Positions 1-64,000 of a stretch of DNA of 64,000 nucleotides are shown piece by piece. Under the pieces are notes generated by a model. The model ran no database searches, had not been told where the DNA came from, and was given only the letters and a program-made list of their open reading frames with translations. Position 1 is the first letter of the stretch. Each line of letters begins with the position of its first letter. A program made the position numbers and the translations under genes. Source of the stretch: Phycisphaerales bacterium (GTDB lineage: Bacteria; Planctomycetota; Phycisphaerae; Phycisphaerales; UBA1924); assembly GCA_023382935.1 (NCBI GenBank), contig JAHDXL010000004.1, positions 62,001 through 126,000 on the forward strand. The letters run 5' to 3'.

Positions 1-2
1 AG

Positions 3-887
3 GCTGGACGCCTCGTCGACGGAAAACCCCCCTACTACCGAGGGCCGGTCGGATACTTCAGCATCGAATCCGGCGCCGAACTCGAACAGATCGCCCGCAT
101 CGCCGGCGGCGTGCGCATCGCCTGCCGGGCCCTCATCCACGTCTGCCTCGACTGCTGCCAGCAGAGCCCCCTTGGCGTCTCACCCGCGGAAGCCATCGAC
201 CTCTTCGAACGCTTCGGCAATGAGCCCCGCGTGCGTCTGGCCGGGTTGCGCATCCATCTCGGCGCGCTCGGCTTCTCGCCCGACGCCATGCGCGCCGGCG
301 CCCAGCGCCTCTGCGAAATCGCCCAGGCGCTCCTCGACCGCGGCGTCAGCCTCGAAGCCCTCGACATCGGCGGCGGCTTCGGCTGCGATCTCTTCGATCC
401 GGCCGCGCCCTCGCCTGAAACCTACGCCCGCGCCGTCGAACCGGTGCTGTCGCCTTGGGTCGAACGCGGGCTGAAGATCATCGCCGAGCCCGGATGGTCC
501 ATCATCGGCGCGGGAAGTCTGCTGGTCACGCGGGTGCTGTCCAGCCGAGCCTGCGAGCACGGGCGCCTCGCGGCCGCCGAAGCCGTCCCCGGCGAACCCA
601 CCGCCGCGCTCGCCCCCGCCCGCCTGCTCACCCCCACTCCGCCGCGCCCCGGCGGCATCAGCACCGTCGCCGGCGTCGACCACTCCTCCCGCTGCGTTCA
701 GGTACCCATCACTTGCCAGCCCAGTGACCTGCTCGCCTTCCCCGGAGGCGGCGCCTATGCGCGGCGCGACAACCCCGCATGCGCCGAGATCCTGCTCGAA
801 CAATCGCGCGTCTTCGTCATCCGCCCGCGCACCACACCGCTCGAGGCCATCGAGCCTGAACTCGAATCGCACGAGGTTCTCCTGTGA
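3..887 (+). CDS. PLP-dependent decarboxylase (DAP/ornithine decarboxylase fold), 5' truncated
   Basis: This reading frame is open from the left edge of the window, so the N terminus and the catalytic PLP lysine lie outside. What remains matches fold-type III decarboxylases of the diaminopimelate/ornithine/carboxynorspermidine group: an FSIESGAELEQI segment, a GLRIHLG strand in the place of the family HxGS motif, the glycine-rich phosphate-binding LDIGGGFG, EPGWSIIGAGSLL (family EPGR/EPGW), and a C-terminal DLLAFPGGGAYA like the family (C/G)AY motif. The usual CESGD cysteine motif reads CQPSD here, so the Cys is displaced. The stop overlaps the GTG start of the next gene by 4 nt, implying translational coupling. 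The substrate cannot be told; an amino-acid decarboxylation feeding the ATP-grasp neighbour is an inference. Confidence 0.85.
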   Translation, partial: AGRLVDGKPPYYRGPVGYFSIESGAELEQIARIAGGVRIACRALIHVCLDCCQQSPLGVSPAEAIDLFERFGNEPRVRLAGLRIHLGALGFSPDAMRAGAQRLCEIAQALLDRGVSLEALDIGGGFGCDLFDPAAPSPETYARAVEPVLSPWVERGLKIIAEPGWSIIGAGSLLVTRVLSSRACEHGRLAAAEAVPGEPTAALAPARLLTPTPPRPGGISTVAGVDHSSRCVQVPITCQPSDLLAFPGGGAYARRDNPACAEILLEQSRVFVIRPRTTPLEAIEPELESHEVLL

Positions 888-3340
888 GCCATCGCCGCCG
901 GTGGACCCGACTGGTCCTGCCCGCCTACATCCTGCTTCTCCTTGCCTCGCACCTAGTCCAGCGGCTGGGCAGCCCGGCGGAGACACTCCCTTCCGCCCCG
1001 GCCGACGCCACCTTCATCGACATCCCGGTGCCGCACGCCACCGGACCAGATCCCGTTCGCACCATCCGCCTGGCCTTCATCGATCGCGGTCCGGTCTCCA
1101 GCCCGCTTCCGCCCATCATCCTCCTGCACGGCTCGCCCGGACAAGCCTCCGACTTCCTCTTCAGACGCCATCCCGAAACGCCGAGTTTCCTCGACCACCT
1201 CGGCACCCATCAGCGCCGCGTCCTGGCCGTCGACCTGCCCGGCTTCGGCCGCTCGCAGACCTGGATCCCCGATTACTCCTCGCGCGCCGCCGCCCGCGCG
1301 CTCGTCTCGCTGCTCGACGCGCTTGACCTCGATCGCGCCCACTTCGTCTGCTGGTCCAACTCCGGAGCCGTCGGAATCAACCTGGCCGACCTCGCACCCG
1401 ATCGCATGGCTTCGCTCACGCTTCTGGCCGCGATCGGCGCTCAACAGACCGAGGGCTCGGGCAGTTACTGGTTCGAACACGCCAAGTATCTCGTCGGCCT
1501 GCCTCTGGCGGTCGGGCTGCCCGAACTGCTACCCCACTTCGGACTGCTCGGCTCGACCGGGCAGCGCCATGCCTTCATCCGCAGTTTTCTCGACAACGAC
1601 CAGCGCCCGCTCTCGGGCATCATGGCCCACACCCGCGTGCCCACGCTCATCCTGCACGGACGCCACGACTTCCTCATCGCCGACTGGGCTGCCGAGTATC
1701 ACCACCACATCATGCCCAGCAGCCGCCTGGTCATGCTCGATGCCAGCCACTTCCTCCCGTTCTTCCAGCCGCAGGAATCGGCCAGTTTCATCCTCGCCCA
1801 CGCGCAGCGCCACGACACGCCCGGCGTCCAGCCGCTCACCGACTCTGAGAACCTCGCCCCGCGCGTCGAGCGCGCCGGACCGGCACGCTGGATCGACTAC
1901 CTCGGTTCACACCTGCGCCGCTGGGGGCCGATCACCCAGATCCTCCTCATCCTCCTCCTGGCGCGCTGGAAGCCCGAGTCGGCCACCCTGCTGGCCGCCC
2001 TGTTCGTCGCGCCCGGCAATCTCGACTTCGGCGTTGCCTTCGCGGGCCTCCTGCCCGGACGCCTCTGGCGCGGACCCGAACTGCCCGACCAACGCCGCAA
2101 CTTCCCTTGGATCGCAAGCCAGACCGCCTGGACGCTCGTCGCGCTCGCGCTGGCCTCCGTGGGCGCCGGGCTCACCGACCCGCTCGCACGACAGGCCGGC
2201 GGATGGTTGCTCATTCCCGTCTTCGTCTCCGGCGTGCTGCTTCTTCGCCTCGTGCGCCACCTGTGGACCTGGACGGGCCGGCGCCGCATCCAGGCTGCCA
2301 TCGCACGCGCGCTCCACCATGAATGGTGGCCGATGCTCGTCTTCTACACGCCCGTCTGGCTCTCCATCCCCATCATGCTGCTGCGCCGGCGCGGACGCCT
2401 GGTCTTCACGGCCACCAACCCCGGCATCGAAAACGGTGGCGGCTTTGTCGGAGAATCCAAGTCGGGCATCCTCTCCCGGTTCCCGTCCGACGAACCCACC
2501 GTGCTTCACGCGCGACTGATCGACGGCTCACAGCCCGGCGCCGCCCGGGCCGCCCTCGATCTCCTGGCCACCGATCCCGCCCTCGGCGGCTTCCCCGTCG
2601 TCCTCAAGCCCGACGCAGGCCAACGCGGCGTCGGCGTCACGCTGGCACGCAGCCCCGACGACGTTCGCGCCTACTTTGCACGTCAACCCGGGCCTGCCCT
2701 CCTCCAACGCTTCCACCCCGGGCCCTGCGAGTGCGGCGTCTTCTGGATGCGCAAACCCGCACACCTCGACCCACGCCCCGTCCACCAGCGCGACGGCTTC
2801 ATCTTCAGCGTCAACCGCAAACTCTTCCAGCATCTGGAAGGCGATGGAACAAGCACCATTCGAAGACTGATCTGGGCCCACCCGCGCTACCGCTGCCAGG
2901 CCCGGCTCTTCCTCGCACGCTTTGCAGACCAACTCGATGAGGTGCTGCCCGCCGGACAACGCCTCCTGCTCTCCTTCGCCGGCAATCACGCGCAAGGCAC
3001 CTGCTTCGTCGACGGGCCCGAACTCATCACCCCCGCCTTCGAAGCCGAAATCAACCGCATCGCACGCTCCTTCCGCGATGACGGCTTCGACTTCGGACGC
3101 TTCGACCTTCGCTACGAAAACGACGAACTGCTCGCCCAGGGACGCGGCTTTGCCATCCTTGAACTCAACGGACTGACCAGCGAGTCCACCAACATGTACG
3201 ACCCCAATCGCTCGCTGCGCTGGGCCTGGTCTATCCTGCTGGCTCAGTGGCGCCACGCCGACCGCATCGGGCTGGAACGCGCTGCCGCGGGCACGCGACC
3301 CCTCCGCCTGGTCGACTTCCTCCGCCTCGTGCTCGGCTGA
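884..3340 (+). CDS. Alpha/beta-hydrolase - membrane - ATP-grasp fusion protein
   Basis: This 818-residue protein has three visible parts. Residues about 8-25 form a membrane anchor. Residues 60-320 look like an alpha/beta hydrolase: ILLHGSPG oxyanion segment, DLPGFGRS, a nucleophile elbow reading CWSNSGAVG (Sm-x-Ser-x-Sm rather than plain GxSxG), LHGRHDFLIA with the acid and DASHFLPF with the His. Residues about 350-510 hold several hydrophobic segments. Residues about 570-800 are ATP-grasp-like: VVLKPDAGQRGVGV as the nucleotide loop and FAILELNGLTSESTNMYDP as the metal-binding end. The GTG start overlaps the upstream decarboxylase stop (GTGA). The domains are individually recognisable, but the joint function is unknown; ligation of a carboxylate to an amine made by the neighbour would fit. 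Confidence 0.8.
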   Translation: MSHRRRWTRLVLPAYILLLLASHLVQRLGSPAETLPSAPADATFIDIPVPHATGPDPVRTIRLAFIDRGPVSSPLPPIILLHGSPGQASDFLFRRHPETPSFLDHLGTHQRRVLAVDLPGFGRSQTWIPDYSSRAAARALVSLLDALDLDRAHFVCWSNSGAVGINLADLAPDRMASLTLLAAIGAQQTEGSGSYWFEHAKYLVGLPLAVGLPELLPHFGLLGSTGQRHAFIRSFLDNDQRPLSGIMAHTRVPTLILHGRHDFLIADWAAEYHHHIMPSSRLVMLDASHFLPFFQPQESASFILAHAQRHDTPGVQPLTDSENLAPRVERAGPARWIDYLGSHLRRWGPITQILLILLLARWKPESATLLAALFVAPGNLDFGVAFAGLLPGRLWRGPELPDQRRNFPWIASQTAWTLVALALASVGAGLTDPLARQAGGWLLIPVFVSGVLLLRLVRHLWTWTGRRRIQAAIARALHHEWWPMLVFYTPVWLSIPIMLLRRRGRLVFTATNPGIENGGGFVGESKSGILSRFPSDEPTVLHARLIDGSQPGAARAALDLLATDPALGGFPVVLKPDAGQRGVGVTLARSPDDVRAYFARQPGPALLQRFHPGPCECGVFWMRKPAHLDPRPVHQRDGFIFSVNRKLFQHLEGDGTSTIRRLIWAHPRYRCQARLFLARFADQLDEVLPAGQRLLLSFAGNHAQGTCFVDGPELITPAFEAEINRIARSFRDDGFDFGRFDLRYENDELLAQGRGFAILELNGLTSESTNMYDPNRSLRWAWSILLAQWRHADRIGLERAAAGTRPLRLVDFLRLVLG

Positions 3341-3360
3341 CCGAACCGCCCGGCCGCTCC

Positions 3361-4059
3361 TCACGGCTGCAACCGCGTCGCCTTCCACACGCCCCCACGC
3401 ATCCCCGTCGGCGTCGACTCCAGCGCCCGCTCCCAGCGCGCCCGGTCGTGCACCCGCCCGGCCCCGGACACCCAGCACTCCACCGCCGTCGTCCACAATC
3501 GGAACCCGCCCCAATACGGAGGCCGCGGCACTTCGACCCGGTCCCCCGCCAGCAGCAAGGCCGGAAGCGACAACCCCAGATCCCCGATCTTGGTCATCAC
3601 CTTCTCCAACAACGCCGCCCGCGACGCAATCGGCTTCGACTGCTCGCTCGCCCATGCCCCGACCCGACTCTCCCACGGACGAGTCGCAAAATAGGCATCG
3701 CTCTCCGACGTCGGCGACCTGACCACCACGCCCTCCATGCGCACCTGCCGCTCGGCGTGATCCCAATGGAAACACACCGAAGCGCGGGGGTTGGCCTCTA
3801 ACTCCGCCCCCTTCCGGCTGCGGTAGTTGGTGTAGAACACGATGTATCCGTTTTCGGTGTCGATCTCCTTGCACAACACCATCCGCACACTGGGAAACCC
3901 GTCCGGCGTGCAGGTCGCCAAGGCCATCGAGTGCGGGTTCGGCTGCTGCTTGCGGGCCCAAGCCTCGTCCAGCCAAGACTTGAAGATGGGAAACGGGTTG
4001 GTCGGAAGGTTGTCGGGAAGCGGGCTCTTGCCCTCAAAAACGTCGGCGATGCTGCGCAT
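3361..4059 (-). CDS. pdxH: Pyridoxamine/pyridoxine 5'-phosphate oxidase
   Basis: The 232-residue product has the length and layout of PdxH, the FMN enzyme that oxidises PNP/PMP to pyridoxal 5'-phosphate. Visible signatures are PNPHSMALATCTPDGFPSVRMVLCK near the N terminus (split-barrel FMN fold), FYTNYRSRKGAEL, the RPWESRVGAWASEQS block, and the C-terminal VEVPRPPYWGGFRL and final arginine-containing ATRLQP, all conserved in the family. The ATG at 4059 was chosen because the protein begins MRSIADV as family members do, while the open frame upstream runs into the divergent dnaB promoter. There is no Shine-Dalgarno site, but a TACCAT box lies 5 nt upstream. Functionally it supports PLP enzymes such as the decarboxylase and aminotransferase in this window. 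Confidence 0.95.
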   Translation of the reverse strand: MRSIADVFEGKSPLPDNLPTNPFPIFKSWLDEAWARKQQPNPHSMALATCTPDGFPSVRMVLCKEIDTENGYIVFYTNYRSRKGAELEANPRASVCFHWDHAERQVRMEGVVVRSPTSESDAYFATRPWESRVGAWASEQSKPIASRAALLEKVMTKIGDLGLSLPALLLAGDRVEVPRPPYWGGFRLWTTAVECWVSGAGRVHDRARWERALESTPTGMRGGVWKATRLQP

Positions 4060-4143
4060 GGCACATGGTAGGGCATGGGGAGTTTCTGACGATTGCAGAC
4101 ACCTGCTCCCTCGCCGCCAGCGGGCGGCAGATAATCGCCCCCT
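4060..4143. promoter_or_regulatory. Divergent pdxH/dnaB promoter region, probably leaderless both ways
   Basis: Only 84 nt separate the start codons. On the minus strand TACCAT (plus positions 4065-4070) lies 5 nt before the pdxH ATG. On the plus strand GATAAT (4130-4135) lies 8 nt before the dnaB GTG. Neither start has a Shine-Dalgarno sequence. A -10 box this close puts the transcription start at or next to the start codon. No good -35 hexamer is visible. Confidence 0.45.
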
Positions 4144-5832
4144 GTGACTGCCAACTTCGCCCGACGCCCCGAACGTACGAACACGCTTTCCGAGCAGAGC
4201 CTCGGCAAGTTGTTCGATCGCCTGCCCCCGCACTCGGTCGAGGCCGAGATGTCACTGCTCGGCTCGATGCTGCTCGACCCGCAGGTGATTCCCGACGTCC
4301 TTCCGATCGTCAGCCGGGGCGAGCAGTTCTACAAGGAATCGCACGCGGCCATCTTCGCCGCCGTGATCGAAATCTACGACCGCTACCACTCGGGCGATCT
4401 GGTGCAGATCGTTGAACACCTGCGCGGGCGCGAACAACTGGAACTGGTCGGCGGCCCGGAATACCTGGTGGACCTGGCCGAGTCGGTGCCCAGCGCCGTG
4501 AACGCCCCGCACTATGCGCGCATCGTGGCCGACCGGGCGCGCCTGCGCCGTCTGATCGAGGCCGCGGGCACCATCCTCTACGACGCCTACCACGCCGGAC
4601 AGGACGCCGAGGGCGCCAAGGAGGTCATCGACCAGGCCGAGATGGCGATCTTCGAGATCGCGCAGGAGGAGCAGATCGGCGAGCCTGAACGCCTGAAGGA
4701 ACTGCTCCAGCAGCAGATCGAACTGATCGAGCAGGCCGAGGGTCGGGGCATCAGCGGCCTGGCCACCGGTTTCGACGATCTCGACAAACTGCTCAGTGGT
4801 TTGCAGCCCGGCGAAATGGTCATCATCGCCGCACGCCCGTCGATGGGGAAGACGGCCCTCATGCTCAACCTGGCCGAGCAGGTCTCCTTCGGCGGGCGCA
4901 CCCCGTGGTCGCCGGGCAGGGGCGGAAAACCCGTACCCGTGGGCATCTTCAGCCTCGAAATGGCGCGAGGCTCGCTCGCCCAGCGCCTGCTCAGCGCCCG
5001 CTCGGGCATCGACACTCACAAACTCCGCACCGGCAATCTGTCGATGGACGAGTGGCAGAAACTGAGCGACGGGGCGGCCGAACTCTACGAAGCGCCCATC
5101 TACATCGACGACACGCCCGGCATGACCGTACTCAACCTGCGCGCCCGGGCCCGGCGCATGGTCGCCAAGCACGGGGTGCGCTGCATCTTCGTCGACTATC
5201 TCCAGTTGCTCACCGCCCCCACCGCCGCCCGCGAAAGCCGGCAGATCGAGGTCTCGACCATCAGCCGTCAGATCAAGGCGCTGGCCCGCGAACTGTCGAT
5301 CCCCGTGGTGACGCTGGCCCAGTTGAACCGCGGCGCCGAGCAGCGCGAACGCAATCGTCCGCGCATGAGTGACCTGCGCGAGTCGGGCTCCATCGAGCAG
5401 GATGCCGACGTGGTGATGCTCGTCCACCGCGAGGCCTACTACCACAAGGACGATGAAGAGTGGATGAACGACCCGGACAACGAGGACAAGATCAACCTCA
5501 CCGAACTCATCATCGCCAAGCAGCGCAACGGACCCACCGGCGTCGTCAAACTCACCTGGGATGAAGCCACCACGCGCTTCAAGAACTACGACTGGCGACA
5601 CTCCAGTTCCTACGACGCCGGCTACACGGGCGGCGGCAAGCCCGCCACCTCGTACCCGGGCGGGTACGCCGGGGGCGACGCCGGGCACACGACCTACGCC
5701 TCCCCCAGCCATGCTGCCGAACCAAAGCCGCCGCGCCAGGGCTTCGCCCCCGGACAGCAGTCCGGCCCAGTGTCCGATTTCCGCGACGGCGGAGGCCCGG
5801 ACGACGCCTACGACGACGAGCCGCCGTTCTAG
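4144..5832 (+). CDS. dnaB: Replicative DNA helicase DnaB
   Basis: The 562-residue protein is the hexameric 5'-3' replication-fork helicase. It starts with the family N-terminal domain (LPPHSVEAEMSLLGSMLLDP), followed by the linker and the RecA-like domain with TGFDDLDKLLSGLQPGEM, the Walker A loop ARPSMGKTALMLN, LRTGNLSMDEW, Walker B IFVDYLQLL, and the arginine-finger region LRESGSIEQDADVVMLVHR. It is longer than typical DnaB (about 450-470) because residues 480-562 form a Gly/Tyr/Pro-rich disordered tail that ends in YDDEPPF, resembling the acidic C-terminal tip of SSB proteins. The GTG start is preceded by a GATAAT box and no ribosome-binding site. Stop is TAG, showing that TAG is a genuine stop in this organism. 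Confidence 0.96.
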   Translation: MTANFARRPERTNTLSEQSLGKLFDRLPPHSVEAEMSLLGSMLLDPQVIPDVLPIVSRGEQFYKESHAAIFAAVIEIYDRYHSGDLVQIVEHLRGREQLELVGGPEYLVDLAESVPSAVNAPHYARIVADRARLRRLIEAAGTILYDAYHAGQDAEGAKEVIDQAEMAIFEIAQEEQIGEPERLKELLQQQIELIEQAEGRGISGLATGFDDLDKLLSGLQPGEMVIIAARPSMGKTALMLNLAEQVSFGGRTPWSPGRGGKPVPVGIFSLEMARGSLAQRLLSARSGIDTHKLRTGNLSMDEWQKLSDGAAELYEAPIYIDDTPGMTVLNLRARARRMVAKHGVRCIFVDYLQLLTAPTAARESRQIEVSTISRQIKALARELSIPVVTLAQLNRGAEQRERNRPRMSDLRESGSIEQDADVVMLVHREAYYHKDDEEWMNDPDNEDKINLTELIIAKQRNGPTGVVKLTWDEATTRFKNYDWRHSSSYDAGYTGGGKPATSYPGGYAGGDAGHTTYASPSHAAEPKPPRQGFAPGQQSGPVSDFRDGGGPDDAYDDEPPF

Positions 5833-5869
5833 ACCACACACCTTCGCGCGTTGCGCCCATCATCACGTA

Positions 5870-5947
5870 TCAACGAGCCCCGACCGTCAGGGAGGGGCGC
5901 AACTGCAACCTCCGCGCGACCCCTCCCTCACGGTCGGGACTCGTTGA
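5870..5947. repeat. Long palindromic element, copy 1 (REP-like)
   Basis: Two arms of about 29 nt, starting TCAACGAGCCCCGACCGT at 5870 and ending with the near-perfect inverse complement at 5947, flank a loop of about 20 nt. Only a few mismatches break the stem. It lies between dnaB and the ion-channel gene, both on the plus strand. A degenerate relative with the same CGAGCCCCGA start is found at 49152-49219. It may act as a terminator or be a dispersed non-autonomous repeat. The inverted repeat is directly visible; the role is inference. Confidence 0.75.
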
Positions 5948-6037
5948 ACCAGATGAACCCGGGCTCGCCTGCGCCAAACCAGCATGCGACTTGTCCTCCC
6001 GCCCTTCCTTGGGTAGTTTGCTCTCCGAGGAACGTGC

Positions 6038-7147
6038 GTGCGCGACACACTGCGGATCGAACTGCTGGAGACCACCTGCGACCGCCGCTCGGCCTGGCGC
6101 TGGCGCCTGTGGCGCGAGTGGTGCTTCATCCGCACCGTCTTTCACGTCCTTCGCTACCGCCTGCTCGTACTCTTCAGCCTGCTGATCGGTGGCGGGCTGC
6201 TGTTCCAGCACCTAGGCGACGATCGGTCACTCAGCCTGGTCGAGGCTTCGTATTACACCTGGGCCTTGGTCTTCGGCGAGGCGCCGCAGGCCTTCCCCGA
6301 CCATCCGCTGCTCGAACTGATGTTCTTCGTCGTCCCGGTCATCGGGCTGACCATCGTGCTCGAGGGGCTCATCGAACTGGCGCTGCTCGTGCGCGATCGT
6401 CGCCGCAGCGAGCGCGAATGGTGCAAAGCCATGTGCAAGGCCATGAAAGACCACGTCATCCTCGTCGGGCTCGGACGCCTGGGCTATCGCACCTTCACGC
6501 TCCTGCGCAAACTCGGCGTGCCCGTGGTGGTGATCGAGAACAGCCCGACCAATCAATTCCTCGAAGACGTGCGCCGCGACGGCTCGCCGCTGCTCATTGG
6601 CGATGGGCGCCGCGAGGCGCTGCTCATCGACGCCAACGTCGCCGAGGCGCGCAGCATCGTGCTGGCCACCACCAACGATCTGGCCAACCTCGAAATCGCG
6701 CTGGACGCCCGCAAACTCTCGCCCGACATCCGCGTGGTGCTGCGCATGTTCGACCAGAACATGGCCGACAAAATCGCCGGCGGCTTCAACATCCACCTGG
6801 CGATCAGCCAGTCGGCGATCAGCGCGCCGGCCTTCGCCCTCGCGGCCCTGGAGCCCGAACTCATCAACTCCGTCGTCGTCGAAAACAAACTCATCGTGAT
6901 GAAACGCTGGACGGTGCAGCACGACGGCCCGCTGGCCGGCCTGAGCGTGAGTGAACTGATGGACCGCTACGAACTGGCCGTTGTCGAGCATCGCCCGCAG
7001 TCCGGCCCGACGCGCCTGTTTCCACCCACCGCCACGCGCCTGGCGCCGGGCGACCAGGTCATCGTGCAGGGCGCCTTCGAGGCGCTGGCCAAACTGCGCA
7101 TGGCCCCGACGCCCGCTCCGCAGGACGCCCGCACACCTCGTTCCTGA
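6038..7147 (+). CDS. TrkA/RCK-domain ion-channel-like membrane protein
   Basis: The 369-residue protein has two hydrophobic segments (about residues 38-60 and 90-115) with an intervening loop, then an RCK N-terminal Rossmann domain beginning HVILVGLGRLGYRTFTLL with VVVIENSP and LLIGDGRREALL, and an RCK C-terminal ligand-binding domain (residues 285-355). This is the layout of MthK/Kch-like potassium channels. The pore loop reads YYTWALVFGEAPQ, however, without the TxGYGD potassium filter, so selectivity for K+ is doubtful. The GTG at 6038 was chosen because a GAGG lies 7 nt upstream. It stands alone between a palindromic repeat and a terminator. Cation transport or NAD-linked gating are family knowledge, not shown here. 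Confidence 0.8.
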   Translation: MRDTLRIELLETTCDRRSAWRWRLWREWCFIRTVFHVLRYRLLVLFSLLIGGGLLFQHLGDDRSLSLVEASYYTWALVFGEAPQAFPDHPLLELMFFVVPVIGLTIVLEGLIELALLVRDRRRSEREWCKAMCKAMKDHVILVGLGRLGYRTFTLLRKLGVPVVVIENSPTNQFLEDVRRDGSPLLIGDGRREALLIDANVAEARSIVLATTNDLANLEIALDARKLSPDIRVVLRMFDQNMADKIAGGFNIHLAISQSAISAPAFALAALEPELINSVVVENKLIVMKRWTVQHDGPLAGLSVSELMDRYELAVVEHRPQSGPTRLFPPTATRLAPGDQVIVQGAFEALAKLRMAPTPAPQDARTPRS

Positions 7148-7148
7148 C

Positions 7149-7181
7149 AAAACGAAACCGGGCGACCCCTGGGCCGCCCGG
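7149..7181 (-). terminator. Rho-independent terminator of the minus-strand low-complexity gene
   Basis: CCGGGCG (7158-7164) pairs with CGCCCGG (7175-7181). Read on the minus strand, the hairpin is followed by TTTCGTTTT, a fair U-tract. It could also help end plus-strand transcripts of the channel gene, which stops at 7147. Confidence 0.6.
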
Positions 7182-7212
7182 CACGTATCACGCGCTCACC
7201 GCGTTCGCACGC

Positions 7213-7920
7213 TCAGGCCGCCTGCGTCACCGGCGTGCCGTTCACGATGCCTTGCGGACCGACGTAGACGAAGGGGTTGAAGCCGCCGAAGGGAAAGGGA
7301 TAGACGACGCGGTTGCCCGTCGTCGTCTGCTCGCTGACGGTGCTCGGAGTCACGTTGTTGCCCGTGGTGGTGTTCACCGGCGTCGTGCCGACGAACGGCA
7401 CCGTGCCGTTCCAGAAGTTCGGGATGGTGTACCCGAACGGAACGCTGAACGGGGTGTACCCGTAGTTGAACGGGACGATGCTGCCGAAGGGCACGTTCCA
7501 GTTGTACGGGGTGCTGTTGAAGATGTTCGAGTACCCGCCGGACGTGTTGCTGTTGTACCAGTTCCACGGGGTGATCGTGTTCGAGTAGTAGTTCCACGGA
7601 GTCACCGTGTTCCAGTTCCACGGCGTGAAGACGTTGGAACCCGTGAATCCGCTGAACGGAGTGGTGTTCCACGAGTTGAAGTTGTTGAACCAGTTGAAGG
7701 GGGTCGTGTACGGGGTCGAGTGGAACCCGTTGAAGTTCTGGAACGGGACGTAGTTCGACCCGTTGCTGAACGGGGTGCTCCAGTTCTGGAAGCCGGTGCC
7801 GCAGGTGTTGCCGGTGTAACCGAAGGGGACATTGCCGCCCCAGGTGTTCCAGTTGCTTCCGAAGGGGAAGGTACCGAAGCCATTGAACGTCGAGCCGAAC
7901 GGGAAGGTGTTGATTGTCAT
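7213..7920 (-). CDS. Phe/Pro/Asn/Gly/Thr-rich low-complexity repeat protein
   Basis: I do not recognise this 235-residue protein. From the ATG at 7920 (GGAG about 10 nt upstream) it begins MTINTFPFGS and consists almost wholly of short irregular repeats around an aromatic-proline core: TFPFGS, VPFGYT, TPFNW, TPWNWYNSN and VPFGSI. Thr, Asn, Gly, Phe, Trp and Tyr dominate; charged residues are nearly absent and there is no signal peptide or membrane helix. The composition is very unlike the neighbouring proteins, and the repeats are irregular at DNA level, arguing against recent duplication. A terminator follows the gene. It could be a structural, coat-like or condensate-forming protein. Function is unknown. 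Confidence 0.75.
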   Translation of the reverse strand: MTINTFPFGSTFNGFGTFPFGSNWNTWGGNVPFGYTGNTCGTGFQNWSTPFSNGSNYVPFQNFNGFHSTPYTTPFNWFNNFNSWNTTPFSGFTGSNVFTPWNWNTVTPWNYYSNTITPWNWYNSNTSGGYSNIFNSTPYNWNVPFGSIVPFNYGYTPFSVPFGYTIPNFWNGTVPFVGTTPVNTTTGNNVTPSTVSEQTTTGNRVVYPFPFGGFNPFVYVGPQGIVNGTPVTQAA

Positions 7921-8068
7921 GCTGTCATCTCCGCTTTGTCCATATGGGTGCACGCCGGGCACGCGCCCGCCGCCTGCTCGAATCCAGGAGTCTGGGAATT
8001 CGATCTCCCCTCCTGATCGAGCCGCCCACACCTTGGGCCCTTCACATCGACCGGACCGAGGCGCGAGA

Positions 8069-8092
8069 TTGGAGAAACCGCCTCATCTCCAA
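8069..8092. other. Small hairpin in the 7921-8196 intergenic region
   Basis: TTGGAGA (8069-8075) and TCTCCAA (8086-8092) form a perfect 7-bp inverted repeat with a 10-nt loop between two divergent genes. There is no T-tract, so it is not a convincing terminator. A TAGACT box at 8142-8147 could be the -10 of the downstream gene, but no -35 is spaced properly. Nothing else is seen in this gap. Confidence 0.3.
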
Positions 8093-8196
8093 AGTCCCAC
8101 ATCGCCCCATGCTTGAGCCGTGCAGAACTTGCGCACCCGGTTAGACTCTGTCGACAAGAGGCCCACTCGTTTCGGGCTTGCCCGCCGGAGGCTCGC

Positions 8197-9006
8197 GTGT
8201 CACGCTGGAACCTTTTGGAGTCCAACTACGAGCAGGTGCGCGCTTCGAGTTATCAGGTCGCCGTTCTACCTCTGGGCGCCACCGAGCCGCACAACCTGCA
8301 CCTTCCCTACGGCACGGACACGATCGAAGGAGACCTCATCGGTCGCGAGGCCTGCGCCCAGGCCGCCCGGCGCGGCGCCGAAGTGGTGCTCCTGCCCACC
8401 ATTCCCTATGGCACTGAGACCAACCTGTCGCGATTCCCCTTGGCCATGAATCTCCAGCCTTCGACGCTGCTGTTGGTGATCCGCGACCTGGTCGCCTCGG
8501 TTCGCGCCAGCGAGATCCGCAAGATCGTGCTGCTCAACATGCACGGGGGCAATGAACTCAAGAGCGCGCTGCGCGAACTGTTCAACGCCTCCGATGCGCA
8601 CCTGTTCCTGTGCAACTGGTGGGAGGTCATCGCCGACGAATATGCGCAGATTTTCGAGCACCCCGAAGATCACGCGGGGGAGATGGAGACGTCAATTATC
8701 CTGGCGCGCCGCCCGGAACTGGTGGCTCGCCGAACGGATGGATCGCTGGCGTGCGCCGACGGGCGTACGAACCCATGCCGATTTGAGGCCGTGCGGCGCG
8801 GATGGGTGCGCATCTCGAGGCCTTGGCATGCGCTGACGGAGAGCACCGGTTCGGGTGATCCGCGCGCTGCCAGCCCCGAGAAGGGCGAGAAGGCGCTGGC
8901 GCTGCTGACATCACGCCTGGCCGACTTCCTGGTCGAGTTGTCCCAGGCCGAGATCGACGCCTCGTTTCCGATGGTGCCCGGGGAGTCTGGGCCAGGTCCA
9001 CAATAA
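8197..9006 (+). CDS. Creatininase-family metallohydrolase
   Basis: The 269-residue product belongs to the creatininase/creatinine amidohydrolase family (also mycofactocin MftE and riboflavin-pathway ArfB-like members). Metal-binding motifs are visible: GATEPHNLHLPYGTDT (Glu, His and Asp ligands), IPYGTETNL, NMHGGN and DHAGEMETS with the conserved Glu. The GTG at 8197 is preferred to earlier starts because GGAGG ends 6 nt upstream and the protein then begins at the family N terminus SRWNLLESNYEQV. No partner gene indicates the actual amide substrate. It is an isolated gene between an intergenic region and a long leader. Confidence 0.85.
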   Translation: MSRWNLLESNYEQVRASSYQVAVLPLGATEPHNLHLPYGTDTIEGDLIGREACAQAARRGAEVVLLPTIPYGTETNLSRFPLAMNLQPSTLLLVIRDLVASVRASEIRKIVLLNMHGGNELKSALRELFNASDAHLFLCNWWEVIADEYAQIFEHPEDHAGEMETSIILARRPELVARRTDGSLACADGRTNPCRFEAVRRGWVRISRPWHALTESTGSGDPRAASPEKGEKALALLTSRLADFLVELSQAEIDASFPMVPGESGPGPQ

Positions 9007-9329
9007 CGCATGGACGAGTCCGTTTTTGGGCCGATATCGGCCCTGAGCAGGTGCGCGCGGCTTGGGTTTTTCGGCGCGATCTGGTACACTGGTGTCGGGC
9101 CCCCTGCTTGCGGGGCGTGCCCTTCGGCAGCGGCATGCTCCAGGCCGCGCCGGTGTCGGAGTGGAGCAGGCGCTCGGGGGCGAATGAATCGCCCGCGATC
9201 GAGGGAGTCATGATCCGACCCATCGATCGAAACCGGAGTCCCGCGTCACAGGCCCAATCAGGCTGGAAGTTGAAAGACCCGAGGGCGGGCGTGCGCCACC
9301 CTCACTGGTCTCTTTTTCGGGAGGTTTCC
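9007..9329 (+). promoter_or_regulatory. Promoter and long leader of the host-attachment-family gene
   Basis: This 323-nt stretch holds no gene. TTGGGT (9062-9067), a 17-nt spacer and TACACT (9085-9090) form a plausible housekeeping promoter for the gene starting at 9330. That gives a 5' leader of about 230 nt, GC-rich and able to form hairpins (for example CCCCCTGCTTGCGGGG). I recognise no riboswitch class. GGGAGG at 9320-9325 is the ribosome-binding site. Confidence 0.45.
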
Positions 9330-9806
9330 ATGAGAGCCAATCACACGCAGGAGCACTGGTTCGTCACCGCGGACAACCGTCGGGCCACCCTCTTCCTTGG
9401 GAAGAAAGACGAGAACAACCGCCTGCGCGTCGAGGAGGATCGTTCTGTCGAGAACATTCATGAGAGGGAGCACGAGCGCGGGCGCCCGTCGGCGCTGGGG
9501 TCGAGCGGATCGGGGGCTCCTTCGTTTGCGTCCTTCGGGCACACCGGCGACGAGGAGCAAAAGCGTTTCGTCCGCGAGGTGTGCGCCTGGCTCAAGCAGG
9601 CCGCCGACCAGCACCAGTTTGCGATGGTGACGGTTTTCGCGCCGCCCGAGTTCATCGGGCACCTGCGCCCTGAACTGAACGGGCTGAGTTCGCGCGTGGA
9701 ACTGCGCAAGGCCGAACTGACTCGGCTGCGCCCCGGTGCTCTGGCCACGCATCCGGCCGTGCTCGAGGAGATCGAAAGACAGATCAAACCCCTGAACAGG
9801 AGATAG
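9330..9806 (+). CDS. Host-attachment-family protein (eRF1-domain-1-like)
   Basis: The 158-residue protein resembles the family annotated as 'protein required for attachment to host cells', related to the bacterial eRF1 domain-1-like (baeRF) proteins. It starts with a short strand containing FVTADNRRATLF, as family members start with a D-x-x-x-A-R-L/V-type strand, has a variable acidic/His-rich middle (RSVENIHEREHERGR), and a C-terminal half with FVREVCAWLKQAADQHQFAMVTVFAPPEFIGHLR. The ATG at 9330 was chosen for its GGGAGG site. The gene ends 4 nt before the lipoprotein gene, so the two are probably co-transcribed. Despite the family name there is no evidence for host interaction; ribosome-associated roles are also discussed for baeRF proteins. 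Confidence 0.7.
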   Translation: MRANHTQEHWFVTADNRRATLFLGKKDENNRLRVEEDRSVENIHEREHERGRPSALGSSGSGAPSFASFGHTGDEEQKRFVREVCAWLKQAADQHQFAMVTVFAPPEFIGHLRPELNGLSSRVELRKAELTRLRPGALATHPAVLEEIERQIKPLNRR

Positions 9807-9810
9807 CGGA

Positions 9811-10407
9811 ATGGCACTGCGCCTGGCGCTGTGGCTGGTTTCCATGTGCCTGCTGAGCGCGTGTTCGGCGCCGTTTCTCCACTCGGCGGTCGGCACCGAT
9901 CAGGCGCTTGCGGACCCCGGCATGGTCGGGGAGTGGCGCCTGGTCGCCGAGGAGGGCGACGACACGCAAATCTCGGCGACAGTGACCGCGAGCCCGGGCG
10001 ACATCTATCGCGTGGCGCTCCACATCGCCGGGAAGGGGCAGACCAAGACGGACCTGGCGCTCGATGTGCGGCTGACGCAGATCGGGCGGGGAACCTTTGC
10101 GGATCTGTACCTAGCCGAGGCGCAGCGCAAGAAACTCGCCGACGCCTATGGCGGGCTGGCGCTGCCCGTTCACCAGTTGCTCAGGTACGAGCGAAAGGAA
10201 GATCACCTGACGATCTGGCAGTTTGACGCAACCTGGCTGAGCCGGACGGTGCAGAGTGCGGGCGTTGCGGGAGAACAGGTGCTCATCGGCGGCGGCGGAA
10301 CGACGCTGGTCACCGCCCCGACCGAAGCCATCCGCACACTGATCGAAAAGCACGCCGACTCAGACCAGGCGTTTCATGATCCGATGGTGTTCCGCCGGGT
10401 GAAGTGA
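9811..10407 (+). CDS. Predicted lipoprotein of unknown function
   Basis: The 198-residue protein begins with a lipoprotein signal peptide: a hydrophobic stretch ending in the lipobox LLSAC with Cys18 as the lipidated residue. The mature part is a small soluble domain with alternating strands (VGEWRLVAEEGDD, TVTASPGDIYRVALHIAGKG, FADLYLAE) resembling generic beta-barrel or lipocalin-like lipoproteins, but I cannot name a family. It follows the preceding gene by 4 nt and its stop codon abuts the stop of the convergent response regulator with no spacer. Confidence 0.7.
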   Translation: MALRLALWLVSMCLLSACSAPFLHSAVGTDQALADPGMVGEWRLVAEEGDDTQISATVTASPGDIYRVALHIAGKGQTKTDLALDVRLTQIGRGTFADLYLAEAQRKKLADAYGGLALPVHQLLRYERKEDHLTIWQFDATWLSRTVQSAGVAGEQVLIGGGGTTLVTAPTEAIRTLIEKHADSDQAFHDPMVFRRVK

Positions 10408-11787
10408 TCACGCATCACGGGCTGCGGGCGAGTCGCCAGACTCCTGCCGCAGCCCGTACTTTCTGATCTTGTTGTAGACGGTCACGCGATCGACTTCGAG
10501 GATGCGGGCCGCCTGCGTGATATTCCAGTCGGTGCGCCTCAGCACATCGGAGATGTGGGCCCTCTCGACACTGTCGAGCGATTCGCCCCCGCCGGCGCCG
10601 GGGCTGGCGGACGGCCTGCGCAGGGGCAGATCGTCGGGCCTGATGCAGGGCGGGGCGCCGACCACCATGGCCCGCTCGATGGCGTTGGACAGTTCGCGCA
10701 CATTCCCAGGCCAGTGATACTCGGTCAGCATTTTCATCGCCTCGGGGCTGATGGCGCTGATCTTCTTGTCCATCTGCTGCGCAAAGCGGTGGAGGAAGTG
10801 CTCGGCCAGAAGGGGAATATCGCTGCGCCGCTCGCGCAGAGGCGGGGCGGTGATCGTGAACACGTTGATGCGGTAGAAGAAGTCCTCGCGGAAGCGTCCG
10901 TCGCGCACATGCGATGACAGGTCTTCGTTGGTAGCACAGATGACGCGGAAGTCGGAGTGCACCGGCTCGCTCCCGCCCACGCGCATGAACTCACGCGTCT
11001 CCAGCACTCGCAGCAGTTCCACCTGCATCTTGCCCGAAATGGAGCCGACTTCGTCGAGGAACAGAGTTCCCCCGTCGGCCATCTCGATCTTGCCCTTGCG
11101 ACGGTGCGTCGCGCCGGTGAAGGCTCCCTTTTCGTGTCCGAACAGTTCGCTTTCCAGAAGCGACTCGGGAATGGCGCCGCAGTTGACGGGCACGATGGGC
11201 AGGTAGCGGCGCCGGCTGTTGGCGTGGATGGCGCGGGCGATCAGTTCCTTCCCGGTGCCGCTCTCGCCGACGATGAGCACCGTTGCGTCGGTCGGCGCGA
11301 CGTGATGGACGAGTTCGAGCACCTTTCGGATGGCCGGGCTGTCGCCCACAATGGCGTCGACGGCGACGAGTTCGTCAATGGTCTGGCGCAACTGCGAGTT
11401 TTCCACGCGCAGGCGTTTCTGCTCCAGGGCACGCTGCACGAGGTGGCTCAGTTCGTCGGGATCGACGGGCTTGGTGATGTAGTCAAACGCGCCGTCCTTG
11501 AGCGCTCGCACCGCGCTGTCGACCGAAGCAAACGCGGTAATCATGATGACGGCCATGTCGGCGTCGCGCTGGCGAAAGCGCCGCAGCAATTCCAGCCCAT
11601 CCATGCCCGGCATGCGGATGTCCACCACCGCCACGTCAGATGGGCGCTCGGCAACGATGCGCAGGGCCTCGGCTGCGTTCTCGGCCTTCCGAACCTCGTG
11701 CCCGTCCTTGGACAGCCAGGCGCCCAGCGAGTCGCGGATGCTGAACTCGTCATCGACGATCAGGATGCTGCCGCGCTCGGTGTTCAT
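10408..11787 (-). CDS. Sigma54-dependent NtrC-family response regulator
   Basis: The 459-residue protein has a receiver domain (residues 8-120: ILIVDDE, phospho-Asp in VVDIRMPGMDG, ITKPVDP with the switch Lys), an AAA+ sigma54-interaction domain (GESGTGKE Walker A, ELFGHEKGAFTGA with the GAFTGA sigma54 loop, GGTLFLDEV Walker B, WPGNVREL) and a C-terminal Fis-type HTH (WNITQAARILEVDRVTVYNKI). It activates sigma54 promoters after phosphorylation. The ATG at 11787 has AAGGAGG 6-7 nt upstream and overlaps the kinase stop (ATGA), so kinase and regulator are coupled. Two sigma54 promoter matches lie in front of the divergent electron-transfer genes and are its likely targets (inference). Confidence 0.95.
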   Translation of the reverse strand: MNTERGSILIVDDEFSIRDSLGAWLSKDGHEVRKAENAAEALRIVAERPSDVAVVDIRMPGMDGLELLRRFRQRDADMAVIMITAFASVDSAVRALKDGAFDYITKPVDPDELSHLVQRALEQKRLRVENSQLRQTIDELVAVDAIVGDSPAIRKVLELVHHVAPTDATVLIVGESGTGKELIARAIHANSRRRYLPIVPVNCGAIPESLLESELFGHEKGAFTGATHRRKGKIEMADGGTLFLDEVGSISGKMQVELLRVLETREFMRVGGSEPVHSDFRVICATNEDLSSHVRDGRFREDFFYRINVFTITAPPLRERRSDIPLLAEHFLHRFAQQMDKKISAISPEAMKMLTEYHWPGNVRELSNAIERAMVVGAPPCIRPDDLPLRRPSASPGAGGGESLDSVERAHISDVLRRTDWNITQAARILEVDRVTVYNKIRKYGLRQESGDSPAARDA

Positions 11788-13457
11788 GGGCAACCTCCTT
11801 CGGCTGCGACCGCCGTGTCGGCGCTGCCAAGGGCAATCTCATTGCTCCGCGGCGGCGGACGGCGCGGCAGGTGCAGGTGAAACGTCGAGCCGACGCCCAC
11901 CGTGCTTTCCACGTCGATGACACCCCCGTGCCGGTTCACAATGCCGTACACCACCGACAGTCCCAGCCCCACTCCGCTCGACTTGCCCTTGGTCGAGAAG
12001 AACGGCTCAAAGATGTGCGGCATGAACTCGGGCGGAATGCCCACGCCGGTGTCGGAAATCTCAATCTCCACCGAGTCCAGGTCGCCCGACAGGCGCACGC
12101 CCAGGCACAGGTCGGGCGAGCACGAGGCCTGCATCGCCTCGATCGCGTTCATCATCAGAGCCAGGAAGGCCTGTTCGATCTGCCCAGGGTCGGCCACGAT
12201 GGTGCTGTCGCCTTCGAGCGGCTGGTGCTCCAGTCGCACCCCGTGCATCTCCATGTGGTGGCGAACGAGCATGATGCTGCGGTCGGCGATTTCGTTGAGA
12301 TCGACCGAGGCCATGTCGGCCCCCTTCCGTCGCGCGAAGGTGAGCAGATTGTGGACGATTGCCCCGCAGCGAGTGCTCTCCCTGTCGATCAGCGTGAGAT
12401 AGCGCTCGATTTCCTCACGGGCGCGCGGGTCGATCGGGTGATCGCGCAGTTCACGCTTGACCAGTCGTGCATAGGTCAGGATGCCGGCGATGGGGTTGTT
12501 CAGTTCGTGCGCCACCGTGGCTGACAACTTGCCCAGCGAGGCCATCGTCTCCATGTGCAGCACCTGCCGCTGAGCCTGCTGGAGTTCGGCCGTCTTGGCC
12601 TCCACCCGCTGCTCGAGCGTGGCCGACCAGCGGGTGATGTCCTCTCGCGCCGAGCGCAGGTCGGCGACCATGTGATTGAAGGCCTCGCCCAGGCGAGCCA
12701 GTTCATGCGCGCCGCGAACGTCTATGTGAGTCTCCAGATCGCCGGCGGCGATGCGGCGTGTGCCCGCGTGCAGGGCCCTCACCGGGCGTTGGACCACTCG
12801 GCGCACGAACAGGGCCGCCAACCCGCCGCTGACCCCCACCAGCACCAACGTGGTCCAAAGCAGTTGGGTGCGGGCGCTGACGATGGCGGCCTCGTAGGGC
12901 TCCATCGACATCTCCACGTCGAGCACCCCGATCACTTTCTGCTCAGGTGGATGCACGTGACAGGCGGCGGTGCTGCACGAGGGCTGATTCTCGATCACCG
13001 TGAGCCGGCTCAGCACGTCGTGCCCGCTCTCGGCGCGCAGGCGCTTCTGGTGCTCAAGAAGCGCGCCCTCCTTTTCCTCGCCACTCTCGTGGCAACTCAG
13101 GCAGGTGTCCGACTTCATGGACAGTGTCCGCCCCAGTTCGCCCGGGTCGGCCGAACGGGCGATGCGCCCGTCCTTGTCGTACACCCGGATCGCGACGATC
13201 TCCGGCGCCCCGGCCAGTCGCTCAATGGTCGCCTGCACCTCCTGCGGGCGGTCGAGCAGCATGCCGTCGTGCGTGGCGCCCATGACCAGTTCGCTGCACC
13301 GCTGCACCTCGGCCTCGACGAGTCGGGAGAAGTGGGCCTTGGCGGATCGGAAGCCCAGCAACGCATGCACCGCCAGCACCAGCGCGATCGTCAGGCACAG
13401 CGGCACGACCAGGCGGATCTCGAGCGAGCGGAGGAACGCCCCAAGCCTGCGGCTCAT
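11784..13457 (-). CDS. Membrane sensor histidine kinase with periplasmic c-type heme motifs
   Basis: This 557-residue kinase has TM1 at about residues 15-35, a periplasmic domain (36-195), TM2 (about 198-218), a HAMP domain, a coiled coil, a dimerisation/phosphoacceptor domain with His317 in VAHELNNPIAG and an HATPase domain (ADPGQIEQAFLALMMNAIEA, DTGVGIPPEFMPHIFEPFFSTK, GVGLGLSVVYGI). The periplasmic part contains a true CxxCH heme site (CLSCH, residues 119-123) and a second CSTAACH (161-167), a CX4CH variant. It thus probably senses redox state, NO, CO or O2 through covalent heme. Start: ATG at 13457 with GGGAG upstream and MSRRLGAFLR preceding TM1. It overlaps the regulator gene by 4 nt and is divergent from the cytochrome operon. 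Confidence 0.93.
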   Translation of the reverse strand: MSRRLGAFLRSLEIRLVVPLCLTIALVLAVHALLGFRSAKAHFSRLVEAEVQRCSELVMGATHDGMLLDRPQEVQATIERLAGAPEIVAIRVYDKDGRIARSADPGELGRTLSMKSDTCLSCHESGEEKEGALLEHQKRLRAESGHDVLSRLTVIENQPSCSTAACHVHPPEQKVIGVLDVEMSMEPYEAAIVSARTQLLWTTLVLVGVSGGLAALFVRRVVQRPVRALHAGTRRIAAGDLETHIDVRGAHELARLGEAFNHMVADLRSAREDITRWSATLEQRVEAKTAELQQAQRQVLHMETMASLGKLSATVAHELNNPIAGILTYARLVKRELRDHPIDPRAREEIERYLTLIDRESTRCGAIVHNLLTFARRKGADMASVDLNEIADRSIMLVRHHMEMHGVRLEHQPLEGDSTIVADPGQIEQAFLALMMNAIEAMQASCSPDLCLGVRLSGDLDSVEIEISDTGVGIPPEFMPHIFEPFFSTKGKSSGVGLGLSVVYGIVNRHGGVIDVESTVGVGSTFHLHLPRRPPPRSNEIALGSADTAVAAEGGCP

Positions 13458-13620
13458 GGACAACTCCCATTCCGGATACACAAGGCCTATATAGAGGATA
13501 GCCGGGCGCGCCGAAGATCCAAACGCCGGCGCTGAAAGAATCAACACCTCGCGCCCTCACAAATCCACCCGCGCGTGGGGGTTTGTCTTCACTTCAGGCC
13601 GCAAAGGCTTGGTCCCTGCC

Positions 13621-13636
13621 TGGTTCCTCATTTGCA
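13621..13636 (+). promoter_or_regulatory. Sigma54 (-24/-12) promoter 1
   Basis: TGGTTCCTCATTTGCA matches the sigma54 consensus TGGCACNNNNNTTGCW at TGG, C6 and the whole TTGCA, with the exact spacing (10 nt between GG and GC). It lies about 96 nt upstream of the first GcvH-like gene and is divergent from the sigma54-activator pair. A related site is at 14604. Confidence 0.6.
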
Positions 13637-13732
13637 GGAGAGTCAGGCGGTTCCTCCTGAGACCTGGGCCAGCAGGCGACGGGACATGGAGTTGGGCGCC
13701 ACCCGGCAGCCTCGAGGCTGCGGAGGGCGATG

Positions 13733-14470
13733 ATGATTTGCGTCGCGGTGCCTCTGACGATCCATACGGGCGGACGGACCTGTGTGTGGATGGATGCCGG
13801 GCTTCTCGCCTACCGGCTGTGCGATCGTGGGTTTGACTGTGAGCACTGTCCGCTCGACGCGGCGATGAGCGGGGCCTGCCAGAGGATCGATCCAGTGGCA
13901 CGGCGTCTGCCGGCGGGAACCTGTCCAGCAACGACGTTTCCCGATGACCGGCGCTACGCGCGGGGGCATACGTGGGTGAAGCCGATCGACGATCGAGAGG
14001 GGCGCGTGCGCATTGGTCTCGACGGGTTTGCCGCGCCCATCATTCGACGGCCGGTGAACTTGCATCCGGGTGTTGGGGCGGCCGCACGCCGCGCCGGCGA
14101 CCTGCTCGGGTCGATCGAGATCGAGGAAGGCCAGGTTCCAATCGGAGCCCCGGTGGGGGGGCGCGTGGTGTCGTGGAACCCAGCGTTGACGGATGAGCCA
14201 GTGCTGGCGGCCTGCGACCCGTACCGCGCGGGCTGGCTGGCCGAAATGATCGGCGTGCCGCGGGGGGCATGGCTGCGGCTGCTCGACCCTCAAGCGGCTC
14301 GTCGGCAGGGGCAGTTTGACGCGCGCCGGTATCGGCGGCGGCTGGCGTACGAACTGCTCTCGGACGCGGAGGAAGGTGATCGGCCCGCCTGGTCGGAAAG
14401 CGGAACGGAACTAAGCCGCCTGCTGGGGCCAGCGCGGTACTTGGCAATCGTCCGCGAGTTTGTTCATTGA
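13733..14470 (+). CDS. GcvH-like protein with Cys motif, lacking the lipoyl lysine
   Basis: The 245-residue protein carries a glycine-cleavage H-protein-like fold: YARGHTWVK (HxW signature), VRIGLDGFAAPIIR, PVGGRVVSWNPALTDEPVLAACDPYRAGWLAEM (H-protein C-terminal half). Where GcvH has the lipoylated lysine (ESVKA-type motif) the sequence reads GSIEIEEG, so Lys is replaced by Glu and lipoylation is not expected. An N-terminal Cys cluster, LCDRGFDCEHCPLDAAM, could bind metal or a cluster. The second of two ATGs (13733) is 5 nt from GGAGGG; the first is at 13730. Similar lipoate-less H-like proteins occur near anaerobic redox complexes in other bacteria (family knowledge). It is the first gene of the electron-transfer group and follows a sigma54 promoter. 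Confidence 0.8.
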   Translation: MICVAVPLTIHTGGRTCVWMDAGLLAYRLCDRGFDCEHCPLDAAMSGACQRIDPVARRLPAGTCPATTFPDDRRYARGHTWVKPIDDREGRVRIGLDGFAAPIIRRPVNLHPGVGAAARRAGDLLGSIEIEEGQVPIGAPVGGRVVSWNPALTDEPVLAACDPYRAGWLAEMIGVPRGAWLRLLDPQAARRQGQFDARRYRRRLAYELLSDAEEGDRPAWSESGTELSRLLGPARYLAIVREFVH

Positions 14471-14539
14471 GTGTTGAGGAGTGCAACAGTGGTGTTGCCA
14501 AACTCTGCGCGCCACGGGCCGAGTGGAAATAGGGAATGT

Positions 14540-14619
14540 TGTTCAGTGAACACAAGGTGTTGTCAGTTGGTGGGTTGGATGCACACGATGGGGCCCATTT
14601 GTTTGGTCCTTCCGTTGCA
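14540..14619 (+). promoter_or_regulatory. Sigma54 promoter 2 with upstream palindrome
   Basis: TGGTCCTTCCGTTGCA (14604-14619) again has TGG, C6 and TTGCA at exact sigma54 spacing, about 48 nt before the ATG of the second GcvH-like gene. A perfect 13-bp palindrome TGTTCAGTGAACA sits at 14540-14552, about 50 nt further upstream, and several TGTTG/CAACA words crowd 14471-14575. These are candidate enhancer sites for the NtrC-type regulator. The match to the consensus is seen; binding is inferred. Confidence 0.6.
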
Positions 14620-14667
14620 TGAGTCTTCGCGCAGGAGACCGGGCTTGGGGTCTCCGGGAGGCGAAAA

Positions 14668-15405
14668 ATGATCGAGGCACCGATTCAGGACCAGTGGAGG
14701 CCGAGGGAGTGGTTGGGGCCGGTCGCCATGGCGATTGCGGCGGTGGTGTGCCTGCCCGTGCTTGGGTTCCTGGTCTTTGCGGCTCGATCGGCGCTGCCGG
14801 CGGCCATCGGCGCGCTGCTGGTGCTGATCGTCCTGCGGGTGGTGTACCACAAGCCCATCGGCGAGTGGTTCGCAAAGCGTCGTGCGGCGCGCGAGAACTA
14901 TCGCGGGGTGCGCCTGCACGAGGACGTGGCGCTGGACCCTGGGCACACTTGGGCGTGGCTGGCCGACGAAGTCGTCGTCGGGGCCGACGACTTGGTGCCC
15001 AAGGTTTTGGGACCGATCGAGCGGGTGGAACTTCCGGCCGAGGGTCGGCACGTCGAGCGAGGACAGACGCTCTTCAGCGTGAGGCACGGGGATCGCGTGA
15101 TCGAACTGCCGGCGCCGGTGTCGGGAACGGTGGTGGGCGTCAACGCAGCGCTGCGGGAGCACCCGGAGTTGATCAACGCCAATCCGTTTGAGCAGGGGTG
15201 GGTGGCGCGCATCCGCTCGGAGAACCTGCCGGAGGATCGACGGCACCTGCTCATCGGGCGCAAGGCGTGGAGGTGGTTCCGCGACGAGGTTGACTTCCTG
15301 TTCCGCTCGCTGCCGGCCGGCGAAGCGTCAGACCTCTATCGGCGGATCGACGACTCTGCGTGGAGCACACTGGTGCGTTCGCTGGACGCGCGCCGAGTGG
15401 CGTAA
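14668..15405 (+). CDS. Membrane-anchored GcvH-like protein, lacking the lipoyl lysine
   Basis: The 245-residue protein starts with two transmembrane helices (about residues 14-37 and 40-60), then a GcvH-like domain: LDPGHTWAWLADEVVVGADDLVPKVLG, LPAPVSGTVVGVNAALREHPELINANPFEQGWVARI. The region where GcvH carries lipoyl-Lys reads LFSVRHGDRVIEL; the Lys position is Arg, so it should not be lipoylated. A C-terminal tail (residues 190-245) follows. GGGAGG precedes the ATG by 7 nt. It has its own sigma54 promoter and is followed by the ferredoxin gene. A role as a structural adaptor or redox-module subunit at the membrane is an inference. Confidence 0.78.
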   Translation: MIEAPIQDQWRPREWLGPVAMAIAAVVCLPVLGFLVFAARSALPAAIGALLVLIVLRVVYHKPIGEWFAKRRAARENYRGVRLHEDVALDPGHTWAWLADEVVVGADDLVPKVLGPIERVELPAEGRHVERGQTLFSVRHGDRVIELPAPVSGTVVGVNAALREHPELINANPFEQGWVARIRSENLPEDRRHLLIGRKAWRWFRDEVDFLFRSLPAGEASDLYRRIDDSAWSTLVRSLDARRVA

Positions 15406-15444
15406 GGGAACCGGCATCCTGACACGAGCGGCGGGATTCAAGCC

Positions 15445-16377
15445 ATGAACTCTCAGCAATCGAACTACGCCCCGCCACAGACAGCCGGGCACAGCCGGCG
15501 CGACTTCGTGCGGCTCTCGACGCTGGCCGTGGCGGCGGCGGCGACCGCGGGAACGGCCTCGGCCAAAGACCGCGGGTCACACCTGAACAGTGACCGATGC
15601 GGGGTACTGGTTGACTTGACCGTGTGCGTGGGCTGTCGTCGCTGCGAGTGGGCCTGCAACGAAGCCAACAACAACCCCCACGGACCGCTGTCGGAGTGCG
15701 ACGACCAGTCGGTGTTCGAGCGCACGCGGCGCCCGATGGCGCGGCAGTACACGGTGGTCAACCGCGTGAAGAGTGCTGATGACGCCAAGACGATACACCT
15801 GAAGATTCAGTGCAATCACTGCGAGAAACCGGCGTGCGTGTCGGCGTGCCTTGTTGGGGCCATGCAGAAGGACCCGCGCGGGCCGGTGTTCTATGACGCC
15901 AGCAAGTGCATCGGGTGCCGCTATTGCATGGTGGCCTGCCCGTTTGAGCGACTGGCGTATGAGTACGACAAGAAACTGACGCCCGAAGTCAAGAAGTGCG
16001 ATCTGTGCCGCGAGCGCACGCGCCTGGGCCGGCGTCCGGCGTGCGTCGAAATGTGCCCGGTCGAGGCGCTGACGTTCGGCACGCGCGAGGAATTGCTCAC
16101 GTTGGCGCACGCGCGCATCGGGGCGCATCCGGGCAAATACGTCGATCACGTCTACGGCGAGAAGGAAGCCGGCGGCACCAGTTGGCTGTACCTCTCCAGT
16201 GTGCCGTTCGATCAACTTGGGTTCCCGACGCTCAAGAGCAAGAGCCCGGCGCAGACGACCGAGGCGATACAGCACGGAATCTTTGCCGGATTCGCCGCCC
16301 CCATTGGGCTGGCGACGCTGCTGGGTTCACTCAACTACTTCACGGGCCGTCAGTCCAAAGGGAGTGCCCACTCGTGA
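15445..16377 (+). CDS. Tat-exported four-cluster ferredoxin subunit (HybA/HmcB-like)
   Basis: The 310-residue protein has a twin-arginine signal (SRRDFVRLSTLAVAAAATAG), four cysteine blocks for [4Fe-4S] clusters (CVGCRRCEWAC, CNHCEKPACVSAC, CIGCRYCMVACPF, CDLCRERTRLGRRPACVEMC) and a C-terminal membrane helix (IFAGFAAPIGLATLLGSL). This is the architecture of HybA/HmcB/DmsB-like electron-transfer subunits located on the periplasmic face. It passes electrons between the NrfD-type membrane partner encoded next and the multiheme cytochrome. The stop overlaps the downstream GTG start (GTGA), showing coupling. Confidence 0.92.
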   Translation: MNSQQSNYAPPQTAGHSRRDFVRLSTLAVAAAATAGTASAKDRGSHLNSDRCGVLVDLTVCVGCRRCEWACNEANNNPHGPLSECDDQSVFERTRRPMARQYTVVNRVKSADDAKTIHLKIQCNHCEKPACVSACLVGAMQKDPRGPVFYDASKCIGCRYCMVACPFERLAYEYDKKLTPEVKKCDLCRERTRLGRRPACVEMCPVEALTFGTREELLTLAHARIGAHPGKYVDHVYGEKEAGGTSWLYLSSVPFDQLGFPTLKSKSPAQTTEAIQHGIFAGFAAPIGLATLLGSLNYFTGRQSKGSAHS

Positions 16378-17732
16378 ACACGCACTCAGACACCATCACG
16401 GGCGTCAAGCCCCGGTTCATCACCCCCGGCATGATGGTCGTGCTGGGCATCGCCGCACTGGGCTGGGCGGTGTGGGTCTATCGCATGGCCTTCGGGCTGG
16501 GCGCCACGACCAACCTGTCGAATGCGTACCCGTGGGGCATCTGGATCGCGATCGACGTGGCGTGCGGAGTGGCGCTGGCGGCCGGCGGGTTCACCACGGC
16601 GTTCCTGGCCGAGATTCTGCACCGCGGGCGCTACCACGCCCTGCTCCGCCCGGCGTTGCTGACGGCGATGATCGGGTACACCTTCGTGGCGCTGGGCGTG
16701 ATGACCGACCTGGGGCGTTTCTGGGCGATGTGGCACGTGATGCTTCCGCCATACTGGCAGCCCAACTCGGTGCTGTTTGAAGTGGCCGTCTGCGTGATGT
16801 GCTACCTCACGGTGCTCTACATCGAGTTTCTTCCCATCGTGTGCGAGCGATTCGCGGGCAAGGTGAACCTGCCGATGCGGCTGGGCGTTCTCAACGGATT
16901 GGTGGATCGCGTGCTGCGCCTCCTCGACGCGACGCTGCACCGCGTGATCCTGGTCTTTGTGATTCTGGGCTGCCTGCTCAGTTGCATGCACCAGTCGTCG
17001 CTGGGCACGCTCATGGTCATCGCCGACGAGAAACTGCATCCCCTGTGGCAGACGCCATATCTCCCGCTGATGTTCATCCTGACAGCCTTCAGCGTGGGAT
17101 ATCCGATGGTGATCTTCGAGTCTCTGATCGCATCGCGTTCGTTCGGCCTTGAGCCGGAGCGCGGGCCGCTGTCTGGCTTGGCGCGCTTCACCCCGTTCGT
17201 GCTGAGCGTGTATCTGTGCGTGAAGGTCTTCGATCTGGTCAATCGCGGGGTCGTCGGGCTGTTGTTCGACGGGTCATGGCAGAGTTTCTGGTACATGTTC
17301 GAGATCGGTGTCGGGGTGATCGGTCCGATCGTGATCTTCGCGTCGCCGAGGCTGCGCCGGCACATGGGCTGGCTGTTCGCGGCGGCGACGATGGTGATCG
17401 TGGGCGTGGTGCTGAATCGGCTCAACGTGTTCCTGATCTGCTACACACCGCTCGAAGCGGGCGCGAGGTACACGCCTTCGCTGGGCGAGTACGCGGTGAC
17501 GGCCGGTTTCATCGCGACCATTGTGGCACTGTACCGCTTCGTCGTGCTCAACTTCCCGGTGATCGAGGGACTAGAGCACGTGAAGGCACATGCGGCCGCG
17601 TCCCATCCGACCGACGCTGCCGGGTCGCCTCCGCGGGCGCGCCGGCCCAGGGTTCGGCGCGAGAAGGCCCTTCATCCTTCGGTGCGCCCCAGCCCTGCGG
17701 GGGCAGTGCTTCCGGCCGAGCCCTATGCCTGA
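16374..17732 (+). CDS. NrfD/HybB-type integral membrane subunit
   Basis: The 452-residue protein is hydrophobic with about ten transmembrane helices and the NrfD/PsrC/HybB family pattern (NAYPWGIWIAIDVACGVALAAGG, FLAEILHRGRYHALLRPALL, LGVMTDLGRFWAMWH, LLSCMHQSSLGTL). Such subunits exchange electrons with the quinone pool and dock a ferredoxin subunit. The GTG at 16374 was chosen because it overlaps the preceding stop and follows GGAG; the much longer open frame upstream lies inside the ferredoxin gene. The C-terminal 60 residues are Arg/Pro-rich and probably cytosolic. Confidence 0.92.
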   Translation: MNTHSDTITGVKPRFITPGMMVVLGIAALGWAVWVYRMAFGLGATTNLSNAYPWGIWIAIDVACGVALAAGGFTTAFLAEILHRGRYHALLRPALLTAMIGYTFVALGVMTDLGRFWAMWHVMLPPYWQPNSVLFEVAVCVMCYLTVLYIEFLPIVCERFAGKVNLPMRLGVLNGLVDRVLRLLDATLHRVILVFVILGCLLSCMHQSSLGTLMVIADEKLHPLWQTPYLPLMFILTAFSVGYPMVIFESLIASRSFGLEPERGPLSGLARFTPFVLSVYLCVKVFDLVNRGVVGLLFDGSWQSFWYMFEIGVGVIGPIVIFASPRLRRHMGWLFAAATMVIVGVVLNRLNVFLICYTPLEAGARYTPSLGEYAVTAGFIATIVALYRFVVLNFPVIEGLEHVKAHAAASHPTDAAGSPPRARRPRVRREKALHPSVRPSPAGAVLPAEPYA

Positions 17733-17746
17733 CTGGAGTGTGCGCG

Positions 17747-18949
17747 ATGGACAAGTGGACGTTCGGGCTGCTGATCGCGGTGTTCGGAATCGGGAACGTG
17801 CTGGTGCTGCCGGCCGCCACCCGCGGCGCAGGTTCCCAGGCACAGCCGGCGGCGCTTCCTGCACCACCCACCAGTGAACTTCCGGCGCCTCCCGCGCCGG
17901 ACACACCTGCTGAAGAGCCAAGGGACCAGTCCAACTCCAAGGGACCGAGGCTCGCAGACCCGGGGCCGGACGTGGTCATCATCGACCAACTGGCCAACCA
18001 CTACGGCCCCGTCGTCTTTGATCATGCGTTGCACGTGGGCATGTGCAACTTCGGTGGCAGTTGCACCAACTGCCACCACGAGGCGCCCGACAGCCGCGAG
18101 ATTGCCGCGTGCAAGACCTGCCACGCGGTCAACGACCCTGAGCACCACGATCAGCCCGGGCTCAAGGGCGCCTATCACCGGCAGTGCCTGGGGTGCCACC
18201 GCGACTGGGCAGCCGAGAACGCGTGCGGGTTCTGCCACGAGGAGGCTTCGGCCTCGGTGGACCGCAGCAAGCCGGTGATCGACCGCAGGGCGTTCGCATC
18301 GGCCCAGCACCTGCGCGTCAAGCCGACCTTCACCTACATGACCAGCCAGCAGGGAACTCCGGTCGTGAGTTTCCATCACGCCGACCACACCGACTTGTTC
18401 GGCGTCAGTTGCATCGAGTGCCACAACGGCGCCTCATGCAACGAGTGTCACGGACCGGCGCCCAAGGTTCCCGCGGCCGACCGTGAGGCCCAGTGCCTCA
18501 AGTGCCACGCCGAACAGCGCTGCACGTTCTGCCACAGCATCGAGCCACGCGGGCGTTTCGAGCATACGCGCTCGACAGGCTGGAACCTGGGCGAGAATCA
18601 CCGGGATCTCAAGTGCGCCAAGTGCCACGGCCAGACGACCAGATTCTCCAACCCACCCTCGGACAACTGCCGCGCCTGCCACCGCGGGGGGCCGAGCCGC
18701 TCATTTGACCACTCGATCACCGGCGTGCCCGTGCTGGGCAGCCATGCGTTCTTCGACTGCGTGCAATGCCACCACTCCGGTGGGGGCGAGACCACCGCCT
18801 CGTGCGAGAAGTGCCACGCGGATCGCAGTTATCCCGAGTGCGTTCCGGGGCTGCCGAGCGTCAGTTCGCGCCTGATCGGGCTGTGGATCTCGGCCGAGGG
18901 CGAGGTCGCGCCTGGCGTCGGCGAGCCGAAAGCAGAACATCCGGACTGA
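17747..18949 (+). CDS. Dodecaheme (12 CxxCH) cytochrome c
   Basis: The 400-residue protein starts with a signal peptide (LLIAVFGIGNVLVLPAATRGAG), a Pro/Ala-rich linker, and then a domain with twelve CxxCH heme-attachment motifs: CTNCH, CKTCH, CLGCH, CGFCH, CIECH, CNECH, CLKCH, CTFCH, CAKCH, CRACH, CVQCH and CEKCH. Additional His residues (FDHALH, FHHADH, FEHTRS, FDHSIT) are candidate distal ligands, typical of class III-type multiheme cytochromes. It is the periplasmic electron carrier of the preceding ferredoxin/NrfD complex, analogous to HmcA or TmcA. GGAG lies upstream of the ATG, 14 nt after the NrfD stop. It ends the presumed operon. Confidence 0.93.
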   Translation: MDKWTFGLLIAVFGIGNVLVLPAATRGAGSQAQPAALPAPPTSELPAPPAPDTPAEEPRDQSNSKGPRLADPGPDVVIIDQLANHYGPVVFDHALHVGMCNFGGSCTNCHHEAPDSREIAACKTCHAVNDPEHHDQPGLKGAYHRQCLGCHRDWAAENACGFCHEEASASVDRSKPVIDRRAFASAQHLRVKPTFTYMTSQQGTPVVSFHHADHTDLFGVSCIECHNGASCNECHGPAPKVPAADREAQCLKCHAEQRCTFCHSIEPRGRFEHTRSTGWNLGENHRDLKCAKCHGQTTRFSNPPSDNCRACHRGGPSRSFDHSITGVPVLGSHAFFDCVQCHHSGGGETTASCEKCHADRSYPECVPGLPSVSSRLIGLWISAEGEVAPGVGEPKAEHPD

Positions 18950-19013
18950 AAGCCCGATCCTCGCGTGCACGCGACTACTGTTGCGGGAAAGCGCCGCACC
19001 CACGAGGACGACT

Positions 19014-20900
19014 ATGCTCACGCTCGACCAACTGGCCAGTGACTGGCTGCGCCCAACCCGCGAAGAGGACTTCAGCCTGCCGACCATCACCAGCCAGCGC
19101 GGCATGGTGCAGGCAGCCTGGGACGTGGCGGGCATTCAGAACTGGACGTGCGCGCCGACCGGTTTCCCGACACCGACGGCTCTGCTCTTCGTCAGCGAGG
19201 GCGGCCGCATCCGCCGATTCCCGCGGGCGGTGGAGTATCGGTGGAAGGCCTATGAGATTGAGCGGCGCGCCGACGGTGTGCATACGGCTGTACGGATGCC
19301 CGCCGGCACGCCCGGCGTGATCGAACGCATGCGGTTCGAACGGGCGATGCGCGTGCACTTGGTGTTCAGCGGGCTACCGCGGGTGTGGAGATTCACGGAC
19401 TACTGGAACCTGCCACCCGAAGACGTGCCGATGCTCAACGTGGCGGCGGCGGGCGATCGCTTCGTGCTCGAAGACACCAAGACCTTCGGACGGGCGGAGT
19501 TTGTCACGCCCGGCGACCTGAGGGTGTACCAGGATCTGTGCGCGTGGCTCGACGGCGAGGCCCCGGTTGACCACGGGCGCATCGGTGTGGCAACGATCGA
19601 TGTCAGGCCAGGTGAGGTAGTGACCTGGTACGGGTTGCAGGGCACCGAAACGTGCGGTTCACTCGACACGCACGCAGCATGGGAGAGCGGCCAGCGCGAG
19701 TGGGAGCACATGTGGCACAGCGCCTTTGCGCCGGGTAACGACGTCTTCTCCGGACATCTGCCTGCGCGGCGGGGAGACCTCGAACGCCTGTACGACATGT
19801 CGGTGCTCACACTGCTGATGACGCGGCGCGTACTGCCGGAACTTTCGGGACGCGCCGGGGTCGCCACGGGCGGACAGTGTATCTGGAACGAGGAGCCGCG
19901 CCCGCTGCGAACGGCTTACGTCGTCGGCGGGCCGGAGGGCGCTCCGACCACCAGTTTCCTCTGGGAACTCGAGTTCCAGGCGCCGATGCTGGCACGGCTC
20001 GACCCGGCGGTGCTGCGTGAGCAGATGGAAGCATTCATGCGCGTCGATCTGCACCACCACTGGGGCGTGGAAACCGTCAGCGGGCGCGGCGCGGGCATGG
20101 GCTATGGCATCAACGCCGGCGGGTTCCTCTCGTGCGTGAGCGACTACGTGCGCATCACCGGCGACCGCGCGTGGGCGCTGCGCCACCTCGACTACCTGCG
20201 CACGTGCGCGCGCCCCGAACTGACCGACTACGGGCACTACCAACACATTCTCGAGTGTGTGAGCACCTACGAACACACCATCGCGAGTTTCAATGCGCTC
20301 AACGCCGCCGGGCTGCGCTTCCTGGCCGATCTGACCGGGGAAGACACCTACCGGCGCCAGGGTGATGCGCTGGCCCGCAAGGTGCTGGGTCTGTTTGCGG
20401 GCGGCCCGTTCGCGTGCCTCCAGCCCGACGGGTCGCGGCGCGTGGTGCGGTCGATCCTCGATTTCATCTACGTCGGACGCACGCTGCATCGCGACCTGAG
20501 CCGCGAGCAAAAGGACGCCATGCTGGACTTTTTCCGCCGAGAGTTGCAGACCGAGGACTGGCTCTACGCGCTCTCGCCCGACGACGAGAACGCGCTGACG
20601 CGCGATCTGCCGAGCTTCCAGACCTTCCGCGCCGATCACCAGGCGACGGGGTCATATGACGGGTGGCCGGCGCGGGCCGCCTCGGTGCTGGCGCGCTTCG
20701 GCAGGCGCGACGAAGCGATTGCATGGCTGCGGCGGCTGGAAGGACTGACGCGCGAAGGTCCTTTCGGACAGGCCCACTTCATCCACGCCGACGGAACCCG
20801 CAAGGCAAGTTTTTTCAACGGGAACATGTACTTCGCGGCCGCGGGCTGCGGGTTTGCCAACACGCTGCTGGAGGATCTCGACTCCGAGGATTCTCGCTGA
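19014..20900 (+). CDS. Six-hairpin glycosidase-like protein (glycogen-debranching/GH type)
   Basis: The 628-residue protein looks like an N-terminal beta-sandwich domain followed by an (alpha/alpha)6 catalytic domain: RLYDMSVLTLLMTRRVLP, GGPEGAPTTSFLWELEFQAPML, DLHHHWGVETVSGRGAGMGYGIN, YEHTIASFNALNAAGL, DGWPARAASVLARFGR and HADGTRKASFFNGNMYF. This pattern suggests an amylo-alpha-1,6-glucosidase or related six-hairpin glycosidase, but I cannot fix the GH family or the substrate. No signal peptide is seen, so it is cytosolic. The ATG at 19014 was chosen over an earlier in-frame start for the CGAGG nearby. It ends 21 nt before hypF, which is unusual company for a glycosidase. Confidence 0.65.
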   Translation: MLTLDQLASDWLRPTREEDFSLPTITSQRGMVQAAWDVAGIQNWTCAPTGFPTPTALLFVSEGGRIRRFPRAVEYRWKAYEIERRADGVHTAVRMPAGTPGVIERMRFERAMRVHLVFSGLPRVWRFTDYWNLPPEDVPMLNVAAAGDRFVLEDTKTFGRAEFVTPGDLRVYQDLCAWLDGEAPVDHGRIGVATIDVRPGEVVTWYGLQGTETCGSLDTHAAWESGQREWEHMWHSAFAPGNDVFSGHLPARRGDLERLYDMSVLTLLMTRRVLPELSGRAGVATGGQCIWNEEPRPLRTAYVVGGPEGAPTTSFLWELEFQAPMLARLDPAVLREQMEAFMRVDLHHHWGVETVSGRGAGMGYGINAGGFLSCVSDYVRITGDRAWALRHLDYLRTCARPELTDYGHYQHILECVSTYEHTIASFNALNAAGLRFLADLTGEDTYRRQGDALARKVLGLFAGGPFACLQPDGSRRVVRSILDFIYVGRTLHRDLSREQKDAMLDFFRRELQTEDWLYALSPDDENALTRDLPSFQTFRADHQATGSYDGWPARAASVLARFGRRDEAIAWLRRLEGLTREGPFGQAHFIHADGTRKASFFNGNMYFAAAGCGFANTLLEDLDSEDSR

Positions 20901-20921
20901 GCAGGCCGCGGGCGCAGCATC

Positions 20922-23270
20922 ATGACGAGCGAAACGACCGACAACCTGCACCAGCGATGGAGCATCCGCGGCCAGGTGCAGGGCGTGGGCTTTCGACCGT
21001 TTGTGTACCGCATTGCGACTGCGCACGCGCTGCGCGGCTGGGTGCTCAACCACACGGGGGGCGTGACGATCGAGGCGTGGGGCGAGCGGACCGCACTGGA
21101 TTCCTTTGATCGCGATCTTCGGACAACCCTTCCACCGCTGGCGCGGGTGGATCAGATCGAGCGCGAGACGGTGCGGCCGGCGGGGCGAGCGCCCGTTTCA
21201 TTCCGCATTGTCGCGTCGGAATCGACGACGGCCGCGCGGGGGCGCGTCACCGTCGACAGCGCAACGTGTTCGGACTGCCAGCGCGAGTTACTTGACCCGG
21301 CCGACCGGCGCTATCGACACGGGCTGATCAACTGCACCAACTGCGGGCCGCGCTTCACGATCGTGCGCGACCTGCCCTACGACCGGGCGGCGACGACGAT
21401 GGCCGGGTTTGCGATGTGTGCGCGGTGCGCCGGCGAGTATGCCGACCCCGGCAACCGGCGCTTTCATGCGCAGCCGATCTGTTGTCACGACTGCGGCCCG
21501 AAGGTATCGCTGCGCCTGGCCGACGGGCGAGCGGTGGCCGGAGAACCGATCGTCGAGGCGGCTCGGCTGCTGGCGGCCGGCCGAATCGTGGCGATCAAGG
21601 GTCTGGGGGGGTACCACCTGGCGGCGCGCGCCCGTGACGAAGTCGCGGTGCGCGAACTGCGGCGGCGAAAGCAGCGAGATTTCAAACCATTTGCCCTCTT
21701 GGTGCGCGATCTGGCCGAAGCGCGGCAATTGGTGGAACTTTCTCCACTCGCTGAGGCCGAACTGCCCTCTCCCGCGGCTCCGATCGTGCTGGCGCGGGCA
21801 CGCCAGGGCAAAGGCATCGCGCCGAGCGTGGCGCCGGGGAGTCATCGCCTCGGCATCATGCTGCCCGGCACGCCAATACAGCACCTGCTGATGGCCGAAG
21901 ATGTCGGCCCGCTGGTGATGACCAGCGCCAATGCAAGTGATGAGCCGCTGGTGAAGGACGACGACGAGGTCGAGCGCCGGCTGGCGGGCGTGCATGACGC
22001 GGTGCTGTGGCATGATCGCCCGATCGAGCGCGCGGTTGATGACTCGGTGCTGCTCGACGCCGGCGACAGACTGGTGATGTTCCGCCGGGCGCGCGGGTAC
22101 GTGCCCTCGCCGGTGACGATGCCGGTGCGATCGCCCCGCCCGGGTCTGTGCGTCGGGGGCGAGATCAAGAACGCGGTGGCGTTGGTCGATCAGCACATGT
22201 GCGTGCTCAGCCAGCATGTGGGCGACCTGTCGCAGGCGCTCGCATACACGCGGTTTGTGCGCACGATCGACGACCTGCAGCGCCTGTTCGACATCGAGCC
22301 GGCGTGGATCGCGTGTGATCGGCACCCGGCGTATCTGAGCCGGCGTCTTGCGCAGCGGCTGGCCCGCGAACGCGGCCTGCCGCTCATCGAGACGCAGCAC
22401 CACCACGCGCACGCCGCCTCGCTGCTCGTTGAACACAGGCGCACCGAACCGATCATCGCGATTGTATGTGACGGGGTCGGATATGGCGACGATGGTACGG
22501 CGTGGGGAGGCGAAATCCTGAAGGCGGACTTGTGCGGTTCTGAGCGGCTGGCGCACCTGCGCCCGCTGCGCCTGCCGGGCGGGGACGTGGCCGCCAAACG
22601 CACCGGGCGGTGTGCCATGTCGTGGCTGGTCGATCGCTTCGGCGACAGTGCGTGGGAGCATCCGCTCAGCGCGCGAGTGCTGTCGGACTTGGCCGAGCGC
22701 GAGGCCGTGGGGCTCATGCTGCGGCGGAATCTGAACTGTCCCGTCAGTTCGGGCGCGGGTCGGCTTTTCGACGCGGCGGCCGCCCTGCTCGGGCTGTGCG
22801 CGTTCAACCATCACGAGAGCATGAGCGGGCAGATGCTCGAGTCGGCAGCGTATGGCGCGAGGCAAAGGACAGGGCTGGAGGAACGGCTCTGGTCTCCGGC
22901 CCCGTCCTTCTCGCAGGAGGGCGAGGCGGGCGCAGGTCTGCTCGGGCAAATTGACCACCGTCCGCTGCTCGATCGGCTCATGGAAGGGTTGGTTCGTGGC
23001 GAGCCGGTGGAGGAACTGGCATGGGTGTTTCATGACACACTGGCACGGGGGCTGGCCGAGGCCGCCGCGGCGGCGTGCGCGCACACCGGACTGCGCACCG
23101 TCGGCCTGACGGGAGGAGTTTTCTGCAACGAACTGCTGACCAGCCGCATCTGTGCATGGTTATCCACGACTGGTTTGGAAGTGATCATGCACGCGCGAAT
23201 TCCGGCTGGCGACGGCGGATTGGCGCTGGGTCAGGCGGGTATTGGCGCTACTATTGCATGTGAGGTGTAG
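20922..23270 (+). CDS. hypF: [NiFe] hydrogenase maturation carbamoyltransferase HypF
   Basis: The 782-residue protein has all HypF modules: an N-terminal acylphosphatase domain (SIRGQVQGVGFRPFVYRIA), two zinc fingers (CSDCQ/CTNCG and CARC/CCHDCG), a YrdC-like domain (IVAIKGLGGYHLAARA, VMTSANASDEPLV) and the C-terminal Kae1-like domain (QHHHAHAASLLVEH, VCDGVGYGDDGTAWGGE, GLTGGVFCNELL). It makes thiocarbamate on HypE from carbamoyl phosphate for the CN ligands of the NiFe site. It is followed after 2 nt by hypC, and then hypD and hypE, an uninterrupted maturation operon. Confidence 0.97.
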   Translation: MTSETTDNLHQRWSIRGQVQGVGFRPFVYRIATAHALRGWVLNHTGGVTIEAWGERTALDSFDRDLRTTLPPLARVDQIERETVRPAGRAPVSFRIVASESTTAARGRVTVDSATCSDCQRELLDPADRRYRHGLINCTNCGPRFTIVRDLPYDRAATTMAGFAMCARCAGEYADPGNRRFHAQPICCHDCGPKVSLRLADGRAVAGEPIVEAARLLAAGRIVAIKGLGGYHLAARARDEVAVRELRRRKQRDFKPFALLVRDLAEARQLVELSPLAEAELPSPAAPIVLARARQGKGIAPSVAPGSHRLGIMLPGTPIQHLLMAEDVGPLVMTSANASDEPLVKDDDEVERRLAGVHDAVLWHDRPIERAVDDSVLLDAGDRLVMFRRARGYVPSPVTMPVRSPRPGLCVGGEIKNAVALVDQHMCVLSQHVGDLSQALAYTRFVRTIDDLQRLFDIEPAWIACDRHPAYLSRRLAQRLARERGLPLIETQHHHAHAASLLVEHRRTEPIIAIVCDGVGYGDDGTAWGGEILKADLCGSERLAHLRPLRLPGGDVAAKRTGRCAMSWLVDRFGDSAWEHPLSARVLSDLAEREAVGLMLRRNLNCPVSSGAGRLFDAAAALLGLCAFNHHESMSGQMLESAAYGARQRTGLEERLWSPAPSFSQEGEAGAGLLGQIDHRPLLDRLMEGLVRGEPVEELAWVFHDTLARGLAEAAAAACAHTGLRTVGLTGGVFCNELLTSRICAWLSTTGLEVIMHARIPAGDGGLALGQAGIGATIACEV
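23243..23258 (+). promoter_or_regulatory. Weak candidate sigma54 promoter inside the 3' end of hypF
   Basis: TGGCGCTACTATTGCA fits the sigma54 consensus at TGGC, C6 and TTGCA with correct spacing. The predicted transcription start would lie only about 4 nt before the hypC ATG, leaving the ribosome-binding site out of the mRNA. It may therefore be a chance match in coding sequence. Confidence 0.25.
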
Positions 23271-23272
23271 CC

Positions 23273-23512
23273 ATGTGTCTTGCGATTCCTGCGCGGGTCG
23301 AACGGGTCGAGGACACGGCCGCCTGGGTACGCCTGGGCGACGCGCAGGTGCGCGTGCAACTTGACATGACTCCGCAGGCCGGCGTGGGCGACTGGGTGCT
23401 GGTGCATGCGGGTTTTGCAATTCAGCAACTGGACGAAGACGACGTGCGGGCGATCTGGGAATCGCTGGGCGAACTCGATGCCGCACGCCTCAACGAAGGA
23501 GCAACGCCGTGA
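23273..23512 (+). CDS. hypC: Hydrogenase maturation chaperone HypC
   Basis: The 79-residue protein begins MCLAIPARV with the essential Cys2 and the CxxxP-type motif of HypC/HupF, followed by the small beta-barrel (GDWVLVHAGFAIQQLDEDDVR). HypC carries the Fe(CN)2CO moiety with HypD and delivers it to the large subunit HoxH. It overlaps hypD by 4 nt. GTGAGGTG precedes the ATG as ribosome-binding site. Confidence 0.96.
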   Translation: MCLAIPARVERVEDTAAWVRLGDAQVRVQLDMTPQAGVGDWVLVHAGFAIQQLDEDDVRAIWESLGELDAARLNEGATP

Positions 23513-24642
23513 GCACGCTCCGCCAGAGGATGAGCGCCCTTCTGGCGGTGCTGAACGCCGAGGCCGATCGGCTTGATCGTCCTGTGAATTTGATGGAAGT
23601 GTGCGGCACGCACACAGTGGCGGCCTGCCGCAGCGGTATTCACGCGCTGATGCCCAACAACGTACGACTGCTTTCCGGCCCTGGTTGCCCGGTCTGCGTG
23701 ACGGCCCAGCGTTACATCGACGCGCTGGTGCGGCTGGGGGCGCGGGCGGATGTGACCCTTGCCACCTATGGCGACATGGTCCGCGTGGCCGGCGAGGGCG
23801 GCTCGCTCGAACTGGCCCGCTCGAACGGCGCCGACGTGCGCGTGGTCACCAGTACGATCGAGGCGGTGGACATCGCGCAGCGCGAGCCGCAGCGCCAGGT
23901 GGTCTTCGCGGCCGTAGGCTTTGAAACGACGGCGCCGGCCAGCGCTGCATGCGTGCTCGAGGCGCAACGGCGCGGGCTGACCAACTTCGCGATCCTGCCG
24001 TGCCACAAACTGGTGATCCCGGCCATGCGCACGCTGCTTGACGACCCGCAGACCCGCATCGACGGGTTCCTGTGCCCCGGGCACGTGAGCGTGGTCATCG
24101 GCTCGGCGGTCTACGACGAAATCGTCGCTCGCTACAACCGCCCGTGCGTGGTCGGCGGCTTCGAGGCTCTGCAGATGATGGAGAGCGTACTGGCACTGGT
24201 GCGCCAACTGGTCGCGATGCAGGGCGGCGCGCGGGCCCGCAACGAGAATCTCTACCCGCAGGTGGTGCGCGCGCAGGGCAACCCGCACGCGCGGGCCCTC
24301 ATCGACCGGGTGTTCGCGCCGGGCGATTCGGCATGGCGCGCCCTGGGCGTGATGGAAGACAGCGGGCTGGACCTCCGCGAGGAATTCGCCGATTTCGATG
24401 CGTTCCGGCGCTTCGGCATCGTCCTCGGCGACGATCGCGAGCCGCCCGGCTGTCGCTGCGGCGAGGTCATCACCGGGCGCTGCGAACCGAACGACTGCAA
24501 ACTCTTCGGCACGGTATGCACGCCGATTTACCCCGTCGGCCCGTGCATGGTGTCGAGCGAGGGTGCCTGCCAGGCCTGGTTCAAGTATCGCCGCGCCCGC
24601 ATGAAGATCTCAGCCCCGCGGCGCGAGGAGGTGACGGCATGA
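23509..24642 (+). CDS. hypD: Hydrogenase maturation scaffold HypD
   Basis: The 377-residue protein has the HypD signatures NLMEVCGTHTVAACRSGI, LLSGPGCPVCVTAQRYID, GFETTAPASA, CPGHVSVVIG, and the C-terminal Cys region GCRCGEVITGRCEPNDCKLFG that binds a [4Fe-4S] cluster. It assembles the Fe(CN)2CO group with HypC. The GTG start overlaps hypC (GTGA), and the stop overlaps the hypE ATG (ATGA), so the three genes are translationally coupled. Confidence 0.97.
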   Translation: MSTLRQRMSALLAVLNAEADRLDRPVNLMEVCGTHTVAACRSGIHALMPNNVRLLSGPGCPVCVTAQRYIDALVRLGARADVTLATYGDMVRVAGEGGSLELARSNGADVRVVTSTIEAVDIAQREPQRQVVFAAVGFETTAPASAACVLEAQRRGLTNFAILPCHKLVIPAMRTLLDDPQTRIDGFLCPGHVSVVIGSAVYDEIVARYNRPCVVGGFEALQMMESVLALVRQLVAMQGGARARNENLYPQVVRAQGNPHARALIDRVFAPGDSAWRALGVMEDSGLDLREEFADFDAFRRFGIVLGDDREPPGCRCGEVITGRCEPNDCKLFGTVCTPIYPVGPCMVSSEGACQAWFKYRRARMKISAPRREEVTA

Positions 24643-25679
24643 GCACCGTCGCCGCACGCATCCATGCGCACAAGCGGCAGATCGTCCTTGCCCACGGCGG
24701 GGGCGGGCAGATGACTGACGAACTGGTGCGCGATCTCATGCTCCCGCGGCTGACCAACGACGCGCTCGCTCGGCTGGGTGATGCGGCCGTGCTCGACGTC
24801 GGCGGCGTGCAACTGGCCTTCACAACCGACAGTTCGGTGGTGCATCCGCTCGAGTTTCCGGGCGGCGACATCGGGCGGCTGGCGATTTCGGGTGCGGTCA
24901 ACGATCTGGCCGTCTGCGGCGCCGAAGCAAGGTGGATCTCGCTCGGGCTCATCCTCGAAGAAGGGCTTTCCACTGAAGTGCTGCGGCGCGTGGTCGACTC
25001 GATCGCCGCGACGGCAGCCGAGGCCGGCGTCGAAGTGGCCACGGGCGACACCAAGGTCGTCGCACGCGGACAGGCCGACGGACTGTACGTCAACACCTCC
25101 GGCATCGGCGTGGTGCGCCCGGGCCTGCGGCTCGGCTTCGAGTTCGTGCAGCCGGGCGACGTGGTGCTGCTGAGCGGGACGATTGCCGACCACGGCATGG
25201 CTGTGATGCTCCAGCGCGAAGATCAGAGTGCGCTGCGATCGCAACTGGAGTCGGACGTGGCCCCGATCAACAGACTGATCCGCCTGCTGATCGAGGCCGC
25301 CCCTGACGTACGCTTCATGCGCGATCCGACGCGGGGCGGGCTGGCGGGCGTGCTGGCTGATCTGGCCGAGCGGACGGGCTTCCGGGTCGAGGTGGATGAA
25401 GAGTTGATCCCGATGCGCAAGGCCACGCTGTATGCGTGCGAGATGCTGGGCATCGACCCGCTGGATGTGGCCAACGAAGGCAAAGTGCTGGCGGTGGTGC
25501 CGCCGGAACAGGCCGAGGCGGCAGTGGAGGCGATGCGTTCGCACGAGCGCGGTCGCGAGGCGGCGGCGATCGGGCGAATCGGGGAAGAACGTGACGGTGT
25601 GTGCGTGCTGACGACCGACGTGGGCGGACAGCGCGTGATTCAGAAGCCCTACGGCGAGCAGTTGCCGCGCATCTGTTAG
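24639..25679 (+). CDS. hypE: Hydrogenase maturation dehydratase HypE
   Basis: The 346-residue protein is a PurM-like ATPase: VLAHGGGGQMTDELVRDL near the N terminus, GDAAVLDVGG, LAFTTDSSVVHPLEFPGGDIGRLA and MRDPTRGGLAGVLADLA. It ends in PRIC, the invariant C-terminal Cys that is carbamoylated by HypF and dehydrated to thiocyanate. The ATG at 24639 overlaps the hypD stop and follows GAGGAGG. A 19-nt gap separates it from hoxF, so the structural genes are probably in the same operon. Confidence 0.97.
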   Translation: MSTVAARIHAHKRQIVLAHGGGGQMTDELVRDLMLPRLTNDALARLGDAAVLDVGGVQLAFTTDSSVVHPLEFPGGDIGRLAISGAVNDLAVCGAEARWISLGLILEEGLSTEVLRRVVDSIAATAAEAGVEVATGDTKVVARGQADGLYVNTSGIGVVRPGLRLGFEFVQPGDVVLLSGTIADHGMAVMLQREDQSALRSQLESDVAPINRLIRLLIEAAPDVRFMRDPTRGGLAGVLADLAERTGFRVEVDEELIPMRKATLYACEMLGIDPLDVANEGKVLAVVPPEQAEAAVEAMRSHERGREAAAIGRIGEERDGVCVLTTDVGGQRVIQKPYGEQLPRIC

Positions 25680-25698
25680 CCCGGGCGCGAGGTGTTGC

Positions 25699-27531
25699 AT
25701 GTGCGAAGCACTGGGACGCGCAGTTCGTGAAGTGTGCGGCGCGCTGGACAACGACCCGACACGCATGGTGGACATCGTGCGGGGCGTGCAGCAGAAGATG
25801 GGCTGCGTGAACGAGGAGGCCATCGATGCCATCGCTCACTGGACCGGCGCACAGCGCGTCGAGGTGGCCAGTGTGGTCGACTTTTACTCGTTTTTCAGCC
25901 GCGAAAAGCAGGGCAAGGTGGTCATCCGCCTGTGCGACGACATCATCGACCGCTTCTCGGGCTTCGCGGCGGTGCGCGAGGCCTTCGAGAGCGAACTGGG
26001 CATCACGCTCGGGCAGACGACGCCCGACGGACTGATCACGCTCGATCGCACGCCGTGCATCGGCATGTGCGACCAGGCGCCGGCAGCGCTGATCAACGAC
26101 GTGCCGGTGACGCACCTCTCGACGGACAAGGCACGAAGGATCGTGCGCGAACTGCGCACGCACGGCGATCCGAAGAAACTCGTCAAGCGCGTGGGCGATG
26201 GCAACAACGCCCACCCGCTCATCCACTCCATGGTCGAGAACAACGTGCGCCTCGAAGGCCCGGTCATCTTCACGCCCGAACGCCGCGGGGAGGCGATCAC
26301 CAAGGCTCTGGCCATGACTCCGGCCGAGGTCATCCGCGCCATCAAGACCTCGCGTCTGCGCGGGCGCGGAGGCGCGGGCTTCCCCGTGGGCATGAAGTGG
26401 GAGTTCGCCCGCGCCGCCCGAGGCGAGCGCAAACTGATCTTCTGCAACGCCGACGAGGGCGAACCTGGCACCTTCAAGGACCGCGTGATCCTCACCGAGC
26501 GGGCCGACCGCGTGTTCGCCGGAATGACCATCGCCGCCTACGCGGTGGGCGCGCGGGAGGGCATCATGTATCTCCGCGGCGAGTATGCCTATCTGCTCGC
26601 GTTTCTCGAGGCCGTGCTCGAGCGACGGCGAAAGGACGGGCTGCTCGGACACAACATCATGGGCCGGCATGGCTTTGACTTTGACGTGCGCATCCAGTTG
26701 GGCGCCGGCTCCTACGTGTGCGGCGAGGAAACCTCGCTGCTCAGTTCGTGCGAGGGCAGGCCCGGCGAACCCAAGACCCGCCCGCCCTTCCCGGTGCAGA
26801 AGGGGTACCTGGGCTGTCCGTCGGTGGTCAACAACGTCGAGACGCTGGCATGCGTGACCAAGATCCTCGAAGAGGGCGCCGCGTCGTTCGCCGCCTATGG
26901 CACGCAGGCCAGCAGCGGAACCAAACTCCTGTCAATCTCAGGTGACTGCATGAGACCGGGCATCTACGAAGTGCCCATGGGCATCGCGCTGCGCGAGGTG
27001 CTTGACCTGTGCGGGGCCGACGAGCCCTCGGCCGTGCAGATCGGCGGACCCAGCGGACGCATGGTCGTCGCGCCCGACGACTTCGACCGGACGATCTGCT
27101 TCGATGATCTGGCCACGGGCGGAGCGGTGATGGTCTTCGGGCCCGAGCGCGACCTGCTGGACGTAGTGGCGGCCTTCATGGACTTCTTCGTCGAGGAGAG
27201 TTGCGGCTACTGCACGCCGTGCCGCGTGGGAAACGTGCTGCTGCGTGAGCGCCTGGAAGTGATCCGCCAGGGCCGCGGCGAGCCGAGCGACCTGAAGTAT
27301 CTCGAAGAGCTGGGCGCGATGATCAAGGCCACCAGCCGCTGCGGCCTTGGGCAGATGTCGCCGAACCCGATCACGACCACCCTCAAGAGTTTCCGCTCGA
27401 TTTATGAGGCTCGCGTCAGCCCGGGGGCCCACGGGTTCCGCCGCTCGTTCGATCTCGAAGAGGCCGTTGCCCAGGCCGAACGCATCGCAGGACACGAATC
27501 AGTGCACCGGCAGGAGGTCACCCATGAGTGA
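25699..27531 (+). CDS. hoxF: NAD-reducing hydrogenase diaphorase subunit HoxF (NuoE+NuoF fusion)
   Basis: The 610-residue protein combines a NuoE-like thioredoxin-fold domain (residues 1-165) with a NuoF-like FMN/NADH domain (SRLRGRGGAGFPVGMKW, NADEGEPGTFKDR, GAGSYVCGEETSLL) and the [4Fe-4S] site (ESCGYCTPCR near residue 500 and SRCGLGQ near 547). That is the HoxF architecture of soluble group 3d hydrogenases. In the NuoE-like part, Cys79, Cys120 and Cys124 are present, but the second ligand of the usual CX4C is Asp84, so a classical four-Cys [2Fe-2S] site is incomplete. It oxidises or reduces NAD(H). Its stop overlaps hoxU by 8 nt. Confidence 0.95.
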   Translation: MCEALGRAVREVCGALDNDPTRMVDIVRGVQQKMGCVNEEAIDAIAHWTGAQRVEVASVVDFYSFFSREKQGKVVIRLCDDIIDRFSGFAAVREAFESELGITLGQTTPDGLITLDRTPCIGMCDQAPAALINDVPVTHLSTDKARRIVRELRTHGDPKKLVKRVGDGNNAHPLIHSMVENNVRLEGPVIFTPERRGEAITKALAMTPAEVIRAIKTSRLRGRGGAGFPVGMKWEFARAARGERKLIFCNADEGEPGTFKDRVILTERADRVFAGMTIAAYAVGAREGIMYLRGEYAYLLAFLEAVLERRRKDGLLGHNIMGRHGFDFDVRIQLGAGSYVCGEETSLLSSCEGRPGEPKTRPPFPVQKGYLGCPSVVNNVETLACVTKILEEGAASFAAYGTQASSGTKLLSISGDCMRPGIYEVPMGIALREVLDLCGADEPSAVQIGGPSGRMVVAPDDFDRTICFDDLATGGAVMVFGPERDLLDVVAAFMDFFVEESCGYCTPCRVGNVLLRERLEVIRQGRGEPSDLKYLEELGAMIKATSRCGLGQMSPNPITTTLKSFRSIYEARVSPGAHGFRRSFDLEEAVAQAERIAGHESVHRQEVTHE

Positions 27532-28276
27532 AGTGATCTTGCCCACGAGTGAAGTAATCTTCACCCTTGACGGAGTGACGGTGACGGCCCAGTCGGGCCA
27601 GACGGTGATGGAGGCCGCCGAGGCCGTGGGAATCTACATACCGCGACTGTGCCACAAGGAAGGACTCGAACCCTACGGCAGTTGCCGCGTGTGTACGGTG
27701 ACAGTCAACGGTCGCCCGGCGTCCGCATGTACCACGCCCGTGGCCGACGGCATCGCGGTCGAGAGCGAATCCGACCAGATCCGCGCCTGGCGCCGCACCG
27801 TGATCGAAATGCTCTTCGTCGAAGGCAATCACTTCTGCATGTTCTGCGAGAAGAGCGGCAACTGCGAACTGCAGGCCTTGGGCTATCGCATGGGCATCGT
27901 GGCACCCAGGCTCCCGTACCTGTGGCCGAAGCGCCCGGTCGATGCCTCGCACCCCGACGTTCTGATCGACCACAACCGCTGCATCCTGTGCGCCCGCTGC
28001 GTGCGCACCAGCCGCGACGTGGACGGCAAGCAGGCGTTCGCATTCGTGGGGCGTGGATCCAGGCGCCACCTGGCCGTCAATCCGGGCTCGCGCCTGTGCG
28101 ACACCAAACTCGACGTGACCGATGCAGCCGTGGACGCCTGCCCGGTGGGCGCCATCCTGCGCAAGCGGCGCGGCTTCGAAACCCCGATCGGACGACGGCT
28201 GTACGACCATGTGCCCATCGGGACGGGCGTGGAACAGCCAGTGGAACTGACCATCCGCGAAGGGAGCCCGTCATGA
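27524..28276 (+). CDS. hoxU: Hydrogenase diaphorase small subunit HoxU
   Basis: The 250-residue protein has the NuoG-N-terminal/HoxU ferredoxin layout: a [2Fe-2S] domain (LCHKEGLEPYGSCRVCTVTV ... CTTPV), the His-Cys3 [4Fe-4S] motif (HFCMFCEKSGNCELQ) and a further [4Fe-4S] site (CILCARCVRTSRD ... CPVGAI). It wires HoxF to HoxY. The ATG at 27524 has AGGAGG 6 nt upstream. Its first codons are a 21-nt tandem duplication (27521-27541 and 27542-27562) that gives SEVILPT-SEVIFT; the second copy has ACG where the first has the ATG. Overlaps hoxF by 8 nt and hoxY by 4 nt. Confidence 0.95.
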   Translation: MSEVILPTSEVIFTLDGVTVTAQSGQTVMEAAEAVGIYIPRLCHKEGLEPYGSCRVCTVTVNGRPASACTTPVADGIAVESESDQIRAWRRTVIEMLFVEGNHFCMFCEKSGNCELQALGYRMGIVAPRLPYLWPKRPVDASHPDVLIDHNRCILCARCVRTSRDVDGKQAFAFVGRGSRRHLAVNPGSRLCDTKLDVTDAAVDACPVGAILRKRRGFETPIGRRLYDHVPIGTGVEQPVELTIREGSPS

Positions 28277-28818
28277 GCAAGCCCAAGGTCGCCACCTGCT
28301 CGCTGGCCGGGTGCTTCGGATGCCACATGTCCTTGCTCGATATCGACGAGCGCATCCTCGAACTGGTCGACCTCATCGAGTTTCACAAGACCCCGCTGAC
28401 CGACATCAAGCGATTCACGGCCCGGTGTGCCGTGGGCCTTGTCGAGGGCGGGTGCGCCAACGAAGAGAACGTCGAGGTGCTGCGGACTTTCCGGCGTCAC
28501 TGCGACGTGCTGATCAGTTTGGGAGACTGCGCGACCATGGGCGGAATTCCGGCCCTGCGCAACTTCGTCCCGCTCGAGGACTGCCTGCGCGAGGCCTATC
28601 TCGCCGGGCCCAGCGTCTACAACCCCGGCGGCGACGTGCCCAACGACATCGAGTTGCCCTTACTGCTCGACAAGGTGCGCCCCTGCCACGAGGTGGTGAA
28701 GATCGACTACTTCCTTCCCGGGTGTCCGCCGTCGGCCGACACCATCTGGGCGGCTCTCAAAGCCCTGCTCAGCGGCGAGCCGGTGGAACTGCCCTACCAA
28801 TTGATCAAGTACGACTAG
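28273..28818 (+). CDS. hoxY: NAD-reducing hydrogenase small subunit HoxY
   Basis: The 181-residue protein is a short hydrogenase small subunit of the soluble 3d type. The four Cys ligands of the proximal [4Fe-4S] cluster are visible: AGCFGCHMS (two Cys), ISLGDCATMGG and YFLPGCPPSAD. The small-subunit hallmarks of membrane-bound enzymes (Tat signal, medial and distal clusters) are absent, as expected for a cytosolic bidirectional hydrogenase. The ATG overlaps the hoxU stop (ATGA); the TAG stop is followed by AGGAGG of hoxH. Confidence 0.96.
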   Translation: MSKPKVATCSLAGCFGCHMSLLDIDERILELVDLIEFHKTPLTDIKRFTARCAVGLVEGGCANEENVEVLRTFRRHCDVLISLGDCATMGGIPALRNFVPLEDCLREAYLAGPSVYNPGGDVPNDIELPLLLDKVRPCHEVVKIDYFLPGCPPSADTIWAALKALLSGEPVELPYQLIKYD

Positions 28819-28827
28819 GAGGTCGAG

Positions 28828-30273
28828 ATGTCGGCGACAAACACATCCACGCGCGTGGTCATCGAGCCCGTGACGCGCGTGGAAGGCCACGGCAAGGTAA
28901 CCATTCTGCTCGACGAGGCCAACCGTGTCACCCAGGCACGCCTGCACATCGTCGAGTTCCGCGGGTTCGAGCGCTTCATCTGCGGAAGACCCTACTGGGA
29001 AATGCCCGTCGCGGTGCAGCGCCTCTGCGGCATCTGCCCCGTCAGCCACCACCTCTGTGCCGCCAAGGCGATCGACAAGATCGTGGGCGTCGATCAACTC
29101 ACCCCGACGGGCGAGAAGATGCGCCGGCTGATGCACTACGGACAGATATTCCAGAGCCACAGCCTGCACTTTTTCCACCTGGCCAGCCCCGACCTGCTGT
29201 TCGGCTTCGATGCCGACCCGGCCATCCGCAACGTGGTGGGCATCATCCAGCAGCACCGCGATCTGGCCGTGCAGGCGGTGCTCATGCGCAAGTACGGGCA
29301 GGAAGTCATCAAGGCGACGGCCGGAAAGAAGGTGCACGGCACCGGGGCCATCCCCGGGGGCATCAACAAGAACCTCTCCACCGCCGAGCGCGACGCGCTG
29401 CTGGCCGACGCCCCGCAGATGCTCGCATGGGCCAGGTCGGCCGTGGAAATCGCCAAAAACTACACGCTCGAGAATCTCGAAAAGGTCAAGGACTTCGGCT
29501 CGTTTGAATCCACCTCGCTCTCAATCATCCGCGACGACGGCGCGATGGATCTCTACAACGGCGGGCTGCGGGCGGTGGACAAGGATGGGGGCACCATCTT
29601 CGACCATGTGCCCAACGACCGCTACCTCGATTACATCGCCGAGCAGGTCAAGGACTGGTCGTACATGAAGTTCCCCTTCATCCGCTCGATCGGGCCCGAT
29701 GACGGGTGGTACCGCGTCGGTCCGCTCGCTCGCCTGAACACCTGCGACTTCATCGACACGCCCGAGGCCGAGGAAGCCCGCAGGGAGTTCAAATCGCTGA
29801 CCAACGGCCGGCCCAATCACATGACCATGGCCTTCCACTGGGCCCGCATGATCGAAACCCTCCACTCGATCGAGAAGATCATCGACCTGCTGCACGACCG
29901 CGACCTGCAGGGCACGGACCTGGTTGCTCGCGGGCAGCGCCGGCGCGAGGGCGTGGGGATCATCGAGGCCCCGCGCGGCACGCTCTTCCACCACTACCGC
30001 GTCGACGAACATGACCTCGTGACCATGTGCAATCTCATCGTCTCGACCACCAGCAACAACGAGCCGATGAACCGCTCCGTCCGCCGCGTGGCCGAGCAGT
30101 ACATCTCCGGGAGGCCGCAGGTGACCGAGCCGATGCTCAACGCGGTGGAAGTGGCCATCCGCGCCTACGACCCCTGCCTCAGTTGCGCCACCCACGCTCT
30201 CGGGCAGATGCCGCTGGAAATCGAGTTGATCGGGCCCGACGGCGGGCTGATCGACCGGGGATCAAAGGGATGA
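28828..30273 (+). CDS. hoxH: NAD-reducing [NiFe] hydrogenase large subunit HoxH
   Basis: The 481-residue protein contains both Cys pairs that bind the NiFe centre: RLCGICPVSHH (near residue 65) and DPCLSCATH (448-456). The protein continues 25 residues beyond His456, beginning ALGQMP; HoxW would remove this peptide after His456. IEPVTRVEGHGKV at the N terminus is the L0 motif. The size, the C-terminal motif and the hoxFUYHW order support a group 3d bidirectional NAD-linked hydrogenase catalysing H2 + NAD+ = H+ + NADH. A GGAGG ribosome-binding site precedes the ATG. Confidence 0.97.
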   Translation: MSATNTSTRVVIEPVTRVEGHGKVTILLDEANRVTQARLHIVEFRGFERFICGRPYWEMPVAVQRLCGICPVSHHLCAAKAIDKIVGVDQLTPTGEKMRRLMHYGQIFQSHSLHFFHLASPDLLFGFDADPAIRNVVGIIQQHRDLAVQAVLMRKYGQEVIKATAGKKVHGTGAIPGGINKNLSTAERDALLADAPQMLAWARSAVEIAKNYTLENLEKVKDFGSFESTSLSIIRDDGAMDLYNGGLRAVDKDGGTIFDHVPNDRYLDYIAEQVKDWSYMKFPFIRSIGPDDGWYRVGPLARLNTCDFIDTPEAEEARREFKSLTNGRPNHMTMAFHWARMIETLHSIEKIIDLLHDRDLQGTDLVARGQRRREGVGIIEAPRGTLFHHYRVDEHDLVTMCNLIVSTTSNNEPMNRSVRRVAEQYISGRPQVTEPMLNAVEVAIRAYDPCLSCATHALGQMPLEIELIGPDGGLIDRGSKG

Positions 30274-30806
30274 ACGCTCGCCCGTCTACGCTGGTGATCG
30301 GCTACGGCAATCCCGGGCGTCGGGACGACGGACTCGGCCCGTGCGCCGCCGAAGCGGTGGAACTGGCCCGCATCCCCGGCGTCGACGTCCTGAGCGACTA
30401 TCAACTCAACGTCGAACACGCGGCCGACGTCAGCGCGCACGACGTGGTCGTCTTCATCGACGCAGCCGTCGGCACGACGGGTCCGTGCTTCCTGCGGCGG
30501 CTGCTGCCGCGATCGTTCGGAACTTTCAGCACGCACACCATGCGCCCCGAGGCTGTCCTCGCGCTGGCGCAGGATATCTTCGGCTGGTCTGGACGCGCGT
30601 TTCTGCTTGGAATCCGGGGATATGCGTTCGAAGATTTCGGCGAAGACCTGAGCACCCAGGCCGCGGAAAACCTCGAAAGAGCCTGCGCCCTGCTGCTGGC
30701 CGCCCTGCGCGCCGGTTCGCTCGACGCACAGGTGACCGACGGGCCGACGTACGATTCCTACACCCCTTGTCACGGTGGTGAGCCATGCACGAAGGCAAGC
30801 ATGTGA
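30270..30806 (+). CDS. hoxW: Hydrogenase maturation endopeptidase HoxW
   Basis: The 178-residue protein is a HyaD/HoxW-type peptidase: LVIGYGNPGRRDDGLGP at the N terminus with the first nickel-binding Asp, VVFIDAA with the second acidic ligand, and STHTMRPEAVLALAQDIFG with the conserved His. It recognises nickel in HoxH and removes its C-terminal peptide. The ATG overlaps the hoxH stop by 4 nt. Its 3' end overlaps the next gene, a receiver protein, by 22 nt. Confidence 0.93.
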   Translation: MNARPSTLVIGYGNPGRRDDGLGPCAAEAVELARIPGVDVLSDYQLNVEHAADVSAHDVVVFIDAAVGTTGPCFLRRLLPRSFGTFSTHTMRPEAVLALAQDIFGWSGRAFLLGIRGYAFEDFGEDLSTQAAENLERACALLLAALRAGSLDAQVTDGPTYDSYTPCHGGEPCTKASM

Positions 30807-31162
30807 TCCTGTACGTGGACGACGACCCCGATTACCGCTATGCCATGCGCCAACTGCTGGAAGCGAATGGCATGACGATGATCGAAGCCGCAGACGGCGA
30901 GGAAGGGCTGCGCGCCTACCGCGACCACAGGCCTGACCTCATCCTCCTTGACCTGATGATGGAAGAAATCGACGCGGGCGTCAATCTCCTGCGCGAACTG
31001 CGTGCCGACGGGAACAAGGCGCCAGTGTATCTCATCAGTTCCGTGGGCGACGCCATGTCCATGACCACCAACGCCGCCGAACTGGGCTTTGCCGGGGTCT
31101 TCCAGAAGCCGGTCAACCCCAAGGCGCTGCTCGCCGTGCTCCAGTTGCGCCTGCATCACTGA
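30785..31162 (+). CDS. Single-domain response regulator (receiver only)
   Basis: The 125-residue protein is a stand-alone CheY-like receiver: ILYVDDDPDYR acid pocket, phospho-Asp in LILLDLMMEE, Ser in LISS and the switch Lys in FQKPVNP. There is no output domain. It overlaps hoxW by 22 nt and so belongs to the hydrogenase operon. The convergent histidine kinase at 31252 is its probable partner. How the signal reaches hydrogenase genes or enzyme is not visible. Confidence 0.92.
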   Translation: MHEGKHVILYVDDDPDYRYAMRQLLEANGMTMIEAADGEEGLRAYRDHRPDLILLDLMMEEIDAGVNLLRELRADGNKAPVYLISSVGDAMSMTTNAAELGFAGVFQKPVNPKALLAVLQLRLHH

Positions 31163-31251
31163 GCGCACCGCGTCCCGCTGCGCCGCTCTCGCCCGAATCG
31201 AACAGGACGAGCCAAGGGAAGGCGCCGCCCACTCGGCCCGATGAAGGCAAC

Positions 31252-32673
31252 TCAACTTGAAAACTGTGCCGGGCTGCGACGGCAGGCCGGCAGTTCCAGC
31301 CAGAAGGTGCTGCCCTCTCCGGCGCCGCTGCGCACGCCGACCGTGCCGCCGTGCATCTCCGCAATCCGCCGCACCAGCGACAAGCCCAGCCCCGCGCCCC
31401 TCACCTTGCTCGTGTGCGGATTGCTCCGCCCCAGGCGCGTGAACTCCTGAAACAGCCGCTTCTGGTCCGCCGGGCTGATGCCGATGCCGTTGTCGCTCAC
31501 CTCCAGCCGCACGCGCCCCTCGCGCTCCAGCACCCGCGCCACGATCGTTCCCCCGTCGGGCGTATACTTGATCGCATTGGTCACATAGTTGACGATCGCC
31601 TCCTTCAGAAGCCGCGGCACGCCGAACACCATCGCCGCTCCCTCGCACGGCTCGACCCGCAGCGTGTGCCGGTGAGCGGCCGCCAGGTCCGCGTGCTCCT
31701 CGATCACCTCGTCGAGCAGGAAGGCGAACGACACCTCGATGCTGTGCTCGGCCAGGTCCGTCGTGTCCAGTTCGCTCAGCAGGCGCAGATCCTTGAGCAG
31801 GGCGTCGATCCCGCCCAGTTGCTTGAGCGCCCGGTCCAACTGGTCCTGCTGCCGCGGATCGAGCGGCCCGCACAGCCCCTGCCGCATGTTTCCCAACAGC
31901 ATCGACACCACCCCCACCGGAGAGTTGATGTCATGCAGCGCCACCCGCAGAAACTCCTGTCGCATCGTGCTCAACTTCTGCAACTCGGCCGCCTTGTGCT
32001 GGTTGTCAGCCTCCGCCCGGCGCAGCGCCTGCACCAGGCTCGTCAACAACAGCCCGACCAGAATAAACAGCGTCGGATACACAAGCACCAGCGTCAGCAC
32101 GTAGCGCCAGTCGATCGGCCCGCCGCCCAGCACCGCGCCCACTGGCACGCGCGCGGGGATCAGCCCGAAATACTCGCTGAGCACAAGCCCCGAAAGAAGC
32201 ACCGACGCCATCGCCACCGCGATCATCGCCGTCAGCCGCGACAGCAGCAGCGATGTGATCACCACATGGAACAGGTAGAACGCCAGGAACGGGCTGCGCG
32301 CCCCGCCCACAAGCCACACCGCCAGCGTCAACGACAGAAAGTCCAGCACCATCGCCCCGCGAAAGAGCCGCCGCAGCGTCCGCCGATGCTCGGCCGCCCG
32401 CGCCGGGTCACACCTCGGCCAGGCAACCTGAAAAATCGCGACGTTGTACGCCGCGATGAAAATCGCCAGCAGCGTCAGCGAACGCACATCCAGCCCCTCG
32501 ATGCCCAGCACCGAGTGCCCGATCACCACTCCCGCGATGATCGCCGGCGCTACCACGAACCGCGCCTTGATGTGCAGCAGCAGTCGCTGACCGAGCAGGC
32601 GCTCGTGGGTGAGCAGCGCGGCCGCCGCCTCCACCGCTTTCCCGCCCTGCGATGATGCAGCCTGCTGATCCAT
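31252..32673 (-). CDS. Membrane-bound sensor histidine kinase
   Basis: The 473-residue protein has an N-terminal membrane region with about six hydrophobic helices (residues 30-230; [71 protein letters not shown]), a coiled coil and a kinase core: [20 protein letters not shown] with the phospho-His, [18 protein letters not shown] (N box), VSDNGIGI (G1) and [12 protein letters not shown] (G2). The membrane part resembles a MASE-type sensor but I cannot name it. ATG at 32673 begins MDQQAASSQ; the longer open frame upstream would run across the divergent hypA. It sits between the hox operon and hypAB, convergent to the receiver gene. Confidence 0.9.
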
Positions 32674-32760
32674 GCCGTCCCCACACGCCCAACAACCCAG
32701 TCTACCGCGCCATCCGGGGTTTCGCACGCGCCGAGTCATACCATTCGCCGGGACCACGCC

Positions 32761-33105
32761 ATGCACGAGGCAGCCATCACCCAGGCGTTGATCGAACAGG
32801 TCCGGGCCGCCATGCCGCCCGGAGCCCGCCTTCAACGCTGCGCCGTGCAGGTCGGCGAACTCGAACACCTCGATCCATACGTGATGCAGACCATCTGGCA
32901 GGCTTCTACCGCCAACACTGATCTCCGGGGGGCCGAACTGGTGATTGAGCGCGTCGCTCTGCGCGTGCGCTGCGGCGCCTGCGCACGGGAGTTCACTCCC
33001 GCCGACCGCTCCATCATGCTCTGCCCATCGTGCGGCAGCGTGAAGCCCCAACTTCTCTCCGGTACCGGCATCATCCTGCGCAGCCTGGAAGTGGAAAGGA
33101 CGTGA
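32761..33105 (+). CDS. hypA: Hydrogenase nickel-insertion protein HypA
   Basis: The 114-residue protein begins MHEAAITQALIEQV (HypA MHE nickel-binding N terminus with His2 and Glu3) and has the zinc-binding CGAC...CPSC pairs (RCGACAREF, LCPSCGS). It delivers nickel with HypB. A TACCAT box at 32739-32744 may be the -10 element, leaving a very short leader. It is followed by hypB after one nucleotide. Confidence 0.95.
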   Translation: MHEAAITQALIEQVRAAMPPGARLQRCAVQVGELEHLDPYVMQTIWQASTANTDLRGAELVIERVALRVRCGACAREFTPADRSIMLCPSCGSVKPQLLSGTGIILRSLEVERT

Positions 33106-33106
33106 C

Positions 33107-33799
33107 ATGGAAATCAAGGTTGTTGCCAACGTCCTCAAACTCAACGACGAAGTGGCCGCCCTCAACCGCCGCGCGCTGGCCGAAGCAGGTGTGGCCTGTC
33201 TGAACATCATGGGCTCGCCAGGTTGCGGCAAGACCGCCCTGCTCGAGGCCACCCTCCCGCGCCTGCGCCCCGCCCTGAAGATCGGCGTCATCGCCGGAGA
33301 CATCGCCACCACCCGCGACGCCGAACGCCTGGCTCACCTCTGCGACGGCGTCACCCAGATCAACACCGGCGGTTCCTGCCACCTCGACGCCAACCAGGTC
33401 CGCCAGGGCCTGGCCAACCTCGACCTGCATGCCCTCGACCTGGTCATCATCGAAAACGTCGGCAACCTCATCTGCCCCGTCACCTTCGACCTGGGACAGG
33501 GCGCCAAGATGGGCCTGTTCAGCGTGCCCGAGGGCGCCGACAAACCGGCCAAGCACCCTCGCATCGTCCTCGAGGCCGACCTGCTCGTGCTCACCAAGAC
33601 CGACCTCCTGCCCCACGTCCCCTTCGACAAGACCATCTTCGACGCCGACCTGCGCTCCCTGCGCGACGACGTGACTCTGATCGAAACTTCCGTCGTCAGC
33701 GGGGCCGGGCTGGACGCGTGGTGCCAATGGGTCAGGCGGTTCGTCGACGAACGGAAAGGCGTTCAGGCGCGCCAAGTCTCACAAAGCCGCACGGAGTGA
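33107..33799 (+). CDS. hypB: Hydrogenase nickel-incorporation GTPase HypB
   Basis: The 230-residue protein is a SIMIBI-class GTPase: Walker A GSPGCGKTALLEATL, IAGDIATTRDAERL, the metal-site segment NTGGSCHLDANQV, IIENVGNLICPV and the guanine motif LTKTDLLPHV. The His-rich or CXXCGC N-terminal nickel store of some HypB proteins is absent. It overlaps a large inverted repeat at its stop codon. hypAB are separated from hypFCDE by the hox genes, and form a second small transcription unit. Confidence 0.95.
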   Translation: MEIKVVANVLKLNDEVAALNRRALAEAGVACLNIMGSPGCGKTALLEATLPRLRPALKIGVIAGDIATTRDAERLAHLCDGVTQINTGGSCHLDANQVRQGLANLDLHALDLVIIENVGNLICPVTFDLGQGAKMGLFSVPEGADKPAKHPRIVLEADLLVLTKTDLLPHVPFDKTIFDADLRSLRDDVTLIETSVVSGAGLDAWCQWVRRFVDERKGVQARQVSQSRTE

Positions 33800-33847
33800 C
33801 CTCCCTCGGAATCCGGCCCCAGCATCGGACTCCGTGTCACTCCGTGC
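33789..33847. repeat. Large inverted repeat across the hypB stop codon
   Basis: GCACGGAGTGAC (33789-33800) and GTCACTCCGTGC (33836-33847) are perfect 12-nt arms with a 35-nt loop that can itself pair (CGGAATCCG, CGGACTCCG). The left arm includes the hypB TGA. It may be a terminator without U-tract for hypAB, a convergent barrier to the minus-strand gene that follows, or a dispersed palindromic element. Confidence 0.6.
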
Positions 33848-33896
33848 AACTCGGCGGCAGGAGAGGTCTTCTCTTCGATCTCTCGGGCTCAGTATC

Positions 33897-35065
33897 TCAG
33901 TTGCACCCACCGGCGAACGTGCACAGGAACGCCTGCACGTCGAAGAAGTTCAACACACCCCAGGGTTCTGCGAAGTCGGCCTGATTGCAGCAGTAGTTCA
34001 GCGTGATGACCTACGCGCCCATCATGTACGAATGTCCGATGATCACGCGCCCGTTGGCCGAAATCGCCGCGCCACGTCCAAGTTCAGCCCGCCGGGCACC
34101 GTCGCGCCCAGGGCGGTGACATAGTCCTTGAGAAGCACCAGCGGGCCCGTGCCATGTGGCTGAATCCACGCGCGCCGGTTGCCCAGCAGCATGTCAAAGC
34201 CCACGATCGTCCCGTTGTCGGCGATGTCGAACGCATGACCAGCCCATCCGTTGATCAGCGAGCCGTTGCCCAGCACCTGCACACCGCCCCCGGCCGTCCA
34301 CTTCACCGCGTCATATACCCCGTCGGGCGCGCCCGTATACAGCGTGCCGAGCACAATCTGGCCGTCGTTGCTGATCCCGTGCCACTGGCCCTGCGCATCG
34401 CCCGTCGCGTCCAGCAGCGTGCCCTCGAGCGTGGCTCCGTTCCACATTGCCGGCGTCCGGTTGAATGTGCCCTGCGCAAAGCCCGCGCTCACCGATCCGT
34501 CAGCCGAGCACACGCTGGCGCGATTTGCGCCTCGGGCCAGATTCTGAAGTTGCTGCATGCCCGTCGCCGCCGTCCACCGGAACCCGCGCCCGGAGCACCC
34601 GTCCCACGACCACCCCACCACCGCGGATCCATCGGCGGAAACTTCATAGGCGTCCGATCGGCTGGGACACACCCCGGCGTTGGGCAGCCAGCCCAGCCCG
34701 ACCCACCCGTCCTCGTCAGTCCACTTCGCCGCCTGGTTCGAATAGTCCTCGATGCTCGTCTCGGGAATCTCGCCCACGACCACCGAGCCGTCGTCCGCCA
34801 CGGCAACCACCGCGTCCCCGCCCGTGGCAATCGCCAGACTGGAAATAACCGTGAATGCGCCGGTCCAGCGATCCCAGCGGTACCCGTCGTCGGGGAAGAG
34901 GTTGCCGTCGGTGTCTAGGCTGCCGGCGACGAAACGCCCATCAGGCGTCAGGTCGTTGGCCAAGAGCACCCCGGGGATGAACTCAAAAGTCGCCGACACC
35001 TGCGCGCCGGCCACCCCGGCGATCCACAGCGCGATGCCAAGGCCCGACTGCTTCGATCTGCGCAT
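33897..35065 (-). pseudogene. Broken secreted HAF-repeat protein with GC-type dockerin tail
   Basis: From ATG 35065 (AGGAGGAAGG upstream) an intact frame runs to 34043: a signal peptide (LGIALWIAGVAGAQVSA) and repeated HAF-type segments (DLTPDGRFVAGS, EVSADGSAVVGWSWD, ISNDGQIVLGTL, IADNGTIVGFD). It ends in RRFRPTGA, out of step with the family. The expected continuation is present one frame over (AAISANGRVIIGHSYMMGA at 34070-34014), implying a lost base near 34070. It is then cut by an in-frame TAG (34011-34013), after which the frame encodes the typical tail CNQADFAEPWGVLNFFDVQAF and stops at 33897. So one indel and one nonsense codon separate the body from its sorting or anchoring domain. 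Sequencing error cannot be excluded for the indel. Confidence 0.75.
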
Positions 35066-35182
35066 GATTCCTTCCTCCTGCTGTTGGCTCGCACAGGTAC
35101 ACACCGCACGCCCGACGCGACGGGAGTGGAGCGGCGCACCATCTCGATGCCCCGGTCCGGAGAAAAGTCATGTACAAGTCAC

Positions 35183-35815
35183 TCAGCGACGACGACGAAG
35201 CCCCAGCACCGCCAGCCCGAGCAGGGCGCCGGTCCCAGGAGCCGGCGCCATGTCCCACGTAGCGTTGTCCATCACCGTGGTCGGGAAGAACCCGAAGCCG
35301 AGAATGCGGATCTCGTCGAACGTGTCGTCATTCATCGCGGTGATGTCAAACCAGGTGTCACCCAGCCCGCCCCACGCCGGCGTGTGACCCCACGACGCGC
35401 CGACCTCGACCCCGTCATTGAACAGAATCACCGCCAGTCCGACGCCCATGAACGTCGGCCGGCCCGAGGGATCCCGGATCTGGGCCGAAAAGTCCGTCAG
35501 CCCGTTGCTGAAGTTCATGAACACGCCCCAAGCGCCTAGAACGAGTTGCCCTGCCCCAGCCCCCAGCCGGCGAACATGTCGTTGTCGCCGACGATCGTTC
35601 TGCCTTCCCCGGACTGGAGAGAGGCCAAGCCCAGCCCGGCGAACGAGTCCGGCGCGATCACCCCCACCGGCCCGCCGACCTCGTCGAAGTTCAGGGTGGT
35701 CGCATAGGTGGGTGCCGGAGCCCCGGTCTGAGTGATGGTGAAACCCCCGCCTGAGCAACACCGGCTCCCCACACCACCGCCGCGCCCCCCACAATCAGAG
35801 TCTTTTTTGTCGCAT
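35183..35815 (-). pseudogene. Broken PEP-CTERM-like secreted protein (three frames)
   Basis: The pieces of one protein lie in successive frames. After the likely ATG at 35815, one base seems to be missing in an A6 run; the shifted frame then gives the signal peptide TKKTLIVGGAAVVWGAGVAQA. One base is lost in a G5 run near 35755, after which the frame reads FTITQTGAPAPTYATTLNF and continues to GLGQGNSF. A third shift near 35540 leads to VFMNFSNGLTDFSAQIRDP through FDITAMNDDTFDEIRILGFG and the C-terminal sorting-like signal APAPGTGALLGLAVLGLRRRR. The tail has the small-Pro turn, hydrophobic helix and Arg end of PEP-CTERM anchors. Three single-base losses in short homopolymers suggest decay or assembly error; only comparison can decide. 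Confidence 0.65.
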
Positions 35816-35865
35816 TCTCCTTCTCTCGCGATTGCGGGCCCGACCATCGGTGCCACGCTCCGGCG

Positions 35866-35909
35866 CAGATAGTGGGACTCGGATGATCACACAAGTTTCC
35901 ATATGGAAA
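35866..35909 (-). promoter_or_regulatory. Divergent control region with perfect 14-bp palindrome
   Basis: TTTCCATATGGAAA (35896-35909) is a perfect palindrome in the 167-nt gap between the divergent PEP-CTERM-like and HTH genes. On the minus strand TTGTGT (plus 35889-35894), 17 nt and TATCTG (plus 35866-35871) form a possible promoter directly next to the palindrome. It could be an operator, perhaps of the neighbouring HTH protein (inference). Confidence 0.4.
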
Positions 35910-35982
35910 TCTTTGCAAAACTCCTTGGCCGCACCTCCACCCTTCGCCAGCGCCTCGCGATCCTGTGTCGAGGAAGCCTCCG

Positions 35983-37212
35983 ATGCCCCCGAACACCACC
36001 ACCGGCTTCGAATCCGACTGCCGCGAGCGCCTCGACGCCCTTCGCGCCTCCCTGATCCGCCTGTACGCCAGCATGGGGCTGGATCCGGAGAGCCCCTAGG
36101 ACATCGCGTGGGCGTTCAAACTCAACAAAACCCTAACATGGAAACTGTCGAAGGTCATCAATGCCTCGTACACCCTGACCGGCGTTTCACATGTTCCGGG
36201 CCTGAGTGCGATGGGGATCTTCCTCGACGCCCTGGAGAGTTGGGGGGCCCAGCAGCTTGATCTGCAGGCCGTTCGGGACGCCGCCGAACGGTTCGAAGAG
36301 GTCATTGAACTGCATGTGGGTGATCGCCCGACGCTGCAACTGGTGCTGGACGGGCTGGCGCCCGGGGCCGCCGACCGGCTCGAGATGAGCCGCAAACTCG
36401 CGTTCCGGGACAACAGCGGGATCTATGGCGTGCAGGCGCGCACACGGATGGCGTTGCATGTGCTGGCCCCCAACGCCGACGACCCGGGCAAACTCGACCT
36501 GGCGATGGTGCGGGGGTACATCGGGTTCCGGCGTCTGCGCCCTCTGGTGCGCTGGCCCATGTTCCAGATGCGTGCGTGGAGCACCGGCGACGACCAGATG
36601 ATGACCCACCAGCGCTGGGAGCCGATCGAGGCTTCGGGCAATGGCCAACAGACCTGCCTGATGCCTTCCTTCAGTTCGGCCAACTTGCTCGAGATCTGCA
36701 CGGAAACGACGCCGGAGGGCATCGACATCGTGGCCATGCCCGGACCGGTGGGCAACTTCGGAGCCATCGACTGCATCGTTGGCGACATGATGCGATCGGC
36801 CGTCAGTCGCTATCGCAGCGCCGACGACGGCACGGGTGAACTGGGAGCGGCCATCACGGTTCCGGTTGAGACACTGGTCGTTGACCTGGTCGCCCATGAG
36901 GACCTGGCCTTTGCCCTGACGCCGAAGGTGGTGGTGTTCGGACATGTGGCCCCGCACGGCCGACCCAGCGGGCGCGAGGATGCTTTGACGACGCTTCCGA
37001 TCATGGACGAGGTGCGCGAACTTTCCGGCCGCCCGCCGGCGATGGCGACTCCGCGCGTTCCCAAATACTCCGACCTGGTCGTGCAGGTGTGTAAATGGCT
37101 CGGGTGCCCGCTGGACAAGATGCGTGCGGTGCGTCTGGAAATGAAGTACCCGCCGCTGGGCGCCAACGTGGTGTTTCGGTTTGAGTTGCCGGATCCGCCG
37201 CAAATGTCATAG
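35983..37212 (+). pseudogene. HTH-containing planctomycete protein interrupted by in-frame TAG
   Basis: From ATG 35983 (GAGGAAG 7 nt upstream) the frame reads MPPNTTTGFESDCRERLDAL up to GLDPESP, meets TAG at 36097-36099, and then continues in the same frame without another stop to 37212. The post-stop segment DIAWAFKLNKTLTWKLSKVI looks like the rest of an HTH motif, so the TAG interrupts one gene (a sense CAG or similar is likely ancestral). The remainder (about 370 residues; RKLAFRDNSGIYGVQARTRM, VRGYIGFRRLRPLVRWP, VPKYSDLVVQVCKWLG) resembles large conserved proteins of unknown function in planctomycetes. A shorter product starting at ATG 36211 could still be made. Other genes here end in TAG, so read-through as the normal genetic code is unlikely. 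Confidence 0.7.
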
Positions 37213-37602
37213 AAGCGCGAAGGCCGGTCGCTCACCTCCGTTCACGACCGCGTCGACGAACAGGGCCAGATGCGACCACTTGCCGCCCTATCAGGGACGG
37301 TGCCGCGGGAAGGAGCGGTGACGTCGCGTGTGAAACGCCACTGCTGCGCCGCGAGGGAGCCCCGGCACCGACTTGCGTCTCGAGTGGCGGCGAGCCGTGG
37401 CACCCGGCAGTTCAACGTCTCATTCGGGGCACCCGGCCCACCTTGGGAGTGTGGCTGCAACGGTGTCCAGCCGCAAGCCGAATCCGGGACTTCAGGTCAG
37501 GTCGTCCGCCGATTGAGGCCGGGGTGTCCGCATCTTCATGGCCTGCGGTGCACGTTCACGCAATCCTTTGGTCCGAGGGGGAGTTGGGGTACACTGTGCC
37601 CC
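37213..37602 (+). promoter_or_regulatory. 390-nt intergenic region ending in a leaderless-type promoter
   Basis: No gene is supported here. At its right end TTGGTC (37568-37573), a 16-nt spacer and TACACT (37590-37595) form a promoter-like pair only 7 nt before the GTG at 37603. The rest is GC-rich without a clear hairpin, repeat or coding frame. Confidence 0.45.
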
Positions 37603-38400
37603 GTGTTTGAGCACATGAACAGCCAGGATGCGCACCGGTGCCACATGCTGGCCGGGGAGTGTCGTGAACTGGGGGCCGACAGCGACGGGTGGCGGGTGCA
37701 CCTGATCGAGGGGCTTCGGGCGCTGGTGGGGGCGCGCGTGGTCATCATGGCCGAACTGGTGAATCTCGGGCCCGATGCCGAAGGCCCAATGAAGTCGCTG
37801 GCGACGCATCGCGTGGGGTGGGCCGACCCGGTGTCTGAGGCACGCTGGCGCGAGTATGCCCAGTCGACGCCGGTGCAGCGAACGCCGGAGTATCCGTACA
37901 TCAATCGCTTCGCCGGCGATCGCCTGACGCTTTCGCGCGATGAAATCTGGGGGCGCGAGAGTTGGTATCGCTCCAAGACATTCAACGAGATTCACCGCGC
38001 CTGCGGGATTGACGACTACGTGATGTCGATCCGCGCGACGGACATTCCCGGACGCTCGCTGTCGATGTGGATTCACCGCGAGGTGGGCGAGCAGGGGTTC
38101 GGGGCGCGCGAGCGCGGGTTAATTTGTCTGGTGCATGACGTAATCAGCCGCGAGGTGGGCGGATTTCTGGCGCGGGCCGACGAGCCGAGGCTGGCACCGC
38201 TGACTGAGCGCCAGCGCCAGGTGCTGGCGCGTCTGCTTCATGGAGATTCGGAGAAGGAAATCGCGTTTGCATTCAATTTGAGTCGCGCCACCGTGCATGA
38301 CCATGTGCTGGCGCTGCACCGGCATTTCGGCGTTTCCAGCCGCGGGGAGTTGCTTTCCCGCTTCATTGGGCGCGCCAGGCCCCGGCTGGGCGAACGCTGA
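37603..38400 (+). CDS. LuxR-type HTH transcriptional regulator
   Basis: The protein of 265 residues (from GTG 37603; 261 from ATG 37615) ends in a LuxR/GerE DNA-binding domain: LTERQRQVLARLLHGDSEKEIAFAFNLSRATVHDHVLALHRHFGV, with the usual TERE-like start and recognition helix. The N-terminal 180 residues look like a GAF/sensor-like domain (LIEGLRALVGARVVIMAEL, GIDDYVMSIRATDIPGRSLSMWIHR, FGARERGLICLVHDVI) as in many planctomycete LuxR proteins. GTG was chosen because a TACACT box sits 7 nt upstream and there is no ribosome-binding site for either start. It precedes the secreted propeller gene but the targets are unknown. Confidence 0.85.
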   Translation: MFEHMNSQDAHRCHMLAGECRELGADSDGWRVHLIEGLRALVGARVVIMAELVNLGPDAEGPMKSLATHRVGWADPVSEARWREYAQSTPVQRTPEYPYINRFAGDRLTLSRDEIWGRESWYRSKTFNEIHRACGIDDYVMSIRATDIPGRSLSMWIHREVGEQGFGARERGLICLVHDVISREVGGFLARADEPRLAPLTERQRQVLARLLHGDSEKEIAFAFNLSRATVHDHVLALHRHFGVSSRGELLSRFIGRARPRLGER

Positions 38401-38484
38401 TCACCCCTTCATCTCGATCACCGCCAAGCCCACCGAACAGTGGGGGCGGTTGTGCAGTGCGCCGGGCGAAACTGAATGTTGTTC

Positions 38485-38503
38485 GCAGGGCGGGGTGCCC
38501 TGC
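38485..38503 (+). other. Hairpin in the leader of the propeller gene
   Basis: GCAGGGC (38485-38491) and GCCCTGC (38497-38503) form a 7-bp stem with a 5-nt loop, 33 nt upstream of the ATG at 38537. No T-tract follows. It may influence translation or mark the end of the regulator mRNA. Confidence 0.3.
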
Positions 38504-38536
38504 GGCTCCGGGATTGCCCTGAATGGGAGAAGCAAC

Positions 38537-39502
38537 ATGAGAATCGCAAGCGCCCTTGTGCTCGCCGCGTGCGGGCTTTCCAGTTCGGTGATGGCCGAGG
38601 AACTGATCGTCACCGGGCTGTCGGGGCTGGTGCAGACAATTGACTTGGACACGGGGGAGGTCGGGCACCGCGGGGTGTGCACCGGCGCGGTGAGCGCGAT
38701 GGCTGTGGCCGACGGGGTGCTCTATCTGGGCGGTTTCTTCGGCGATGTGTACAAGTTTGACATGACGACCAACCAGGTGGTCGATTCGTTTTCGATTCCC
38801 GGCTCGACACACGCAATGGGGTGGGACGGGGCTCGCCTGCTGATCGCCAACTCGGACAGCACGATCATCACCATCGATCCGGCCAATAACTCGATCGTCG
38901 AGACGAGGAACGTGCCGACCAGCGACATCAGCGCCATGGGCATCGACGCGGGCGGGCTGTTTGTCGGCGGAGAAAACTCGCTGGCGTTGCGTTCCCCGAT
39001 CGGACGTGACAACTTCCAGTTTTTCGCGGCCTGTGGTTCGCAGATCAAGGCCATGGGCTTCGGGCCTCAGATCATGTACCTGGCCGGCGCGACCTTTGCG
39101 GGCAACGCGGGCACCGTCTACACGTTTGACAAGTTCGTGGGCGGGGTGACGTATTCAGGGACGTTCTCCACGCCAAACGTGCCCACGGCCGTGTTGGCGC
39201 ACAACGGCAAGTTGTACGTCGGCGGCACCGACGGCATGGTGCACGAGATGGACCCGGTGACGGGGCAAATCTTCCGCTCGTTCGACCTATTCATCGAGGT
39301 GCGAGGCATCGCGCCGACCGAGGGGCTGGTCAGTTGCCCGGCCGACTATGACATCTCGGGCGACCTGAACTTCTTTGACGTGATGGCCTTCCTCCAGTTG
39401 TTGTCGACCCAGCGCCCAGCCGGGGACACGAACGGGGACGGGGCCTTTGACATCCACGACGTGGTGTTCTTCCTGGACATGTTCCACGCCGGCTGCGATT
39501 GA
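38537..39502 (+). CDS. Secreted beta-propeller-like protein with GC-type dockerin tail
   Basis: The 321-residue protein has a signal peptide (MRIASALVLAACGLSSSVMA), a region with repeated short strands typical of PQQ/NHL-like propellers (GVLYLGGFFGDVYKFDM, AMGWDGARLLIANSDSTI, HNGKLYVGGTDGMVHEMD), and a C-terminal domain CPADYDISGDLNFFDVMAFL ... DTNGDGAFDIHDVVFFLDMF. This tail has two EF-hand-like calcium loops as in dockerins, and is characteristic of Phycisphaerae secreted proteins. GGGAGAAG precedes the ATG. A strong terminator follows the stop. The binding partner of the tail is unknown. Confidence 0.85.
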   Translation: MRIASALVLAACGLSSSVMAEELIVTGLSGLVQTIDLDTGEVGHRGVCTGAVSAMAVADGVLYLGGFFGDVYKFDMTTNQVVDSFSIPGSTHAMGWDGARLLIANSDSTIITIDPANNSIVETRNVPTSDISAMGIDAGGLFVGGENSLALRSPIGRDNFQFFAACGSQIKAMGFGPQIMYLAGATFAGNAGTVYTFDKFVGGVTYSGTFSTPNVPTAVLAHNGKLYVGGTDGMVHEMDPVTGQIFRSFDLFIEVRGIAPTEGLVSCPADYDISGDLNFFDVMAFLQLLSTQRPAGDTNGDGAFDIHDVVFFLDMFHAGCD

Positions 39503-39762
39503 GACACACCCTTTTTCAGCGCGCCAGCGCGGTGTGCCGCCCCGGTGTGTGCTCCACCGGGGCGATCTCATTTTGTCAGGGTCGATCTCAATCAGGCGGG
39601 GCGGCATGTTCAATGCTCGCCCACGGGCGTGCCACTGCGCCAAGCCCGCCAGCCCACCACTCATGCACCGAAGGCACGCGACTGGTGCGAAGCGCCCGGA
39701 TGGGCAATGATGAGGACGGCGTCGAAGCGAGCAACGCAGTACCCGCCGGAGAGGACACCCCG
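39503..39762 (+). terminator. Strong terminator (39538-39575) in the gap after the propeller gene
   Basis: CGCCCCGGTG (39538-39547) and CACCGGGGCG (39555-39564) form a perfect 10-bp stem with a 7-nt loop, followed by ATCTCATTTTGTC. It ends the propeller transcript. The remaining about 190 nt before the next gene show a GGAGAGG ribosome-binding site near 39748 but no clear promoter. Confidence 0.7.
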
Positions 39763-41142
39763 ATGACGAGCGACAGCATTTCCCGTCGTGCATTCATGCA
39801 GGCAAGCGCGGCCGCGGGCGTGGCGGCCTGGGCCGGACCGAGTTTCGCTCGCGCCCAAGCGGACACGCGCCTGCGCGTGCTGTGCATCGGCGTCATCGGC
39901 ACCATCGGCGAGGCCGACCGGCATCACGTCGCTTCGCATCCGCTGGTCGATATCGTCGGCCTGTGCGACGTGGACGCCGCGTCGCTGGCCAAGGCGGCGG
40001 GTGAACATCCCAAGGCCTTCACCTGCGCCGACTATCGCGAGGCCTTTGACAAGCACGCGGACAAGTTCGACGCCGTGATCGTCGCCACACCCGACCACTC
40101 GCACTGCACGATCATGACGACGGCCCTGGCGCACCACAAGCATGTGTACGGTCAGAAGCCGCTGGTGCAACAACTCGAGGAACTGGAGATTCTTGAGCAG
40201 GCCGTCCACGCGCGCCCGCACTGCCAGACACAGACCGGGGCCCAGCGCATCGAGCACGCGGCTCGACGGGCTGCTGTGGACATCCTCCGCAGCGGGCAAC
40301 TGGGCAAGGTGATCGAGGTGCACGTCACCTTCGGCAACGGCGCGCTGGCTGGCGGGTACTACTTCGCCGACGGCGTGTTGGGCGATCCCATCGAGCCGCC
40401 GACCGGCTTTGACTACAACCTGTGGTTGTGCGGGGCCCAGGAGGAACCCTGTCGTCCGCAGATGGTGCAGCGACAGTGGCGCAGTTGGTGGAAGTATGGC
40501 GGCGGGCAGATCACCGACTGGGTCGTGCACCTGACCGACGTGGTCTTCTACGCCTTCCCCGAACTGACCAGCCCCGTCCAGGTGTGCTCGCGGACGCCCT
40601 CACGCAACCTGACGCACTTCCACGCCGACCGGGTCAGTTCGACCATCACCTATCCGGTCAACAGCGACAAGTTCGCCAACACCACCTGCAACTTCTACTT
40701 CTATGACAGCAACATGCGCCCGGACCGCGCCCAACTGGGCATAGGCGAAGGCGACTGGCCCAGCGGCATCGTCACCATCGTCGTCTGCGAGGGCGGCACG
40801 CTTGTGCTGGCACCCGAAGGCCCGCTGGAGATCTGGCGCGACAAGCAGAAGTCTGACGGCATGCAGTGGCCGGGGTTGCCCGCGTATGAGTCGTTCAACC
40901 ACTGGCACGCATGGGTTGACAAGGCCCTGGGCCGCGACACACCGCACCGGTGGATGCCCTTCGAGATCGGCTTGCGCTGCACCGAGCCGGGCCTGCTGGC
41001 GGTCAAGGCGGCCAAGTACCCCGGACAAGTCCTGCAGTGGGATCGCAGGAACCTGGTCTTCCCCAATCATGCCGGAGCCACCAGGACGCTGGTGCGGCGA
41101 GAATACCGCAAGGGCTTCGAGCCGGTCCGCATCAAGCCGTGA
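39763..41142 (+). CDS. Tat-exported Gfo/Idh/MocA-family oxidoreductase
   Basis: The 459-residue protein begins with a twin-arginine signal (ISRRAFMQASAAAGVAAWAG) followed by a Rossmann domain with VIGTIGEADRHHVASHPLVDIVGLCDVD, IVATPDHSH (conserved DHxH/P motif) and a QKPLVQQLEELEIL segment where the family has EKP. The C-terminal domain has the WKYGGGQITDWVVHLTDVVFY motif shared by planctomycete secreted Gfo/Idh/MocA proteins. These bind NAD(P) and act on sugars or glycosides, but the substrate cannot be told. GGAGAGG lies about 13 nt upstream of the ATG. It is the first of several sugar-related exported proteins. Confidence 0.88.
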   Translation: MTSDSISRRAFMQASAAAGVAAWAGPSFARAQADTRLRVLCIGVIGTIGEADRHHVASHPLVDIVGLCDVDAASLAKAAGEHPKAFTCADYREAFDKHADKFDAVIVATPDHSHCTIMTTALAHHKHVYGQKPLVQQLEELEILEQAVHARPHCQTQTGAQRIEHAARRAAVDILRSGQLGKVIEVHVTFGNGALAGGYYFADGVLGDPIEPPTGFDYNLWLCGAQEEPCRPQMVQRQWRSWWKYGGGQITDWVVHLTDVVFYAFPELTSPVQVCSRTPSRNLTHFHADRVSSTITYPVNSDKFANTTCNFYFYDSNMRPDRAQLGIGEGDWPSGIVTIVVCEGGTLVLAPEGPLEIWRDKQKSDGMQWPGLPAYESFNHWHAWVDKALGRDTPHRWMPFEIGLRCTEPGLLAVKAAKYPGQVLQWDRRNLVFPNHAGATRTLVRREYRKGFEPVRIKP

Positions 41143-41237
41143 TCGTGCCGCAGTCATGACCGCCACCGCGTCGGCCTCGCTCCCGTCCTTGCGATGTCGG
41201 GGTATGCTGTGGCTTGCGGATTGAACGGAGGTGGGGC

Positions 41238-43046
41238 ATGCTGAGCGCACTGGCGTGTGTAGTCGGTTCGCTGGCGCTGGCGGCGGACATCGAACTGCAC
41301 GTCGGGCTCAAGGACGCCGCGGCGACAGGGCTGTCGGTGCCGCGTCTGGCCGACGTGCCGGCACATCTGCGCTCCCTGCGGGCGGAAGGTCGCACCGAAG
41401 CGGCCGTCATCGTGCTGCACGAGGCGCACCACGCGCTCGATGCCCCACTCGTGCTGACACCGGACGAGGTGGGCGAGGGGCTCTCGTTCGTCACCGGCGA
41501 CGGCGTCGAAGCGACGATCAGCGGCGGCGTAATGATCTCGGGCTGGACACCGGGCGATGACGGCCAATGGTACGCGAAGATCCCGGCGGCGGTGGAAGGA
41601 GCGTGGTGGTTCGAGGAGTTGTTCGTCGATGGGAAGCGCGCCACGCGGGCCCGCGAGCCTGACGCTGAAGATGCGCGCGTGGTGACAGCGGGTGCGGACA
41701 ACCGCACCAGTTTCACCTTCGATCCGGTGCAAGTCGACGCGAGCGGAGTTGACGAATCCTGCGAAGTGGTGTTGCTGCATGACTGGTCGATTTCGCGCGT
41801 GCGCATCGCCAGCATCGACCGCGAGACGCACACGATCACCGTTGCCCATCCGATCGGCTGCAAGGCGCCGCACTTTGCCATCACCAACTTCGAGCCGCAC
41901 CCGCGCTTCTTCATCGAAGGCGGGGCGCGCCTGGTGGACGAGCCCGGCGAGTGGGCTCTGGTGCGACGGACCGGCGAACTGATCTATCGCCCGCGGCCAG
42001 GCCAGTCGCCGGAGACAACGAAGTTCATCGCCCCGCGCGCCGCGGCGCTCGTCGTCGCGTCCGGCACGCCGGATCGGCTGCTCGCGCCGGTGTCCTTCAC
42101 CGGCATCCGCTTCGCCCACGTTTCGTGGCCCATCCCGGACTACGGATACGCCGAGGGGCAGGCCGCGTTTTACGAGCAGCGCGGTGACTCAGCCTCCGAC
42201 GGCACGCGCGATGCCGTGCCGGCCGCCATCACGTTCACCTGGGCCCGCGCCCCCAGACTCGACCGCTGCACCATCGAGTCGGTCGGCGGCACGGGCGTCG
42301 TCATCGGCGCCGGGTGCCGCGACGGACTCATCGTCGATTCGATCATCCGCGACTGCGGCGCCAATGGCGTCATGCTCGGCGAGAATACAGCGCGGGAAGC
42401 CAAGGGTGGCCCGTGGTGGCAGACTGCTCCACAACAAGTCGCCACCAACAACGCCATCGAATACTGTCTCGTCGAAAAGTGCGGGCAGCGCTTCTTCGGG
42501 GCCGTGGGCGTGTGGGTCGGACTGGCTGAAAAAACGCGCGTTGAGCACTGCGAGGTGCGCGATCTGCCCTACACCGGCGTCTCGGTGGGCTGGCGCTGGG
42601 ACGAGACGCCCACGCCCTGCCGCGAAACTCTGATCGCCGGCAACCACATCCACCACGTCATGCAGGTACTCTCCGATGGCGGCGGCATCTACACGCTCGG
42701 GCTCCAGCCCGGGGCGATCATCCGCGGCAACGCCATCCACGACGTCCGCGCCAACGTCGGGCGGGCGCCCTCGAACGGCATCTTCCTCGACCAGGGCACG
42801 ACCGGGATGGTTGTTGAGCGCAACATCTTCTGGAACATCGATCGCACGCCGATCCGATGGCACTGGACCTACCAGAACACGGTGCGCGACAACCTGTTCG
42901 TGCTGGCAGGGGGGCAGGAGATTGCCAGGTACGACCGGGCCCGGCCCGAGGACATCGCCTACGAGAACAATGAGATAGTCCCGGACGTGAGCATGGTGGA
43001 GAAATCGGTCGAGGCGATCACGGCGCGGGCAGGGCCCCGCCCCTGA
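41238..43046 (+). CDS. Secreted right-handed beta-helix protein
   Basis: The 602-residue protein has a signal peptide (MLSALACVVGSLALAAD) and a long C-terminal half built of parallel beta-helix coils: TIESVGGTGVVIGAGCRDGL, IRDCGANGVMLGENTA, VEHCEVRDLPYTGVSVGW, NHIHHVMQVLSDGGGIYTLG, NAIHDVRANVGRAPSNGIFL, RNIFWNIDRTPIRWH. This fold is typical of polysaccharide lyases and related exported proteins (PF13229-type). The ATG at 41238 was chosen because GGAGG lies 6 nt upstream; an in-frame TTG is earlier. It is probably in one unit with the preceding oxidoreductase only by orientation; substrate is unknown. Confidence 0.87.
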   Translation: MLSALACVVGSLALAADIELHVGLKDAAATGLSVPRLADVPAHLRSLRAEGRTEAAVIVLHEAHHALDAPLVLTPDEVGEGLSFVTGDGVEATISGGVMISGWTPGDDGQWYAKIPAAVEGAWWFEELFVDGKRATRAREPDAEDARVVTAGADNRTSFTFDPVQVDASGVDESCEVVLLHDWSISRVRIASIDRETHTITVAHPIGCKAPHFAITNFEPHPRFFIEGGARLVDEPGEWALVRRTGELIYRPRPGQSPETTKFIAPRAAALVVASGTPDRLLAPVSFTGIRFAHVSWPIPDYGYAEGQAAFYEQRGDSASDGTRDAVPAAITFTWARAPRLDRCTIESVGGTGVVIGAGCRDGLIVDSIIRDCGANGVMLGENTAREAKGGPWWQTAPQQVATNNAIEYCLVEKCGQRFFGAVGVWVGLAEKTRVEHCEVRDLPYTGVSVGWRWDETPTPCRETLIAGNHIHHVMQVLSDGGGIYTLGLQPGAIIRGNAIHDVRANVGRAPSNGIFLDQGTTGMVVERNIFWNIDRTPIRWHWTYQNTVRDNLFVLAGGQEIARYDRARPEDIAYENNEIVPDVSMVEKSVEAITARAGPRP

Positions 43047-43077
43047 GTGCGCACCACGCCCGACCTACCCTGTGGGC

Positions 43078-44622
43078 ATGAACTCAAATGACACCTACAC
43101 CAGCCCGCTCGCGACGCGCAACGCCAGCCCGGAGATGCTGCGCCTGTGGAGCCCGCGGCACAAGTTCAACACCTGGCGGCGGATCTGGCTGGCGGCGGCG
43201 GAAGCCCAGCACGAAGTGACGAAAGACCGGGGCAGCCCGCTGGTCACCGGGGAACAGGTCGAGGAACTTCGCGCTGTTGTCGAGCGCGGCATCACCGACG
43301 AGGAGATCGCGCGGGCCGCCGACCTCGAACGCGATCTTCGCCACGACGTGATGAGCCATGTGCACTGCCTGGGCGAGCAGTGTCCAAAGGCCAGAGCGAT
43401 CATCCACCTAGGATTGACCAGCCAGGATGTGGTGTGCAATGCGGATCTGCACATCATCTACACGGGCGCCGACCTGCTGTGGCTCAAGACTCTCCGCGTC
43501 GCCGTCGCTCTCGGCGAGATGGCGCGCCTGCAAGTCTCCATTCCGTGCCTGGCCTTCACTCACTATCAGGCCGCCCAGCCCACCACTGTCGGTCGCCGCT
43601 GCGCCCTGTGGGCTGCAGATCTGCTGGAGTCACCCCTGATGATGATGTCGGCATTGCCGCTCGGCACCTATCGCGGTCTTCGCGGTGCGACCGGCACCCA
43701 GGCCGCCATGCTCCACTTGCTCAACGGAGACACCGAGGCGGTGGACACCGTTGAGCAGGTGTTCCTTGAGAAGTACGCTGGCCGTGCGCGCCCCTGGGCC
43801 ATGAACATCCCCTATTCACCGGAACTTTGCGGACCGGAGACTTTCTCACTGACCAGCCAGACCTATCCGCGTTCCGTCGATGCCGTCATGCTTTCTTCGT
43901 GCGCGGTCACGGCTTCCGTCCTCCACAAGATCGCCACCGACATCCGCCTGCTCTCCAACCGCAAGGAAGTCGACGAGCCGTTCGGCAAGAACCAGATCGG
44001 TTCGTCGGCTATGCCCTACAAGCGCAACCCCATGAAGTGCGAACGCATCTGCGGACTGACGCGCTTCGTGATGAACCTCGTCGGCAACGCCTACGACACG
44101 GCCGCGACGCAGTGGCTCGAACGCACGCTCGACGATTCGTCCAACCGTCGCCTCTCGCTGCCCGAGGCCTTCCTCGCGCTCGACGGCGCCCTCGACCTGA
44201 TGCATGAGGTCGCCAGCGGATTGGTGGTGCACGAGGCGATGGTGCGCAAAAACCTGATGGCCGAACTTCCGTTCCTGGCGACCGAGAACATCCTGATGGA
44301 GGTTGTCAAGGCCGGCGCCGATCGGCAGGAGTATCACGAGATCATCCGCAGGCACGCCCAGGCCGCGGGCATGCGCGTCAAGCAGGAAGGGCTTGAGAAC
44401 GACCTGCTCGACCGACTCCAAACCGATAAGGCGTTCTGGTCGAAGGCCCGCGGCGGCCCGCTCGCCCGCGAACTCGACTGGTCCGACCTCATGGACCCGA
44501 TGAAGTACGTCGGCCGCAGCGTCGAACAAACCGAACGCTTCCTCAAGGAAGTCGTCGAACCGCTGCGCGAACACTACGCGGACGAACTCAATCAACTCGG
44601 ATCGAGTGATCGCGGCGTTTGA
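43078..44622 (+). CDS. purB: Adenylosuccinate lyase
   Basis: The 514-residue protein belongs to the fumarase/aspartase superfamily and matches PurB: LRHDVMSHVHCLGEQCPKA (conserved His), HLGLTSQDVVCNADL, THYQAAQPTTVGRR, and the signature loop GSSAMPYKRNPMKCE with the catalytic Ser. It cleaves SAICAR and adenylosuccinate in purine synthesis. The ATG at 43078 has no ribosome-binding site; TACCCT (43066-43071) ends 6 nt upstream, so the mRNA is likely leaderless. An in-frame GTG at 43072 is the alternative start. Confidence 0.95.
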   Translation: MNSNDTYTSPLATRNASPEMLRLWSPRHKFNTWRRIWLAAAEAQHEVTKDRGSPLVTGEQVEELRAVVERGITDEEIARAADLERDLRHDVMSHVHCLGEQCPKARAIIHLGLTSQDVVCNADLHIIYTGADLLWLKTLRVAVALGEMARLQVSIPCLAFTHYQAAQPTTVGRRCALWAADLLESPLMMMSALPLGTYRGLRGATGTQAAMLHLLNGDTEAVDTVEQVFLEKYAGRARPWAMNIPYSPELCGPETFSLTSQTYPRSVDAVMLSSCAVTASVLHKIATDIRLLSNRKEVDEPFGKNQIGSSAMPYKRNPMKCERICGLTRFVMNLVGNAYDTAATQWLERTLDDSSNRRLSLPEAFLALDGALDLMHEVASGLVVHEAMVRKNLMAELPFLATENILMEVVKAGADRQEYHEIIRRHAQAAGMRVKQEGLENDLLDRLQTDKAFWSKARGGPLARELDWSDLMDPMKYVGRSVEQTERFLKEVVEPLREHYADELNQLGSSDRGV

Positions 44623-44668
44623 TGCTCAGGAAGCCACGATTCCATCGGAACGGCCGGGGGACGACAGC

Positions 44669-45133
44669 ATGCCCAAGCCTCGCGCCTTTGTTGCAACGAT
44701 CCAATCCGCCGGGGGCGGCGGCGCCTACGTCGATATTCCCTTCGACGTCGGGAAGGCGTTCGGATCCAAACGCCCAAAGGTCTGCGCCACCTTCGACGGC
44801 GAGCCGTACCGCGGCACGGCCGTGCGCATGGGCGCCGACTGCCACATGCTCATCATCCTCAAGTCCATTCGCGAGAAGATCGGCAAGAGGCCCGGCGACC
44901 GCGTGAAGGTCACGATGGCACTCGACGGTACACCGCGCATCATCACTCCGCCCAAGGACTTCTCCGCCGAGATGAAGGCCGTGCCCGAGGCCGCCGCGTT
45001 CTGGAAAGCGCTCGCCTACACGCACAAGCGCGAGTATGTGAAGTGGATCGAAGAAGCCAGGCGAGAGGAAACTCGGCAGCGCCGCATCGCCAAAGCGGTC
45101 GCCATGCTCGCCAGAAGCGAGCACCGCTCGTAA
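44669..45133 (+). CDS. DUF1905/YdeI-like small protein
   Basis: The 154-residue protein has an N-terminal DUF1905-type barrel (AGGGGAYVDIPFDVGKAFGS, KVCATFDGEPYRGTAVRMG, LIILKSIREKIGKRPGDRVKV) and the C-terminal YdeI/OmpD-associated helix region (AFWKALAYTHKREYVKWIEEARREETRQRRI), a common two-part family of unknown biochemical role. It follows purB by 46 nt. The ATG was chosen for the start of the conserved domain; an earlier in-frame ATG at 44606 overlaps purB. Confidence 0.85.
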   Translation: MPKPRAFVATIQSAGGGGAYVDIPFDVGKAFGSKRPKVCATFDGEPYRGTAVRMGADCHMLIILKSIREKIGKRPGDRVKVTMALDGTPRIITPPKDFSAEMKAVPEAAAFWKALAYTHKREYVKWIEEARREETRQRRIAKAVAMLARSEHRS

Positions 45134-45256
45134 CCGGCTTGCGGCACCACTTCCGCCACGCTCGCCTGAACGGCTCAGTGCAGTCGGGACTTGATTTCGT
45201 CGATTTTGGGGGGTGACGACGGTGCCCGGTGCCCGTCCGGCGCGTCAGGGCGGGGG

Positions 45257-45496
45257 TCAGGGCATGTTCCGTTGTCCCAGCAGTGTCAGGGTGCGGGTCT
45301 CCGGCTCGATGCCCCACAGGTAGGCGACCCGTCCGTCCGGTGAGTGGCTGACCTCGTAAATGGTCAGCCCCTGGACGAACTGCCCACGCCCAGGCCGACG
45401 CACCTCGGACTGGCCTATCATCAAACTGACCGAGCCGACGGTCGCGGTGCCGACAAGCAGACCCAAAAGAAATCCAAATCTCGCTCGTGCCCGCAT
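45257..45496 (-). CDS. Small single-span membrane protein, unknown
   Basis: The 79-residue frame starts at ATG 45496 behind GGGAGGG and has one transmembrane segment (ARFGFLLGLLVGTATVGSVSL) then a short domain VQGLTIYEVSHSPDGRVAYLWGIEPETRTL. I do not recognise it. The ribosome-binding site and clear membrane segment support it, but it could be a spurious frame in GC-rich sequence. Confidence 0.5.
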   Translation of the reverse strand: MRARARFGFLLGLLVGTATVGSVSLMIGQSEVRRPGRGQFVQGLTIYEVSHSPDGRVAYLWGIEPETRTLTLLGQRNMP

Positions 45497-45848
45497 GGAT
45501 GTCGGCCCTCCCTGGCCCGTCGATCGGGGGGCATTCACCGCCGCCTCAAGGATCTATCGGCCGGACGCAACCGGCGCCGCCAACAGGCAAAGAGGCGCGG
45601 GCGACCCCGGTGTCCCACCCGGGCGGGCCGCATCCCCATGCTCGGGCAAATTTGCCCCGGCTTGACGAGAAGCGGGCCAGAGACGAGACTTGCCCCTGCG
45701 AAGGCGCAAAGATGCAACCCCGGAGGTTTTTCCGTCGTAGCGCGGAAAGCCCTTCGCGGGCTCGGGCGGTGGGAGCAGCACGAAGGGGTGGACGAGGGTC
45801 GTCCGCCGCGGGCCGAGAGGCCCCGGACAATCGGATCGGAGCAATTTG
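45497..45848. promoter_or_regulatory. 352-nt divergent intergenic region with a palindrome
   Basis: No gene is supported. GGGCAAATTTGCCC (45644-45657) is a perfect 14-bp palindrome. A TTGACG (45662-45667) with a weak GAGACT (45685-45690) at 17-nt spacing lies just after it and could drive the plus-strand gene at 45849. GGAG precedes that gene. Otherwise nothing is seen. Confidence 0.35.
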
Positions 45849-47213
45849 ATGGCCGGTCGAACGAGCGCAGGTGTGGGTGTCGGGGTTGCGATCACGGTGC
45901 TGGCGGTGCTGTGCGCCCTCTTGTTCGTGCTGACCATGGTCTTCTATTCGCAGCGGCAGGCGGCCGAACGCGAAATCACCGCGCTGCGCGAAGGCAACGA
46001 CGTGTTCATACGCCCACACGAGCGTGAGACGCCAGCGGTGCGCGAGGTGGTGACCCGGGCCGGTCGCGACAGCGCCATCAGTTACCTGATGAAGAACCAG
46101 CAGCAGATCATGCGGACGGTGGCCGGTCGCCCCGACATGCAGTTGGGTGACCTGGAGCAGCAGTCGGGCAGTTTGCTGTCGCAGGGCGAGTCTCTGCTGG
46201 GCAAGATCCGTTCGCAGCAAGCCCAGTTGCGCGACTTGGAGGCCCGTCTGGCCGCCGCCGAGGCTGCCCGTGCCCAGGCCCAGCAGGACGCCCGCGCCGA
46301 AGCCAATCGCGTGCAGAGTATCGAAGACACCGCCCGCAAGGCCACCGATGAACTGCGTGCGGAAATCGGCGATTATCAGCGCCGCATCGAGGAATACCGG
46401 CGCAACGTCGACCGGCTGGAAGGCCAGATGCGCGAGCAGTTGGCCAACCGCACCGCCGACCACCAGCAGCGCGAGGCCGAACTCTCCAGCCGCATCAACG
46501 TCCTCAGCGAAGAGAACCTAGTGCTGATCGACCAACTCAAGCGTCTGCGCGGCGAAAGCGGCGACGCGCTCAAGCCCAAGGATGAATACGCTCTGGTCGA
46601 CGGGCAGATCATCGAGATCCGCCCGGTGGCCGGCGAGGTGGTCATCAGCCTCGGGCGCAAGCACCATGTGGTGCTCGGCCAGACCTTCTCGGTGTACCGT
46701 GACGCGGCCGCCCTGAGCCCCAACCTCGACACGGGGGAGTATGCCGAAGGCAAGGCCGTCATCGAGGTCGTCGATATCGACACTAACACCTCGCGAGCCC
46801 GCATCGTGCGTGAGTCGCGCGGCAATCCGATCGTCCGCGGCGACGTAATCGCCAACCCAGTCTACGACCCCAACAAGATCTACCGCTTCCTGGTGTACGG
46901 CAACTTCGACACCAACCGTGACGGCATCGCCTCCAAGGAAGAAGCCACCGACCTCGAGGCCATCATCCGCGAATGGGGCGGGGTCATCGAGACCGAACTG
47001 ACCGGCGGGGTGGACTTCCTGGTGCTCGGACAGAAGCCCGTGCTCCCGCCGCAGCCCGGACCAGAGGCCCCGCTGGAAGTTCTCCAGGAGTACGTCCGTC
47101 TGCAGCGCATCGTTTCGCGGTACGACGAACTGTTCAGTCGGGCCATCTCGGCAGCGGTTCCCGTGCTCAATGAGAACCGCCTGATGACCCTGATCGGCTC
47201 GATTCCGGACTGA
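45849..47213 (+). CDS. Membrane-anchored coiled-coil protein
   Basis: The 454-residue protein has one N-terminal transmembrane helix (VGVAITVLAVLCALLFVLTMVFYS), a coiled coil of about 200 residues (LGKIRSQQAQLRDLEARLAA through RRIEEYRRNVDRLEGQMREQL), and a C-terminal globular domain (residues 250-420) with VDGQIIEIRPVAGEVVISLGRKHHVVLGQ and an EF-like sequence DTNRDGIASKEEATDLEAI. The type is common in planctomycetes but its role is not known; a cell-envelope structural role is plausible. It is directly followed by the LpxL-like gene (4 nt) so the two are co-transcribed. Confidence 0.8.
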   Translation: MAGRTSAGVGVGVAITVLAVLCALLFVLTMVFYSQRQAAEREITALREGNDVFIRPHERETPAVREVVTRAGRDSAISYLMKNQQQIMRTVAGRPDMQLGDLEQQSGSLLSQGESLLGKIRSQQAQLRDLEARLAAAEAARAQAQQDARAEANRVQSIEDTARKATDELRAEIGDYQRRIEEYRRNVDRLEGQMREQLANRTADHQQREAELSSRINVLSEENLVLIDQLKRLRGESGDALKPKDEYALVDGQIIEIRPVAGEVVISLGRKHHVVLGQTFSVYRDAAALSPNLDTGEYAEGKAVIEVVDIDTNTSRARIVRESRGNPIVRGDVIANPVYDPNKIYRFLVYGNFDTNRDGIASKEEATDLEAIIREWGGVIETELTGGVDFLVLGQKPVLPPQPGPEAPLEVLQEYVRLQRIVSRYDELFSRAISAAVPVLNENRLMTLIGSIPD

Positions 47214-47217
47214 GCAC

Positions 47218-48360
47218 GTGGGCGACCATGCCCCGGCCGTCGTCGACGCCAGGCCTCGCGACCGGAAAAAACGCCGGGCGCCGGTTTGGACGCATCCTGC
47301 GCTCTATACGCTGATCCGCGCGGCGACCACCATGCCGCAGGTCGCCGGCATGGAGCCTTCCATGCGCGCTGCCGCCGCCCTTGGACGCGCCTTCGGTGCC
47401 GCTCGCTTCAACCGAAACCGCGTAGACCGCGCGACCGAGCGCGTCCGATTCGCCCTCCCCCACTTCGACCGCGCCGGCGCTCGGGAACTGGTGCTCGCCA
47501 GTTACGAGCACCTGTGCCGCGTGGCCATCGAAATCGGGTTCATCCCGCGCCTGCTCAACGACGACGGGTGGATCCAGCACGTCGGGTTCGGGTCGTTTGC
47601 CGGCTCGCTCGACGCGGTTTTCCAGGGGCGCCCCCTGCTCATGCTCACCGGGCATGTAGGCAACTGGGAGGTGCTCGGGTACACCATGGCGGTGCTGGGC
47701 TTCCCCATGCACGTCGTCTATCGCCCTCTGGACATGAAGCCGCTCGACCAGTGGGTCCGCCGCACGCGGGCCAAGCGCGGGCTGACTCTGCTCGACAAGT
47801 TCGGCGTGGCCGACGAACTCCCGCGCCTGATCGACTCGGGCATCCCCATCGGCTTCGTGGCCGACCAGAACGCCGGCGACAAAGGGCTTTTCGTTCCCTT
47901 CTTCGGGCGCCTGACCTCGACCTACAAGACCATCGGGCTTCTGGCCATCCGGCACCGGACCAACGTGGTGTGCTCGATGGCCCGGCGCATGCGCCCGGGA
48001 GAAGAGACCCTCGGCTGGACCGTTGGCGTCCACGGGCTGTGCTACCAGATTGACATCGTCGACGTCATCCGCCCGGAGGACTGGGAGAGTCGGCCTGATC
48101 CGCTCTTTTACCTGACCGCCCGCTACCGCCATGCCCTTCAGAAGATGGTCGAGGCCGCGCCGGAACAGTACCTGTGGATGCATCGGATCTGGAAGAGCAG
48201 GCCGCGGCACGAGAAGGCCGACCAACCAGTGCCGCCCGCCCTGCGGGAGAAGTTGCGATCACTCGACTGGCTGACCGAGGCCGACGTCGAGGCGATCTGC
48301 GAGCAGAGCGAACGCGACCGGCGTTACCTGGCCGAGCAGGGGCTCAGCCGACTGCCGTAG
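47218..48360 (+). CDS. LpxL/HtrB-like lipid A acyltransferase
   Basis: The 380-residue protein matches the lysophospholipid acyltransferase family of lipid A late acyltransferases: the catalytic HX4E box (LTGHVGNWEVLGY), a YRPLDMKPLDQWVR block, GIPIGFVADQNAG, VPFFGRLTSTYK and YLWMHRIWKSRP (family WxHxxW). It would add a secondary acyl chain to a lipid A precursor. It starts at GTG 47218, 4 nt after the coiled-coil gene. The position within an envelope-like unit supports an LPS-bearing planctomycete. Confidence 0.85.
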   Translation: MGDHAPAVVDARPRDRKKRRAPVWTHPALYTLIRAATTMPQVAGMEPSMRAAAALGRAFGAARFNRNRVDRATERVRFALPHFDRAGARELVLASYEHLCRVAIEIGFIPRLLNDDGWIQHVGFGSFAGSLDAVFQGRPLLMLTGHVGNWEVLGYTMAVLGFPMHVVYRPLDMKPLDQWVRRTRAKRGLTLLDKFGVADELPRLIDSGIPIGFVADQNAGDKGLFVPFFGRLTSTYKTIGLLAIRHRTNVVCSMARRMRPGEETLGWTVGVHGLCYQIDIVDVIRPEDWESRPDPLFYLTARYRHALQKMVEAAPEQYLWMHRIWKSRPRHEKADQPVPPALREKLRSLDWLTEADVEAICEQSERDRRYLAEQGLSRLP

Positions 48361-48379
48361 GATGACCCAGGAGAAGACG

Positions 48380-48793
48380 ATGCCCAGGTCTGACCAGCGA
48401 CTGATCGACGTGCGGGTGCTCATCGTCGATGACGATCGCGACGTGCTCGAGTCGATGACCGCCGCCTTCCGGGCCGAGGGCGCCGAAACGCTCACGGCCG
48501 CGGACGGCAACACTGCCGTGCATCTCTGCCAGGAAGAGGAGCCCGACGTGGTGATCCTCGACATGATGCTCCCCGGGCGATCCGGCTTCCTGGCCCTCGA
48601 AAAGATCAAGGGTAACGAGGACAGCCCCCTGGTCGTCATGGTCACCGCCAACGAGGGCAAGCGCCATCAGGCCTACGCGGAATCGCTGGGGGTGGACGCC
48701 TACCTTCTCAAGCCGGTCCCCCTGGAGCGCCTCATCGCGACGGTCGATGAACTGATCCAGAAGCGCGACTTCGAGGGGCAGGACGAAGATTGA
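48380..48793 (+). CDS. Single-domain response regulator
   Basis: The 137-residue protein is a receiver domain without output: RVLIVDDDRDVLES, phospho-Asp in VVILDMMLPGRSG, VMVTANE and the switch Lys in LLKPVP. The ATG at 48380 is preferred because AGGAG ends 6 nt upstream; an ATG at 48362, directly after the LpxL TAG, would add six residues. No partner kinase is adjacent. Confidence 0.85.
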   Translation: MPRSDQRLIDVRVLIVDDDRDVLESMTAAFRAEGAETLTAADGNTAVHLCQEEEPDVVILDMMLPGRSGFLALEKIKGNEDSPLVVMVTANEGKRHQAYAESLGVDAYLLKPVPLERLIATVDELIQKRDFEGQDED

Positions 48794-48806
48794 ACAGGAG
48801 TCTCGA

Positions 48807-49136
48807 TTGGCCCGGAAACGTCAACTCGCTCTGTTCTGCCTGAATGACCCGGGCGATCCGGCCTCGGGCTATGCCTCGATGGGCAGCGAGCGCGAGTTTC
48901 TCCAAGCCCTCTCCCGCTTCAACACCGCGCCCGACGGCTCGCCCCGGCGCACCGTCGGCACGGAGGTTCTGCACGGACCGGGCCTGGCGATTGAATACGC
49001 CAGCAATCAGAGCGAGATCCGCCAAGCCATCCTGACGGTGATCGAGGAAGACCTCGCTTGGCCGGTCCTCAGCCGCATCTGTCGCACCCTGCACTGGAAA
49101 ATGCAGGACCTGGACTCCGGCCAGACTTTCGGGTGA
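48807..49136 (+). CDS. Small conserved protein of unknown function
   Basis: This 109-residue frame starts with TTG at 48807, preceded by AACAGGAG at good spacing, 13 nt after the receiver gene. It reads LALFCLNDPGDPASGYASMG, ALSRFNTAPDGSPRRTVG, TEVLHGPGLAIEYASNQSEI, LTVIEEDLAWPVLSRICRTL. It looks like a real small globular protein with strand-helix pattern, but I do not recognise it. It probably shares the transcript with the receiver gene. Confidence 0.65.
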   Translation: MARKRQLALFCLNDPGDPASGYASMGSEREFLQALSRFNTAPDGSPRRTVGTEVLHGPGLAIEYASNQSEIRQAILTVIEEDLAWPVLSRICRTLHWKMQDLDSGQTFG

Positions 49137-49151
49137 CTTCTCCGGCCCAGT

Positions 49152-49219
49152 GCGAGCCCCGATTGTGACGGGGGTTCGGTCGCGACTGGGAGAGACCTTT
49201 CCTGACGTTTGGGGCTCGC
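49152..49219. repeat. Long palindromic element, copy 2 (degenerate)
   Basis: GCGAGCCCC (49152-49160) pairs with GGGGCTCGC (49211-49219); more partial pairing extends inward. The left arm CGAGCCCCGATTGTGACGGGGG resembles the copy at 5870 (CGAGCCCCGACCGTCAGGGAGG). It sits between convergent ends (49136 plus, 49240 minus), where it may act as a bidirectional terminator. Confidence 0.6.
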
Positions 49220-49239
49220 GTTGCGGCCCGATCGCCGAC

Positions 49240-50463
49240 TCAACCGAGGTTCTTCTCCCGCTCCAACTCCTCGTTGAGCGCGTCGGCCAGCATCTCGTAC
49301 TCGCCCATGTGATTGTACAACTGGGCGCTGATCCGCATCACGCGGGGTGTCACCGGGTACATCTCCCACACCGGGATCTGGATCGCGTGCCGCTCGTTCA
49401 TGATGTCTTGCAGGCAGTCCTCGTAGCAGGTCGGCCGCGTGCGGTCCGGGTTTTCCGGCAGCATCACCGAGGCCATGGTCCCGATCATGTGCTCCGGCGC
49501 CATCGCCTGCACCGGGCAGCGGGCACACAGCATCGAGCGGGCCTCGATCACCTTCGCATGGTTCGACGCGATGATTTCTTCCCACCCGCCGGGCAACTGG
49601 GCCCCCATGTGCTCAATCGCATCTGGAATCACCAGGTTGGCGGTGTAGTCGCCGGTGCCGACGTAGTCGGTGTCGCACAGGAACGACTTGCGAGCCCGCT
49701 TCAGATGCACGCGACAGGACTGCACCATCGACCGCACCCGGGCCTGCACCGACGGATGGGCGTACAGGAAGCCCGAGCCCTTGGGGGCGTTGAGCCACTT
49801 GTGGCAACTGGCAGCGTAGAAAGTCGGTGCCAGGTTCTCGATGTCGATCTTCACCTGCCCGGGCGTATGCGCCCCGTCGAGCAGCACCTCGATGCCCCGC
49901 TCGCGGCAGAAGCGGCTGATCCGCTCGACCGGGAAGATGATCGCCGACGCGCTGGCAATGTGGCTGACCACCACCAGTTTTGTCCTCGGCGTCACCGCCG
50001 ACGTGACGGCCTCGAAAACCTGATCGTCGCCCTGCACCGGCACCCTGACCTGGGCCTTGACGATCTTCACCCCGGTGCGCCCGCTGATGCGGTTGAGTTC
50101 GTTGATCGTGGCCGAGTATTCGTGATCGGTGACCACCACCTCGTCGCCCGGGGAAAATGGACAGGCGTTGAGCGCCACCGCCATGGCGATGGTGCCGTTG
50201 CCCATCAACGCGATGTCGTCGGCCGGGGCGTTGATGAGATCGCCCAGCGCCGAGCGGGCCCGATCACTCAACTTCTCAAGGTCCACCTTGAAGAAGCGGG
50301 TGGGATCGCGCTCCATGCGGGCACGGATCTCATCCTGCCGCTCGAGCACGTAGGCCGGGCAACTTCCATAGGATCCGTGATTCAGGTACGTCCGACCGGC
50401 GCCCAGGGGCCAGACGACGCGACGACGGGCGGCCAGATGCGACGAAACCATGGCGGTGCTCAT
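49240..50463 (-). CDS. Class V PLP aminotransferase (isopenicillin-N-epimerase-like)
   Basis: The 407-residue protein is a fold-type I class V enzyme: YLNHGSYGSCPAYVL, MGNGTIAMAVAL, VVVTDHEYSATINELNRIS, LVVVSHIASASAIIFPV, VLLDGAHTPGQVKIDI and the PLP lysine in SCHKWLNAPKGSGFLY. It resembles isopenicillin N epimerase/cysteine-desulfurase-like proteins. Substrate unknown. It ends close to the palindromic element and starts 162 nt away from the next minus-strand gene. Confidence 0.88.
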   Translation of the reverse strand: MSTAMVSSHLAARRRVVWPLGAGRTYLNHGSYGSCPAYVLERQDEIRARMERDPTRFFKVDLEKLSDRARSALGDLINAPADDIALMGNGTIAMAVALNACPFSPGDEVVVTDHEYSATINELNRISGRTGVKIVKAQVRVPVQGDDQVFEAVTSAVTPRTKLVVVSHIASASAIIFPVERISRFCRERGIEVLLDGAHTPGQVKIDIENLAPTFYAASCHKWLNAPKGSGFLYAHPSVQARVRSMVQSCRVHLKRARKSFLCDTDYVGTGDYTANLVIPDAIEHMGAQLPGGWEEIIASNHAKVIEARSMLCARCPVQAMAPEHMIGTMASVMLPENPDRTRPTCYEDCLQDIMNERHAIQIPVWEMYPVTPRVMRISAQLYNHMGEYEMLADALNEELEREKNLG

Positions 50464-50624
50464 GTCTACTACTCTCGGCTCAGCGGGGCTCCCGGATTGA
50501 ACCGTTCATCTTCGGCAGACGCGGACGCAGAGTCGAGCGCCGCGCGCGCTCAACGCCTCGAATCGCATCAAATCCCGCGACATCGCTGCAAAACAGCGCT
50601 CGCCGAGCGCTGGTTGGTGAACGC

Positions 50625-52148
50625 TCACACGCCGTAGATCGGGCGCAACTTGCCTTCCAAATGCCTCAGCAGCGGATCGGCGCCCAGGGGCTTGCCGGTC
50701 ACACGCTCGCACAACTCGGCAGCCTTGAATTGCCGTCCGGCCGAGTGGATGTACTTCCGCAGCCACGCCAGCAACTCGCCGAACTGCCCGCGCCGGATCT
50801 CGTCCTGAAGCGTTGGGATGTCCTGGTTGATCTTCTCCCACAACTGGGCGGCGTACAGGTTGCCTAGCGCATAGGTTGCAAAGTACCCGAACAGCCCGAA
50901 ACTCCAGTGCACGTCCTGCAGGCACCCCTTGGCGTCGCTGGGAACGTCGATCCCCAGGAAGTCCTTGAATCGCCTGTTCCACTCGCCCGGAACGTCGTCC
51001 ACCTTCATCTGCCCGTTGAACAGCGCCCGCTCGATGCCAAACCGCAGCATGACGTGCAGGTTGTACGTCGCCTCGTCGGCCTCGACGCGGATCAGGCTCG
51101 GCTTGGCCGTGTTCACCGAGCGGTACACGTCGTCGACCGTAAACTTCGACAGCACGCCGCCGAACTCCTCGTTCACCACCGGCAACGCCCACTCCCAGAA
51201 CGCATGGCTGCGCCCGACAAAGTTCTCCCACATGCGGCTCTGGCTCTCGTGGATGCCCAGCCCGGCGTCGCGGGCAAGCGGCTGCCCGAACAGGGCACCC
51301 TTGGGCAGCCCCTGCTCATACAGCCCGTGCCCGCACTCGTGCATGGTGCCGAACAGGGCATCGGTCCATCGCTCCTCCCGGTAGCGGGTAGTCAGCCGAG
51401 TGTCGCCTGGCGCAAAGCCCGAACAGAACGGGTGCGTCGTTACGTCCAGTCGCCCCGCGTCAAGGTCAAACCCCAGGGCCTTGATCACCCGAAGCCCCAG
51501 GCTTTTCTGCCGATCAGTCTCAACCTTGACATTGAGCGGGGCTTCGCTCGGACCCTTCCCACGCCCCAGTTCGGCGATCAGCCCGCTCAGCCTCCCCCGC
51601 AGCGGCTGGAAAACCTTCTCGATGTCGGCCGCCCGCGCGTCGGGCTCGTATTCGTTCAGCAGCGCGTCGTACAACTCCCCGCCCTTCGGAGTGCCGTAGC
51701 ACTCGGCCTTGCGCCGGGTCAACGCCACCATCTTCTCCAGCCACGGCTTGAAGATGGAAAAGTCGCTCTTGGCTCGCGCGTCCTTCCAGACGTGCTGACT
51801 CTTCGAGCCGACCTCGGCCAATTCCTTGACCAGTTCCGGCGGGAGTTTGGTCGCCAGGTCGTAGTCACGCCGCATCTCGCGGATGTTGGCCGCCACACGC
51901 GGATCAGTCACCAGCGACTTGTCCGCCTCGCAGGTCGCCAGCAGATCACCCAGTTTCCGGCTGGTCTCACGCTCGTGGACCAGTCCGGCCAGCAGCGCGC
52001 TTTGCTCGGCCCGGTTGTCGGCCGCGGCGTTTGGCATGTAGGTTTCCTGGTCCCAACTCAGGAGGCTGGACACCGCCCCCAGAGTGGCCGACTCGCGCTT
52101 GAGTTCGCACAGTTGCCGATAGTGCTCGGGCATGGTGGCGCTGGTCAT
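50625..52148 (-). CDS. Carboxypeptidase Taq family (M32) metallopeptidase
   Basis: The 507-residue protein is an M32 carboxypeptidase: SSLLSWDQETYMP near the N terminus, the HExxH zinc site in TMHECGHGLYEQGLP, and GIHESQSRMWENFVGRSHAFW with the downstream Glu. M32 enzymes release C-terminal residues from peptides in the cytosol, usually as dimers with a long narrow cleft. GGGAGGA precedes the ATG at 52148. Length fits the family (about 500). Confidence 0.95.
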   Translation of the reverse strand: MTSATMPEHYRQLCELKRESATLGAVSSLLSWDQETYMPNAAADNRAEQSALLAGLVHERETSRKLGDLLATCEADKSLVTDPRVAANIREMRRDYDLATKLPPELVKELAEVGSKSQHVWKDARAKSDFSIFKPWLEKMVALTRRKAECYGTPKGGELYDALLNEYEPDARAADIEKVFQPLRGRLSGLIAELGRGKGPSEAPLNVKVETDRQKSLGLRVIKALGFDLDAGRLDVTTHPFCSGFAPGDTRLTTRYREERWTDALFGTMHECGHGLYEQGLPKGALFGQPLARDAGLGIHESQSRMWENFVGRSHAFWEWALPVVNEEFGGVLSKFTVDDVYRSVNTAKPSLIRVEADEATYNLHVMLRFGIERALFNGQMKVDDVPGEWNRRFKDFLGIDVPSDAKGCLQDVHWSFGLFGYFATYALGNLYAAQLWEKINQDIPTLQDEIRRGQFGELLAWLRKYIHSAGRQFKAAELCERVTGKPLGADPLLRHLEGKLRPIYGV

Positions 52149-52230
52149 CGGTGATCCTCCCTTGTTTTGAGTGAAAATCCTAGCCGACGCCCCCGCCGAC
52201 TTCCCCTGTTCCCGGCAAAACCCCGCCCCA

Positions 52231-53412
52231 TCAGCGAGCCGCCGTCTCCAGGGCGATCAGCGCATAGGCCGTGATCAGCACCGAATCTCCCTCCATCCAG
52301 CGCTGGTCCAGCACGCGGAACGAACCATCCGCCTCCTGGAGTTCGCCCAGTTTGCCGATCAGTTCGAGGCGCCAGTCCACTTGGCGCGGAGGCTGCCCGT
52401 CGTTGACCCGAACGGAAATGGTGGGCTCCCCCCAGGCGTCCAGGGCACGAGCCATCGCCAGGTAGTAGTAGTACTGCCCTTGGGCCCCCATGCCCGGGTT
52501 CTCGTCGAGCGTGTAGTGCCGCTCGATCCAGCCCCGGGCCGCGGTCACGCGCGGATCGTGGCGCGGCAGGTCGGCGTAGATCAGACTCTTGAATCCGACG
52601 TAGGTCATCGACCCGTAGGCCCGCAGGCGACTGCCAGTCGAGCCATCCTCGAGTTCCTCTTCCACCAGACCGGCCATCGACTGCCCGGCCCGCCCGTCCA
52701 CGCTCTGCGCGTTGGGGACGGTCGCGTAGATAAACCCACCCTGCCGCGAGCCATCGGCGTAGGGCATGTCATTGACCGAGTCGAGCATCTGCGTGCGGGA
52801 GAGGAAGACGAGGGCGCGCTGGAAGGCCTCGTCGCTGCTGCTCACGCCGCTGTCATGCAGGGCGTCGAGTGCGAATCCGAGGTTGGACAAATCGGGGCGG
52901 CCGTGGTTGCCATAGCCGATGCCGCCGAAGTACGGGTGGTCTTCCGATACCGGCTCGTTGTACGACTGGGCGCCCTCGGGCACTTCAAACTGCCACTGCA
53001 TGGCGCGCAGGGCGGTCTGAGCGCGGGCAGTGGCCTCGGCCGAGTCGCAGGTCCGCACGCGGGCCAGCATGCTCAGGCAGATCGCCGTGTTGTAGGAAGG
53101 CACCACGCCGTCGTGGATCGTGCCGTCGGGCTTGCGATACCCGAGCACGTAGGTCAGGCCGGCTTTCACCGCTGGGTCGTTCTGGTCGATGCGCGGATCA
53201 TCGAGCATGCCAGTGAGCACCAGCGCGGTGATGGCGGGAAAGTTGGGTCCGTCGGTGCGATGGGCCCACCCTCCGGTGGTCGCGTCCTGCCGCGAGCGCA
53301 GATACGCAATGGCCTGATCGATCACGGGGCGGGCCAGTGCGTGTCGATTGTCGGAAGCCCACGCACACGCCGCCGCACAGCCCATCCATGCTGCCGCGAT
53401 CTGCCCTTTCAT
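52231..53412 (-). CDS. Secreted terpenoid-cyclase-fold (prenyltransferase/squalene-oxidase-repeat) protein
   Basis: The 393-residue protein has a signal peptide (AAAWMGCAAACAWASD) and then an all-helical toroid-like fold with QW-type repeats: AIAYLRSRQDATTGGWAH, VKAGLTYVLGYRKPDGTI, VPSYNTAICLSMLARV, GGFIYATVPNAQSV, MTYVGFKSLIYADL, GQYYYYLAMARALDAWG and LGELQEADGSFRVL. Such planctomycete proteins are exported and lack the DxDD acid motif of cyclases, so enzymatic activity is doubtful. The ATG overlaps the rsmE stop (ATGA), an unexpected coupling to rRNA methylation. Confidence 0.85.
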   Translation of the reverse strand: MKGQIAAAWMGCAAACAWASDNRHALARPVIDQAIAYLRSRQDATTGGWAHRTDGPNFPAITALVLTGMLDDPRIDQNDPAVKAGLTYVLGYRKPDGTIHDGVVPSYNTAICLSMLARVRTCDSAEATARAQTALRAMQWQFEVPEGAQSYNEPVSEDHPYFGGIGYGNHGRPDLSNLGFALDALHDSGVSSSDEAFQRALVFLSRTQMLDSVNDMPYADGSRQGGFIYATVPNAQSVDGRAGQSMAGLVEEELEDGSTGSRLRAYGSMTYVGFKSLIYADLPRHDPRVTAARGWIERHYTLDENPGMGAQGQYYYYLAMARALDAWGEPTISVRVNDGQPPRQVDWRLELIGKLGELQEADGSFRVLDQRWMEGDSVLITAYALIALETAAR

Positions 53413-54128
53413 GTCGTTCCCCTCCGGAAAGTGCTGAGCAGAAGCATACCAGAGGCGCCGACCACGGCCGCCGTTTCCAGGCGGAGAACGTGCGGGCCGA
53501 GTCCCACGATGGGAACCTGCCTCTCGGACAACGTTGCCCGTTCGCGCCCGCTCCAGCCTCCCTCCGGCCCGATGAGCAGCGTGATCTCATCCGCCGGCGG
53601 CAGGTTGCCGAGCGGCCCTCCGCCCGCGTCGGCCGCACAGACCAGCCCGCCAGCGGCGCACCAAACCTCATCGAAACTCGCCGGAGCGAGCAGTTGCATC
53701 AGGTGGGCGCGTCCGCACTGCTTGGCCGACTCGATCGCCGTGCGCTCGAGTCGGTCCAGACGGCGCGGCTGGCGCTCGGCATGGTCCGTCCGAAGAAGCC
53801 CCCACGCGGCCGCCCCGACCTGGCTGAGTTGATCGATCATCCACTCCAGCGCATCGCCCTTGGGCGCCGGTGACCGTACGACGACGCGCGGGCGAACCGG
53901 CTCCCTTGTGTGCGTTTCGACGATCTCGACTTCAAGCCACGGTGACTTGCCGCGCGTTTCCGCCCGCAGCACCACGCCCTTGGCCTGAAGACCCCGTCCA
54001 TCAAAAAGCCCGACGTGATCTCCGGGCGACAGCCTCTTGACCCGGCCCGCGTGGTGCGCCTCTTCCCCGGAGACGGTGATCCGGTCTTTCCCGTGGAGAT
54101 CGACGTCCGGGGTGTAGATGCGATGCAT
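53409..54128 (-). CDS. rsmE: 16S rRNA m3U1498 methyltransferase RsmE
   Basis: The 239-residue protein has the N-terminal PUA-like domain (HAGRVKRLSPGDHVGLFDGRG) and the C-terminal SPOUT/trefoil-knot methyltransferase motifs LLIGPEGGWSGRE and GLGPHVLRLETAAVV, which are diagnostic for RsmE. It methylates U1498 of 16S rRNA with SAM. The ATG at 54128 begins MHRIYTPDV. It overlaps the downstream secreted-protein gene by 4 nt. Confidence 0.95.
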   Translation of the reverse strand: MHRIYTPDVDLHGKDRITVSGEEAHHAGRVKRLSPGDHVGLFDGRGLQAKGVVLRAETRGKSPWLEVEIVETHTREPVRPRVVVRSPAPKGDALEWMIDQLSQVGAAAWGLLRTDHAERQPRRLDRLERTAIESAKQCGRAHLMQLLAPASFDEVWCAAGGLVCAADAGGGPLGNLPPADEITLLIGPEGGWSGRERATLSERQVPIVGLGPHVLRLETAAVVGASGMLLLSTFRRGTT

Positions 54129-54279
54129 GTTGAACCAATCACTTGTACCGGGGGATGCGGGATGGCGGGGCTTGTACCCCAGCCCGGTGTTTCCGGTAAG
54201 TTATTGCGCGCTCAAGGCCGATAGTCTTTCAGTTGTCGTTCGTACCTTCCGATGTTCCGCCTGGCTCTGGAAGCATCGC

Positions 54280-55467
54280 ATGGAAGAGAAGGTCGAGCAA
54301 CAGACCGAAACTCGTGACATGACCGAGCGGGTCGAGGAGATGCTCTCGGCCATCGACTCGGCATGCTCGGAGATCGACCGACAGACCGAAGGCGAGCGAG
54401 CCCTGACACCCGAGACGGTGGCCGACGTGGGTGCGCAACTCGCGACTGATCTTGCCGGCGAGCCTTCGAGCGAACCCGAGCCGTCGGGCCTGAACGAAGT
54501 GGACGCGCTGAACACCGAGCAGAGCGAACTGGCCGACGCCGACGCGGGTTTCGTGCTGGAAGACCTCATCGAGCCGTCGGAGCCGGAGGAGGCGGTGAAC
54601 GCCGCAGCCGAAGCATTGAGCAGCGCCGTCGAGAGTGCCGAACACTTGTCCAATGACATCGCAGCCATCGCCGACGCGCTGGCCGATCTGAAGACCGGGG
54701 AACAACCCAAGGACGTACCCGCGACGGACCAACCGCAGCCCGTCGCCCCGGAAGGCACGGTGGCGATGCCGACAACCTCGGTATCGGCGAACCATCCGGA
54801 ACCGCAAAGCATCGACGAACTGGATTCTGAACTGGCTTCGCTGGCCGAGGCCGCTCTCCAAGGCACCTTCGAAGATCCGGGCGGGCTTGCCACCGAATCG
54901 GCCGCGTTGCCGCCCCAAGCCGTGCCGGCGGCGGTGAATGTGCCGCCCGAGCCACCGTCACCGGCAGTCGAGCCCTCGTCGATTGGAGTGCCTGAGGCTT
55001 CGGTTCCAGCACCCCAACCAGAGTGGAGCGCGCAGCCGATGCGCCCATCGGTCGCGGCTCCACCGCCTCCGGGCGCCCCACCCGCGCCAGAGCCGACAGA
55101 GCAGGTGGCCCAGCCGGAGCCGGAGTCGAACCCAATCGCTCCAAGAACATCCGCACAGACGACAACAGCAGCACCAGGGAGACTAGCGGCCTTGTCGTCC
55201 ATGGCTCGCGTGGTCGAGCCGGGCGCTCGCAAGATCTGGCTGGCAGCCCGCCCGGCGCTGGCGTCGGCGGTCATCGCCATGAGCAAGCCGGCCGAGAAAC
55301 TCTCGGCCTCGAAGCGCGACACCATCGGCTGGTTTGCGGTGTACACGGCCTTCCTCGCGGTGTGCGTGTGGGGTTTCCTGCTCCTGTTCCGCAAGCCCGC
55401 AGTCCCCCCGCCGACCTCTGACCCGGTGGGCATCCTCGGCGAACCGGCTGCTTCCGCAGACTCCTGA
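54280..55467 (+). CDS. Acidic, Pro-rich tail-anchored membrane protein
   Basis: The 395-residue protein is acidic and low-complexity over residues 1-310 (many Glu, Ala, Ser, Pro: EEAVNAAAEALSSAVESAEH, VPPEPPSPAVEPSS, PPPGAPPAPEPTEQVAQPE), followed by a more ordered segment and a single transmembrane helix (IGWFAVYTAFLAVCVWGFLLLF) near residue 370 close to the C terminus. I recognise no family. A long disordered cytosolic region with a C-terminal anchor suggests a scaffold-type role. ATG 54280 is preceded by GGAAG; the frame is open further upstream but there it overlaps the rsmE start. Confidence 0.75.
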   Translation: MEEKVEQQTETRDMTERVEEMLSAIDSACSEIDRQTEGERALTPETVADVGAQLATDLAGEPSSEPEPSGLNEVDALNTEQSELADADAGFVLEDLIEPSEPEEAVNAAAEALSSAVESAEHLSNDIAAIADALADLKTGEQPKDVPATDQPQPVAPEGTVAMPTTSVSANHPEPQSIDELDSELASLAEAALQGTFEDPGGLATESAALPPQAVPAAVNVPPEPPSPAVEPSSIGVPEASVPAPQPEWSAQPMRPSVAAPPPPGAPPAPEPTEQVAQPEPESNPIAPRTSAQTTTAAPGRLAALSSMARVVEPGARKIWLAARPALASAVIAMSKPAEKLSASKRDTIGWFAVYTAFLAVCVWGFLLLFRKPAVPPPTSDPVGILGEPAASADS

Positions 55468-55498
55468 ATCGCAGGCCCGGTCTACCGTCTGGGCTGGC

Positions 55499-56749
55499 AT
55501 GTCCCTGCGCATCCTGCACATCTCGACGCGGCTCATCCTCGGCGGATCGCAGGAGAACACCGTCCTGAGTTGCGAAGGGCAGGCCCGACTCGGACACGCG
55601 GTGCACCTGGCCTATGGCCCGATCTACGGACCCGAAGGCTCGATGCTCGAGCGCGTCGCGTCCTTCAACCAGCGCCAGCGCGACACGGGCGGGCAGGCCA
55701 TCGTCACGCACGAAGTGCCGCACCTGATGCGACAGGTCAGCCCTGTGTCCGACCGTGCGGCGTTGCGCGAACTCAAGCGCCTGATCGCGAAGATCGAGCC
55801 GGACATCGTGCACACCCACTCGTCCAAGGCCGGCATTCTCGGGCGACAGGCCGCGTGGGAGCATCCGCGCGGGCCTCGGGGCGTCGGCGTCCGTCGCCCG
55901 GGCGTGGTGCACACGATTCACGGGCCGCCGTTCATGCCGGTCGAAGGCGGGTGGACCTCGCGTGCGAAGATACGTGCAACCAACGCGGTCTATGCGGCGC
56001 TGGAGCGGCATGCGGCGCGGCGCTGCCACCTGATCGTCTGCGTGGCCGACGCGATGCGCACGCAGTTTCTCGATCGCAATATCGGCCGTCCCGAGCAGTA
56101 CGTGACGGTGCGCAGCGGGATGGAGATCGAGCCTTATCTCTCGCCACGCGCCGGTGCAGCGCGCGAGCAGGTGCGGGCGCATCTCGGGCTGCGCGATACG
56201 GATTTCGTCATCGGCACGGTGGCGCGGCTGGCCGAGCACAAGGGGCACGATGACATCCTCGACGCGATGGGGCAGACCATGCGCTCGCGCCCCGAGTTCA
56301 AACTGCTTTGGGTGGGCGACGGGTGGTGGGCCGATCGCCTGCGCCAGCGGATCGAGGCCCTGGGGCTGCACGATCGCGTGGTGCTGACCGGACTGGTCAA
56401 TCCCGAGCAGATTCCCGGGCTGGTGCGGGCCATGGACGTGCTGTGTCATCCCAGTTATCGGGAGGGGCTGCCGCGCACCGTGCCGCAGGCGCTGCTGTGC
56501 GGCGTGTGCCCGGTGGCCTACGACGTCGATGGCACCGGGGAAATCTGCCGCGAAATGGAAACCGGGCGATTGGTCCGGCCGGGAGATGTCAACGGGCTGG
56601 GCGCCGCCATCGTGTGGCTGGCCGATCACCCAGCCGAGCGCCGTGAACTGGCTGCCCGCGGGCGGGCCGAGTGCATCGACCAGTTCGATGCCCGGCGCAT
56701 GGTGAGCGAACTGGAAGAGGTCTATCGGCGTGCACTCGATCAGGTCTAG
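55499..56749 (+). CDS. GT4-family glycosyltransferase
   Basis: The 416-residue protein is a GT-B glycosyltransferase: LRILHISTRLILGGSQENTV, IEPDIVHTHSSKAGILGR, VVHTIHGPPFMP, GTVARLAEHKGHDDILDAM, LLWVGDGWWADRLRQRIEAL, VLTGLVNPEQIPGLVRAMDV and the C-terminal CHPSYREGLPRTVPQALLCG nucleotide-sugar site. It is a retaining GT4 type, probably for cell-surface or lipid-linked glycan; donor and acceptor are unknown. A TACCGT box lies 10 nt before the ATG with no clear ribosome-binding site. Its end overlaps the next gene by 20 nt. Confidence 0.9.
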   Translation: MSLRILHISTRLILGGSQENTVLSCEGQARLGHAVHLAYGPIYGPEGSMLERVASFNQRQRDTGGQAIVTHEVPHLMRQVSPVSDRAALRELKRLIAKIEPDIVHTHSSKAGILGRQAAWEHPRGPRGVGVRRPGVVHTIHGPPFMPVEGGWTSRAKIRATNAVYAALERHAARRCHLIVCVADAMRTQFLDRNIGRPEQYVTVRSGMEIEPYLSPRAGAAREQVRAHLGLRDTDFVIGTVARLAEHKGHDDILDAMGQTMRSRPEFKLLWVGDGWWADRLRQRIEALGLHDRVVLTGLVNPEQIPGLVRAMDVLCHPSYREGLPRTVPQALLCGVCPVAYDVDGTGEICREMETGRLVRPGDVNGLGAAIVWLADHPAERRELAARGRAECIDQFDARRMVSELEEVYRRALDQV

Positions 56750-58742
56750 ATGGCTGGCCAAACAGGCGACGGGCGCGCTGCTGCTCCTGGGCGTGGCGCC
56801 AGCCTCGGCGCAGATGCTCGACCTGGGTGGCAGTCCGGCGCCGGTGATCGATACATCCACCGCCGCCGGTGAACTGGCCTCCTTCCTTGAAGCGCAGGGC
56901 GCCGAGATCGCGTCACGCGCCCGTGAGCAGCCGGCGCTGGCGTGCTCGGCCGGCCTGCGCCTGCTCGCGGCCGCCATGCTGCGCGATGGACTGGAGAAGG
57001 GCGAGGCCGGCGCGACACGCCTGCTCGCGGCCCGCACGCTGGTGCGCCTCCTGCCCGAACTCGACGCGGCGCTGGCCGACGGTCGCGTGCCCGCGCCGAT
57101 GGGTCGGCTTGCGAGCGAGGATCTGTCACGCCTGGCGGCAACGCTGCCGGGCACACAAACTTCGCTCGACCGCGCGCTGCGTGATGCGCTGGCGCCGCTG
57201 ACCAACGCGCTGGTCGCGCCCTCACGCCCGGCGACACTGCCGTCACTCGAAATTGAGGCGCAGAACTATGCCGGCATTGAGGCCGGGCCCTTCGCTCGGC
57301 TCGATGAACTCGTGGCCGCCGGCCTGACCTGGCCCTCACACGCCGACTCGGCCGCACGCACACATGAAACCGTGCGACGCGCCATGCGCGTGCTTGCCGC
57401 TCCGGGGTGGCTGGAGGCGCAGGCTCGCCGGTCGCTCGCTGCCGGGCTCACGCAGAGCGTGACCGATCTGGCCGATCGTCAGGCTGCTGACACGGCCCTG
57501 CTTCAGATCGATCGCCTGGCCCTGCTGTCCGACCTGATCGCGCTGGTGGATGAATTGCGCGACGGGCCGCTGCGACGAACAGCCACCGCCCGCGTGGCCA
57601 CGCTGGCACAGACCATGCAGACCGATCCGGCCGGCGCGGCGCGATCGGCACGGGCGCTGCTGGTGGTCTTCTCCGCACCGGGCACCGGGCCGCTGGAGCG
57701 CCTGGACCCATGGATGCCCACACCGGTGCGCGTGGCGCTGGGGCACGAACTCAAGGCGGTGGAAGAGGCACGCCAGCGCCTGCTCTCAGTCGGGCTGGAG
57801 TTGCAGGATCGCTCGGACCCGATGATCGAGCCGGCGATGCTCAGCGCTCTGCGGGCCCATCGGCAGGCGCGACAGAGTGTGCTCGACCTGCTCTCCATCG
57901 GAGCGATGCTCAGCGGTGAAAAGCCGATCGAGGGACAGTCGCCCCGCACGCGCCCGCGCGTCTTGCGCGAGTATCGCCGCCTGGCGGCGCCGCTGCTCGA
58001 GGCCGGGCGTGATCTTGCTGACCCGGCCAGAAGCGAGCAGGCCCGGGTCTTCATCGCGTCCCTGGCGGGCATGGCCCGGGCGCTCGAACCGACACCGGAC
58101 GAAGCATCGCTCCGACAGGCCATCGACCCGACCTCGAACGTGCCCGAGGAGGCGCGGGCTCTCTGGCACACGTTGACGGGAAGTCGCGCCACCGACCTGC
58201 TAAGTCGCATGGACGAAGCCCGACGTCAGGTCCGCACCGCCCTGGGCGAGGACAAGCCGGTCGAACAGGCGGCCGCGGCGGCCGCAGAACTCGGTCGCAT
58301 CCGCTCGTTGCTGCGCTCGCTCGCAGCGGCCCACGACGTGTTGTCGGGCGGGTTGCAGGCACTCAACGCATCACCCGTGCTCGAACTGAGCGAGCACGCG
58401 TGGAACGCGGGCTTCGGCCAACTGGAGAATCTGTCGGCGAATGCAACGCGGTCGGCGCTTGAAAACAACGCCATCGCCGACGACGACTTCGCGCTGGCAC
58501 GCCTCGTCGCCGCCGTGGCCGGACCCGAAGCGCCTTCGCCATTCGACGCCCTGCGGCACCTGGGCTTGGTCGACGAGACCGAGTGGCCCGGAACGCATCG
58601 CACGCCGCTGGCGGGCATCTGCCGCAATCTCGAAGAACTGGCCTCGGCTCGCCTGCGGGGTGAAGCAGATCGCGCCACGCGGCTTGAAGCGGACATCCGC
58701 TCGATCGCCCAGCGCGTGCTCGAAGCCAAGCCAGACAATTGA
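56730..58742 (+). CDS. Large secreted alpha-helical protein, unknown
   Basis: The 670-residue protein starts at GTG 56730 within the glycosyltransferase gene, and has a signal peptide (ATGALLLLGVAPASAQ). The rest is predicted almost wholly helical and Ala/Arg/Leu-rich (LARLVAAVAGPEAPSPFDAL, LRSLAAAHDVLSGGLQALNA, RMDEARRQVRTALGEDKPVE). I recognise no domain. The overlap with the glycosyltransferase suggests a shared transcript and perhaps an envelope role. Convergent hairpins follow its stop. Confidence 0.75.
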   Translation: MHSIRSRWLAKQATGALLLLGVAPASAQMLDLGGSPAPVIDTSTAAGELASFLEAQGAEIASRAREQPALACSAGLRLLAAAMLRDGLEKGEAGATRLLAARTLVRLLPELDAALADGRVPAPMGRLASEDLSRLAATLPGTQTSLDRALRDALAPLTNALVAPSRPATLPSLEIEAQNYAGIEAGPFARLDELVAAGLTWPSHADSAARTHETVRRAMRVLAAPGWLEAQARRSLAAGLTQSVTDLADRQAADTALLQIDRLALLSDLIALVDELRDGPLRRTATARVATLAQTMQTDPAGAARSARALLVVFSAPGTGPLERLDPWMPTPVRVALGHELKAVEEARQRLLSVGLELQDRSDPMIEPAMLSALRAHRQARQSVLDLLSIGAMLSGEKPIEGQSPRTRPRVLREYRRLAAPLLEAGRDLADPARSEQARVFIASLAGMARALEPTPDEASLRQAIDPTSNVPEEARALWHTLTGSRATDLLSRMDEARRQVRTALGEDKPVEQAAAAAAELGRIRSLLRSLAAAHDVLSGGLQALNASPVLELSEHAWNAGFGQLENLSANATRSALENNAIADDDFALARLVAAVAGPEAPSPFDALRHLGLVDETEWPGTHRTPLAGICRNLEELASARLRGEADRATRLEADIRSIAQRVLEAKPDN

Positions 58743-58744
58743 TC

Positions 58745-58800
58745 TTCTCGCATCGCCCGCAAGGACGCGAGAAAACGCAACCTCCCGCGGGCGCGGGAGG
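58745..58800. terminator. Two hairpins between convergent genes
   Basis: TTCTCGC (58745-58751) pairs with GCGAGAA (58767-58773), and CCTCCCGC (58781-58788) pairs with GCGGGAGG (58793-58800) over a 4-nt loop. They fill the 74-nt gap between the plus gene ending at 58742 and the minus gene ending at 58817. No long T-tract is present; bidirectional termination is likely. Confidence 0.55.
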
Positions 58801-58816
58801 CTCAGATTTCAGGATC

Positions 58817-59947
58817 TCACGAGATATTGAGCGTGGGACGGTTCTGCCCCAGTCGCATCGACGCCAGCGCCATCTGCTTCTCCAGGTTGTCCACGACCTG
58901 TGCCAGCGCCCTGGGAATCTGGTCCCCCCCGGCCGTCCGCGGATCAAAGTTGGCCGAAGGATCGCCCGCATCCGAGTTGGCCCGCAGCGCCATGTTGATC
59001 GGGATGGCGCCCAGGAACGGAATGTTCAGCCGCTGGGCCATCACCTCGGCCCCGCCACGCCCGAAGATGTCGTACTCCTTCCCGTCATCCCCTATGAAGT
59101 AACTCATGTTCTCCACCACGCCGAGCACCTCGACGCCCAGTTGCTGGAACATCCGCACGGCGCGCACCGCGTCGTCCTGCGCCACCTTCTGCGGCGTGCA
59201 CACGATCACCGCGCCCGTCAGCCGCAGACTCTGCGTCAGCGTCAGCGGCACGTCACCCGTACCCGGCGGCAGGTCGATCACCATCGCGTCCAGGTCTCCC
59301 CAGTCCGTCCGCTCAATCAACTGCTTGAACGCCCCGTGCGCCATCGGCCCGCGCCAGATCAGCGGCTTGTCGGCGTCCACCATCTTCCCGATGCTGATCG
59401 CCTTCACTCCGTGCACCAGCATCGGCTGAAGATTGCCCTGGTGCACCTGCTGGTCCATCGCGTCGAGCCCGAGCATGGTCGGCAGCGACGGGCCATAGAT
59501 ATCGCCGTCGAGCAGCCCCACTGCCAACTTCCGTCGCGCCAGCCCCACGGCGATGTTCACCGCCACGGTGCTCTTGCCCACGCCGCCCTTGCCCGCCCCC
59601 ACCGCGATGATGTACCGCGCGTTGACCGCCGCCGTCAGATCCTCGCCCTGCTGCGGCTGCCGGGCCGGCGCAGGTTCCTTGTTCTGCTCGTCGACGAACT
59701 CGACCAGCACGCGGTCCATCACCTCGTCTTCCCCGGCCGCCAGCGTGTGCACCGCCCGCTCGATCGACCGGCGGACGTCTTCCCGGACCCTGCGATCGGC
59801 CCCGCGCGGGAGCGACACCTTGATCGAGACGTTGGACTCGCACGTGGCCACCCATTGCACTATGTCGGCGCTAACAAGATCACCCCCGCCCAGCGGGTTG
59901 GGAACGGCCGAAAGCGCCTCGAGAATCTGGTCCTTGCTCAATGCCAT
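58817..59947 (-). CDS. Mrp/NBP35-type iron-sulfur carrier ATPase
   Basis: The 376-residue protein has an N-terminal MIP18/DUF59-like domain (QILEALSAVPNPLGGGDLVS) and the P-loop ATPase core with deviant Walker A GKGGVGKST (119-127), LLDGDIYGPSLPTMLG, VIDLPPGTGDVPLTL and GVVENMSYFIGDDGKEYDIFG. Mrp proteins carry [4Fe-4S] clusters on a CxxC near the last motif. Here that place reads IGDDG with no Cys, so cluster binding by the usual site is not possible. AAGGA precedes the ATG at 59947, which is chosen over an upstream in-frame start. It may be an assembly or regulatory ATPase. Confidence 0.9.
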   Translation of the reverse strand: MALSKDQILEALSAVPNPLGGGDLVSADIVQWVATCESNVSIKVSLPRGADRRVREDVRRSIERAVHTLAAGEDEVMDRVLVEFVDEQNKEPAPARQPQQGEDLTAAVNARYIIAVGAGKGGVGKSTVAVNIAVGLARRKLAVGLLDGDIYGPSLPTMLGLDAMDQQVHQGNLQPMLVHGVKAISIGKMVDADKPLIWRGPMAHGAFKQLIERTDWGDLDAMVIDLPPGTGDVPLTLTQSLRLTGAVIVCTPQKVAQDDAVRAVRMFQQLGVEVLGVVENMSYFIGDDGKEYDIFGRGGAEVMAQRLNIPFLGAIPINMALRANSDAGDPSANFDPRTAGGDQIPRALAQVVDNLEKQMALASMRLGQNRPTLNIS

Positions 59948-60070
59948 GCCTGGTCCTTGCAAGATCGGGCGGTTGGACCGATGCTAGGCGAAGCGTCGTC
60001 CCCAACTCGTCGCCAGGAGGCAATGCCGGAACTCGGGCGCCGTTGTCATGGATGGCAAAGGAGGTTTCCT

Positions 60071-60931
60071 ATGCATGCATGGACTGGTTTGCTCTGCCTG
60101 CTCGCAGCACTGGCCGGGGCTGCCCCCGCCCAGGCCCCGGCCGCCGAATCGCAGGCCGCGCTTCTGGCCGGCCCGCGCGTGGCCGAAACCAACGTCACCG
60201 CACCCAACTCAACCTTTGTCCAGCCGGAAAACCAGCGTCAACGTCTTGGGGCGGGCGTGGACCCGCGCGTGCTACGGCAGTTCATCGCCGAGTTGCGCGA
60301 GTCGAATGATCCCAATCTCCGACTAACATCCGAACAAGATGCTGAGATTGGCGAGATCGCGCGAGACTACCAGGCGCGAGCATCCGCGTTCGAGCGCAGA
60401 GGACCAGGCGTGGCACGCCGTCTGGGGGGCCAGGGGGACCAGCCCGCCGATCGCGGGCAGCCAGATCGGGTCGCTGATCCGATGAAGGACGAGCAGCCCA
60501 CAAACCCCGGGCAGGTGATCTCAAAGCCCTCCGCAACCCTCATCGCCGGCTTGGAAGGCGGGCGCCCCGACTCAACTGAACTCCAAAAACGCCTCCGGGC
60601 AGTGCTCAATCAGGCCCAGCGGCAGGCCCTCGACCAGCGCATGGAGGCCGTGGCCAAAGAACGGCTCGAGCAGAGGCAGATGGAGCAGATCCGCAAGGAG
60701 GTGGCAGCGCAGATGGCGCGCCAAACTCCAACCCAGATCAACCTCGATCGGCTGCCCCCTCGCATTCGTCAGCGGATTGAATCGCTTCCTCCCGAGGAGC
60801 GGGCGGTCGCGGTTGAGCGGTTCCTCGCCCAGTTCGCCAAGCGTGAGGGAGCGGGGCGACCATCCCCCGAAACCGAGAAACCGGCGCCGAGCATGGATCA
60901 TGTGAAAGTTCCGCGCCCGGGCGGTGGATGA
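60071..60931 (+). CDS. Secreted charged protein, unknown
   Basis: The 286-residue protein begins MHAWTGLLCLLAALAGAAPA, a signal peptide, behind AAAGGAGG at good spacing. The mature part is rich in Gln, Arg, Glu and Ala with helical stretches (QKRLRAVLNQAQRQALDQRM, EAVAKERLEQRQMEQIRKEV, LPPEERAVAVERFLAQFAKR) and a Pro/Gly-rich end. A few features recall planctomycete secreted proteins with predicted coiled coils. No family is recognised. The open frame continuing far upstream lies antisense to mrp and is not used. Confidence 0.7.
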   Translation: MHAWTGLLCLLAALAGAAPAQAPAAESQAALLAGPRVAETNVTAPNSTFVQPENQRQRLGAGVDPRVLRQFIAELRESNDPNLRLTSEQDAEIGEIARDYQARASAFERRGPGVARRLGGQGDQPADRGQPDRVADPMKDEQPTNPGQVISKPSATLIAGLEGGRPDSTELQKRLRAVLNQAQRQALDQRMEAVAKERLEQRQMEQIRKEVAAQMARQTPTQINLDRLPPRIRQRIESLPPEERAVAVERFLAQFAKREGAGRPSPETEKPAPSMDHVKVPRPGGG

Positions 60932-61274
60932 ATGTGGACGGGTCGCGGAGAGATCCTGCATGGCCGGTGACGAACGCCCAGCACTGGCTTCCCTTTGGCC
61001 GCTTCACCCGCATGTCCATGCCCTGTTGAGGCTGCTATCGAAATCCGAATAGTGGACAGAATTGCGTGAATTATGGCAGTTTGGGCAAAATATTCCCGGG
61101 AACAATTGGTCCACGAAGCGCAAAGAGCCGAATAAGTCGTAATATTCTCTTGATCTCTCTCTCCTCCAGCGGGGCGCTTTTGCACGAGGCGCCCTGCTTC
61201 TTTTTTCTTTCCTATCGCCCGCCGCACACGCTCCGGGGCCCCGGTCGTAGAGTCAGAGCCCTACTGGAGCGCTC
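60932..61274 (+). other. 343-nt AT-richer gap with a terminator, possible small RNA
   Basis: No open reading frame of quality is present. Positions 61020-61165 are clearly less GC-rich than their surroundings (for example GGCAAAATATTCCCGGGAAC). AGCGGGGCGC (61168-61177) and GCGCCCTGCT (61189-61198) form a 10-bp stem with one mismatch, followed by TCTTTTTTCTTT, a textbook Rho-independent terminator on the plus strand at 61168-61210. It may end the transcript of the upstream gene or of a small RNA. TAGAGT (61248-61253) may be the -10 box of the epimerase gene. Confidence 0.5.
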
Positions 61275-62252
61275 ATGAACACCCATCGCATCCTGGTCAC
61301 CGGGGCGGCCGGCTTCATCGGCTCGCACGTCGTCGAGGCCCTTCTGGCTCAAGGACACGAGGTCGTCGGTGTGGACAACTTCGACCCGTTCTATGAAAGG
61401 TCGATCAAGGAGCGGAACCTCCGCGATGCCCGGGCAGCCTCGCAACGGGTCGGCGTTCCGTATCGCTTCCATGAACTGGACTTCTGCGATTCCGCTGCTC
61501 TAGCCGACGCCTTGCGGGGCGTCGAGGGCGTGATCCATCTCGGTGCCAAGGCCGGCGTGCGCCCCAGCATCGCCGACCCGGGCGGCTACGTCCGCGCCAA
61601 CCTTGTCGGCACCACCACCGTGCTCCAGGAAGCCCACCGGACCGGGTGCCGGCGCGTGCTGGTCGCGTCCTCGAGTTCGGTGTACGGCGACCAACCCAAG
61701 GTGCCCTTCTCCGAGGATGACCGGGCCGATGCGCCCATCAGCCCATACGCGGCCACCAAGCGCTCGTGCGAACTGCTTGGACACGCGCACCATCACCTGA
61801 CCGGACAGCCGGTGGGCATGTTGCGGTTTTTCACGGTTTACGGGCCGCGACAGAGGCCGGACCTGGCGATCTCGCTGTTCATGCGGCGCATCGCCGCGGG
61901 CCAGCCGATCAGGCTCTTCGGTGACGGGCGCTCCAGCCGCGACTACACCTACATCGCCGACATCGTGCAGGGAGTGCTGGCGGCCTATGAAAACATTGAC
62001 CGGTTCGGGTTCCGTGTGTGGAATCTCGGGAGCGATCGCCCGACGGCGCTGGATGACCTGGTCGCGACTATCGCCGAAGTCGTCGGCAGACGCCCGATCA
62101 TCGAGCGGGCACCCATGCAGCCGGGTGACGTGGAGCGGACGTGGGCCGATCTGACACGTGCGCGCGCGGAGTTGAATTACAACCCCGCCACGCAGTTGCG
62201 TGACGGGGTTGCCAGTCAGTGGGTCTGGATGTCCGAACCGGGCGAAGCGTGA
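61275..62252 (+). CDS. NAD-dependent sugar-nucleotide epimerase (UDP-glucuronate 4-epimerase-like)
   Basis: The 325-residue protein is an extended short-chain dehydrogenase: LVTGAAGFIGSHVVEALLAQ (NAD site), VGVDNFDPFYERSIKERNL (typical of UDP-GlcA 4-epimerases), HLGAKAGVRPSIADPGGYVR, SSSSVYGDQ and the catalytic YAATKRS. It acts on UDP-sugars for exopolysaccharide or LPS. GGAG precedes the ATG. Its 3' end contains a strong hairpin (AACCCCG 62179-62185 and CGGGGTT 62202-62208) that may assist termination against the convergent gene, which begins 3 nt later. Confidence 0.88.
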   Translation: MNTHRILVTGAAGFIGSHVVEALLAQGHEVVGVDNFDPFYERSIKERNLRDARAASQRVGVPYRFHELDFCDSAALADALRGVEGVIHLGAKAGVRPSIADPGGYVRANLVGTTTVLQEAHRTGCRRVLVASSSSVYGDQPKVPFSEDDRADAPISPYAATKRSCELLGHAHHHLTGQPVGMLRFFTVYGPRQRPDLAISLFMRRIAAGQPIRLFGDGRSSRDYTYIADIVQGVLAAYENIDRFGFRVWNLGSDRPTALDDLVATIAEVVGRRPIIERAPMQPGDVERTWADLTRARAELNYNPATQLRDGVASQWVWMSEPGEA

Positions 62253-62254
62253 AG

Positions 62255-63484
62255 TTACTGGCCGCCGACGGTGAACACGCCGGAGATTGCCTGGTTGTTC
62301 CCGCCCGCCGAGGACTTGCCGTTGGCCACGCCGCCGCCCGAGCCGCCGCCGGAGCCGGGGGCCAGTTCACGGACGGCCGGGGCGAGACGCTGCGAGACCA
62401 TCGCCTGCAGCGCGTTCCACTCCGAACGAGTGCCGATGCCTTCCCAGAGGATCAGGCCTTCAGCACCGGCTTCCTGCGAGACGCTGATCGCCTGACGGAT
62501 GTTCACGTCATTGAGCCAGAGTCGCTCGGGCCATTGCATGTAGTAGCGCAGCGAGATGATGGGCAGCACCGGCTTGCCCTTGGCCAGGCGACGGGCCTCG
62601 GCCACGTTGGAGAAGATGAACTCATAGTTGGCGCGATCGCGATTCTGCCGGTTGAGCGGCATGTCGGAGCGGAAGTTGTTGCCGAGCACCGTCCACTGCT
62701 GGGGGTAGATGCTGGGAACGACCACGTCCATTTCGTCGTAAAGCGCCTGGCACTTGTCGTTGATCTGCGAGGCGCGATGGGTCAGGTTGCCGTAGCCGAT
62801 GGTGCCGCGGGGAGTCTCTTCCGCGCAGTAGTAGCGCAACTTGGGGAAGTTGAAGTAGGTCCACTTGGCGTTCGGACGCAGCCGTTTGCACTCGCGGAGC
62901 GTTTCCAGGTAAAACCGCAGCGCCATCTGGTCATAGGTGTCGTAGACGTACTGGAGCCGCTGGGCAGCCGGCACCGCGTTATACTCGTCGCGCCGCGTCT
63001 CCCGCACGGCGTCGCGCCAGTCAATCAGAAAGTCGAAGTCCTCCGCGTCCACCGCCCCGGCGTCATTGCGGATGTTGCGCGTCCGCTCCCAATACGGGCG
63101 CCAACGCTCGTAGTCGATCACCACGATGCCCGTGAAGTCCTCGGGCACGTAGCGATCCATGTCCCGCCTCAGTTTCGCCCAGTGTACCTCCCACAACTCC
63201 GGACGCAGTTCGAACATGTGGATGCCGGCCTTGGGAAACGCCCCGACCTTGAACTGCGTCAGAAAGATCAGGTCGCGGCTGATGCCGGCGCCGTCGAAAC
63301 TCAAATTCGACTGCCAACTGCTGTCGGCCAGTTCGCCGAACATACACACGCCCCAGTACACCGTAAAGTCTTGGGACTGCGATTGCTGCGGCACCATGCT
63401 CGCGGCCTCGGCGGACGGCGCGAGCGGCGAAAGTGAAAGACCGACGGACGCGATCAATGCTCCAAGAACGTGCTTGACTGACAT
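62255..63484 (-). CDS. Secreted GH56 (hyaluronidase)-like protein
   Basis: The 409-residue protein has a signal peptide (VLGALIASVGLSLSPLAPSAEA) and a TIM-barrel segment TGIVVIDYERWRPYWERT, which matches the GH56 hyaluronidase motif D-x-E-x-WRP with Asp and Glu in place (catalytic Glu of the family), plus TYFNFPKLRYYC, VVPSIYPQQ and AEGLILWEGIG in the late strands. GH56 enzymes are mainly known from animals and venoms; bacterial relatives are rarer. The C terminus is Gly/Ser-rich. Substrate could be a glycosaminoglycan-like sugar. The ATG at 63484 has GAGG nearby. It is convergent with the epimerase. Confidence 0.8.
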   Translation of the reverse strand: MSVKHVLGALIASVGLSLSPLAPSAEAASMVPQQSQSQDFTVYWGVCMFGELADSSWQSNLSFDGAGISRDLIFLTQFKVGAFPKAGIHMFELRPELWEVHWAKLRRDMDRYVPEDFTGIVVIDYERWRPYWERTRNIRNDAGAVDAEDFDFLIDWRDAVRETRRDEYNAVPAAQRLQYVYDTYDQMALRFYLETLRECKRLRPNAKWTYFNFPKLRYYCAEETPRGTIGYGNLTHRASQINDKCQALYDEMDVVVPSIYPQQWTVLGNNFRSDMPLNRQNRDRANYEFIFSNVAEARRLAKGKPVLPIISLRYYMQWPERLWLNDVNIRQAISVSQEAGAEGLILWEGIGTRSEWNALQAMVSQRLAPAVRELAPGSGGGSGGGVANGKSSAGGNNQAISGVFTVGGQ

Positions 63485-63549
63485 GGTGAATGCCTCGCGT
63501 TGGTTCAGACCCGTACTCGACCCGGCACATTGGGCAAAACAGATCAACC

Positions 63550-64000
63550 ATGAGCAAGCCCACACCTCTGGCATCCTGGCTGAAAGGCGCCGTCCGCAAC
63601 GACCGTGACGCCTGTGCAACCTCCCGAGGGCTGCGGCGACGTGTTACCAGGAACTTCGCCAGCGCCGCCGGAGTGCTTGTGCTCGCAGGTGCCGCCCTCG
63701 GCGTCACCCCGATCCGCGGTTGGATTCCGGAAATACTCAGTTCGCTGCTCCCGCCGCTGGGCGCCATCGGGCTGATTCTGCTCATCGCCGCGCTGTGTAT
63801 CCGGACCCGCGCCGGGCTGATCGCCGCGGTTCTTGCCACGCTGCTCGTTCTCGGCCGTCTGGCACCCGGCGTCTGGATCCGTCGCATAGAGACAGCCTCC
63901 CCAGGCGACCACCGGCTCAGCCTGCTGCTCGTCAACGCCTGGTCGCTCAACGTCGATCCCGAATCGCTCCTGGGGTTCATGGACCAGCAGCAGGCGGACG
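63550..64000 (+). CDS. Membrane protein with endonuclease/exonuclease/phosphatase-like start, truncated
   Basis: This frame begins at ATG 63550, is open to the right edge and so lacks its C terminus (150 codons visible). It has an N-terminal charged segment, two or three hydrophobic segments (FASAAGVLVLAGAALGVTP, LLPPLGAIGLILLIAALCI, GLIAAVLATLLVLGRLAPGV) and then LSLLLVNAWSLNVDPESLLG, which resembles the first strand of the EEP superfamily (YafD-like membrane EEP proteins). Judged from N-terminal layout alone; the metal and catalytic motifs lie beyond the window. Confidence 0.6.
   Translation, partial: MSKPTPLASWLKGAVRNDRDACATSRGLRRRVTRNFASAAGVLVLAGAALGVTPIRGWIPEILSSLLPPLGAIGLILLIAALCIRTRAGLIAAVLATLLVLGRLAPGVWIRRIETASPGDHRLSLLLVNAWSLNVDPESLLGFMDQQQAD

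Follow-up and report, generated by a model that had tools for sequence, protein, structure and literature searches.

When several neighbouring genes of one bacterial genome are found broken, have unrelated genes decayed side by side, or has a single unit been lost? The question is raised by positions 33897-37212 of the 64,000-nucleotide stretch of Phycisphaerales DNA analysed here (the window), in which a reading of all frames reveals three neighbouring broken genes, g1 and g2 on the minus strand and g3 on the plus strand. A genome of the same genus, G002, keeps all three intact and collinear, with products of 417 (g1), 209 (g2) and 407 (g3) amino acids, and this sister copy served as the reference for the lesions. 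An initial annotation, made from the sequence of the window, had described three adjacent lesioned genes; all three are broken when set against the intact copies, but one of the lesions assigned to g2 had been misread.

Lesions in g1, g2 and g3

The g1 gene (33897-35065, minus strand) encodes a HAF-repeat protein with a GC-type dockerin tail, as recognized by the models TIGR02913 and NF041540. Alignment to the sister copy located a one-base frameshift between 34069 and 34068 and a TAG stop at 34011-34013, the latter evident from direct reading as well, and both lesions had been called correctly at the outset. The remaining tail (33897-33965) holds a single dockerin repeat instead of two, owing to the absence of an 81-nt unit that sits between 24-nt near-repeats in the sister; two repeat-like units were present in the g1 tails of the 37 relatives examined. 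The HAF repeat of the window g1 scores 35.8 bits (45.8 in the sister) against a curated cut-off of 22.65, and the dockerin tail reaches 16 bits against a cut-off of 29, which the sister passes at 42.3 bits. The locus is therefore like known HAF and GC-type dockerin proteins in that the sister g1 scores above both cut-offs and the window g1 above that for HAF, and unlike them in that the window tail, although still recognizable as had been noted, amounts to one of two repeats and falls below its cut-off. Damage to g1 is not confined to the window, since the gene is also split between two frames in G111 and G013 (L095 5800-7209 and L096 3872-5279); this may reflect breakage of the HAF gene in further lineages or errors of assembly.

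The g2 gene (35183-35810, minus strand) encodes a small secreted protein, and three frame changes had been ascribed to it. Two of these stand: two extra bases in a G run (C5 on the plus strand, 35744-35748), and the loss of one base between 35537 and 35536, which also makes a TAG in the running frame. The third, placed at an A6 run near 35808, was rejected because the run aligns to the sister start region without a gap; the same ungapped alignment shows instead that the start codon (35808-35810) has been lost by substitution, and that the ATG adopted in the initial annotation is out of frame. The tail of g2 is still recognizable, with a VPAPG-type motif, a hydrophobic stretch and an RRRR end, though it lies under the curated PEP-CTERM cut-offs (14.7 versus 20.7 bits in Pfam, 12.9 versus 16 in NCBIfam), and the sister g2 passes no PEP-CTERM cut-off either. 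Because the tail looks right but scores below these cut-offs, we refer to g2 only as PEP-CTERM-like.

The g3 gene (35983-37212, plus strand) is predicted to encode a helix-turn-helix (HTH) regulator of an undescribed family. The TAG reported at 36097-36099 was present on alignment to the sister; it lies within the HTH segment (36091-36162), at the helix-2 position associated with base 2 of the candidate operator described below. Nearby, at 36109-36111, a Trp occupies a position at which at least 90% of relatives carry Arg. The next in-frame ATG, GTG or TTG is at 36211, beyond the HTH. On these features of the sequence, the regulator function of the window g3 has very likely been lost, with its candidate operator still in place. 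A second damaged-looking g3 paralog occurs in the same genome (L126 4473-5276; G000:C11:35197-35766), consisting of the C-terminal half only (model positions 205-396); its N-terminal part was not found.

The lesions are probably recent and cluster in the patch

The window was compared with G002 over three aligned collinear blocks containing 43 sister-defined gene calls. Convincing internal lesions among these calls coincided with the three adjacent patch genes, and none was found in the other 40, as judged from script flags and coordinates. The script also flagged about a dozen of these 40, at places that by their coordinates were 5' extensions of over-long calls, last codons or an antisense open reading frame. 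The two flagged calls inspected in detail were both spurious: the lesion in a sister frame at about 7252 was rejected because that frame is a 5' extension of a gene which we take to encode a creatininase relative, and that in a minus-strand frame at 24581 was rejected because the frame is antisense to another gene, presumably hypE.

Synteny with G002 stops just past g3, at about 37190 of the window (G000:C4 at about 99190). Relative to G002, the segment 57955-99190 of this contig is flipped against its neighbour, 30425-56565, across about 56565-57955; the decayed genes thus lie at the edge of a rearrangement. Further along the window, a gene at 38297-39502 that appears to be intact encodes a beta-propeller-like protein bearing a GC-type dockerin (NF041540 at 36.7 bits, cut-off 29); it is preceded by a gene for a LuxR-type regulator (37270-38400).

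The lesions might be errors of sequencing or assembly, the genes being intact in the cell: the genome is a draft of 35 contigs, and one lesion falls within a short G run. We consider this improbable, as the lesions cluster in one module of three adjacent genes and have no convincing counterpart in the 40 other calls, and as they comprise, among others, two substitutions that create stops, one that removes a start, and the loss of an 81-nt repeat. Both TAG codons adduced earlier against pure homopolymer error are present in the assembled sequence; for the A6 run the homopolymer argument falls.

Patterns of substitution also bear on this alternative. Between the window and G002, dN/dS was 0.242 for g1, 0.223 for g2 and 0.109 for g3, against a background median of 0.159 over 35 calls, a few of them possibly spurious; values still far below 1 suggest that most of the divergence accumulated under constraint. 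When outgroups were used to assign amino-acid changes unique to one lineage, g3 had 16 in the window lineage versus 6 in the sister and g2 had 12 versus 3, a joint excess of 28 versus 9 (p 0.0026); g1 exhibited no such excess (4 versus 5). In columns where at least 90% of relatives share a residue, nine departures were found in the window only and none in the sister only, which argues further against assembly error. The departures and excess changes fit a recent relaxation of constraint on the window lineage. Together with the intact syntenic sister copies, the low dN/dS and the excess of changes in g2 and g3, though not in g1, bear out the proposal that the losses are recent.

Could the genes nevertheless function in another way, through recoding of a stop codon or as truncated products that are still expressed? 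In favour of this, TAG accounts for two of the lesions, and g3 combines a low dN/dS with a long frame that stays open from 36211. Reading through TAG, however, would not cure the frameshifts of g1 and g2 or the lost start, no in-frame TAG was found in the other aligned gene calls, and a product initiated at 36211 would have no HTH; we regard continued function as very improbable indeed. The patch is, by itself, an ordinary recent pseudogene cluster.

g3, g2 and g1 form one conserved divergent module

A search of 163 family genomes with the sister g2 found the gene in 37, including the source genome and G002, and all 35 other places were examined. A g1-type gene follows g2 in 35/35, although L124 gives a weak g1 match and contig ends truncate the match in some genomes; g3 lies divergent to g2 in 33/35, the contigs of the remaining two (L102 and L145) ending before the g3 position. 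The three genes had been treated as unrelated neighbours, a view that this conserved order contradicts: g3, facing g2, which is followed by g1, constitutes one conserved divergent module, so that the inactivation in the window has struck one unit.

The regulator belongs to a larger family of paralogs. Matches at E 0.001 were obtained in 81/100 genomes of the family and, with the family alignment as query, at E 1e-10 in 37/392 genomes across the phylum, spanning 12 family codes; the eight genomes in which matches were counted had 3 to 10 each, some of them fragments. A fixed rule for protein ends resembling those of PEP-CTERM or dockerin proteins was applied to the divergent neighbours of the 78 g3 copies possessing an N-terminus; it marks 61 of them, compared with 33/1442 control open reading frames. 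Five further neighbours are cut by the end of the stretch and start with a hydrophobic segment; the remaining 12 have no such tail by the rule, and five of them (L131, L157, L169, L181 and L184) are dockerin-like by eye. One locus (L132 4645-7131; G081:C37) carries a tandem pair of g3 copies, with a palindrome only before the first.

No Pfam or NCBIfam family matched g3; a Pfam scan of 33 relatives gave weak, unrelated matches only, and the best match in the PDB by sequence had an E of 0.33. A model of the N-terminal domain, built from a two-sequence alignment (mean pLDDT 77), places a helix at residues 36-43, a turn, and a second helix at 47-58; in the full-length model, residues beyond 110 were under pLDDT 50, and that model was not used. 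For the N-domain, Foldseek gave nothing that reached E 0.001, and the matches of a fold search were weak (best Z 7.2), comprising generic helix bundles interspersed with a few XRE-type regulators.

A palindrome between g2 and g3

The gap between g2 and g3 contains a perfect 14-mer palindrome (35896-35909), identical to that of the sister, which we consider a candidate operator. Its pattern, TTTCCANNTGGAAA, occurs a single time in the source genome. Palindromes pairing at 7 or more of 8 positions were present in 18/40 regions upstream of g3 copies, compared with a mean of 2.5 and a maximum of 7 in 200 shuffles. In seven genomes, chosen for having it, TTTCCANNTGGAAA occurs once per genome; of 10 genomes scanned for a second pattern, TTTCCCNNGGGAAA, the five already known to carry it have it once each and the other five lack it. 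All 12 of these sites adjoin a g3; both patterns occur in G095, once each, next to separate g3 genes. The broader TGTCNNNNNNGACATT (TGTC) pattern was not specific to the module in a scan of 17 genomes.

HTH residues predict the letters of the candidate operator

The letters of the candidate operator vary between copies, and they track residues of the g3 HTH; since the copies share ancestry, tallies over them are not independent. Under a fixed rule applied to 40 copies, those with Arg at residue 3 of helix 2 all had a G-class site (23/23), whereas the 17 with another residue comprised 12 of the T class, one of the G class and four ties; the T-class count includes the window's own copy, its helix-2 residue read as a stop. 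A version restricted to 36 of the 40 sites, leaving out the window's own, L125, L130 and the second L132 copy, with the sites of L124, L127, L131 and L133 picked by eye, paired Arg with the G class in 23/23 and non-Arg with the T class in 12/13. The helix-2 residue changes only twice on a g3 tree built without the HTH columns. With so few independent changes, the association of Arg with base 2 is weak when taken alone and was rejected as sole proof; hence the test on later copies described below.

The start of the recognition helix was likewise associated with bases 5-6 of the site. NKT occurred with CA (9/9), NKN with CC (3/3) and a first-position Asp with TC (4/4); NRG occurred with AA in 14/16 left halves and 13/16 right halves, and in the SRG and SRQ copies the two halves differ. 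In the N-domain model, the code-associated residues fall, with fair confidence, at the starts of the helices at 36-43 and 47-58.

The code was fixed and then applied to copies fetched later, 39 of which had an N-terminus; these are related to one another and partly to the first set, so the counts that follow are not independent. Residues fell within the code in 29 of the 39 and outside it in 10. Allowing up to 2 of 12 mismatches, 21 of the 29 had the predicted site, compared with 0.5 expected from shuffled regions, and the other eight lacked it. The prediction was the best or joint best of eight patterns in 26/29. Permuted predictions yielded a mean of 11.4 and a maximum of 19 sites, and 0 of 10000 permutations did as well as 21. 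Discrimination between CC and TC was right in 19 copies, wrong in one and tied in three. Copies with NRN or SRN, considered after the fact, seem to favour TGTTTG (7/9 within 2 mismatches).

An alternative is that the three genes are neighbours by chance and that the palindrome represents facing promoter elements, not an operator of g3. The -35 box consensus approximates TTGACA, and the TGTCAA class of sites holds this hexamer on each strand, in the manner of a pair of -35 boxes that face each other; moreover, g3 falls in no known regulator family. Such a reading is hard to reconcile with a gene order preserved in 33 to 35 of 35 genomes, with operator letters that track the HTH residues in the later copies, down to the choice between CC and TC, or with the TTTCC classes, which are unlike a -35 box, and we judge it unlikely. 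The conservation of the module, the palindrome in its divergent gap and the ability of HTH residues to predict the letters of that palindrome, which varies with them, make local control of the adjacent surface proteins the most likely role of g3.

Discussion

The lesions, the conservation of the module, the palindrome and the residue/operator code are results of computation. Drawing on them, we think it likely that the window holds a recently inactivated copy of a conserved divergent module, in which an intact g3 would bind the palindrome and control both the surface-protein unit and itself. The intact protein would bind, probably as a dimer, between its own gene and the divergent unit encoding the presumed secreted surface proteins, g2 with its PEP-CTERM-like tail and g1 with its HAF repeats and dockerin; once bound, it would govern the g2-g1 unit as well as g3, repression being slightly more probable than activation. 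The DNA would be read by roughly the first 60 residues, and the other 300 or more would probably serve to sense a signal. The operator letters would be set by one helix-2 residue together with the three that open the recognition helix, so that paralogs within a genome can have sites that differ and are private to each. In the source genome the unit would have been lost as a whole, all three genes having lost frame or start, g3 through a stop within its HTH, with the operator sequence unchanged.

Lambda-type repressors touch DNA at the starts of helix 2 and of the recognition helix. The predicted regulator resembles XRE/lambda-type repressors in having its putative specificity residues at these two places and a palindromic site beside its own gene; it differs in its long C-terminal part and in having no sequence match in Pfam, NCBIfam or the PDB, and by sequence it joins no HTH family known to Pfam or NCBIfam.

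In the published case of PMC9850573, control of a PEP-CTERM gene runs via RpoN and probably PrsK-PrsR. The present system is similar in that its target would be a PEP-CTERM(-like) gene, and dissimilar in its candidate regulator, a lone HTH protein that is encoded divergently from its target and has a palindromic site. Correlation of residues with operator letters has been applied to the MerR (PMC5045206) and GntR (PMC4494728) families; as there, protein residues go with letters of the site, whereas the family of g3 has no Pfam or NCBIfam model. No published description of the g3-g2-g1 module was found in a literature search whose scope left out preprints and most subscription journals, and none of five sought terms is present in PMC11266412.

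With rather less assurance than for the module itself, we favour a more general reading, in which one-protein regulators, each with its own specificity and a near-unique operator, control only the adjacent surface protein and so act as parallel private switches. With comparable reserve, we would extend this reading to a legible protein-to-DNA code, and would take the window to contain a switch that died recently and has kept its operator.

The interest of the locus lies in the module and the code rather than in the pseudogenes, which are ordinary by themselves. The module would link many of the PEP-CTERM-like and dockerin proteins secreted in one phylum to dedicated candidate regulators that lie outside Pfam and NCBIfam, and the code would make the binding sites of these regulators predictable from sequence. 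Paralogs with different sites within one genome may offer a natural set in which to follow the evolution of DNA specificity, and the broken copy suggests that such a unit can be lost as a whole.
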